Below are positions 1-32,217 of a stretch of DNA of 32,217 nt, one piece after another. The notes under the pieces were generated by a model. That model worked only from the letters and a program-made list of their open reading frames with translations. It was not told the DNA's origin and ran no database searches. This DNA comes from a virus: positions 1 to 32,217 of the IMG/VR virus record IMGVR_UViG_3300024344_000074; one strand, written 5' to 3'. The position numbers and the translations under genes are program-made. Within the stretch, counting starts at the first letter, position 1. Each line of letters opens with the position of its first letter.

Positions 1-3000
1 TGATAAATATATTCTCTATGAGCTTCTCCGTATTCATAACCAGTAAAGGTACGCCTTATGTCATCTTTATCTTGTTTAACAAGTCGGTCTTCTGCTTGCT
101 TTGCTTTTAGTACATCTGGATTAATTAAATTTCGCTCACCTAGTCCACTTTTAATTTGGTTACCCATAGTAAAATTATATATATCTGCCAACAAAGTTGT
201 TCCACCACTTTCAGATGGTACTAAATAATCTAAAGTTGATTTAAATTTTGGCGTATTTTGGTTGGCAATGTAACTTGAATCACCACGTTCTATAGGCACA
301 GTCCTTTCGCTTCCATGTATTCTTTCTAAGTTTCCTCTTATAGAATCTTTACTTAAAAAAGCATATCTAGCTTCTTCTAAGATTGGATAAAGAATAGAAT
401 CTATAACAATTTTTTGTAGCATTACTGCTGGTGATATTCTCCATTTTAAATAAAGAGGACGTTTTGCATTATCACCAAAAATTTCTTTTTCTGCAGCATT
501 TCCTTCTACTGTTCCCACTGGGAATATAAAATTGTATGTTGAATCATAAAAATTAACACTTCTAAAAAACTCTTCCATTTCCTCACCGAAGAAACCATAT
601 AAAGCTAGTCCTGAAAGTAAAGACATAGAGCCTGTGTATTTCCAAGTGTTTTGCCAAAATCTTCTTTTATACCATTCTTGTCTAGGGTCTTCTTGACGAC
701 TTTGTTTTTCAGCTCTTAATACAGCATATGGTCCTTGTATTGCTGCTCTAAAAAACAAAAACGGAATTTCTAACCAAGGTTGTCCGCCTTGTTTATAATC
801 AATAACATTTCTACGAAGCAAATCTTGTATTTGATTATAAGATTTATTAAGTCTGCCAGCTTGTTTTTCTTTTATCATATAACCAGCTGCTCCTCTTCTA
901 ACTACAAATTCTGTAGCTTTTCCTATATGTTGTAAAACTTGCCATCCTCGCGTAACCGCTTCATAACTTGGGTCGTATATATTTTTGTGAAAATCACTGT
1001 GTTGCTTAGCATCTTTCATGCTATCTTCAATCTCTTTTGCTACTTCACGTGGTACTAATTCTGTTTCTGCAGTTCGTGTTAAATTTAATTTACTTTTACG
1101 AGATAATAAAACAGCCTCAGAATATAACCACTTTGATATTGCATCTAATTTTTTTGTATCTACAAACAAATGTTTAGCTTCTTTAAAAGCTCTAATTGTT
1201 TCACTTACTAAACTATGTCCTATTTGAATTTCATAACCTAGTAATTCAAAACGTTTTACAACATCTGGGTCATTTGGATGATATTGTTCTAGGGAGTCTT
1301 TATGTTTTTTAATTTTAATATTCAATAATTTAACATCTGTATTTTGCAATATAGTTCCCAAATCCATCATAATATTAGCAGGCCAAAATGCAGGATTTGC
1401 TCCTGTATACAATTGTTTTATTACAGTAATACTATCAAAAACAAATTTAATAGTAGCAGCTACATCTGCTGGGTTGTAAACCATATATGGATTTACCCAA
1501 AAGAATTCATCTCTCGCTTGTTTTGTTCTATCTATTTTATTCGTATCTACAGTTGCTTCTTTAAATGTTTGGTTGCCTTGTTTATCAATTCCTTCGATAA
1601 GCATTGTCACTTGCTCTCTAGGTAATTGTGTTACTTTTTCTAAAACATACCCCATTTTTTCCATTTTTTTTCTATCTTTAATATCAGCTCTTGGATTGTA
1701 TTGTTTATAACTTAATGTTATAAAGTGTTCATATAGACCTGTTTGATTTTTTTTCCTGGTTAAATAAAGACCTCTTCTTAATTTTTTGTTTTTAATTTCT
1801 TTATAAGGTTTTATAAAATCTTTTGTTTCGGGTTGCCTTTCTAGATATTCAATAATTGCACTTTGACGAGTTCTAGAACCAATTCCTTTAACTAGCCCTG
1901 TTTCGTAATCTGCATCAAGTTCATAAAAAATGTCCATGGTAATTCGTACTTTCTTTTCTATTAAATCGTATTTACCTATATATTCTACAGGCTCTGCAAC
2001 AATTTGACCTTCATCTTTTAAATCAAGTAAGTCTGAATATTTTTTAACAAATTTTTCATATTCATAAGCAGTTGTAGGATTAAATTCGTTAAACTCTTTT
2101 TTTTCTTCTGCTGTTAATTTTCTTTTAAATTTAAATGGTGGTTTGCTAAATGGTCCAATTTTAAATCTATTCCATGCATCAAAATATTTTATATAATTTT
2201 TATACTCTATAAAATAACCTTTTTGACCATCTAGAGATAAATGCAATAGTTTTCTTTCTTTAGAATCAAATCTATTTTTTGATGTTGCTTCTGACATATA
2301 TTCGCCATCATATGGTTTTCCTAACATAGAATTTAAATACTCATTCTTTTTAGCATACATAGCAATCTTAGCTATTTTTTCTACTGTAGCATAAATAGGG
2401 CTAAAAGGAGTTGTAATAAAACCTTTGTGAAAAGATGTTTTATAACCACCTATAAAACTAGCATTTTTTTCACCTTTTTCTAAAAATTCTATAATTTTAT
2501 CTACTGGTTTTAAAGTAACATAATCTAGTTCAGTAAAAGATGTTGCTAAAAATTCGTATTGCGCACGTGTCATTATTTCTGTTGCTCCATAATTTAATTG
2601 TTGTTTTAAAAACTCTTGGGTAACACGTCCAAACAATTCTTGTTTTTCTTTCATTATAGGTACTTCTCTATCAAAGTAATCTATAAAATCTTCTACAGTT
2701 CTAAATGATTCTAAAACAGGTCTGAATTTTTCCATTAATTCTAAATTTTTTTCTGCTTGTTCTCTTTCAGCAGGGTCTAAAGTTCTATCATACTCATCAT
2801 TTTCTAATTTAGTTTTAATGTCTTCTAAATCTTTTACAAATTGTTGTTCACTTAACAATAAATAAGGATTAAATTGAGCTTGTTGACGTTGGGGAGCTAT
2901 CGCTTGCAATCTTTTCATTAATACGTAGATATCAAAAAAATTAGGGTCTTCTGCTCTCTGTTGTAATTTTTCATAAACAGGTTGCAATACATTTTCTCTA

Positions 3001-6000
3001 AGTTCAAACATATAACTTTCTAATGCTGCTGAGAAATTTTTACTGTCATCAAGTTGTTTTTGTACTCTTTGGCCTTCAGTAATTTCTTTATATCTACCTG
3101 TGTTAGGTATTCCTGTTGGAGATTCTGCCTTATAATCCCAATTTAAAAATCCTTGATTTAAACTTGGTCGCCATTGTTCTACACGTGCATTAACCCATGA
3201 ATCTCTAGACACTACATGATAAAGAACAAAATCTATTAAAGTGCCACCTGAAGAACCTAGCTTTAACTTCCTAGCATTTCTTTCATATGCTTCAGCAATT
3301 TTTCTTGTACCTTCTTTCAAATCTTTAGAAATAGTTTTTATACCTTGATAAATTCTAGCATCCTGACCTTTGTTCATTTCAGTTATAATTGCTTCATATG
3401 CTTTTTTAAATTCAGGTCTATTATCCATATGATTGTAAAAAAGTTCTAATGCATTAGGTGCTTTTTCTCTTACTAAATCTGGATGTATCAATAAAGCACT
3501 AATAAAATCAGCATACATTTCATCTCTAGAACGTCTATAAGGTTGATACGTTGCAGTTTGCATTTTCATAGTATATATAAATCGCTCTAACTCGTTGTTT
3601 GCATTAATAATTTTGTCTTGAAAATTAAGAGCTGTAACATCACCCATAATTTTCACTACGCTGTCTTCAGTAAGTCTTAAAAATTCTAAATAAGTATCTA
3701 TTGAAACTGGTATTGGGTTTTTTAACAATTCACCAGGTTTATTGGGATTTTCTCTGTAAGCGTACATTCCCCCAGGTCGAATAAGTATGCTAATTTCTGC
3801 TATCTCACGTACTACTTTTTCTAGTGTAATAATTCCACGTTTATCCATTTCTCTTTGCACAGCTTCTGCAAACCTTATTTTAACTTCTTGTTTGTAATCA
3901 AAAGATGTAGTTTCTTCACCATTTATTAAATCAATAATTTCTTTTAAATCTTCATGAATCAAACCTTTCATTGCTTGTTTTATAATATCTTTTTTAAGAG
4001 CTTCACTAGAACGTGCTATTTTGTCATATAATTCAGGAGGTAAAGCTTCTCTGGCGTTAGTTTTATTCCAAACAGATAAAATGTCCTTAGCAGTAATTTT
4101 CAGACCCATAGCATCAACTTCTGCTTGCCAATCTTTTTCAGCTTGTGCGGCTGCAAGTTCAGCTTCTTTTTGTACTTGCCTTATAATATCTCCATCTAAT
4201 ACACCATTTATTTCTCCAGTTTCTTTGTTGACTGTATTTTTAATAAATCCTTTTATTTTTGTAAGTTGACCTATAATATTTCCTTGACCAAATAATCTAT
4301 ACAATTCTTCAACATCTGCTTTTTCTATTGCTTCAAAAGCTTTTTCCCATGTATTAATTTTAGAACGCATTTTTTCTATAGTGAAATCAAATGGCACTCC
4401 ATATTTCCAATTTAATTGAAAAAAATCTCCTCCGTATTTATTAATAAATTTCATCCAACCATCTACGCCAAAATTTTCTGGTTTGAAACCATTAGTATTT
4501 CCTTGGTCAGCATGACCAATTTCGTGAAACAAGGTTATTAAAGTTTCTACATTTAAAATAGCAAATGGTGAATCACCTTCTGCTGCTTCTTTTAATTTTG
4601 CAGCTAAATTTAAAGATATTGTGTTATCTCCAAAATCGTATGAACCAAGCTTTCTTGGGTCATCTATCAGATTAGGCATTGATTTACCTATTAAAGCAAT
4701 TTGTAACATCATTGCATCTAAATAATCTAATCCTGTTGATTGATTGTATATTTGATTTACTGTCTTTTCATTATATATACTTTCCATCTTGTATTGTGGT
4801 TCATGTTTATTGTCACCTTTATCAAAACCTTTATCTATTATTGTCTCTTGTTCTTGTTCTGTTATTTCTTTTTGAATTCTTCTAATTTCTTTTGTTAACC
4901 TAGAAACATTTAATGGTTTGACACTTACTAATGGCTCACCCTTTGCATCAAAAAAAGTTAAGACACCAACTTCTTGTATGTCTGCTGTGTATGTAAAACT
5001 CTTTATTTCTTCCATAGTTAAATTTTGCAAAGGCGTAAAAAGAACTAATGGTTTATCTTCTTTAGCAGTTACATTATCTGGATTAGAAAGATATTGATAA
5101 AGTTTTCGTGGAATACCCATATAGATACTATCAGCTTCTACAATAACTAAATCTGTTTTATCGTAAGTAGTTTCAAAAGAACCTGTATTTGGATTAAAAC
5201 GTGTTTGATTTGTTCTTCTTTGTTGTGTTTCTATAATGTCTTTCTGTGTTATAGTGCCTATTTCTTTTATTCGCCTACGTCCATTTTTATTGTAAGCTGG
5301 TTTATCCCCTTGAAAATTATCAGTTTTCCATTTCTCTAAATTTTTCTCAAAATTTTGTGGCAACAACAAACTGCTTTCTGCTCCATATTCAAACAATTTG
5401 CTGTAAACATCTTGGTAGATTTCAATATTACCTTCTACTGTTCCATATTGTCTAACAACTTCTTCTAAAACTTCTCTTGAAAATTTAGAACTATTTACTG
5501 GTTTATTTTTGTTAGGTTTGTCAACATCAAAAGAAAAACTTGTTTGCGAACCATCAGCATTAGAAATATTAAAAACTACATCTGGTACATCAATAACATA
5601 TTTTTTTATGCTATCTTTCCACATTACTGTGTTTAAACTGTTTCCTTTTAAAACATTTGTGGATTTTTCTACAATTGGTAAACCAAATTCTTTAAATACA
5701 ATTATGTCACCAGAATCAGTTCTTTTAATGTTTTCTATTTTACCTTTAGGAGTATCTTCGTTTATACGAAATTTAAAAGAATCTTCTATATGAATACCTT
5801 TTGATTCTAAAAATTTTTCTGCAGTAACTTCTGCACGATGCGTTTCTGCATCTTTTTGACCTCTATTTATCGAATAATTTTCATTTGTACCCTCTGTATA
5901 ATGTTCTGGTCTAACTTTATTTTGTCGCAACGCTTCTATAAAACCTTGTTTTACATATTTTCCTACATTTACAGAAAATGCAAAAGCAAGGCCTGAACCC

Positions 6001-7712
6001 ATATTGCCTAAAACATCTGCATCACCAGTGTGATAATATTCAAGAGCTGATATACCAGTTCCTAAACCTACAGCTGTACCAATTGTTTGGTCTGCACTAA
6101 GAATACCTGCTGTTCGTTTCCAACTTTTTTTACCAGCTTCTTTTACTATGTTGTCATTTAAAAGACTTATGCCAGCCTTTCTCATTAAAAAAGGTGCAAG
6201 TGTAGCACCAAATCCCATAATAGAAGATTCTATATATGAGTCAAGAGCTTGTGCATTTGTAGAATATTCCATAAATTCTTTCATGCTACGAATTTTGTTA
6301 CCATCTCTCATTGCTTGAAACATACCTTGCGTTAATAGTTCTGGACCAACAAAACTACCTATCCCACTAGCAAAAAGTGCTGCACGTGGCGTCAGTCTAA
6401 ATAGAGAACTAAATACTCTACCAGAACCACTATATAAAGGATAATCTATTCCGAAAGTAATAAGTTGTCCTAAAAATGCTTTAAAACCACCAGCCTGTGT
6501 TTGATACCAACTATCATTTCTTGCTAAATAATTTTGCATTTCTTCATCACTTACAAGGCCTAGTTGGTAAAGGCTACTATTTACTAGCCTGCCTGCATAA
6601 CTGTTGTCATAAGAACCAAGTCCTAATATAGCATTTCTTCCACGTCCACCTGTGTAATATTGAAATTTTTCTACATTTGTGTCTAACCAATCCCAATAAC
6701 CTTTACTGTAATCTATACTTGACCAAAAGGGTCTATCTATTCCATCTGCTATAATTTGGTCTTGTGGAGTATCTAAAAGTTTTTTTAATTTCTCTATACC
6801 CTCTTTATCTGAATTTAAATATGCCCTATAAAAATCTACAATTGCTTCTTTGTTACCTTGAGCTATTGCTAATCTTAATCCTACAGGAACTTTTTTATAT
6901 ACATTTAACAACAATTCTACTTCTTGATGTGGAGATAATGCTGTAGGGTCATTATCTTTTAAAGCTTTTTTGATATAATAAGGCACTGCTTCTCCTTTTT
7001 GATTGTATGCATCTTGTGTTATTGTAAGAGCTTGTCTAAATCCGCCAGGTGTTTTTATATCAGTATGTAAATTCCAATTAAATATACCAGCTCTATCACC
7101 TTGCTTATTGTATTTTTGGGTGTTATTACTACTAGCTTTTGCTGCAAACCTAACTAAATCGAAAACATTGCTATAATTTTCTTTATTCATATCTGGATAA
7201 TCTATTAAATTTTTATCCAATATATCTTTATAATCTCCAATATGTATAAGACCTACTTGATTTGTTGCATCAATTAAATAATTTTTATCAACATCGCCAT
7301 AACCAGCAAAATTTAACAAACTAGGTACACCTGTTTCATTATTTTTTTTCTTATCATTTTTTATTGCTAGTTCTATAGTTGCATCATATTTTATAGAATC
7401 TTTCTGATGTTGTATGTTTGCTTCATTATTTTGTCTGTCTTTTTCTTCTGCTAATAATCTTAAACCATCAGGGTCATTTTCGTATGCTTGTTTGTCGTTT
7501 GCATTAACTACGTTATTAGGATTTGGATTAAAAAAATTGTTTGGAAATAAAGTGCGGTCTTGCTGAAAAACACCATCATATTTTGCTATGTCAAAAGTTG
7601 TGAAACCTTTATCAAATAAAACATTGTCACGTTTAACTGCAATAGCACTTGCTTCTTCTTCACTGTAACCAGCTCGTAGCAATTCTGTTAAAGTAGGTGT
7701 AGATTTACTCAT
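1..7712 (-). CDS. Giant internal virion / polyvalent protein with zinc-protease motif (C-terminus outside window)
   Basis: One reading frame stays open from the ATG at 7712 to the left edge, at least 2570 residues without a stop. I checked the frame at both ends and in the middle. A zincin motif HEIGH lies at residues 1063-1067 (bases about 4512-4526), within a stretch reading TLFHEIGHADQ, so a metallopeptidase activity is plausible. Residues about 410-585 hold several hydrophobic, glycine-rich stretches, and another lies near 2358-2373. Residues about 2100-2115 (NPAFWPANIMMD) resemble the conserved C-terminal block of large polyvalent phage proteins (LPD38-like); this is a tentative recollection. 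It is last in the visible late operon, after the gp14- and gp15-like genes, the place held by T7 gp16, which is ejected into the host. It overlaps the 704-aa gene by 8 bases. Residues about 150-270 might be a degenerate transglycosylase, but I cannot show it. Confidence 0.85.
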   Translation of the reverse strand, partial: MSKSTPTLTELLRAGYSEEEASAIAVKRDNVLFDKGFTTFDIAKYDGVFQQDRTLFPNNFFNPNPNNVVNANDKQAYENDPDGLRLLAEEKDRQNNEANIQHQKDSIKYDATIELAIKNDKKKNNETGVPSLLNFAGYGDVDKNYLIDATNQVGLIHIGDYKDILDKNLIDYPDMNKENYSNVFDLVRFAAKASSNNTQKYNKQGDRAGIFNWNLHTDIKTPGGFRQALTITQDAYNQKGEAVPYYIKKALKDNDPTALSPHQEVELLLNVYKKVPVGLRLAIAQGNKEAIVDFYRAYLNSDKEGIEKLKKLLDTPQDQIIADGIDRPFWSSIDYSKGYWDWLDTNVEKFQYYTGGRGRNAILGLGSYDNSYAGRLVNSSLYQLGLVSDEEMQNYLARNDSWYQTQAGGFKAFLGQLITFGIDYPLYSGSGRVFSSLFRLTPRAALFASGIGSFVGPELLTQGMFQAMRDGNKIRSMKEFMEYSTNAQALDSYIESSIMGFGATLAPFLMRKAGISLLNDNIVKEAGKKSWKRTAGILSADQTIGTAVGLGTGISALEYYHTGDADVLGNMGSGLAFAFSVNVGKYVKQGFIEALRQNKVRPEHYTEGTNENYSINRGQKDAETHRAEVTAEKFLESKGIHIEDSFKFRINEDTPKGKIENIKRTDSGDIIVFKEFGLPIVEKSTNVLKGNSLNTVMWKDSIKKYVIDVPDVVFNISNADGSQTSFSFDVDKPNKNKPVNSSKFSREVLEEVVRQYGTVEGNIEIYQDVYSKLFEYGAESSLLLPQNFEKNLEKWKTDNFQGDKPAYNKNGRRRIKEIGTITQKDIIETQQRRTNQTRFNPNTGSFETTYDKTDLVIVEADSIYMGIPRKLYQYLSNPDNVTAKEDKPLVLFTPLQNLTMEEIKSFTYTADIQEVGVLTFFDAKGEPLVSVKPLNVSRLTKEIRRIQKEITEQEQETIIDKGFDKGDNKHEPQYKMESIYNEKTVNQIYNQSTGLDYLDAMMLQIALIGKSMPNLIDDPRKLGSYDFGDNTISLNLAAKLKEAAEGDSPFAILNVETLITLFHEIGHADQGNTNGFKPENFGVDGWMKFINKYGGDFFQLNWKYGVPFDFTIEKMRSKINTWEKAFEAIEKADVEELYRLFGQGNIIGQLTKIKGFIKNTVNKETGEINGVLDGDIIRQVQKEAELAAAQAEKDWQAEVDAMGLKITAKDILSVWNKTNAREALPPELYDKIARSSEALKKDIIKQAMKGLIHEDLKEIIDLINGEETTSFDYKQEVKIRFAEAVQREMDKRGIITLEKVVREIAEISILIRPGGMYAYRENPNKPGELLKNPIPVSIDTYLEFLRLTEDSVVKIMGDVTALNFQDKIINANNELERFIYTMKMQTATYQPYRRSRDEMYADFISALLIHPDLVREKAPNALELFYNHMDNRPEFKKAYEAIITEMNKGQDARIYQGIKTISKDLKEGTRKIAEAYERNARKLKLGSSGGTLIDFVLYHVVSRDSWVNARVEQWRPSLNQGFLNWDYKAESPTGIPNTGRYKEITEGQRVQKQLDDSKNFSAALESYMFELRENVLQPVYEKLQQRAEDPNFFDIYVLMKRLQAIAPQRQQAQFNPYLLLSEQQFVKDLEDIKTKLENDEYDRTLDPAEREQAEKNLELMEKFRPVLESFRTVEDFIDYFDREVPIMKEKQELFGRVTQEFLKQQLNYGATEIMTRAQYEFLATSFTELDYVTLKPVDKIIEFLEKGEKNASFIGGYKTSFHKGFITTPFSPIYATVEKIAKIAMYAKKNEYLNSMLGKPYDGEYMSEATSKNRFDSKERKLLHLSLDGQKGYFIEYKNYIKYFDAWNRFKIGPFSKPPFKFKRKLTAEEKKEFNEFNPTTAYEYEKFVKKYSDLLDLKDEGQIVAEPVEYIGKYDLIEKKVRITMDIFYELDADYETGLVKGIGSRTRQSAIIEYLERQPETKDFIKPYKEIKNKKLRRGLYLTRKKNQTGLYEHFITLSYKQYNPRADIKDRKKMEKMGYVLEKVTQLPREQVTMLIEGIDKQGNQTFKEATVDTNKIDRTKQARDEFFWVNPYMVYNPADVAATIKFVFDSITVIKQLYTGANPAFWPANIMMDLGTILQNTDVKLLNIKIKKHKDSLEQYHPNDPDVVKRFELLGYEIQIGHSLVSETIRAFKEAKHLFVDTKKLDAISKWLYSEAVLLSRKSKLNLTRTAETELVPREVAKEIEDSMKDAKQHSDFHKNIYDPSYEAVTRGWQVLQHIGKATEFVVRRGAAGYMIKEKQAGRLNKSYNQIQDLLRRNVIDYKQGGQPWLEIPFLFFRAAIQGPYAVLRAEKQSRQEDPRQEWYKRRFWQNTWKYTGSMSLLSGLALYGFFGEEMEEFFRSVNFYDSTYNFIFPVGTVEGNAAEKEIFGDNAKRPLYLKWRISPAVMLQKIVIDSILYPILEEARYAFLSKDSIRGNLERIHGSERTVPIERGDSSYIANQNTPKFKSTLDYLVPSESGGTTLLADIYNFTMGNQIKSGLGERNLINPDVLKAKQAEDRLVKQDKDDIRRTFTGYEYGEAHREYIY

Positions 7713-9819
7713 CGTCTAAATATTTCTTAGCTGCATCATCTCCTAATTGTTTTTTTAACATTTCGGATATTTCTAATTCTTTCTTAGATTTATTATCATT
7801 TTTTTGACCAGCTTGATTAGTAGCTTCATCTTCTGTTGTTTCTTTTTTTGGTGGGTCATAAAGTTCATTAGCAACAGATATAATATCATCTGGGTTATAT
7901 TGTAATGCTTTAGCTGTATTTATAAATGTTTGTTTGTCTAATTGTGTACGTGAACTTTTAGCTAAAACAAAAAGCTCCATTCTTTTGTTATAATCTTCAA
8001 CAGATTCAAAATCAACAATTTCTCTAGTGTCACCATTAGGAAGTTTTTCATCTCGTTTGAATGTTCTTCTTTGTCTATACTCTTGGTCAAACACTGTATT
8101 TGGATTATCTAATCGTTCTGCAAAATACATTCCTATATATTCTGCATCAGTAACATATGCAGGATTTCCATTTATAATTACTATACGTGATGCTTCATTC
8201 TTATTCTTGCTTTCTCTTACTATTTGACTAAATTTTGTTCTATAATCTGGTTCTTTGACCATAGTTGTAATTGATTCTACTAAATTTTTTCCTGTGCTTT
8301 TTTGTTTATTGTCTGCACCTAATTCTACTAATTTGCCTGATAAAATTTCTGCTTCTGTAAATCCCATTTTTTTACCAGATTGTACTGCTTCTAAATATAT
8401 TTGTATAGCATCAACACTTGCTTGATTGTATTTACCGCTTTCAGACTGAAAAATTGCTGTAATATCTCCAAAGGATAAATTTTGAACGTTTCCTTTTGCA
8501 GTTAATTTGTCTATTAATTCTTGTGAACCATTTGTTGCAGTTAAAATTGCTTTTATATTATTTTTATGTAATGGAATAGTTAATAATTTGTCTAATTCTT
8601 TACGTTTTTCTTTTCCTATTCTTATTATTTCATTTGCTCTTTCAGATGTTAACAAATTATCATTTACATAATCTATAATTTCATCGTTATTAGCATCAAC
8701 TAAAAAACCTGAATTTGCAGCTAGAAGTAAAGTTTCATATATTTCTTCTGATGTTTCAGTTTGTGACACTTCATTGTTAATATACTTTCTATATTTTTCT
8801 CTTAGTTCTGGTGGCAATTTATCAACTTCGCTTCTTAACTCTTCTATAATATTTTTTGTTTCAATTATGTCATTAGTTTCATTTAATTTACCAAAAAGAG
8901 TTGTTACTTTTTCTTTGACTTCTGTTTCTATAGCTTGATTTTGTATTGCTTTGTTTTTTACTAATTTGTCTAAATCTTCTGTGTAATCACTGATTAATTC
9001 TTGCACATATGGATTGTCAGAATCTATCTTTGTACCATCTGCTAATTCAAAACCATTTTTTTCTAAATGTTTAATAACATTGCTTAAAGTTACTTCTTCT
9101 GACAATGCTAAAATTTTTTCGCTATTATCACTGCCTAGTGTTTTTTCTTTTATTTTTTGTTTAATTTGTTTAAATAATTTTATCTTACCATGTTCTTTAT
9201 TTACTAATTCAACTTGTTTTTCGTATTCCTCATCATCCATAACACCTTTAATAGCAACTAATTGATTTAAATGACTTTGAAAAAAAGAATCTGCAAGCTC
9301 TAAAGTTTCTGCATTTTCAGCACTTTGATACATACTAGGAGCAAATTTTGATTTATAATTATCTTTAATTTGCACACCTTTAATAGCTACAACATTATCT
9401 CTTATTTCATCATATACTAAACGTGATTCCCACATTAATTCTGATTGTACTTCAGCAAATGCTTGTGGATTCAATTTTTTTTGTGAATCTTTCATAAATT
9501 TTGCAAGTCTTTTATTGTACTCACCTTGCAACATATCAGGTTTTAAAGTTTGACCTTTATCATTTTGTACACCTAATTCCATTTCACTTTTAAATTGGTC
9601 ATTAAAATTATAAAATTCTGTTTTAAGATTTTGTTTTTCACCTTCAATCATAATTCTATTTTGCTTGCTAAGTTTTATATTATATTGTTGCCCTAAGACA
9701 TCAGCTATTTTTTGACCAAGTTGTCCTATACCTGCAGTAAATGCTCCAGGGTCACCTGATTGTATACCTATACCACTTTGTATTGGTAAGTATTGTTTCT
9801 GTAACTTAGGTACTTTCAT
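7705..9819 (-). CDS. Internal virion protein, T7 gp15-like position (704 aa)
   Basis: A long, charged, largely helical protein with no signal peptide or membrane segment. Its N-terminus is glycine/glutamine-rich (IQSGIGIQSGDPGAF), followed by long amphipathic helices. Between residues about 170 and 215 is a pattern of the type DSFFQSHLNQLVAIKGVMDD, which I associate with internal core proteins of T7-like podoviruses. The C-terminus is very hydrophilic (KKETTEDE...NDNKSKKE). Its place between the gp14-like gene and the giant gene matches the T7 order gp14-gp15-gp16, so a role in the ejected core or trans-envelope channel is likely. It overlaps the upstream gene by 4 bases (ATGA) and the downstream gene by 8, indicating coupled translation. 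The role rests mainly on order and composition. Confidence 0.8.
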   Translation of the reverse strand: MKVPKLQKQYLPIQSGIGIQSGDPGAFTAGIGQLGQKIADVLGQQYNIKLSKQNRIMIEGEKQNLKTEFYNFNDQFKSEMELGVQNDKGQTLKPDMLQGEYNKRLAKFMKDSQKKLNPQAFAEVQSELMWESRLVYDEIRDNVVAIKGVQIKDNYKSKFAPSMYQSAENAETLELADSFFQSHLNQLVAIKGVMDDEEYEKQVELVNKEHGKIKLFKQIKQKIKEKTLGSDNSEKILALSEEVTLSNVIKHLEKNGFELADGTKIDSDNPYVQELISDYTEDLDKLVKNKAIQNQAIETEVKEKVTTLFGKLNETNDIIETKNIIEELRSEVDKLPPELREKYRKYINNEVSQTETSEEIYETLLLAANSGFLVDANNDEIIDYVNDNLLTSERANEIIRIGKEKRKELDKLLTIPLHKNNIKAILTATNGSQELIDKLTAKGNVQNLSFGDITAIFQSESGKYNQASVDAIQIYLEAVQSGKKMGFTEAEILSGKLVELGADNKQKSTGKNLVESITTMVKEPDYRTKFSQIVRESKNKNEASRIVIINGNPAYVTDAEYIGMYFAERLDNPNTVFDQEYRQRRTFKRDEKLPNGDTREIVDFESVEDYNKRMELFVLAKSSRTQLDKQTFINTAKALQYNPDDIISVANELYDPPKKETTEDEATNQAGQKNDNKSKKELEISEMLKKQLGDDAAKKYLDDE

Positions 9820-10247
9820 CTGGTTAACAATCCTTTTTCTGCTAAATCTTTTTGTTGTCTAAATTGCTGGTAAGACATAATTGAATTTGTTATATTCATT
9901 GCTCCACCATAAATTGCATTTTGTTGTGCTGTAAATTTTTGAAGGCCTACTCCTGCATTTGCAAACACTGCTCTTTTAGTAATTGCCGCTATGTTTTCTT
10001 TTAAAATTTTAGAGTTTTCATTTTCAATGTAGAGTTCTGAGCCAGTTCCTGCTACACCTCTAACTCCTAGACTTGCTTGTCTTGCTTGTGATAATGCTAA
10101 TGCACTTGCTATCTGTGCTTGCTTTTCTAGTTCTGCATTGTATTTGTTTTGTTCTTCCATAAATTTAGCATTTCTTTTTGCTACATTATAGCTTTGATAC
10201 ATTCCTAGTAATGAAAAGCCTGCAGATACACCTGTGGCTATGAGCAT
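9816..10247 (-). CDS. Internal virion protein, T7 gp14-like
   Basis: A 143-aa protein with a hydrophobic N-terminus (MLIATGVSAGFSLLGMYQ), then a long Gln/Ala-rich helix (NAELEKQAQIASALALSQARQ). It has a central glycine-rich turn (LGVRGVAGTGS) and a C-terminal region with FTAQQNAIYGGAMN. Size, the membrane-active N-terminus and position after the nozzle gene fit T7 gp14, which leaves the virion first and lodges in the outer membrane. The start is uncertain. A good GGAGG lies at 10273-10277, but the nearest in-frame ATG is 25 bases further on. The frame is open upstream through ATC (10268) and ATA (10265) at ideal spacing, so initiation at a non-ATG codon would add a few residues (IITAATA). Confidence 0.78.
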   Translation of the reverse strand: MLIATGVSAGFSLLGMYQSYNVAKRNAKFMEEQNKYNAELEKQAQIASALALSQARQASLGVRGVAGTGSELYIENENSKILKENIAAITKRAVFANAGVGLQKFTAQQNAIYGGAMNITNSIMSYQQFRQQKDLAEKGLLTR

Positions 10248-10280
10248 TGCTGTTGCTGCGGTTATGATAACACCTCCATA

Positions 10281-12464
10281 TTAATCACTAGTTACTAATG
10301 TGCCTGTTATACTTAATACAGTTAAAGGCAAGGGTTGAGTTTGTTGTATTGTTATTTGTCCTTCTCTATCCCATCCAAGATTAGTAACTCTTTTATCTCC
10401 TGTAAATGCTGGTATTGGCTCACCCATTTCATCTGCTGATGTTCTAAAAGGTAATTGGTCGCCATTAATTGTTACACCAACACTATTTAATAATCGCACG
10501 CTAACTTCATTATACCTTTTTTTTCGGCCTTGCGCAGTACCTGCTTGTGAACCAGCCTCTGGTTTCATTGTTTTTATTGTAGAAGTAAATCCTAAACCTA
10601 TCTCTATAGTTTTAGAACCAAAGCTGCTAGGCAAACTTACAGTGATTGCTCCATTGGTTACAGTCTGTGTAGGATAAACTGCATCATCTATAAGTATTTG
10701 TACTGTTTCGTTTTCTAGATGGTCTAGTCCTGTTACACTTGTAGACGAACCTGTAACTGTTCCTGATAAAGCAGAATCTTGATTTAGTGTACTATCTAAA
10801 TATTCTACATATTGTTTTGTAGCACTGTTTATTGTACGACTTACTATTAAATATGTTTGTTGCTCGTCTGCTTCTGCAATAGTAGAAACTGATTTGACTG
10901 CTGCACTTGTACCACCTAAAGTGTGTTTGTGCCATGCAACAATGTCTTGTGTTCTTAAATATGTCATACCAAGTAAAACACCATCATTTCTAACTGCCCA
11001 ATAAATAGAATCAGGTTCTTGTGCATAGTCTACATCTACGATGCCACCTTGCGTAATATGTTCTGAAAGCAATGTTAAATCTGGTGCTACATATGCATCG
11101 TCACCAAAGTTATATCCTAATTCTCTAAGCTTACGTTTTTGTCGTTGCACAAACAACACAGTGTTTCCAATTTGCACAGGTTGTGTTGTATGTGTTCCAT
11201 ATGTTGTTTGTTGTCTAATATTTACATTTCCAGGTTTAAGAGGCTCACCTGTTGGTCTACTTACAATAAATTCACCACCAGCAGTTCCTATGATTAAATC
11301 ACGTGCTGGTGCTAAAAACCTTATTACATTAACTTTGTTTGCAGCAATTGTATAAACAAATGCTTTTGCATCAGAGCTATCGCCTACATCAAAATTGTCA
11401 AAAAAACCAGATTCAGATGCAAATATAGTTTGTGGAAATGATGTTGTTCCACCATAAATTAATCGTTGTTCATAAAAAGTAACAGCTTTTGGAAACCCTG
11501 TTGTGTCCGAAAAAGTTCCTAGTTGCCAATCTGTTGATGCTGTTGATGAACCCATATCTACAAGTATTTCTATAGTAATATTTAATGTATCTGCAACTGC
11601 TGTTATTACACCATGGCCACTTACAAATCTAAGTAATCTACCAACATCAGTAGATTGAAAACCATCTCCATTATTAATACCAGTTGTAGCTGATGCAACG
11701 ACTGCAACTCCTGTGCCAACTGTATGTGATGCTGGGTTTAATGTTGTTGTTGTAGTATTAGTGTCTAAGTATGGTCCTTTTTCAAAAACTACATCTGCAA
11801 GTGTCCAAGATGTATGTCCTGTTCTTGATAACTTTTCTGGCTCATGTGAAGGATGTACTATATACATAACATCTGCTGATTGTGCAAACTGTAAATCAAA
11901 TACTTGTGCTGATGTATATGGTGTTGCAATTTCGTAAACCTTTGCTGCAGTACCACCTGACGTGTATGTAGTATAGTTAGTAGAATCTACACCTGACAAT
12001 TCAAATGTATTTGTTGTTACATTTGCTATTGTAAATCTTCTGCCATTTACTTCTGTCATACCACCTACGCTGTTAATCCAAACATCATCTCCATTACTGT
12101 AACCATGTGAAGTAACTGTAACGACTGCTGGGTTTGCTTTTGTAATAGCAGTAATAGCTTTAGTTGCTTCAGTAATCTGTCCTTGGTCTTTAAAAAATCT
12201 TATATAATTATTTCCAAATTCTAATATGTATGCTTGTTCGTCATTAAATTCAAAAGGTATTAATCTTGTAGTCGCAGACGAATCTTTTACTTCACAAATA
12301 AATCTAGAGCCATATCTTCTTGTAGCTCCACCTTGTGGGAACACAGTCATGTTTTCTAGTGTTTCTACACCATTAGGATATTTTTTAAAATCTACTTGAC
12401 CTGCTAACTTAGGACTTAGTTCCCCTGCAGTAAAATTTGTTTGTATTGGATGTACTCTAGCCAT
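10281..12464 (-). CDS. Tail nozzle protein, T7 gp12 (tail tubular protein B)-like
   Basis: A 727-aa protein whose N-terminus (NFTAGELSPKLAGQVDFKKY, residues about 10-29, then ENMTVFPQGGATRRYGSRF) is the hallmark of podoviral nozzle or 'stabilisation' proteins. The body is rich in beta-strand with Thr/Val/Gly repeats, as expected for a propeller-like nozzle that closes the tail tube. It follows the gp11-like adaptor directly; the adaptor stop and this ATG share bases (TAATG) and the ribosome site is AGGA. The length is close to T7 gp12 (about 794 aa). In the virion it would form the distal end of the short tail. Confidence 0.93.
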   Translation of the reverse strand: MARVHPIQTNFTAGELSPKLAGQVDFKKYPNGVETLENMTVFPQGGATRRYGSRFICEVKDSSATTRLIPFEFNDEQAYILEFGNNYIRFFKDQGQITEATKAITAITKANPAVVTVTSHGYSNGDDVWINSVGGMTEVNGRRFTIANVTTNTFELSGVDSTNYTTYTSGGTAAKVYEIATPYTSAQVFDLQFAQSADVMYIVHPSHEPEKLSRTGHTSWTLADVVFEKGPYLDTNTTTTTLNPASHTVGTGVAVVASATTGINNGDGFQSTDVGRLLRFVSGHGVITAVADTLNITIEILVDMGSSTASTDWQLGTFSDTTGFPKAVTFYEQRLIYGGTTSFPQTIFASESGFFDNFDVGDSSDAKAFVYTIAANKVNVIRFLAPARDLIIGTAGGEFIVSRPTGEPLKPGNVNIRQQTTYGTHTTQPVQIGNTVLFVQRQKRKLRELGYNFGDDAYVAPDLTLLSEHITQGGIVDVDYAQEPDSIYWAVRNDGVLLGMTYLRTQDIVAWHKHTLGGTSAAVKSVSTIAEADEQQTYLIVSRTINSATKQYVEYLDSTLNQDSALSGTVTGSSTSVTGLDHLENETVQILIDDAVYPTQTVTNGAITVSLPSSFGSKTIEIGLGFTSTIKTMKPEAGSQAGTAQGRKKRYNEVSVRLLNSVGVTINGDQLPFRTSADEMGEPIPAFTGDKRVTNLGWDREGQITIQQTQPLPLTVLSITGTLVTSD

Positions 12465-13042
12465 TATTTCCTGAAGTCAGTAAATGTATCTGAAACCAGG
12501 TCGTCCATAAAACTTTCTTGCCCATCAATAGCCCTAGCTTCTTTAAGCTTTCTTATATACAATACTTCCATTTGCTCCTGTAATTTTGCACTATTTGTTA
12601 CTGGATAGGCTAAATCTGCAGCTAAACGAGCTGTTAATGTATCTACAAATAAAGCATCAAATAGTGTTGGGTCTGTTATTTGTGCAATATACAAAATTCT
12701 AGCTGGACTTTCATCTGTTAATAATACTCTTCCTTGTCCTTCTAAATGTTCTATTTTATAAATGTAATCTTGATACTCCATTTGTAATACTCTTAAACAT
12801 AATGGACTTGTTGGTAGTGCATATTGATAAGAATATTCAAATGCTGGTGTATCTGAAAGTTGAGCTAATGTTGCTCTTGTTATTGCAAAGTTCCAAGGAT
12901 GCGCTCTTAAAACTAAATCTCTTGCTGGTGCATAAAATGCATTACATAATCTAGCTCTTTCTGTATCATCTGTAAGCGAAGTTATAGGGTCATCTCCTAA
13001 TCTTCTTAAAGCATTTGCACATATTGAAACTTCTGTTGCCAT
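12464..13042 (-). CDS. Head-tail adaptor, T7 gp11 (tail tubular protein A)-like
   Basis: A 192-aa protein starting MATEVSICANALRRLGDDPI, followed by an ERARLCNAFY...RDLVLRAHPWNFA block. This is the classical signature of gp11-type adaptors: an N-terminal helical bundle carrying the NAL..LG and HPW motifs. Such proteins form a ring between portal and nozzle. The length matches T7 gp11 (about 196 aa). The start is supported by GAGGAT just upstream. A perfect hairpin (13055-13072) separates it from the upstream capsid-decoration gene. Confidence 0.93.
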   Translation of the reverse strand: MATEVSICANALRRLGDDPITSLTDDTERARLCNAFYAPARDLVLRAHPWNFAITRATLAQLSDTPAFEYSYQYALPTSPLCLRVLQMEYQDYIYKIEHLEGQGRVLLTDESPARILYIAQITDPTLFDALFVDTLTARLAADLAYPVTNSAKLQEQMEVLYIRKLKEARAIDGQESFMDDLVSDTFTDFRK

Positions 13043-13054
13043 AATATCCTCAGA

Positions 13055-13072
13055 GGGTAGCCGAAACTACCC
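13055..13072 (-). other. Intercistronic hairpin after the capsid genes
   Basis: A perfect 6-bp stem (GGGTAG / CTACCC) with a TTTCGG loop when read on the minus strand. It lies in the 44-base gap between the decoration gene and the adaptor gene. No U-run follows, so it is not a textbook terminator. It may be a partial terminator, an RNase processing site or a 3'-end stabiliser that sets capsid mRNA apart from tail mRNA. Confidence 0.5.
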
Positions 13073-13086
13073 CCTTATTGTTGTTT

Positions 13087-13596
13087 TTAGTCTACAACAT
13101 ATGTAACGATAACTGATACATCACCAGCTGCTGCTGTTGCTGCTACGTTAGACATAGTTAAAGCAATTCTTAAAACTCCACCTGGGTCAGATGATAAACC
13201 ACCATCTTCCCATGCAAAATTAGAAACTGCATTAACGTTTCTAGCTTCGAAAGCAACTTCGACACCTGCTGTGTTTGCAGCTTGTAAAGTTGTTATAGCT
13301 GTTGCATAACAATCTTCATCAAGAACTGTACCATTCTCATAATAAAGACCTACGTTGGCTGCCAATGTTGGTGAACCATTAGAATCTAAATCGTCATTGA
13401 ATAGTTTGATTGATAATACTTTTGCATTAGATGGAATTTGTACCATCATTAATACATCATCATTATCAATGTCGCCTGTTCCTGCTGCAATCGTTCCACT
13501 TGCTACACGCATCCTGCCCTCTAAACTTCCTGTTTCTAGGAGTTCTCTAGGCGATGCGTCTAAAGCTGTAACTTCTACTGATTTAGCTGTTGCCAT
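13087..13596 (-). CDS. Probable capsid decoration or head protein (169 aa)
   Basis: A 169-aa, Ala/Val/Asp-rich, mostly beta-strand protein without cysteine-rich, membrane or catalytic motifs (ETGSLEGRMRVASGTIAAGTGDIDNDD near the N-terminus, DVSVIVTYVVD at the end). It lies immediately downstream of the major capsid gene with its own strong ribosome site (AGGAGGAAAG). Proteins of this size and position in related phages are often head-decoration or minor head proteins. The function is inferred from position and composition only. The hairpin downstream would leave it on the same abundant message as the capsid protein. Confidence 0.7.
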   Translation of the reverse strand: MATAKSVEVTALDASPRELLETGSLEGRMRVASGTIAAGTGDIDNDDVLMMVQIPSNAKVLSIKLFNDDLDSNGSPTLAANVGLYYENGTVLDEDCYATAITTLQAANTAGVEVAFEARNVNAVSNFAWEDGGLSSDPGGVLRIALTMSNVAATAAAGDVSVIVTYVVD

Positions 13597-13611
13597 TTTT
13601 CTTTCCTCCTA

Positions 13612-14475
13612 TTAACTCTCAGTACATTCAATCTCAACAACTTTTTCGTCTTCGATACGAGTTGCACCGATAGTCATTGACAAGAATACCTGTGTTGCAT
13701 AATTTTTGTCTGCTCTTTCAGATATTTTTGTATTAATATCTTGGCCTAGAGCAAGCCCGATACCAGATTGTGCAAAAGCTAATACTAATCTATTGCTTGA
13801 TGAATTAGTATCTAATCTTTCTGTTCTGATAAATTTGAATCCCATAAAGGTATCAATTTCACCTTGAACCAGAGCTTTAACAGAATTAAAGTCTGAAGAT
13901 GTGATTTGTGTTAATGCTAACAAATCTGATAGTTGTTTAGATGTTACAACGATACACCTTGGTTCTTCAGGGTCTACGCTGTTTGCATCTAAAATTTCTT
14001 TAGCCTCAATAAGTTTAGCAATTGTTAAACCTGCTGAGCCATGCACAATTTTTTGTGCAGATGGTAAAGCTACTGTTGTACCACCACTAACACCACCAAA
14101 AGCGTTTCCGCTAGCAGCATCAATGATTGCATCATCCATTGCTCTTCCCATTGCCCAAGCGCCAGCTTGTGCATATTCTGATTGTGGAGAAATTAACATT
14201 CTGATTTTATCTTCATTGTCAATTAAATCTGCCCAATCGTAATCATCCATAGTAACTCGTCTTCTAGAGTGTGGTGTGTCTACTCTTGGAGTGTCACTAT
14301 GTCTGGATGTTCTTTTTAGCGCAGCAGTTGAGCCAATTCTTTCAAAGTAATGAGATTTACCGACAACTGTTTCTGTACGGACTGCTTCTCTAAGTCTTGA
14401 ACCTTTTTGCTGTGCCAAATGAAATACGTTACTTTTGTACTGTTCGACAAAAGCTGTAGTTATTTGTGTTGACAT
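13612..14475 (-). CDS. Major capsid protein
   Basis: A 287-aa protein. The N-terminal pattern (AFVEQYKSNVFHLAQQKGSRLR), followed by TPHSRRRVTMDDYDWADLID and WAMGRAMDDAIIDAASGNAF, is typical of a widespread podoviral and siphoviral major capsid family with the HK97-like fold. It is preceded by the scaffold gene and followed by a likely decoration gene. It has a strong ribosome site (AAGGAGG) and a 137-base leader with its own extended -10 promoter, consistent with a need for high expression. No separate protease gene or clear pro-domain is seen; the scaffold is a separate gene. Confidence 0.93.
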   Translation of the reverse strand: MSTQITTAFVEQYKSNVFHLAQQKGSRLREAVRTETVVGKSHYFERIGSTAALKRTSRHSDTPRVDTPHSRRRVTMDDYDWADLIDNEDKIRMLISPQSEYAQAGAWAMGRAMDDAIIDAASGNAFGGVSGGTTVALPSAQKIVHGSAGLTIAKLIEAKEILDANSVDPEEPRCIVVTSKQLSDLLALTQITSSDFNSVKALVQGEIDTFMGFKFIRTERLDTNSSSNRLVLAFAQSGIGLALGQDINTKISERADKNYATQVFLSMTIGATRIEDEKVVEIECTES

Positions 14476-14513
14476 AACCTGTCCTCCTTAAAAAAATAAT
14501 GATGTTGCGGTTT

Positions 14514-14578
14514 TTATCCATAACGGGAAACCTAATTTTTAACGCCATCATGGCCACCACATCTGTTATCCTAACGGG
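14514..14578 (-). repeat. Duplicated element in the capsid-gene leader
   Basis: Two near-identical copies, TTATCCATAACGGG (14514-14527) and TTATCCTAACGGG (14566-14578) on the plus strand, differ by one base insertion. Between them is an odd palindrome GCCATGATGGC (minus strand, about 14544-14554). The whole lies in the untranslated leader between the promoter at 14596-14624 and the capsid ATG. It could be an RNA stability, processing or regulator-binding element. Confidence 0.45.
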
Positions 14579-14595
14579 CAGACTTTGGTATTTTA

Positions 14596-14624
14596 ATTAT
14601 AGCACAAGATAATTATTTTCCATA
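14596..14624 (-). promoter_or_regulatory. Extended -10 promoter for the capsid gene
   Basis: On the minus strand a perfect TATAAT (14601-14596) is preceded by TGC, giving TGnTATAAT, the extended -10 form. A weak -35 (TATGGA, 14624-14619) sits 17 bases upstream. It overlaps the end of the scaffold gene and would start transcription near 14589, giving the capsid gene extra transcripts. Confidence 0.5.
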
Positions 14625-15452
14625 GACTTTTTCGTGCAATTGTCTCATTCTTTCTACTGCACTTCTATGGTCTTTGTGTCCAGCATTAAAATATGGATTA
14701 CTTGGGTCTTGCATAATAGATTCTATTTCTGCTTTTGCATCCAATACTGATACAGCAACATTGTTGTTAGATGTGTTTTGTGCCATATCTTCTGTAACCT
14801 CTGAGCCAATGTTTGCAAGCATTTTTATAAATGCAGGATTATTTCCTAATTCTCCATTTACAGCTTCTTGCACTTCTTCATTGCCATATACTTGTAATGC
14901 TCTATGTGCTGCTCTTAAATTTTTATCGTACTCTACACCCCATTCTTTTTGTAGTGTAGTTTGCGCTTCTTCTCTACCAGCGTTTAATTCTGCAGCTTGA
15001 TATTGTGTTGCATTTTCTATGTTGTTTACTTGATAATCTATCAAAGCATTTACTTGCTCGTTATTTAGACCTATCTTGTGTGCAACTTCTTTAAACTCTG
15101 ATACTTGATTTTCTTCAAAAAACTGTGCATGAGTTTCTGGTATTTGCACTTCATACCCACTAGCTTCTTCTGGTCGTCCTAGCTTAGTGTATAACTCTGC
15201 TTTCTCCTCATCATTTTTTGGTATAGGTATTCTGCTACCTAATACTTTTTGTTGATGCACAACAGTTTTTGCAAGAGATTCAACATCTTTAAAATTTGCG
15301 AGTGTTGGGTCGCTTTGTAATTCTTGTGGCAAAGATGATTTCCAATCAGTTGCTGTTTGATTATCACTTATGCCAGACCCTAAAACAGAATCTCCTGATA
15401 CTTCTGTTTGTGGGTTGTCTGCCACTTCCGTGGTCATTGTTTCGTCAGCCAT
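14613..15452 (-). CDS. Capsid assembly scaffolding protein
   Basis: A 279-aa, very acidic protein with a disordered N-terminus (MADETMTTEVADNPQTEVSG), then DWKSSLPQELQSDPTLANFKDVESLAKTVVHQQKVLG. The LP.E....P.L..F..V..LAK..V..Q..LG motif is characteristic of podoviral scaffold proteins, and the Gly-Arg-Pro-Glu (LGRPEEASGYE) turn also recurs in this family. The C-terminus is helical and ends in basic residues (RRMRQLHEKVYGK type), as expected for a capsid-binding tail. It lies between portal and capsid genes, the usual place. The ribosome site AAAGGAGG supports this start, and the first 8 bases overlap the upstream Bbp19-like gene. Confidence 0.92.
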   Translation of the reverse strand: MADETMTTEVADNPQTEVSGDSVLGSGISDNQTATDWKSSLPQELQSDPTLANFKDVESLAKTVVHQQKVLGSRIPIPKNDEEKAELYTKLGRPEEASGYEVQIPETHAQFFEENQVSEFKEVAHKIGLNNEQVNALIDYQVNNIENATQYQAAELNAGREEAQTTLQKEWGVEYDKNLRAAHRALQVYGNEEVQEAVNGELGNNPAFIKMLANIGSEVTEDMAQNTSNNNVAVSVLDAKAEIESIMQDPSNPYFNAGHKDHRSAVERMRQLHEKVYGK

Positions 15453-15654
15453 TATTATTATCCTCCTTTAAAAGATTTAGTATTCTGACTATTACTGCTC
15501 TTTGCCCTTCCTTAAAAGCAGTTTCATAAGGGTCTTTACTAAAAGAACTCCTATGATAATAAGCTGAAAGTAAATCAGCTAAAACTCGCTCACCTTCTTT
15601 TGTACCAAAGGTAATCATGTAATCTTTTTTTTGTTGTTTTAAAGTATCGTCCAT
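15445..15654 (-). CDS. Bbp19-like small phage protein (69 aa)
   Basis: A 69-aa protein with the pattern FGTKEGERVLADLL...RSSFSKDPYETAFKEGQRAVIVRIL. This matches the small family often annotated as Bbp19-like and found just downstream of portal genes in many podoviruses (family named from memory). The role is unknown, probably accessory in head assembly. Its ATG shares bases with the portal stop (TAATG), so it is translationally coupled to the portal; its own 3' end overlaps the scaffold start. Confidence 0.82.
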   Translation of the reverse strand: MDDTLKQQKKDYMITFGTKEGERVLADLLSAYYHRSSFSKDPYETAFKEGQRAVIVRILNLLKEDNNNG

Positions 15655-17312
15655 TATTCAGGTAATACGTCCGCTTGCATTATTTCTTCCATGTTTGGAT
15701 TTTGTGTGGCTTCGTTCATAGCTTGTGCATTTGTTTTTGCAGTTTGTGCTTGTTGCGCTTGCATCATAGCTTCTGCTTGTGCTTGTTGTGCTGCTGCTCT
15801 TTCTTGTCTAATTTCTTCTACTTCGTCTTCACCTCTTAATACAGTTTTAGGTACACCTAATAAATTAGCTCTAGTTCTAATTGCCACATCATGATTTATA
15901 TTATCCATTATTGCAGGGTCTACTTGTCCTATATTCATAGCTAGTTGATACAATCTCTCTACTGCTACTGCTTCTTCCATACGCTGTGACCTTGCTAGTG
16001 GCCCTACAAAATCTACATCTATTTGTTGGTCTTGTATTATTTCAGGTGCAGGTAAAAAACCTCCTCCTCTGAGCATAATACCAAAAACTCTTTCTATAAG
16101 TGGATTTAAAAATTCTGATTGGAATCTACCAAGTGTAGGACCTAATAGTCTTTGCATAAGTTCGTATCTTACTTGTACTTCTGTAGCTGTCATTTGTGGT
16201 CCTTCTTGTAATTGTAGTTGGTCAGAATAATATGCTTGTCTAATAGCTTGTCTAAGTTGGTTTTCTTTCATATCTGTTAATTGAAAATTAGAACCTATTT
16301 GTAGAGGCACGACTGCTTCTCTATCTCTTACAACAGTTATACCACCAGGTGTCATTCTTACTTTGCCTATAACACCATCATCACCAACAAGTAATGGTGG
16401 GTCAATAGCTTTTGACCATGCTTTTAGTCCTAGCTCTACAGCTTTGTTTAATGTTTTTATATCTGGTAATGCATTAAAAGATGGAGAACGGCCATATGTT
16501 TCTCCAGTAGCTTTAGCCCATCTAGGTACAAGATATGGGAATTCATTATAGCCACCAGTTCTTACAATCATTTTATCTTGTTCGCAGATATGACATGAAT
16601 GAAAAGGCAGCTTAGTGTTTGATTTGCCAAACATTCTTTCATAGTCTTCTAATGGTTCTACTGCATGAATAAAATCAAATTCTTTATCTGGTTTTTCTCT
16701 CGATGCCTTTATTACTTTTTCGCCTAAGTTATCTTCGCCAAACTCTTGCACTGCTTGTCGAGCTGATAATTTATATCTTCTATATAATGTGTCTACATAA
16801 CCATCTACATTTTCTTGTATATAATATTCTGAAATGTGTAAAGTTCTAAAATGTATAAGACTTTCTTGGAAACCTTTTGCACCTTCTTCTATAAATAATG
16901 CTGCTGTTCCTATAGAACATATATCTAAATATGCTTCGTGTACTTCTGAATTAAAATTGGTTTCGTTAAAGATGTCATACATTCTTTTAGCAGAATCTTC
17001 TAACCACATTTGCACATCTCTTTCGTCATTTAAAAAAGTATCTCTTAATCTAATATGAAACCATTGCAAAGATGGTGATGTTAGAGTTCCTTGTAAACTT
17101 GCGGCTAACAAATTGTTTGCAGTTATGGCTGTAGAATCAAACAAGACCTCAGTTCTTTTCTCACCAGGTGAGCGAACAAAAGTAACATCTGCTTTACGTG
17201 GCATAACATAGTCAAGTATTTCTTGCCACTGGTCTTCCCAGTTACCTCTGTCACCTTCCATACGAGCTATAGCTGATTTGTAATGTTTAAACTTATCCAT
17301 AGAATCCGCCAA
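15654..17312 (-). CDS. Portal (head-tail connector) protein
   Basis: A 552-aa protein. The N-terminal region (WEDQWQEILDYVMPRKADV, LFDSTAITANNLLAASLQGTLTSP, WFHIRLRD) is the signature of the PF12236 head-to-tail connecting family of podoviral portals. The centre holds a clip/stem-like region (TGETYGRSPSFNALPDIKTLNK), and MTATEVQVRYEL..LLGPTLGRFQ precedes the C-terminus, which ends in a Gln/Ala/Met-rich tail. Twelve copies would form the packaging vertex that receives the terminase. The length fits T7 gp8 (about 536 aa). Its start overlaps the upstream 75-aa gene by 20 bases. Confidence 0.95.
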   Translation of the reverse strand: MADSMDKFKHYKSAIARMEGDRGNWEDQWQEILDYVMPRKADVTFVRSPGEKRTEVLFDSTAITANNLLAASLQGTLTSPSLQWFHIRLRDTFLNDERDVQMWLEDSAKRMYDIFNETNFNSEVHEAYLDICSIGTAALFIEEGAKGFQESLIHFRTLHISEYYIQENVDGYVDTLYRRYKLSARQAVQEFGEDNLGEKVIKASREKPDKEFDFIHAVEPLEDYERMFGKSNTKLPFHSCHICEQDKMIVRTGGYNEFPYLVPRWAKATGETYGRSPSFNALPDIKTLNKAVELGLKAWSKAIDPPLLVGDDGVIGKVRMTPGGITVVRDREAVVPLQIGSNFQLTDMKENQLRQAIRQAYYSDQLQLQEGPQMTATEVQVRYELMQRLLGPTLGRFQSEFLNPLIERVFGIMLRGGGFLPAPEIIQDQQIDVDFVGPLARSQRMEEAVAVERLYQLAMNIGQVDPAIMDNINHDVAIRTRANLLGVPKTVLRGEDEVEEIRQERAAAQQAQAEAMMQAQQAQTAKTNAQAMNEATQNPNMEEIMQADVLPE

Positions 17313-17520
17313 GCAAACTTTTTGAAGTTGTTGCTTCTTCTGTTAAACCCATGCCAGATGTTTTTATTAAGCTACCCATACCCATAGCTCTGCTTTTTCT
17401 AAACTTTGCTTGTTGTGCATCTAACTCTGCTTGTTTTCTAGCAGTTTCTCTTGCCTCAGCTCCGAAGTCAGGCATTTTAGGTTTTGGTGCGCCCATAATT
17501 AAATCTTTTACGCCACCCAT
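17293..17520 (-). CDS. Small virion-module protein with C-terminal ATTSKSLLGG motif (75 aa)
   Basis: A 75-aa protein of unknown function with a strong ribosome site (AAGGAGG) inside the end of the acetyltransferase gene. The N-terminus is Pro/Lys/Gly-rich (IMGAPKPKMPDFG), the middle is a charged Ala/Gln-rich helix (ARETARKQAELDAQQAKF), and the end reads ATTSKSLLGGFYG. Almost the same ending (ATTSKTLLGG) closes the 84-aa protein on the other side of the acetyltransferase gene. The shared tail suggests both bind the same partner, perhaps portal or terminase, or are both processed or modified. This is inference; no domain is recognised. Confidence 0.72.
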   Translation of the reverse strand: MGGVKDLIMGAPKPKMPDFGAEARETARKQAELDAQQAKFRKSRAMGMGSLIKTSGMGLTEEATTSKSLLGGFYG

Positions 17521-17933
17521 TTACAGTCCTCCTTTTGCATACCATACAAAATAATATCTTTAAGTTTATCATGTTTTTTTACAAAATTCTTTAAATATCC
17601 TTCTTTTTTAAAACCAACACCTTCAATTAGTCTTTGACTTCTTTTTTTGTCTGCATAACAAGTAGCAGTGACTCGCTGACATTTTGCTTGATTAAATATA
17701 TAATCAAACATTAATTTTATAAATCTTCGTTGAACGTGTTTAGGTGAATCAGAAGCTATATGAACATAAATGTTATTACCATCGTAGTTGCAAAAAAGTA
17801 TAACTCCTACTATGTTATCCCAGTCATCTAAGAAACCAATTGTAGTATACTCCTCAGTTTCTATTTCTGCCCTAGGTTGTAACCATTCATAAAATTTTTT
17901 ACTCCATGCTTGGTCTAATATTGGTCTAATCAT
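17508..17933 (-). CDS. GNAT-family N-acetyltransferase
   Basis: A 141-aa protein of GNAT size. Beta-strands around residues 30-60 lead to a region at about 65-80 where an acetyl-CoA-binding turn would lie, followed by a typical C-terminal block KRSQRLIEGVGFKKEGYLKN (residues about 97-116), the N/S-x-x-L-x-E-x-x-GF-x-x-EG motif of GNAT enzymes. The substrate is unknown; a phage protein or a host protein is equally possible. GNAT genes at this place between terminase and portal recur in related podoviruses, which suggests a virion or packaging role. The start codon shares bases with the stop of the 84-aa gene (TAATG), so translation is coupled. Confidence 0.82.
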   Translation of the reverse strand: MIRPILDQAWSKKFYEWLQPRAEIETEEYTTIGFLDDWDNIVGVILFCNYDGNNIYVHIASDSPKHVQRRFIKLMFDYIFNQAKCQRVTATCYADKKRSQRLIEGVGFKKEGYLKNFVKKHDKLKDIILYGMQKEDCKWVA

Positions 17934-18187
17934 TATCCGCCTAATAAAGTTTTGCTGGTTGTTGCTGAATCTTCTACACCCTGTGTGCCTGTTAACAAAG
18001 TAGAACCTTGTCCGTACTGTGACGCAAGTCTTCTTTGTGATGAAACATCTGGTTGTTTCATAAGGTCTTTGGGTTCTGGTGGTGTTATTTTCTTTTTTGA
18101 CTTTTTACCAAAGCCCATAACACCGCCTAATGCTTTGCCTGCAACAGAACCTATTATGCTAGTAAGAATAGATACTGGACTTCCCAT
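17933..18187 (-). CDS. Small virion-module protein with C-terminal ATTSKTLLGG motif (84 aa)
   Basis: An 84-aa protein with an N-terminal hydrophobic/glycine stretch (SILTSIIGSVAGKALGGVMGFG), which could be a membrane or virion-lumen helix. A strongly basic patch (GKKSKKK) follows, and the C-terminus ends ATTSKTLLGG. The tail is shared with the 75-aa protein two genes on. It is preceded by a 53-aa basic gene whose stop overlaps this ATG by one base. I do not recognise a named family. The short amphipathic N-terminus would suit a minor internal virion protein. Confidence 0.7.
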   Translation of the reverse strand: MGSPVSILTSIIGSVAGKALGGVMGFGKKSKKKITPPEPKDLMKQPDVSSQRRLASQYGQGSTLLTGTQGVEDSATTSKTLLGG

Positions 18188-18348
18188 TATGTTTTCCTCG
18201 CTTTTTTAGCAGTCTTTGCTGCTCTTTTAAAATTAGCTGCAGTTGGTGCGCCTTTAGTTCCAGGCTTTCTCATTTTTTCACCACTACCAGCTTTTATTCT
18301 TTTACGTTTTTTATGTATGTTTGCATACAATCCTGGTTTCTTTGCCAT
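18187..18348 (-). CDS. Small basic conserved phage protein (53 aa)
   Basis: Translating from the ATG at 18348 gives 53 residues beginning MAKKPGLYANIHKKRKRIKA and followed by GSGEKMRKPGTKGAPTAANF, ending in a Lys/Arg/Ala-rich tail. About a third of the residues are Lys or Arg. I recall very similar small proteins in many phages close to terminase and portal genes, but no function is established; DNA or RNA contact inside the head is plausible. Both ends are coupled: its ATG overlaps the preceding stop (TAATG) and its stop overlaps the next ATG. It is below common gene-length cut-offs. Confidence 0.82.
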   Translation of the reverse strand: MAKKPGLYANIHKKRKRIKAGSGEKMRKPGTKGAPTAANFKRAAKTAKKARKT

Positions 18349-18494
18349 TATTTCTTTTTCCTTTTCATGTTTTTCGCAATAGCTTTAGCTACAGTTTTTG
18401 GCATCTTTGGATTTTTTGCCATTAATTTTTTTGCACCATTCTTTTTTGGTGGCCTCCCTTTTTTACTTCCGTATGTTCCTTTTCCCATTGGCAT
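18348..18494 (-). CDS. Small basic conserved phage protein (48 aa)
   Basis: An ATG at 18494 with a strong ribosome site (AAAGGAGG) opens a 48-residue frame: MPMGKGTYGSKKGRPPKKNG, then a Lys/Ala-rich helix ending KRKKK. It is nearly half lysine and arginine, with a GRPPKK motif that resembles an AT-hook, so minor-groove binding to AT-rich DNA is possible. Similar short proteins recur beside terminase genes in marine podoviruses (from memory). It is coupled to the 53-aa gene through a shared TAATG. Confidence 0.78.
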   Translation of the reverse strand: MPMGKGTYGSKKGRPPKKNGAKKLMAKNPKMPKTVAKAIAKNMKRKKK

Positions 18495-18508
18495 AATAAT
18501 ACCCTCCT

Positions 18509-18778
18509 TTATGTTTTTTTATTTGCATTAGCAAATTTTCTTGCGGCTTCTTTACTACCAAAACCCCATTTTTTTAATGCTAATGCTAACCTTGTTGGTT
18601 TACCTTTTTTGTCTTTCATTGCTCCAGCCATACCACCAAACCTAGCAGCAAAACTAATACGCCTAGGGTTCTTACCTTTGCTAACTGCTGGTTTTAAATT
18701 AGAGCCATCTTTCCTTTTAAAGTATTTTCTGCCTGCTGGTGTAAGACCACCTGATTTACTTTTATGTTCTTTTCTCAT
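18509..18778 (-). CDS. DUF6321-like basic protein (89 aa)
   Basis: An 89-aa basic protein containing GGLTPAGRKYFKRKDGSNLKP (residues about 10-30), then RRISFAARFGGMAGAMKDKKGKPTRLALALKKWGF. The GLT..GR..Y....GSNLK....NP...RR.SF.AR..GM pattern matches a small phage and bacterial family that I know as DUF6321 (named from memory). No enzymatic motif is visible, and the Arg/Lys content implies nucleic-acid or capsid binding. It overlaps the end of the large terminase gene by 4 bases and is the first of three consecutive small basic proteins. Confidence 0.82.
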   Translation of the reverse strand: MRKEHKSKSGGLTPAGRKYFKRKDGSNLKPAVSKGKNPRRISFAARFGGMAGAMKDKKGKPTRLALALKKWGFGSKEAARKFANANKKT

Positions 18779-20193
18779 GTAAATATACTAAACTCTGTTT
18801 CTGCCTCTATGTATTGTGGTTCAAAATTTTTAACTCTTGCATGACGCAACGACATAACACAATATCTCATTGCAGATATAACATCATCATTTATTGGAAC
18901 TATCTTTCCGTCTTTACGATGATACATTCGCAATTCTTGTAATAGTTTATCTTGATTTCTAAAAATTTTCAATCGTTTTGTCTGCATACGAGTATACATT
19001 TCTTGTATACCAGCTTCTACTGAGTTACCACCTGTGCCTTCTCGTTGACCTCTTGATGGTGGATTAGAAAAATGATTACGTGTCATGTAAACACCTTCTG
19101 CTCTGTACTGCTCTGTAAGTGATTTACCAGAACCTTTGTCAGCTTGTCTACCATCCATAGGCCAGATTACAGGAATCCAAGTACCTCTTGCTTTAATTGC
19201 ACTTGCGTGCATTGGTACAGCTTCTTGTCGCATAGCATAAGTATCGTAAATATACACAATGTCCGCATCTCTATCCCATGCCAACCATACTGCAGCTGTT
19301 GGGTGATTCCAACCAAAATCTATACCACATAATCTTGGCCAGTAAGTTGGTATTTCTATTGGGTCACATACTACATCATCTTCTGCTATAGGGAATACAA
19401 GACCAGAACCTAATTGTGGTATACCTTGTTCTCTCATCTTTCTTTCGTGTGGTGGCAATGCAGATAGTATTTGCTCTCTTACCTCTGGTGTCATATGCGG
19501 TGCATCATCCCATCCAGCTTGTAGTAAAGATTGGCCAGGTCTAAGGTCGTTAACAAACTGTGCCACTGTTTCTGTCATGCCAGATTCTGGTGTAAAGGTC
19601 ATATATACCATGCCACCTCTGTCTGCAGTCCTTGTTAGTGCTTGAGAATAGATAGCAGATGGTGGTTCTTCGTCTAGCCATACAACATCTACAGCTTCTC
19701 CCATCCATTTTTCTCTACCCATCTCATATGCTTTAAAAGCTAACCTTGACCACCCCCCAGTTACGTGTTTAACAACTAAAGAGTTATGTGCATTTGGCAC
19801 ACCTGGTTTTCTGGTAGTTTCTCCTATGTCTTGTAGTGGTATAGAGCCAGTTCCTTTAGCAGAGGGGTCATCTGGTTGCCCTACTAGCTCTTTTTGGCAG
19901 ATATCTCTGGTAGTTTCGTTAGATGCACCACCTGCCCAGGCTCTGATTGGTTTAGTAAACTTACGACCCTCCCACCATTCTGGGTACTTACCAGTCAAAT
20001 GGTAGGCCATCTCCATTGCACCACAAAAAGATTTACCTATTCTGTTACCAGCCATAAGTAATCTTTGCGATGCTACTGTATTATGGAACTTTTTTTGATA
20101 TTCATAAGGCTCATAGTGCTTTAATCTGTTAGTAAGCTTCCTATGCTCTAATTCTTTAGCAATTTCTACAGCCCTTTCCAGCGCATCACTCAT
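18775..20193 (-). CDS. terL: Terminase large subunit
   Basis: A 472-aa packaging motor. Walker A is AGNRIGKS at residues about 48-55, preceded by the adenine-binding-like YEPYEYQKKFH. Walker B is DVVWLDEEP at about 169-177, followed by the coupling motif MTFTPESG. The C-terminal RNase-H-like nuclease begins CGIDFGWNHPTA with the catalytic Asp near 292, and later acidic residues occur in NDDVISAMRY. The length and motif spacing are normal for T7/P22-type large terminases. It follows the small subunit with an 11-base gap. The ribosome site is weak (AAGGT), so coupling to the upstream gene is likely. Confidence 0.96.
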   Translation of the reverse strand: MSDALERAVEIAKELEHRKLTNRLKHYEPYEYQKKFHNTVASQRLLMAGNRIGKSFCGAMEMAYHLTGKYPEWWEGRKFTKPIRAWAGGASNETTRDICQKELVGQPDDPSAKGTGSIPLQDIGETTRKPGVPNAHNSLVVKHVTGGWSRLAFKAYEMGREKWMGEAVDVVWLDEEPPSAIYSQALTRTADRGGMVYMTFTPESGMTETVAQFVNDLRPGQSLLQAGWDDAPHMTPEVREQILSALPPHERKMREQGIPQLGSGLVFPIAEDDVVCDPIEIPTYWPRLCGIDFGWNHPTAAVWLAWDRDADIVYIYDTYAMRQEAVPMHASAIKARGTWIPVIWPMDGRQADKGSGKSLTEQYRAEGVYMTRNHFSNPPSRGQREGTGGNSVEAGIQEMYTRMQTKRLKIFRNQDKLLQELRMYHRKDGKIVPINDDVISAMRYCVMSLRHARVKNFEPQYIEAETEFSIFT

Positions 20194-20204
20194 AAATGTT
20201 AACC

Positions 20205-20618
20205 TTAGTTAATATCTTCATCTTTTACTGCAGCTAGTTGCAAAGAACCCATTAAATTTTTAAGTTCTGTTTGCAATTCCTCGTCAGTTTTTTTACCAGT
20301 TACATCTTCAATTTTAGTTGTAGTCTGATATCCAGTTCTATCCAAGATAGAATTGATTGCACCAAGCTTTGTACTTGCGTTAACTGCTGGGTCTACTACC
20401 AATTGTTGCAATTTTTCTATAGCAACTGGTACTGCACCATTTAAAAGCTTCCTAGTAGCATCCTCAATCTCTGCAGAAAGCTTATTTTTAAGCTCATATC
20501 CCTGCTGTTGAGCCGTTGCTGGAGAGTAACCTGCCTTAATTGCAGCCTCTGTAGCATTACCTTTTTCACTAAAGTGCCTAACGAACTCTTTTTGCTTGTC
20601 TGTCAATAGTTTTCTCAT
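20205..20618 (-). CDS. terS: Terminase small subunit
   Basis: A 137-aa protein with an N-terminal helix-turn-helix: LTDKQKEFVRHFSEKGNATE then AAIKAGYSPATAQQQGYEL (to about residue 43), the classical terminase_2-type DNA-recognition region. A helical oligomerisation region and an acidic tail follow. It binds the packaging site and activates TerL. It is the first late gene. Oddly, the ATG has no Shine-Dalgarno: it follows directly on an inverted repeat (ATACTTTA / TAAAGTAT, about 20617-20643) that would mask or replace normal initiation. Confidence 0.92.
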   Translation of the reverse strand: MRKLLTDKQKEFVRHFSEKGNATEAAIKAGYSPATAQQQGYELKNKLSAEIEDATRKLLNGAVPVAIEKLQQLVVDPAVNASTKLGAINSILDRTGYQTTTKIEDVTGKKTDEELQTELKNLMGSLQLAAVKDEDIN

Positions 20619-20729
20619 ATACTTTATAGTCTAAACTAAAGTATCTTGCTGTCAATAACAGGTTAATATTTGCATTTTTCCCTCCACTGTGTGGAGTAAT
20701 CCATGTTTAGTTACAACACAGATGCATTT

Positions 20730-20795
20730 GGGGGGTGAGGGGTAGTTTTAGAGGTAGCTCGTGTGTGTGTGGGTGTGAAAGGGTTTTTGAGGGGG
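20730..20795. other. G-runs / C-rich late leader (candidate rut, G-quadruplex or pac site)
   Basis: On the plus strand there are G-runs of 6, 4, 3, 3 and 5 at 20730-20735, 20739-20742, 20771-20773, 20781-20783 and 20791-20795, plus a GT run at 20761-20770, very unlike the AT-rich surroundings. The late transcript is the complement and is therefore C-rich and G-poor, the composition of Rho-utilisation sites. The G-rich strand could instead fold into a quadruplex or serve in packaging. Confidence 0.5.
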
Positions 20796-20872
20796 TATTT
20801 TTGTATACCTTATATAGTATGATGGAGCATTTTAAAACTAGATTTTTTAAAGGATAAAGCCCCAGCGATATC

Positions 20873-20901
20873 ATAGTAGCAAGTCGGTAATGTAATGTCA
20901 A
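20873..20901 (-). promoter_or_regulatory. Leftward late promoter
   Basis: On the minus strand TTGACA (20901-20896) and TACTAT (20878-20873) are separated by exactly 17 bases, close to the sigma70 consensus. The start would be near 20866, giving a leader of about 250 bases before terS. No other box of this quality serves the structural operon. Confidence 0.6.
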
Positions 20902-20908
20902 GTTTTTT

Positions 20909-20954
20909 AAAACCTTAGGTTTTGATTTTAGGTTTTGAATTTTGAAACCTAAAA
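20909..20954. repeat. AGGTTTT / AAAACCT repeat cluster upstream of the late promoter
   Basis: Four copies of AGGTTT or its complement lie in 46 bases. AAAACCT-T-AGGTTTT (20909-20923) is a perfect 15-base palindrome. TTTTAGGTTT (20926-20935) pairs perfectly with AAACCTAAAA (20945-20954) across a 9-base loop. No U-run follows on either strand, so a terminator is unlikely. The position at about -8 to -53 relative to the -35 box suits an activator or repressor. Confidence 0.55.
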
Positions 20955-20985
20955 AAATATCCTAGCTCATTTCAAAACTCAAATT

Positions 20986-21150
20986 TTACAAACCTGCTAA
21001 TTGATTTGTTAATCTGGTCTTCTCAGCTCTAAGATTTCTCAAGGCTTTTGGACTGGAAGCTCTTGGAGTATCTAAGTGCTTTTGAATAACTTTATTAACA
21101 AACTTTAATCTTTCGGTTGCAAACCAAATATCTACATCTGTCATCTTCAT
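20986..21150 (-). CDS. Small helical protein of unknown function (54 aa)
   Basis: The ATG at 21150 is preferred over an upstream start at 21171 because GGAGGT (21163-21158) lies 7 bases before it. The product begins MKMTDVDIWFATERLKFVNK and continues as a second basic helix rich in Arg/Lys (RASSPKALRNLRAEKTRLTN), ending QLAGL. No family is recognised. It has its own near-ideal promoter (21170-21198), divergent from the early rightward promoter, and lies just upstream of the late promoter region. That is a typical place for a small regulator, but regulation is only inferred. Confidence 0.68.
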   Translation of the reverse strand: MKMTDVDIWFATERLKFVNKVIQKHLDTPRASSPKALRNLRAEKTRLTNQLAGL

Positions 21151-21169
21151 ATTCTTTACCTCCATTATC

Positions 21170-21198
21170 ATGTTAACATATGTTAATATCTAAGTCAA
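21170..21198 (-). promoter_or_regulatory. Leftward early promoter for the 54-aa gene
   Basis: On the minus strand TTGACT (21198-21193), 17 bases, TAACAT (21175-21170). The boxes and spacing are the same as those of the rightward promoter at 27891. Predicted initiation is immediately upstream of the GGAGG ribosome site. Confidence 0.6.
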
Positions 21199-21199
21199 T

Positions 21200-21245
21200 A
21201 GTATATTTTCAGTAACTAGTTACCATTTGGTTACTAGTATATTTT
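21200..21245. repeat. Palindromes between divergent early promoters (operator candidate)
   Basis: Direct repeats AGTATATTTT at 21200-21209 and 21236-21245 enclose a perfect 12-base palindrome GTAACTAGTTAC (21212-21223) and a near-mirror copy GGTTACTAGT (21229-21238). The array sits midway between the promoters at 21198 (minus) and 21256 (plus), where one bound regulator could control both. Confidence 0.5.
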
Positions 21246-21255
21246 AAGTAAGTAG

Positions 21256-21284
21256 TTGACTTAGGTTAATAGATTTGTTAATAT
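21256..21284 (+). promoter_or_regulatory. Rightward early promoter
   Basis: TTGACT (21256-21261), a 17-base spacer and TAATAT (21279-21284). The spacer carries GGTTAATA and the -10 overlaps a second GTTAATA. It would drive the block of small plus-strand genes from 21320. Confidence 0.65.
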
Positions 21285-21319
21285 AAATATGAGTAAAAAA
21301 AATAAAGGAGGTTAGAGAT

Positions 21320-21538
21320 ATGCCTAGACCAATAGACTTAGGAATGGAAGCAATCGGAGCAATTGAATTCGATAATTATGTTCGTGTTCAATATTCTGGT
21401 CTTTATAATATGTATTCGCAAGAAGCTCGTGAAGATGCTGAATTATCAGTAGATGAGCATTTTACGATTATTTCACATTATAAAGAATTGACTGAAAAAT
21501 ATCCAGATGTGATTGAATTTTATGAAAATGAAATTTAA
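21320..21538 (+). CDS. Small acidic protein of unknown function (72 aa)
   Basis: A 72-aa acidic protein, MPRPIDLGMEAIGAIEFDNY at the N-terminus and a Glu/Asp-rich helical remainder (SQEAREDAELSVDEHF ... KYPDVIEFYENEI). There is no membrane segment, cysteine or known motif. The ribosome site AAAGGAGGT is strong. It is the first gene after the early promoter and is followed by a hairpin with a U-run (21551-21580), so it may be made in excess over the genes beyond. Small acidic first-expressed phage proteins are often host-takeover or DNA-mimic proteins; that is a guess here. Confidence 0.75.
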   Translation: MPRPIDLGMEAIGAIEFDNYVRVQYSGLYNMYSQEAREDAELSVDEHFTIISHYKELTEKYPDVIEFYENEI

Positions 21539-21544
21539 TTGTTA

Positions 21545-21580
21545 ATGACCTTAGCAAGTCAATAAACTGCTAATTTTTTT
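21545..21580 (+). terminator. Intercistronic hairpin-U-run, copy 1 of a 28-base repeat
   Basis: Bases 21545-21572 are identical to 21950-21977. TTAGC-A-AGT (21551-21559) pairs with ACT-GCTAA (21566-21573) around a CAATAA loop with one bulged A, followed by seven T. This reads as a weak intrinsic terminator or attenuator immediately before the next ribosome site. Confidence 0.6.
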
Positions 21581-21593
21581 AAGGGAGGAAATT

Positions 21594-21941
21594 ATGCAGA
21601 TAAAAAGTAACACATTATCAAAAGTTTTAGATAGAAAAGTTGATGATGATAATTATGAATATCCTGGAGTAAGATTAAAAATTTGTGGCAATGCACAGAC
21701 TTTGCCAACAGATAAAGAACTTGAAAATATTTTCCAGAAAATTGATGATTATTTAATTCAGTTTGAAAGAATAAAAAACAACCACACAAAAGCACAAGAA
21801 GCAATGTCTGAAATTTTTCGTATTTTCTTTGAGGATGATGTCCAGGAAATGATTTGCGATGAAACAAGTCAAAAAGTTGATTATGATGACATTAGCGAAG
21901 AAGTTAGAGCAATTCTTAATAATGCCACAATTGAGGTTTAG
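21594..21941 (+). CDS. Hypothetical acidic protein (115 aa)
   Basis: A 115-aa protein with ribosome site GGGAGG and start MQIKSNTLSKVLDRKVDDDN. It has a short beta-like part (YPGVRLKICGNAQTLP) and a long acidic helical part (QFERIKNNHTKAQEAMSEIF, then VQEMICDETSQKVDYDDISE). It carries three cysteines without a metal-binding arrangement. No family is recognised. It lies between the two copies of the hairpin repeat, so its transcript would be bounded at both ends. Confidence 0.75.
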   Translation: MQIKSNTLSKVLDRKVDDDNYEYPGVRLKICGNAQTLPTDKELENIFQKIDDYLIQFERIKNNHTKAQEAMSEIFRIFFEDDVQEMICDETSQKVDYDDISEEVRAILNNATIEV

Positions 21942-21949
21942 GCAACCTT

Positions 21950-21986
21950 ATGACCTTAGCAAGTCAATAAACTGCTATATTTTTTT
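21950..21986 (+). terminator. Intercistronic hairpin-U-run, copy 2 of the 28-base repeat
   Basis: The same 28 bases as 21545-21572, followed by TAT and then a T-run. The outer stem is one pair shorter (TAGC/GCTA) than in copy 1. It again precedes a ribosome site (GGAGG) and the next gene. Confidence 0.58.
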
Positions 21987-21997
21987 GGAGGATTACA

Positions 21998-22261
21998 ATG
22001 GTTAAAAAACAACTATCAAACAAAATCAACACAGTCATAGCCGACAACATTGATGACATTACTGTCAATGATTTAAGTATGATTGTTTACTACCATCACT
22101 ATTATAATCAAAAAGATTTTATTGATACAGATTTCACAGATTTATGCAGAAAAAGAATCAACGAAATTCTAATAGATTATAATTTACAGATATTTAATAT
22201 AGCCGATGTTATGGAGGAAGTTGGAAATGTCAAAAGAAATAAAAGCAATTATAAAAGTTAA
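21998..22261 (+). CDS. Hypothetical protein (87 aa)
   Basis: An 87-aa protein with ribosome site GGAGG. The middle is aromatic and His-rich (SMIVYYHHYYNQKDF), flanked by Asp/Asn-rich helices; the end is basic (NVKRNKSNYKS). No known motif. It begins a run of five small genes with overlapping ends, since the next gene starts inside it. It lies after the second hairpin repeat. Confidence 0.68.
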   Translation: MVKKQLSNKINTVIADNIDDITVNDLSMIVYYHHYYNQKDFIDTDFTDLCRKRINEILIDYNLQIFNIADVMEEVGNVKRNKSNYKS

Positions 22262-22433
22262 TTTTCAAGAAAGTTCTATGATATCAAATGCTTTATTACA
22301 ATTTGAAAATTCTATCAAAACTAAATACACACCTAGCCCAAACCATATTCAAGCGATACAAAAGTTAAGAAAATATGTTCACAGGGTTAATGAAAAACTT
22401 TACAATAAATTAAGGGAGGAAGACAATGGATAA
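22227..22433 (+). CDS. Small basic helical protein (68 aa)
   Basis: The ATG at 22227 is chosen because GGAGG (22213-22217) lies 9 bases upstream; an ATG at 22206 has no ribosome site. The product begins MSKEIKAIIKVNFQESSMIS and is mainly helical and basic, ending NKLREEDNG. No family is recognised. The final codons overlap the start of the next gene and encode the sequence AAGGGAGGAAGA, so the ribosome site for that gene lies within this one. Confidence 0.65.
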   Translation: MSKEIKAIIKVNFQESSMISNALLQFENSIKTKYTPSPNHIQAIQKLRKYVHRVNEKLYNKLREEDNG

Positions 22434-22626
22434 TTATAAAAAAGAAGTAAAAAAATGGTTTGACATAGAGTACAAAGTCTATCATTTTAGAAATTTGATA
22501 GAAAACCATAATAAAGAAAAAAGTTTATTAAAAAATGGAAAGATTCGCAAGAATAAAATGAAATTGATTGATGAAATGGTTGAAACTAAAAGAAAAGAAT
22601 TAAGGGAGGAAGATAATGAGCGATAA
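22426..22626 (+). CDS. Small basic helical protein (66 aa)
   Basis: A 66-aa, lysine-rich protein, MDNYKKEVKKWFDIEYKVYH, then NLIENHNKEKSLLKNGKIRK and a C-terminal helix ending ELREEDNER. It is predicted to be helical and DNA- or RNA-binding at most; no family is recognised. The last codons repeat the AATTAAGGGAGGAAGA cassette found at the end of the preceding gene, and this again is the ribosome site for the following gene. Confidence 0.68.
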   Translation: MDNYKKEVKKWFDIEYKVYHFRNLIENHNKEKSLLKNGKIRKNKMKLIDEMVETKRKELREEDNER

Positions 22627-22804
22627 TATCGAATGGTCAATGTCTATGAAGTTTTATAGTAGAACAAGCGAGAACGGACTAGACAAAGATTTCTATGTTT
22701 TTGAAGGCGAAATATTAGATGAGCAGACTTTACAAGCAGTAAAGGAAGCAGTCTTAAAAGCCATGATAAATAGAGAAAAAGAAAAAAAAGAGAGAGGTTA
22801 TTAA
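22616..22804 (+). CDS. Hypothetical protein (62 aa)
   Basis: A 62-aa protein, MSDNIEWSMSMKFYSRTSEN at the N-terminus, then a short beta-strand region (GLDKDFYVFEGEILDEQ) and an amphipathic, very charged C-terminal helix (AVKEAVLKAMINREKEKKER). No known motif. It starts inside the preceding gene (11-base overlap) with GGGAGG at good spacing. Confidence 0.66.
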   Translation: MSDNIEWSMSMKFYSRTSENGLDKDFYVFEGEILDEQTLQAVKEAVLKAMINREKEKKERGY

Positions 22805-22805
22805 T

Positions 22806-22976
22806 ATGAGTAATCATTGGACAGAAGCTTGGTTAGAGCAACGAGCTGAATACTGGGTTGAGCAAGGATTAGATTTTAAAGATGCTTGTATTCAAGCTAG
22901 GGAAGACCTCTTCATGGAGGATGATGATTCATGGAGAGAATATGATATAGATGAGGGGGATTTAGATGATGAGTAA
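22806..22976 (+). CDS. Short acidic protein (56 aa)
   Basis: A 56-codon frame from the ATG at 22806, two bases after the preceding stop, with GAGAGG upstream. The product begins MSNHWTEAWLEQRAEYWVEQ, is Trp-rich, and ends in a strongly acidic tail (EDDDSWREYDIDEGDLDDE), net charge about -19. A Trp-rich acidic small protein may mimic nucleic acid or bind a basic host protein; this is conjecture. The next gene's ATG lies inside its last codons. Confidence 0.75.
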   Translation: MSNHWTEAWLEQRAEYWVEQGLDFKDACIQAREDLFMEDDDSWREYDIDEGDLDDE

Positions 22977-23211
22977 ATATGAATCATTAAAGATTACCCA
23001 TGTTGTTATTGATACTTCTAAAAGCAATGAAGTTGTCGGTAGTGCTTCTGATGAAAAAAATATAAAACAAGTTTATAACGATACTGCGAGACATACAAAA
23101 AAATCTGTCATAAAGATTGTTAAATTAAAAAGACCTGTCGGTGCTAAAAAAGCAGACAAACTTTTTGGATATCCTTTTCGTATGTGGGAAAATAGGGGGG
23201 AATTTAGATGA
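22966..23211 (+). CDS. Hypothetical basic protein (80-81 aa)
   Basis: Two adjacent ATGs (22966 and 22969) follow GAGGGGG at 22953-22959; either may be used. The product, MSKYESLKITHVVIDTSKSN onward, alternates beta-strands with a Lys-rich C-terminal half (SVIKIVKLKRPVGAKKADKL) and ends FRMWENRGEFR. No family is recognised. The 11-base overlap with the upstream gene and 4-base overlap with the next show operon coupling. Confidence 0.7.
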   Translation: MMSKYESLKITHVVIDTSKSNEVVGSASDEKNIKQVYNDTARHTKKSVIKIVKLKRPVGAKKADKLFGYPFRMWENRGEFR

Positions 23212-23486
23212 GTATTAAAGAAATAAAAGAAGATGTTCGTTTAGAGCTTCAAGAAATGGATATAGAGCAAATCCTTAGCGAACTTAAAACCTTTAAAGTA
23301 AAAGAACATACTGAAGAGTGGGTTATTGATTGGCTAATGGAATATTTGTTAGACGAGGTGAATCGTACAGAGCTTACAGAAGAGATATGTGAAACTAATG
23401 ACGACTTTATTATGTACGGCAGAAAGGAACTTGCTGAATCATTGTTATCAAGATTAAAAATAGATTTTGGAGTGGAGGTAATGTGA
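23208..23486 (+). CDS. Hypothetical acidic protein (92 aa)
   Basis: A 92-aa acidic helical protein, MSIKEIKEDVRLELQEMDIE onward, with many Glu/Leu heptad-like spacings and an ending RLKIDFGVEVM. No known motif. The ribosome site is an unusual run of six G just upstream. It overlaps the previous stop by ATGA and the next GTG start by GTGA. Confidence 0.7.
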   Translation: MSIKEIKEDVRLELQEMDIEQILSELKTFKVKEHTEEWVIDWLMEYLLDEVNRTELTEEICETNDDFIMYGRKELAESLLSRLKIDFGVEVM

Positions 23487-23647
23487 GATATCCATTAGAG
23501 GTTTATGCTGTGAAAAAGAAATCTAGAATCCTTGATACGACTACACCACTTTCTTGGAAGAAATATTTTACATTAATAGTAGTTATAGGTTTAGCAAATG
23601 CTGTTATAATGTTTATATTGGAGGTATTTGGAATTAATGTGCGATAA
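23483..23647 (+). CDS. Small single-span membrane protein (54 aa, GTG start)
   Basis: A GTG at 23483, preceded by GGAGG (23474-23478), opens a 54-residue frame. The N-terminal half is basic (MRYPLEVYAVKKKSRILDTT), and residues about 29-50 are a clear membrane helix (FTLIVVIGLANAVIMFILEV), ending GINVR. The basic N-terminus suggests it stays in the cytoplasm. In this early block it might act on the host membrane, for example in superinfection control; a holin role is less likely so far from late genes. It overlaps the upstream gene by GTGA. Confidence 0.68.
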   Translation: MRYPLEVYAVKKKSRILDTTTPLSWKKYFTLIVVIGLANAVIMFILEVFGINVR

Positions 23648-23765
23648 ATGTTTTGCTTTGTATGAGAAATTTGAGCAGATGTATTTAGCATTAGGTTTTA
23701 GTGATACATTTGCTAAACTTGAAGCTATTGCCCATGTTGCTCTTTCTCAGAGCGATAATAAGTAA
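23637..23765 (+). CDS. Very small CxxC protein (42 aa)
   Basis: A 42-codon frame from the ATG at 23637, overlapping the membrane-protein gene by 11 bases. It begins MCDKCFALYEKFEQMYLALG with an N-terminal CxxC and continues as an amphipathic helix to QSDNK. A GGAGG lies upstream at a rather long spacing. One CxxC alone could make a zinc-linked dimer. It ends the plus-strand block and overlaps the convergent ATP-cone gene by 41 bases. Confidence 0.55.
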   Translation: MCDKCFALYEKFEQMYLALGFSDTFAKLEAIAHVALSQSDNK

Positions 23766-23970
23766 TAGTATTTTTTATTATATCTTGAATGTTTTGGTAA
23801 GTTGGATAAAACTCTTCAAATCTATTGTCTATACTTGCCTCAACATTCTTTACAAGTTGCCAACTAACATTAACATCTTTTATTTTATTATAAATCTTTT
23901 TAAATATTATCTCTTTATCATATGGAGCTAAAGAGCCATCTTTCTGTACTACTACTAAATCATATTTCAT
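23725..23970 (-). CDS. Stand-alone ATP-cone protein
   Basis: The ATG at 23970 follows GAGG at good spacing, better than an upstream in-frame start at 23994, giving 81 aa. The sequence VVQKDGSLAPYDKEIIFKKI, with later helices ending in YQNIQDIIKNTITYY, follows the ATP-cone pattern (V.K.DG....fd..Ki ... t..IQ..V...L) known from ribonucleotide reductase and NrdR. There it senses ATP/dATP. Here the domain is alone: no zinc ribbon and no reductase is fused or nearby. It might sense nucleotides and regulate host reductase or phage replication. The assignment rests on motif resemblance. Confidence 0.6.
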   Translation of the reverse strand: MKYDLVVVQKDGSLAPYDKEIIFKKIYNKIKDVNVSWQLVKNVEASIDNRFEEFYPTYQNIQDIIKNTITYYRSEKEQHGQ

Positions 23971-24277
23971 TGCAATCCTCACATAAACCACCACAACATT
24001 CAGCTAATTTTAAAACTTCTTTGAGCAACTCTCGCTGTGTTCCCCACTTTGCTTCAAATTCTTTTTTGCTGTGATGAAAAGCTTCTTTCCCTAATCTATG
24101 ATGAGCAACACACAAAGGAATAACTTCAAAGTGACTAGACCTTTTGCCCATGCCAGTCATATCTCTTATGTGATGTAACTCAGCATCTACAAACATATGA
24201 CCTTGTTTCCTGCATATAATACACCCAAGTCGAGCAATCTTGTCCATGTGTTTTTTCTCTTTGACTGTGTGCTTCAT
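23960..24277 (-). CDS. Ref-like RecA-dependent HNH nuclease
   Basis: A 105-aa protein with Cys19-x2-Cys22, then ELHHIRDMTGMGKRSSHFEV (H35, H36) and IPLCVAHHRLGKEAFHHSKK (C56, H59, H60, H68/H69) followed by FEAKWG. This is the pattern of the P1 Ref family (PF16786), HNH nucleases that cut at RecA-bound D-loops and enhance recombination. A Cys-rich tail (CCGGLCEDC) is an extra possible metal site. It belongs to the replication operon. The ATG at 24277 has no strong ribosome site; an internal Met at residue 11 is an alternative start. Confidence 0.82.
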   Translation of the reverse strand: MKHTVKEKKHMDKIARLGCIICRKQGHMFVDAELHHIRDMTGMGKRSSHFEVIPLCVAHHRLGKEAFHHSKKEFEAKWGTQRELLKEVLKLAECCGGLCEDCNEI

Positions 24278-24305
24278 AAGGGAAATATTATTGTAACACA
24301 GATGA

Positions 24306-24656
24306 CTAAATGTTGTAAGCTTTTTTCTCTTGATTTTGGTTAAAAGATTGTACTTTAATTAACTCTAAGTTTATTTCTACACATCTCTTTTGCCATTTTA
24401 ACTCAGCTTCAATCTGTGTAGCATCTGCAAGTGCTTTAATATGTGCTGTATATCGCTCATCTGCATATGCATGAGCTTCTTGTTGAGCTACACTATTTGG
24501 TTTGCCAGTTGGTCCGAGTTGATATTCCTTCATAAGACTAGCTCTTAATATCTTTTTACTTTCTTCAAGTTGCACAAGATTTTTTAAAGCAACACTATGC
24601 TCATGACCTAACTTTCTAAGCTTGTTAATCTCAAACTCTTTATGTACTTCGTTCAT
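24306..24656 (-). CDS. Helical protein of the replication operon (116 aa)
   Basis: The ATG at 24656 follows TTGGAGGT at a spacing of 4, so a TTG at 24668 is not used. The product (MNEVHKEFEINKLRKLGHEH onward) is almost wholly helical, with alternating Lys/Glu and an Ala-rich centre (SVAQQEAHAYADERYTAHIK). No catalytic or metal motif is visible. Similar helical proteins are common beside phage helicases, but I cannot name a function. It overlaps the helicase end by 17 bases. Confidence 0.68.
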   Translation of the reverse strand: MNEVHKEFEINKLRKLGHEHSVALKNLVQLEESKKILRASLMKEYQLGPTGKPNSVAQQEAHAYADERYTAHIKALADATQIEAELKWQKRCVEINLELIKVQSFNQNQEKKAYNI

Positions 24657-26163
24657 TGTTACCTCCAATCATATTTTGTATTTTAATTTTAGATTTGTGT
24701 CGTTTTATATTGTGATGTTTTATATACCCTTCAACATCTTTTGTTGGTCTTACAGGCAGTATATTTTTTTTAAAATTAGGAAAGTGTTTAAATTTATTTT
24801 TAAACAAATGACTTGCCCATCCATCGAGGTAGCCTCTTTGTCTTGCATAGAAAAGTAATCCTGCATAAAAAGTTTCTTTGTCTGCAACTGTTGGCTCGTT
24901 CTTTTTTTTCTTTAATTCAACAAGTCTGCCTTGTGCAATCAACAGCTCAGTGTCTTTTTTAGTAGGTTTACAGCCACAATTAGGACATTCTGGGCTGTCT
25001 GCAGTAGGTTTGTATACAAAATCACATTGCACACAGGTAAATGGTTGTTTCTCTATTGGTTGTGGTTCTTTTCTTTCTTTACTAACATTAGTCGTTACAT
25101 CTAATGTCCATTGAGGTGGCTCATCAGGAAAGCCATGTTCATAAACAGCACCACTATGGTCTATAATTAATGTATCTTTCTTGCCATCATCTGGTCTAAG
25201 ACTTCTACCTACCATTTGTAGATACAATCCATAACTTTTAGTAGGCCTTGCTAATATAACACAGGATATTTTAGGCTCATCCCATCCTTCTGTTAATACT
25301 TGACAGTTAGCTAAGACCTTAATGCTACCATCTTTTATCATAGCTAATTGTCTTTCTCTTTCTATTTCTGGCATTTTACCATCTATGTGACCAGCAGGTA
25401 TGCCACTGTCATTAAACATCTTAGCTATCTTTTTACTATGGTTTATTGATGTAGCAAATGCAACAGTAGGTCTATCTTGACCATACATTATCCAATGGTT
25501 TACAATGTCACCTATTAGTTTAGGTGTGTTCATTCTTTTGTCTAGCCTACCTTTTTCATAATCACCTGCTAATACTTTTAGTCCTTTTAAATCTGGCATT
25601 GTTGGTGCATAGATTCTACTAGGAACAAGATAGCCTTCTTCTGTCAAATCTTTTATGTTGCTGCACTCTATAAGACCTTGATAGATATCACCTAATCCTT
25701 TACCATCTGCTCTACATGGTGTTGCAGTTAAACCTATGACATGAGCTTCTGGATATTCTTCTAGCATTTTTTGGAAAGTAAATGATGCAGACCTGTGTGC
25801 TTCATCAAAAATAATCAAATCTGCATCTGGTCTATCAAAATCAAAATTATCTTTTCTTGCAGTATAAGTTTGTATTGATACAACTTGCACATCAGCATCT
25901 GGTGTAGTTGGTTTATCTGCCATTATCACACCATGTCTAACACCAAAATTAAAAAGTTTGTTGCTACATTGCATAATTAATTCTCTTCTATGTGCAACAA
26001 AGACACACTTCTTACCATTCTCTATTACTTTGCGAATGATATCTGCAGCAACCACAGTTTTACCAGAACCTGTTGGTGCAACTAACAGAACCTTTTTTCT
26101 TTTGGTAAATGATTCTCTTATATCATCTATTGCTTTTGTTTGATAAGGACGTAACTGGTGCAT
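24640..26163 (-). CDS. SF2 DEAH-type helicase with zinc ribbon
   Basis: The ATG at 26163 follows GGAG and gives 507 aa starting MHQLRPYQTKAIDDIRESF; a longer frame reaching 26235 lies inside the primase gene and lacks a ribosome site. Motif Q/I: RPYQ and APTGSGKT (29-36). II: DEAH (120-123). III: TATP (146-149). VI: QMVGRSLRP (316-324). Four cysteines (C377, C380, C393, C396) form a zinc ribbon after the RecA-like domains. It is a DNA translocase or unwinding enzyme of the SSL2/RadD-like type. It follows the primase gene with a 41-base overlap, so the two probably act together at the fork. Confidence 0.92.
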   Translation of the reverse strand: MHQLRPYQTKAIDDIRESFTKRKKVLLVAPTGSGKTVVAADIIRKVIENGKKCVFVAHRRELIMQCSNKLFNFGVRHGVIMADKPTTPDADVQVVSIQTYTARKDNFDFDRPDADLIIFDEAHRSASFTFQKMLEEYPEAHVIGLTATPCRADGKGLGDIYQGLIECSNIKDLTEEGYLVPSRIYAPTMPDLKGLKVLAGDYEKGRLDKRMNTPKLIGDIVNHWIMYGQDRPTVAFATSINHSKKIAKMFNDSGIPAGHIDGKMPEIERERQLAMIKDGSIKVLANCQVLTEGWDEPKISCVILARPTKSYGLYLQMVGRSLRPDDGKKDTLIIDHSGAVYEHGFPDEPPQWTLDVTTNVSKERKEPQPIEKQPFTCVQCDFVYKPTADSPECPNCGCKPTKKDTELLIAQGRLVELKKKKNEPTVADKETFYAGLLFYARQRGYLDGWASHLFKNKFKHFPNFKKNILPVRPTKDVEGYIKHHNIKRHKSKIKIQNMIGGNNERST

Positions 26164-26986
26164 ATCTACTCCATATATCGTTAAGTTGAAATATAGCTTC
26201 TTTAGGATTTTCTGGTGGGTTACAAGCTCTTGCAAACTCTAATGCCTCACCTCTTGCATACTCGTATGATTCACCACGAAGTCTTATGCCTATCAACATT
26301 CTGACTAATCGTTCATGCCTGTCGCCTTCTGATGCTCCATAATTCGTACTGCCACTATATTTGGATTCATAACTTGTGAAATTTATTACTTTTGGTTTTG
26401 GTCTTTCTAATTTTAAACCATTTTTTATTTCTTCTCTAGTGTATGGTTTTATTTTATAAGTGCTAATAATTTTTATTGGATAAGGTTTGTTCTTGTTGTG
26501 ATAAAAACCAGCAACTCGCATGACTCTAGGTAAATCTTTTACTTTTTCATCCCCCCCAAATTTTTCTGCTAGTGCTTGTTGGTAAAGTGTAAAACTTTCT
26601 AGTGGCATATCTGACACTAACCAATAACAATGATACTTATCTGGACTTGTGTTCACAATCAAGTGAGGGAGTAAAGTAAACTTTTCAGGTAAGGGAGAAC
26701 CATCAAGGTCTACAAATACCGCCCTCACTTTTTTTATGTGCTTTGTCGTTCTACCTAGTAGGTCTGTTTCATTAACAGTGAAGAACACACCTGCACCCTG
26801 TTTATTCAAGTCAGCTAACTCATGGAAGTGTTGCTTTATTGTTCCATGCAGTTGTTTTATAACTTTTTTATTTTTACCTTTGTCACAAAAAGTTTGAAAT
26901 GTATGTTCTGGTCCAAACATTTCTAAGAACTCGTAGTAGGTAGAGCAATTAGTGTAATAGGGTACTCCATTAAAACTATTACTCAT
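26123..26986 (-). CDS. RepB/AEP-like DNA primase
   Basis: A 287-aa protein with VRAVFVDLDGSPLP (D93, D95; AEP motif I DxD), LIVNTSPDKYHCYWLVSDMP (His119, motif II) and DLPRVMRVAGFYHNK (about 151-165; motif III region). This order is typical of RepB-type archaeo-eukaryotic primases (PF16793). The C-terminus (GDRHERLVRMLIGIRLRGES) resembles the helical domain after such primases. It would lay down primers or initiate replication. The ribosome site GGAG precedes the ATG; the start overlaps the DUF1376 gene by 8 bases. Confidence 0.85.
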   Translation of the reverse strand: MSNSFNGVPYYTNCSTYYEFLEMFGPEHTFQTFCDKGKNKKVIKQLHGTIKQHFHELADLNKQGAGVFFTVNETDLLGRTTKHIKKVRAVFVDLDGSPLPEKFTLLPHLIVNTSPDKYHCYWLVSDMPLESFTLYQQALAEKFGGDEKVKDLPRVMRVAGFYHNKNKPYPIKIISTYKIKPYTREEIKNGLKLERPKPKVINFTSYESKYSGSTNYGASEGDRHERLVRMLIGIRLRGESYEYARGEALEFARACNPPENPKEAIFQLNDIWSRYAPVTSLSNKSNR

Positions 26987-27341
26987 TGCTCCACCTTGCT
27001 ATTGCACCCTTCTTGCCTGCTTTTGATTTTGCTTTTCTATATTTTTTTTGCACAGCTCTTTCCTCATCTGCTTGTATGCAACGAAGATAGCCATTATCTT
27101 CTATAAACATTGGTGCTATCTTAGGCCACATTTTTTTTATTTTATCTAAACTACAATTACACATTCTTGCAAGGACTTCAAAATCAAATTTTATTTGGTA
27201 ACCTCTCCAGCAATGACACAACAATAAAATGTATGCACCCTGTTCTTCTAACGACATCGTTAGCCTTACAGGTTCACTAATCCAATCAGCAGCATAGAAT
27301 TGAAAAGCTGGTGATTGTTCATGCTTTGTACTCTTTCTCAT
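26979..27341 (-). CDS. DUF1376-family replication-associated protein
   Basis: A 120-aa protein with SPAFQFYAADWISEPVRLTM, SLEEQGAYILLLCHCWRGYQ and a winged-helix-like CSLDKIKKMWPKI region, the classical DUF1376 pattern. It ends in a Lys/Arg-rich tail (KAGKKGAIARWSNE). DUF1376 proteins lie with phage replication-initiation genes and may bind origin DNA. It is first in the replication operon, just downstream of the promoter at 27371-27398 and beside the repeat-rich region 27434-27525. The ribosome site AAGGGAG supports this start. Confidence 0.88.
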   Translation of the reverse strand: MRKSTKHEQSPAFQFYAADWISEPVRLTMSLEEQGAYILLLCHCWRGYQIKFDFEVLARMCNCSLDKIKKMWPKIAPMFIEDNGYLRCIQADEERAVQKKYRKAKSKAGKKGAIARWSNE

Positions 27342-27370
27342 TAGTTCTCCCTTAATTAAGTATTGTTAAT

Positions 27371-27398
27371 ATAATACCTAAGTTAATATGCTTGTCAA
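27371..27398 (-). promoter_or_regulatory. Promoter of the replication operon
   Basis: On the minus strand TTGACA (27398-27393), a 16-base spacer and TATTAT (27376-27371). The spacer contains AACTTAGGT, the reverse complement of the CTAAGTT element shared with the early promoters, placed where a repressor would block both boxes. Confidence 0.6.
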
Positions 27399-27433
27399 AT
27401 ACACTATACTACTAAGGTATATATATCTTGTAA

Positions 27434-27525
27434 GAAGATGTAGACGAAGATGTAGACGTAGACGAAGAGCTATATTTTGCCATTGGCAAAAGTATGGCAC
27501 TGCTATGGCACTGCTATAGCACTGC
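27434..27525. repeat. Tandem repeats and palindrome: candidate replication origin or regulator array
   Basis: Three adjoining elements. (i) GAAGATGTAGAC twice in tandem (27434-27457) followed by GTAGAC-GAAGAG to 27469. (ii) A perfect palindrome TTTTGCC-ATT-GGCAAAA (27475-27491). (iii) Three 11-base units, TATGGCACTGC twice and TATAGCACTGC once (27493-27525), one per helical turn, followed directly by TATAAT. Iterons beside replication genes suggest an initiator-binding origin, or an operator. Confidence 0.6.
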
Positions 27526-27632
27526 TATAATATGTGTCATACGATTAGCTAGTGTTTATGCAGGTTAGAGGCGGAGAGTTGAGTGTAAGGGTTTTTATTA
27601 AGTTTATAGCACTCTCCGCTTTAATTTTTTTT
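27526..27632 (+). ncRNA. Possible small RNA with long hairpin terminator
   Basis: TATAAT (27526-27531) follows the 11-base repeats with no good -35. A transcript from about 27538 would end in a hairpin with a 9-bp perfect stem GCGGAGAGT / ACTCTCCGC (27571-27579, 27611-27619), a 31-base loop, and T8 (27625-27632). The loop's GAGTG (27581) could alternatively pair with CACTC (27610-27614), giving a second fold. The RNA end would overlap the 3' end of the repressor gene in antisense. Hypothetical. Confidence 0.35.
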
Positions 27633-27851
27633 ATTAATTTTAATATTTAAATCGAAATCTAAATCAGGTCTAATATAGTCAATCTCATAATCACCTAACA
27701 TAGCTATTTGATATGCTCTGAGTGCAGGTACTACTTCCCATTTAGATACTGCTGGATGAGATATGTTTAATAATTTTGATAAATTTCGTCCACCATATTT
27801 TGCTACTATTTCGTTTCGTCTTTGTTTTGCAAGTTCGTACTTTTCTTCCAT
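27621..27851 (-). CDS. Cro/YdaS-like helix-turn-helix repressor
   Basis: A 76-aa DNA-binding protein. The helix-turn-helix is NLSKLLNISHPAVSKWE (residues about 23-39), followed by VPALRAYQIAML and the RPDL motif (61-64) typical of small Cro/YdaS-type phage regulators. It is monocistronic and divergent from the recombination operon. Its ATG lies only 6 bases after the -10 box, and no Shine-Dalgarno is present, so the mRNA is probably leaderless, as for lambda cI from PRM. The likely targets are the TTGACTTA/GTYAATA sites at the nearby promoters. A wider role in a lytic-lysogenic choice is inferred; no integrase is seen. Confidence 0.85.
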   Translation of the reverse strand: MEEKYELAKQRRNEIVAKYGGRNLSKLLNISHPAVSKWEVVPALRAYQIAMLGDYEIDYIRPDLDFDLNIKINKKN

Positions 27852-27857
27852 GTAGAT

Positions 27858-27885
27858 ACTATACCTGTAGCTTAACTATTGTCAA
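27858..27885 (-). promoter_or_regulatory. Leaderless promoter of the repressor gene
   Basis: On the minus strand TTGACA (27885-27880), a 16-base spacer and TATAGT (27863-27858). The ATG begins 6 bases further, about where transcription should start. The -35 is symmetric with that of the opposite promoter (GTCAA-CTTAC-TTGAC, 27881-27895). Confidence 0.65.
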
Positions 27886-27890
27886 CTTAC

Positions 27891-27919
27891 TTGACTTAAC
27901 ATATATTCACAGTTAACAT
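27891..27919 (+). promoter_or_regulatory. Rightward promoter of the recombination operon
   Basis: TTGACT (27891-27896), a 17-base spacer and TAACAT (27914-27919). The -35 boxes of this and the repressor promoter are 5 bases apart and form an inverted repeat, so one bound dimer would cover both. A ribosome site AAAGGAG follows before the ATG at 27949. Confidence 0.65.
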
Positions 27920-27948
27920 TACTTAATCAAATACAAAAGGAGTAAATT

Positions 27949-28545
27949 ATGGCAGGATTAATTGCTACTGCAGGTGAAACTAAATCTAGTTCATTTAAAG
28001 AATTAGACCCAGGTTTGTACTCTGCAAGATGTATTAGGGTTATAGACCTTGGTACACAAAAAAATGAATATCAAGGAAATGTTAAATGGCAAAGACAAGT
28101 CCTTGTAGTGTGGGAAGTACCATCACAATTACATGAGGGAACACCTATGACTATTAGTAAGTTTTATACACTAAGCTTGTTTGAAAAAGCAAAGCTAGCA
28201 CAAGACTTAACATCTTGGAGAGGTAAACCATTTACTGAAACTGAGAAGCAAGGTTTTGATATATCAAAGTTGCTAGGTGTAGGTTGTACTTTAAATGTAA
28301 TACAAAACGAAAGAGGTAAAATAGTTGTGCATAACATTATGCCGCTTAACGATACGATAGAAGAACAATTTCATCCATCAATGTTCTTTTCTGTAGATGA
28401 ATATTTAAATGGCAATGAAGATGTTTTTGATGAATTGTCAGATGGTATTAGAAATATTGTTTTAAGAGCGCAAGAGCTACAAGATAGAAGTCCAGATAGG
28501 GGAGATGGTGGCAATGGTGCAGCGGAAGAGGTAGTGCCATTTTAA
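27949..28545 (+). CDS. Probable phage ssDNA-binding / recombination protein (198 aa)
   Basis: A 198-aa protein: FKELDPGLYSARCIRVIDLG, then VKWQRQVLVVWEVPSQLHEG and MTISKFYTLSLFEKAKLAQD; an acidic Gly-rich tail ends AAEEVVPF. The alternating beta pattern, DPG.Y.AR..R.IDLG opening and short acidic, phenylalanine-ended tail are typical of phage OB-fold SSB-like proteins that lie next to exonucleases. The acidic tail ending in a hydrophobic tip is the usual SSB partner-binding signature. It is followed by a nuclease gene. The identification is by architecture only; no catalytic motif is seen. Confidence 0.72.
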   Translation: MAGLIATAGETKSSSFKELDPGLYSARCIRVIDLGTQKNEYQGNVKWQRQVLVVWEVPSQLHEGTPMTISKFYTLSLFEKAKLAQDLTSWRGKPFTETEKQGFDISKLLGVGCTLNVIQNERGKIVVHNIMPLNDTIEEQFHPSMFFSVDEYLNGNEDVFDELSDGIRNIVLRAQELQDRSPDRGDGGNGAAEEVVPF

Positions 28546-28619
28546 TTGTCGACCCTATTATAGAAGAAGTCGCTATAGAAACAGATGGTCGTAGAGTTAG
28601 ACAGTATGGAGATAAATAT

Positions 28620-29531
28620 ATGAACTTAACAAACAAATCTAACTTGCCAGAAGTTATTATGCAAGCAGTGCAAAATGATTCGTATACGAGTAGTGAAAGT
28701 GATATAAGTGTTACAAGCTTAATTAAACCTGCTCGTATTCGTGCATTAGAAAAACAACATAAAGAATATATAGAGCAAGATGTGTCTGACTTAATCTTTA
28801 CTTTGCTTGGGCAATCAGTTCATTCTGTAATAGAAAGAGCAGTGACTGAAGACGATATTGCAGAAATGAGATTGTTTTACGAAGGACCAGAAACTAACGA
28901 TTGGACTATGAGTGGTCAATTTGATTATCTTACAGGCAAAGGTGAGCTTATTGATTTTAAAGTTACATCAGCTTGGACTGCATTAGATGCTTTGCAAAAT
29001 GGTAAAACAGAATGGGAACAGCAACTAAACATTTTAGATTTTTTATGCTATCATAACCCAAAGTTATTGCGAAACAAAAAAAACAAACTTATAGAAGTAC
29101 AATCATTGTCTATTATGGCTATACTAAGAGATTGGTCTAAGCTACGAGTTATGCAATCAGATAACTACCCTAGACAACAGGTTGTAATGATACCTATAAG
29201 AAGGTGGACACATGAAGAACAAGCATTGTTTATTAAAGAAAGAATCAAAATACATCAAGAAACTGCAAAAGCTGAAGAATATCCTCTTTGCACACCACAA
29301 GAAAGATGGCGCAAAGAAGATTCATTTGCAATAATGAAAACTAATCGTAAGTCTGCACTGCGTGTATTACCTACGAGAGAACAAGCTAATCAATATCTAA
29401 AAGATAAAGGTTTGCAAGATAGTAAAGAAATCACTATAATACATAGAAAAGGAGAGGATGTACGATGTCAAAACTATTGTCCTGTTAATCAGTTCTGTAG
29501 TTATTACATGGACACTAAGACAGCATTTTAA
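28620..29531 (+). CDS. PD-(D/E)XK exonuclease with four-cysteine (Fe-S type) site
   Basis: A 303-aa RecB/Cas4-like nuclease. GQSVHSVIE (His68) is motif I; SGQFDYLTGKGELIDFKVTS gives the catalytic Asp102, Asp112 and Lys114 (D-x-K); EWEQQLNIL is the motif III region. Cys224 plus the C-terminal C283-x3-C287-x5-C293 form a four-cysteine set like the 4Fe-4S site of Cas4 and AddB. It would resect DNA ends for recombination with the neighbouring SSB-like protein. GGAG at 28608-28611 supports the ATG at 28620, although the frame is open for about 120 bases upstream without a normal start codon. Confidence 0.84.
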   Translation: MNLTNKSNLPEVIMQAVQNDSYTSSESDISVTSLIKPARIRALEKQHKEYIEQDVSDLIFTLLGQSVHSVIERAVTEDDIAEMRLFYEGPETNDWTMSGQFDYLTGKGELIDFKVTSAWTALDALQNGKTEWEQQLNILDFLCYHNPKLLRNKKNKLIEVQSLSIMAILRDWSKLRVMQSDNYPRQQVVMIPIRRWTHEEQALFIKERIKIHQETAKAEEYPLCTPQERWRKEDSFAIMKTNRKSALRVLPTREQANQYLKDKGLQDSKEITIIHRKGEDVRCQNYCPVNQFCSYYMDTKTAF

Positions 29532-29835
29532 AGAAGATTGGTCGGTAGTGCCACTCTCGTTTGCTTTCTTCGTTGCCAATCTTATATTATATTGTAACAT
29601 GAAAGATGAAAAAATAACAAGACCTTTTGTAGCAACCAAAGACAGAATGGTGCGTAAACTTTTGCAGCGAATGTCAGAAAGGTCAGATGAAGGACTTATA
29701 AAATATAAAGTAGATATGGACCATGCTAAAAAACCATTTAACGAATGGGTTGATGACGTACAAGAAGAGTTATGGGATGCAATCGTTTACTTAGAAAAAG
29801 TAAGAACAGTGCTGAAAAAAGCAAAGATTATATAA
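29458..29835 (+). CDS. MazG-like / nucleotide pyrophosphohydrolase-type protein with N-terminal membrane segments
   Basis: A 125-aa protein. Residues about 6-20 (TIVLLISSVVITWTL) and 29-46 (SVVPLSFAFFVANLILYC) are two likely membrane spans. After an internal Met48, KDRMVRKLLQRMSERSDEGL and FNEWVDDVQEELWDAIVYLE follow; the EELWD (E103, E104, D107) resembles the EExxD of MazG-type dNTP-degrading enzymes. The start at 29458 has a good AAAGGAG site, whereas Met48 (29599) has none, so the membrane part seems genuine. The domain is short and the second metal motif is not evident; activity is uncertain. It overlaps the nuclease by 74 bases. Confidence 0.68.
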   Translation: MYDVKTIVLLISSVVITWTLRQHFKEDWSVVPLSFAFFVANLILYCNMKDEKITRPFVATKDRMVRKLLQRMSERSDEGLIKYKVDMDHAKKPFNEWVDDVQEELWDAIVYLEKVRTVLKKAKII

Positions 29836-30035
29836 AAGCATATAATCCAAAATATAAAGTTAAAAATTATGTTCAAGAAGCACCAGTTGGTTCTGTTGTA
29901 GAGATAGATGGATATGAATACTATTATTGTCCAACTTGCAAAGGACCATTAAAAGTTATCTTGCATAACAACCAAGAATATGTTTATTGTACTAATGAAT
30001 GTTTAGAAGATGATTACGATAAACCTGTTGATTAA
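29772..30035 (+). CDS. Zinc-ribbon-like small protein (87 aa)
   Basis: An 87-aa protein. A basic N-terminal part (SKNSAEKSKDYIKAYNPKYK) is followed by GYEYYYCPTCKGPLKVILHN and YVYCTNECLEDD, a CxxC...CxxxC arrangement of a treble-clef or zinc-ribbon type. It is likely to bind nucleic acid or a protein partner; no named family. It starts inside the preceding gene (64-base overlap) with only a weak AAGAAGAG ribosome site; no later in-frame ATG exists. Confidence 0.65.
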   Translation: MGCNRLLRKSKNSAEKSKDYIKAYNPKYKVKNYVQEAPVGSVVEIDGYEYYYCPTCKGPLKVILHNNQEYVYCTNECLEDDYDKPVD

Positions 30036-30063
30036 TGTGGATAACTTATGTTATTATTAAAGT

Positions 30064-30762
30064 GTGTATAAAAGAATACTAGTCATTAGTGACTTACATA
30101 TTCCGTATCACCACAAAGATGCTTTTGCATTTCTTAAAGAAATCAAAAAACAATTTAAGCCAGATTTTATTGTTAACATTGGCGACCTACTAGACTTTCA
30201 TGCTATGTCTATGCATGACCATGACCCTGACTTGCCTAGTCCTGGCGATGAACTTACAAAAGCAAAAGAATATGTGCATGAATTAGAAAGCATTTTTCCA
30301 GAAGTAATAGAAGTAGAATCTAATCATAGTTCTATGGTATATCGTAGAGCATTAAAGTCTGGCATGAGCCGTATGTTTCTTAGAACTTATGGTGAGTTTT
30401 TAGGTACAAAGAAATGGACATGGCAGGATGATTTGGCTATTACTTTACCTAACAAACAAAGGTGTTTCTTTACACATGGTAGGGCAGCAGATGTCTTAAA
30501 GGTATCACAAACTATGGGTATGAACGCAGTACAAGGACACTATCACACAAAGTTCTTAATATCATGGTGGGCAAACCCTGACAATTTATTCTGGGGTATG
30601 AATGTAGGATGTCTTATAAATCAAAAGAGCCTAGCATTTGCCTATGCTAAAAATTTTAAAACTAGATTTATACTAGGCTGTGGTATGATTATAGATGGAA
30701 TACCTAAACTGTTTCCTATGGTTCTTGATAATGAAGGGAACTGGATAGGCAAATTAGTTTAA
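30064..30762 (+). CDS. Calcineurin-like metallophosphoesterase
   Basis: A 232-aa enzyme with ISDLHIPYHH (D10, H12), NIGDLLDF (D41, D44), ESNHSS (N87, H88), FTHGR (H138) and QGHYHTKF (H159, H161), the complete dimetal phosphoesterase set in order. The third motif is ESNH instead of the common GNHE/D. Phage relatives act as nucleases or DNA-end or nucleotide phosphatases; the substrate is not shown. The start is GTG at 30064, forced by an in-frame stop 6 bases upstream, and no Shine-Dalgarno is visible. It ends converging by 4 bases on the membrane-protein gene. Confidence 0.88.
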   Translation: MYKRILVISDLHIPYHHKDAFAFLKEIKKQFKPDFIVNIGDLLDFHAMSMHDHDPDLPSPGDELTKAKEYVHELESIFPEVIEVESNHSSMVYRRALKSGMSRMFLRTYGEFLGTKKWTWQDDLAITLPNKQRCFFTHGRAADVLKVSQTMGMNAVQGHYHTKFLISWWANPDNLFWGMNVGCLINQKSLAFAYAKNFKTRFILGCGMIIDGIPKLFPMVLDNEGNWIGKLV

Positions 30763-30953
30763 ATCCAATATAGTAAATAAGAATAAGCTCCAAAAATTGC
30801 AACTACATATAGTTTTTGGATAACAGTAAAACCTTTCCATGCTGCTTTCACAGATTTCCAGAAATGTTTTTTAAGTGCATCTCCAATAACTTCAGCTGCA
30901 TCTTCAGAAAATTCTTTTAGTTCTTCTTTAATCTTCTCTTTATCTAAAGCCAT
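30759..30953 (-). CDS. Small protein with C-terminal membrane helix (64 aa)
   Basis: A 64-aa protein with ribosome site GGAGGT. The N-terminal two-thirds is charged and helical (MALDKEKIKEELKEFSEDAA...IGDALKKHFWKSVKAAW), and residues about 41-63 form one membrane span (FTVIQKLYVVAIFGAYSYLL). It looks like a tail-anchored membrane protein. With the 80-aa membrane/coiled-coil gene upstream it could belong to a lysis cassette, but no endolysin is in view, so holin/spanin naming would be speculative. Confidence 0.68.
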   Translation of the reverse strand: MALDKEKIKEELKEFSEDAAEVIGDALKKHFWKSVKAAWKGFTVIQKLYVVAIFGAYSYLLYWI

Positions 30954-30962
30954 GATACCTCC

Positions 30963-31205
30963 TTAATTTTTTAATGGGTTTTGTATTGTAATTTTAAACT
31001 CGTTAAGACTAGATTCTAATACTGCTACTCTTTTTTCTAGAATAGCTATTTCTTTCTGCATAGCTTTTACAGTTTTAGTATTAGTGGATTGCTCTAACTC
31101 ATCAAGTCTATTGTTAAATACACCCCATGTATAAAAGCCTCCTCCGATTGTAGATATGATACCTACTAAGACTATGTATTTTTTAAGTGTTTCTATTAAA
31201 TCCAT
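30963..31205 (-). CDS. Membrane protein with coiled-coil tail (80 aa)
   Basis: An 80-aa protein with an N-terminal membrane span (YIVLVGIISTIGGGFYTWGV, residues about 9-28) and then a leucine/isoleucine heptad coiled coil (ELEQSTNTKTVKAMQKEIAI...EKRVAVLESSLNEF). The N-in, coiled-coil-out layout resembles i-spanins (Rz type) and small membrane proteins of marine phages. No lipobox partner is visible. Its ATG shares bases with the stop of the upstream acidic protein (TAATG). It is a candidate lysis or envelope-interaction gene. Confidence 0.68.
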   Translation of the reverse strand: MDLIETLKKYIVLVGIISTIGGGFYTWGVFNNRLDELEQSTNTKTVKAMQKEIAILEKRVAVLESSLNEFKITIQNPLKN

Positions 31206-32217
31206 TAGTAACCTCTTAGCTGTCTTAATTCTCTTTCAGCCATTTGTCTTTTTATTGTAGCATCTTTAAGTTTTTCCTGATACTTTCTCACAGGGTCATT
31301 TATAGATATAGCTACAAATTTTGTATTATCATTATAAATCTTTTTGCTGTACTCATCAAGTGTCCTAAAATCCTCGTAAGTATTACCTTCATATATCTTT
31401 CTATTGTCTGTGTAGCTTTTATTGTAGCTAGACAAATCAACTTGTTGTGCTTCCATGAGTTGCGCACCTATAATATTTGTAGCTGCAAGTTGTTTGTCTA
31501 TAGCTTTTATTTTAACTGCTACCTGTGTCTGCACATCTTGTACGTCTACTGCCACTTGCTCGTTACTAGATGGTTCACTCTCAAGTTGCTGTCCATCTGT
31601 CGCCACAAAGGTTTCTTCAGTTTGTTTAGGTTGCTCTTCCATGACCTCCTCCATGGCGTCATCTTGTATTGCGACTGTGCTATCAATCTCTTTATCCTCT
31701 TGTTCCTTTGGCTCTTCAACAATTTCTGGTCCTCCAAATGCTTGTAAGATTTCTACTTCTTCAAACTCTTTGTCAAGTTCTTCTGTAGTTTCTTCTAATA
31801 TAAACATTTCTGTATCTTCTTTCAAGAATATAAAATCATCTAATTTAAATTCTTCTACAACATAATCCATCTTGTATTCTTCTTCCAATGTATCTTCCCA
31901 CTTTGTGTCTAACTCTATGGGTTCTGGTTGTGTAAAGTTTTCATAATAGCTTACTGTAAGAGATGGATTTCTCAAGTCTGCTGCATAATGTGCTGTAGTG
32001 TTACTGAATTCGTTAAACTCAAATCTTGCTGTTATTTCGTAATCTTGCTGACTGTTTCCACCCACAATAATAGTGTCAGTATAGTTACTATAATCACAAC
32101 CATTAAAAGTAGTACAGCTTCCGTCAATTTGTCTTTGTTGTGTAATACTCACCCCATTGTCATCTATTAGTGTTTGTTTCATTATAACATTTTGTGTATT
32201 GCTATTCCAAAACCAGA
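31205..32217 (-). CDS. Acidic protein of unknown function, N-terminus outside window
   Basis: A reading frame of at least 336 residues. An ATG lies at 32182, but it has no ribosome site, and the frame continues open to the right edge (…FWNSNTQNVIMKQTLI), so the true start probably lies beyond the window. The N-terminal visible part is beta-rich, with two nearby cysteines in DGSCTTFNGCDYSNYTD. The middle is extremely acidic and disordered (EETTEELDKEFEEVEILQ), and the C-terminus is a Lys/Arg helix ending ERELRQLRGY. It could be a virion surface or tail-associated protein, but no family is recognised. Confidence 0.7.
   Translation of the reverse strand, partial: WFWNSNTQNVIMKQTLIDDNGVSITQQRQIDGSCTTFNGCDYSNYTDTIIVGGNSQQDYEITARFEFNEFSNTTAHYAADLRNPSLTVSYYENFTQPEPIELDTKWEDTLEEEYKMDYVVEEFKLDDFIFLKEDTEMFILEETTEELDKEFEEVEILQAFGGPEIVEEPKEQEDKEIDSTVAIQDDAMEEVMEEQPKQTEETFVATDGQQLESEPSSNEQVAVDVQDVQTQVAVKIKAIDKQLAATNIIGAQLMEAQQVDLSSYNKSYTDNRKIYEGNTYEDFRTLDEYSKKIYNDNTKFVAISINDPVRKYQEKLKDATIKRQMAERELRQLRGY

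Follow-up and report, generated by a model that had tools for sequence, protein, structure and literature searches.

A Probable Palindromic Operator Dispersed Along a Baldr-Type Pelagiphage Genome and its Candidate P22 Cro-Type Repressor

Genome Organization and Predicted Promoters

The virus contig analyzed in the present work (IMG/VR record IMGVR_UViG_3300024344_000074) consists of 32,217 bases, and this whole stretch of DNA is referred to below as the window. The terL products of the window and of Pelagibacter phage EXVC032P Baldr are 77% identical. Most of the genome of a podovirus of the Baldr type is contained in the window, and the host of this virus is probably Pelagibacter (SAR11), the commonest bacteria of the ocean. 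The late genes, which start at about 20.6 kb, run leftward; small early genes are clustered in the opposite orientation, rightward from 21.3 kb; and a leftward block reaching to 27.34 kb carries the HNH, helicase, primase and primosomal protein genes. Beyond this block lie a leftward gene for a 76 amino acid (aa) repressor (27621–27851, minus strand; cro) and, in the rightward direction, a gene for a 198 aa protein followed by an exonuclease gene. Intergenic DNA makes up about 4% of the window. A twin contig (G001) is about 96% identical to the window in most aligned stretches and 89–92% identical around the early promoters. Because the window and most of its relatives are fragments, the claims of absence made below rest mainly on Baldr, whose genome is complete.

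The predicted early promoter (21256–21284, plus strand) consists of a TTGACT -35 element, a 17 nt spacer and a TAATAT -10 element, and the predicted leftward promoter (21170–21198, minus strand), whose -35 is degraded in G001, combines TTGACT and TAACAT at the same distance. A predicted promoter of the replication operon (27371–27398, minus strand; TTGACA, 16 nt, TATTAT) has a TTGAC -35 that recurs at this position in several relatives. The predicted cro promoter (27858–27885, minus strand; TTGACA, 16 nt, TATAGT) has the same geometry in the relative L041; its predicted start point lies on or beside the cro ATG, and the cro transcript is probably leaderless. The predicted ssb198/exonuclease promoter (27891–27919, plus strand) reads TTGACT, 17 nt, TAACAT. 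A promoter-like site for terS (20628–20655, minus strand; TTGACA, 16 nt, TAGACT) has a TTAAC half-site upstream, and no palindrome of the type described below (N4 center) was found at it in the window. As to promoters served by a T7-like phage RNA polymerase, none were found, and the gene for a single-subunit RNA polymerase (PF00940) gave no match in 14 records, in a search in which no positive control matched either.

Promoter Motifs in the Window

A sequence-only reading of this DNA had proposed that TTGACTTA and directly repeated GTYAATA half-sites, spaced 11–17 bp apart, cluster at promoters and mark one phage regulon. All of the motifs that it named were located. The window has exactly three copies of TTGACTTA (21191–21198 on the minus strand, 21256–21263 and 27891–27898 on the plus strand), each of which lies in an intergenic promoter; they form the -35 of the promoters at 21198 (minus), 21256 (plus) and 27891 (plus). 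The direct GTYAATA pairs lie at 20651/20662, 21182/21194 and 21265/21277, and also at 27365/27382. Neither motif is raised in number over the window as a whole (3 copies of TTGACTTA against 2.7 expected; 20 of GTYAATA against 17 expected), so what stands out is their concentration at promoters, as had been claimed: intergenic DNA holds 3 copies of TTGACTTA against a mean of 0.07 in shuffled intergenic DNA, 10 of GTYAATA against 1.06 expected, and 4 close direct GTYAATA pairs against 0.004 expected, a density that shuffled intergenic DNA does not equal. The three TTGACTTA copies are all included in a 29 bp exact composite, TTGACTTA-N13-GTTAAYAT, which is a sigma-70-type promoter (-35 TTGACT, 17 nt, -10 TAAYAT).

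As a conserved unit, however, TTGACTTA with direct GTYAATA repeats 11–17 bp apart was not borne out. Across 17 wider relatives TTGACTTA shows no enrichment (13 copies against 26.6 expected), and both the composite promoter and GTYAATA direct pairs at 11 or 12 bp are absent from them. Within G001 the leftward TTGACTTA has become TTTACATA and the GTCAATA at 21194 has become GTAAATA, which breaks the 21182/21194 pair, while the palindrome described below is intact. Such direct-repeat spacing is a trait that the window shares with its close twins. That direct half-sites form a cooperative repressor array is consistent with the pairs starting at 20651, 21182, 21265 and 27365, which could serve as extra half-site contacts beside palindromes, but direct-repeat spacings showed no enrichment in a spacing scan. 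We regard such an array as extremely unlikely, and it was rejected because it lacks enrichment in the relatives.

Identification of a Conserved Palindrome

An inverted repeat was first suggested by a comparison of the divergent promoters of the relatives. The spacing scan covered three arrangements of the half-sites with k from 0 to 25, and in a reduced set of relatives TTRAC-Nk-GTYAA occurs in 30 copies at k = 4, whereas each of the remaining values of k gives 5 copies or fewer and the two other arrangements reach at most 10 copies at every spacing. In the window itself the k = 4 form is represented by 4 copies: three are intergenic, and one is found where terS meets terL. An unbiased palindrome scan, in which 1024 arms were combined with 15 spacings, was run on 17 relatives with the window excluded and ranked TTAAC with k = 4 first (21 observed, 1.9 expected). 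A position weight matrix (PWM) trained on relatives, with the window and its twin left out, came out as symmetric TATTRAC-N4-GTYAATA; its five best matches in the window are the sites named here O1 (20199), O3 (21256), O2 (21173), O4 (27356) and O5 (27872), and the next match, located inside a gene, scores 8.8 compared with 11.4 for O5. Some relatives entered both the PWM and the spacing scan, which are therefore not entirely independent of each other.

Judged from sequence comparison, the conserved unit is a 14 bp palindrome, TTRAC-N4-GTYAA, with the extended form TATTRAC-N4-GTYAATA. GTYAATA is a half-site of this palindrome, and the motifs of the sequence-only reading are fragments of a different element from the one it described: its GTYAATA pairs are more aptly taken as half-sites in inverted repeats at 21173–21186, 21256–21269 and 27872–27885, to which two more sites (20199–20212 and a weaker one at 27356–27369) can be added on the same reading, and TTGACTTA is a -35 element that partially overlaps the operator. 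The operator sequence TATTAACATATGTTAATA has a C at position 5 of its arm. IMG/VR is large enough that the extended palindrome should match some of its records by chance.

The five sites lie at different points of the gene layout. O1 (TTAACCTTAGTTAA; 20199–20212), ranked first by the PWM, is at the terS/terL junction of the late operon, 5 nt upstream of the terL ATG, where it overlaps the terS stop codon and a Shine-Dalgarno-like TAAGG. No obvious promoter accompanies O1 in the window; the palindrome is also present at the end of terS in six relatives (viz. G003, G007, G014, L053, L063, and L077), and in relatives the gap matching O1 has a promoter-like cassette, TTAAC-N4-GTTAATAGGTTG, followed by an AT-rich -10-like stretch. 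O2 (TTAACATATGTTAA; 21173–21186) is a perfect 14 bp palindrome; it overlaps the -10 of the leftward promoter, which points in the late direction, and is unchanged in G001, whose -35 has changed. O3 (TTGACTTAGGTTAA; 21256–21269), found by both the spacing scan and the PWM, overlaps the early promoter, which runs rightward, at its -35; about 50 bp around it are the only alignable part of this region in L050 and L051, with one mismatch in the operator. O4 (27356–27369; TTAACAATACTTAA on the minus strand), at the predicted start point of the replication operon, ranks fourth by the PWM and is weaker, with one arm mismatch. A like arm change is seen in G004 and G013, and full sites occupy this position in Baldr, G002 and G003. 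O5 (TTAACTATTGTCAA; 27872–27885), likewise found by the spacing scan and the PWM, overlaps the cro promoter at its -35 and is separated by 5 bp from the -35 belonging to ssb198; a site at this position, between cro and the 198 aa gene, is present in nearly all relatives.

Could these sites reflect only the sigma-70 consensus (TTGAC -35, TAAYAT -10) in AT-rich DNA, with no regulator involved? All three TTGACTTA copies are indeed -35 elements with a -10 at 17 nt, and the -10 hexamers found downstream of the operators' TTGAC arms are better than those after the TTAAC arms (p 9e-5) or after all TTGAC sequences in these genomes (p 2e-5), which indicates that the R in TTRAC marks an operator doubling as a -35. 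However, the downstream -10s of the 72 TTAAC arms are no better than background, the N4 spacing of the palindrome has no role in a sigma-70 promoter, G001 has kept the palindrome next to a degraded -35, and TTGACTTA is not enriched in relatives. This explanation is thus highly unlikely; a simple promoter-consensus reading was rejected because it leaves the N4 palindrome unexplained.

Conservation of the Palindrome in Phages and Hosts

The palindrome recurs at the orthologous operon heads of Baldr-type pelagiphages, where its family positions are the gap between cro and the 198 aa gene, the divergent early/late promoter upstream of terS, a place at or after the end of terS before terL, and the interval between cro and the primosomal gene. 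Its sequence is conserved as well: the 56 positions of four operators compared between the window and G001 contain 0 substitutions, whereas 89 of the 829 remaining positions of these intergenic regions are substituted. The phages carry about 4 palindromes per 35 kb, and a reversed control pattern 0–1. Some records depart from this distribution. In G010, which has cro, the 20 kb covered contain no clear site, and inspection of this record for alternative operators turned up an unrelated-looking TTTAC-N5-GTAAA; G012 has only one-mismatch sites, located at cro; and HTVC010P and HTVC019P have one site each and no detectable Cro homologue.

The element is specific to the phages. Ten Pelagibacter genomes (roughly 0.7–1.4 Mb) contain 1–6 palindromes each, which does not exceed the count of the reversed control pattern, and the element found at the four operon classes is not a host feature. 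A host transcription factor that reads the palindrome, so that the phage senses the state of the host, would have a precedent in CtrA, which controls other alphaproteobacterial phages through the motif TTAA-N7-TTAA (PMC9437464). The operator, however, is an inverted TTAA-N6-TTAA rather than N7, and TTAA-N7-TTAA occurs once in the window and 0 times in its intergenic DNA (0.28 expected). The CtrA reading was rejected on account of its wrong spacing and the absence of its sites from the intergenic DNA of the window, a host regulon was rejected because the ten Pelagibacter genomes lack an excess of palindromes, and a host factor as the reader is in our judgment very improbable. The part of the sequence-only reading that stands is the phage regulon: one element is found at the early, late, replication and cro operons, with its position kept across the family, and the proposal is well supported even though the motifs by which it had been defined are not upheld.

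A Candidate P22 Cro-Type Repressor

The 76 aa protein matches the Pfam family P22_Cro (PF14549) with 42.5 bits against a curated cut-off of 30.2, and this family was found above its cut-off in 14 of 14 family records. A profile of the protein has a single match in the PDB, P22 Cro (1rzs, E 8.9e-6). Its AlphaFold model has low confidence (pLDDT 58) and was too weak to serve as evidence for the all-helical Cro fold; the top Foldseek match of that model is 1rzs at E 0.24. The predicted recognition segment, ISHPAVSKW, is nearly invariant, in line with the nearly invariant operator. Searches for other regulators found no CI-type HTH_3 gene (HTH_3 matched Cro alone, below the cut-off) and no Peptidase_S24 gene, and no tyrosine integrase (PF00589) was detected in 13 records, which include the complete Baldr and the incomplete window. 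Among the proteins visible to PHROGs and Pfam, Cro is the only recognizable repressor.

On these family and sequence matches, the 76 aa protein is the likely reader of the palindrome and the best candidate, and it is proposed as the reader of all five operators. We infer strongly that Cro binds them, since it belongs to the P22_Cro family, is present in 14 of 14 records, is the only repressor found, and the operator has a P22-like geometry. A real operator may instead be bound by another phage protein, e.g., an uncharacterized early protein, and most early proteins have no family match, leaving room for an unrecognized DNA-binder. Against this, Cro is universal in the family, an operator is present at the promoter of cro itself, and Cro proteins are known to bind palindromes of such a layout; we consider another phage protein quite unlikely.

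Discussion

We hold with good confidence that the five-place dispersed operator is read by a dimer of the 76 aa P22 Cro-type repressor, which would act as a self-limiting brake on the phage promoters. In this mechanism the Cro dimer would bind the palindrome with one recognition helix for each half-site and block the host sigma-70-type RNA polymerase. The positions of O3 over the early -35, O2 over the leftward -10, O4 at the replication start and O5 over the cro -35 imply that a bound dimer would exclude the polymerase, and at O1 it could form a roadblock at terS/terL. Cro would repress its own gene, limiting its own level, while the early, replication and recombination promoters would be turned down as infection progresses; self-repression together with global repression would yield the brake on early and replication transcription. 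Repression as the effect, and its timing, are what we infer from this layout. A single sign appears to control nearly all gene blocks of the phage. Since the center of O5 is near -47 of the 198 aa gene promoter, the effect there may be neutral, negative or positive. Rather more tentatively, and with some doubt, we suggest that a lone Cro with no CI partner may be the master regulator of the lytic program, acting through about five graded, dispersed operators in apparently non-integrating pelagiphages, and that O5 may also activate the ssb/exonuclease promoter while repressing cro.

Dispersed repressor sites have a parallel in mycobacteriophage L5, which is temperate and has about 30 asymmetric stoperators: both have a single type of repressor site with copies dispersed along the genome, whereas the five sites reported here are palindromic and lie mostly at operon heads. 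The nearest resemblance in protein and operator is to phage P22, whose c2 operator in structure 2R1J is CATTTAAGATATCTTAAATA, i.e., TTAAG-N4-CTTAA (PMC9976882). The two systems share membership of the repressor in P22_Cro (with P22 Cro as its sole PDB sequence match), the operator geometry of 5 bp arms around a 4 bp center (TTAAC-N4-GTTAA here), and a site overlapping the repressor's own promoter. They differ in that base 5 of the arm is C here and G in P22, that P22 has one OR/OL pair whereas the sites here extend across early, late and replication operons, and that no c2/CI-type partner, S24 protease domain or integrase was found here; the features of a lambda/P22 lysis-lysogeny switch, viz. 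a CI/c2-type repressor beside cro and an integrase, were thus not encountered. The Cro proteins of the telomere phages (N15, PY54, and phiKO2) have an all-helical P22-like fold (PMC4997575), which the present Cro may share, but these phages keep the prophage repressor CB and their Cro favors a single operator, in contrast to the several dispersed sites with no partner found here. TgrL of phiCbK, an XRE regulator of a virulent alphaproteobacterial phage, has host genes as its defined targets (PMC10688885); it is likewise a small phage-coded HTH regulator of such a phage, whereas the operators described here belong to the phage genome, the host having few of them.

Little has been described of how transcription is controlled in pelagiphages, and no published pelagiphage operator was found in the open-licence literature. 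An operator sequence, a named candidate repressor and five target sites are now available and can be tested without SAR11 culture, and the palindrome together with cro provides a signature to look for in other phage contigs. A Cro-type regulon with no detected CI partner or integrase would, if true, illustrate how such a repressor can be a timing device and not half of a lysogeny switch.

Early genes and a possible packaging region

Two copies of a 26-bp repeat, GACCTTAGCAAGTCAATAAACTGCTA (window 21547–21572 and 21952–21977), were observed, each directly followed by a T-run, and together these elements lie immediately upstream of the Shine-Dalgarno sequences of two early genes. The operator half-site GTCAATA is also present inside this repeat, where its copies are not operators, and the exact 26-bp sequence was not found in G001, the close twin of the window. 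The gene terS is adjoined by a G-run and GT-rich tract (window 20719–20800), which is a possible packaging (cos/pac) site; a comparable tract is located after terS in Pelagibacter phage Baldr (L035 1–200), and the order of tract and terS differs between the two phages. Baldr does carry terS (about 38985–39440) and a homologue of the 198-aa gene (about 31098–31685), neither of which its record annotates as a gene.

The cro region

The gap between the repressor gene cro and the primosomal protein gene (window 27400–27620) exhibits a replication-origin-like anatomy that is kept in about a dozen relatives. It contains a strand-asymmetric GAAGATGTAGAC repeat (27434–27468), the near-invariant palindrome TTTTGCCATTGGCAAAA (27475–27491), 3.3 copies of an 11-bp iteron TATGGCACTGC (27493–27528), a hairpin 3' of cro and a conserved ACAAGATA motif. 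The cro −10 element TATAGT ends 6 nt upstream of the ATG (27851–27863), hence the cro mRNA is probably leaderless; the geometry is identical in the related phage L041. In L044/G010, the gap between cro and the 198-aa gene has no TTAAC-N4-GTTAA and contains TTTACTTTTGGTAAA, a possible divergence of the operator despite 73% identity of the Cro there to that of the window.
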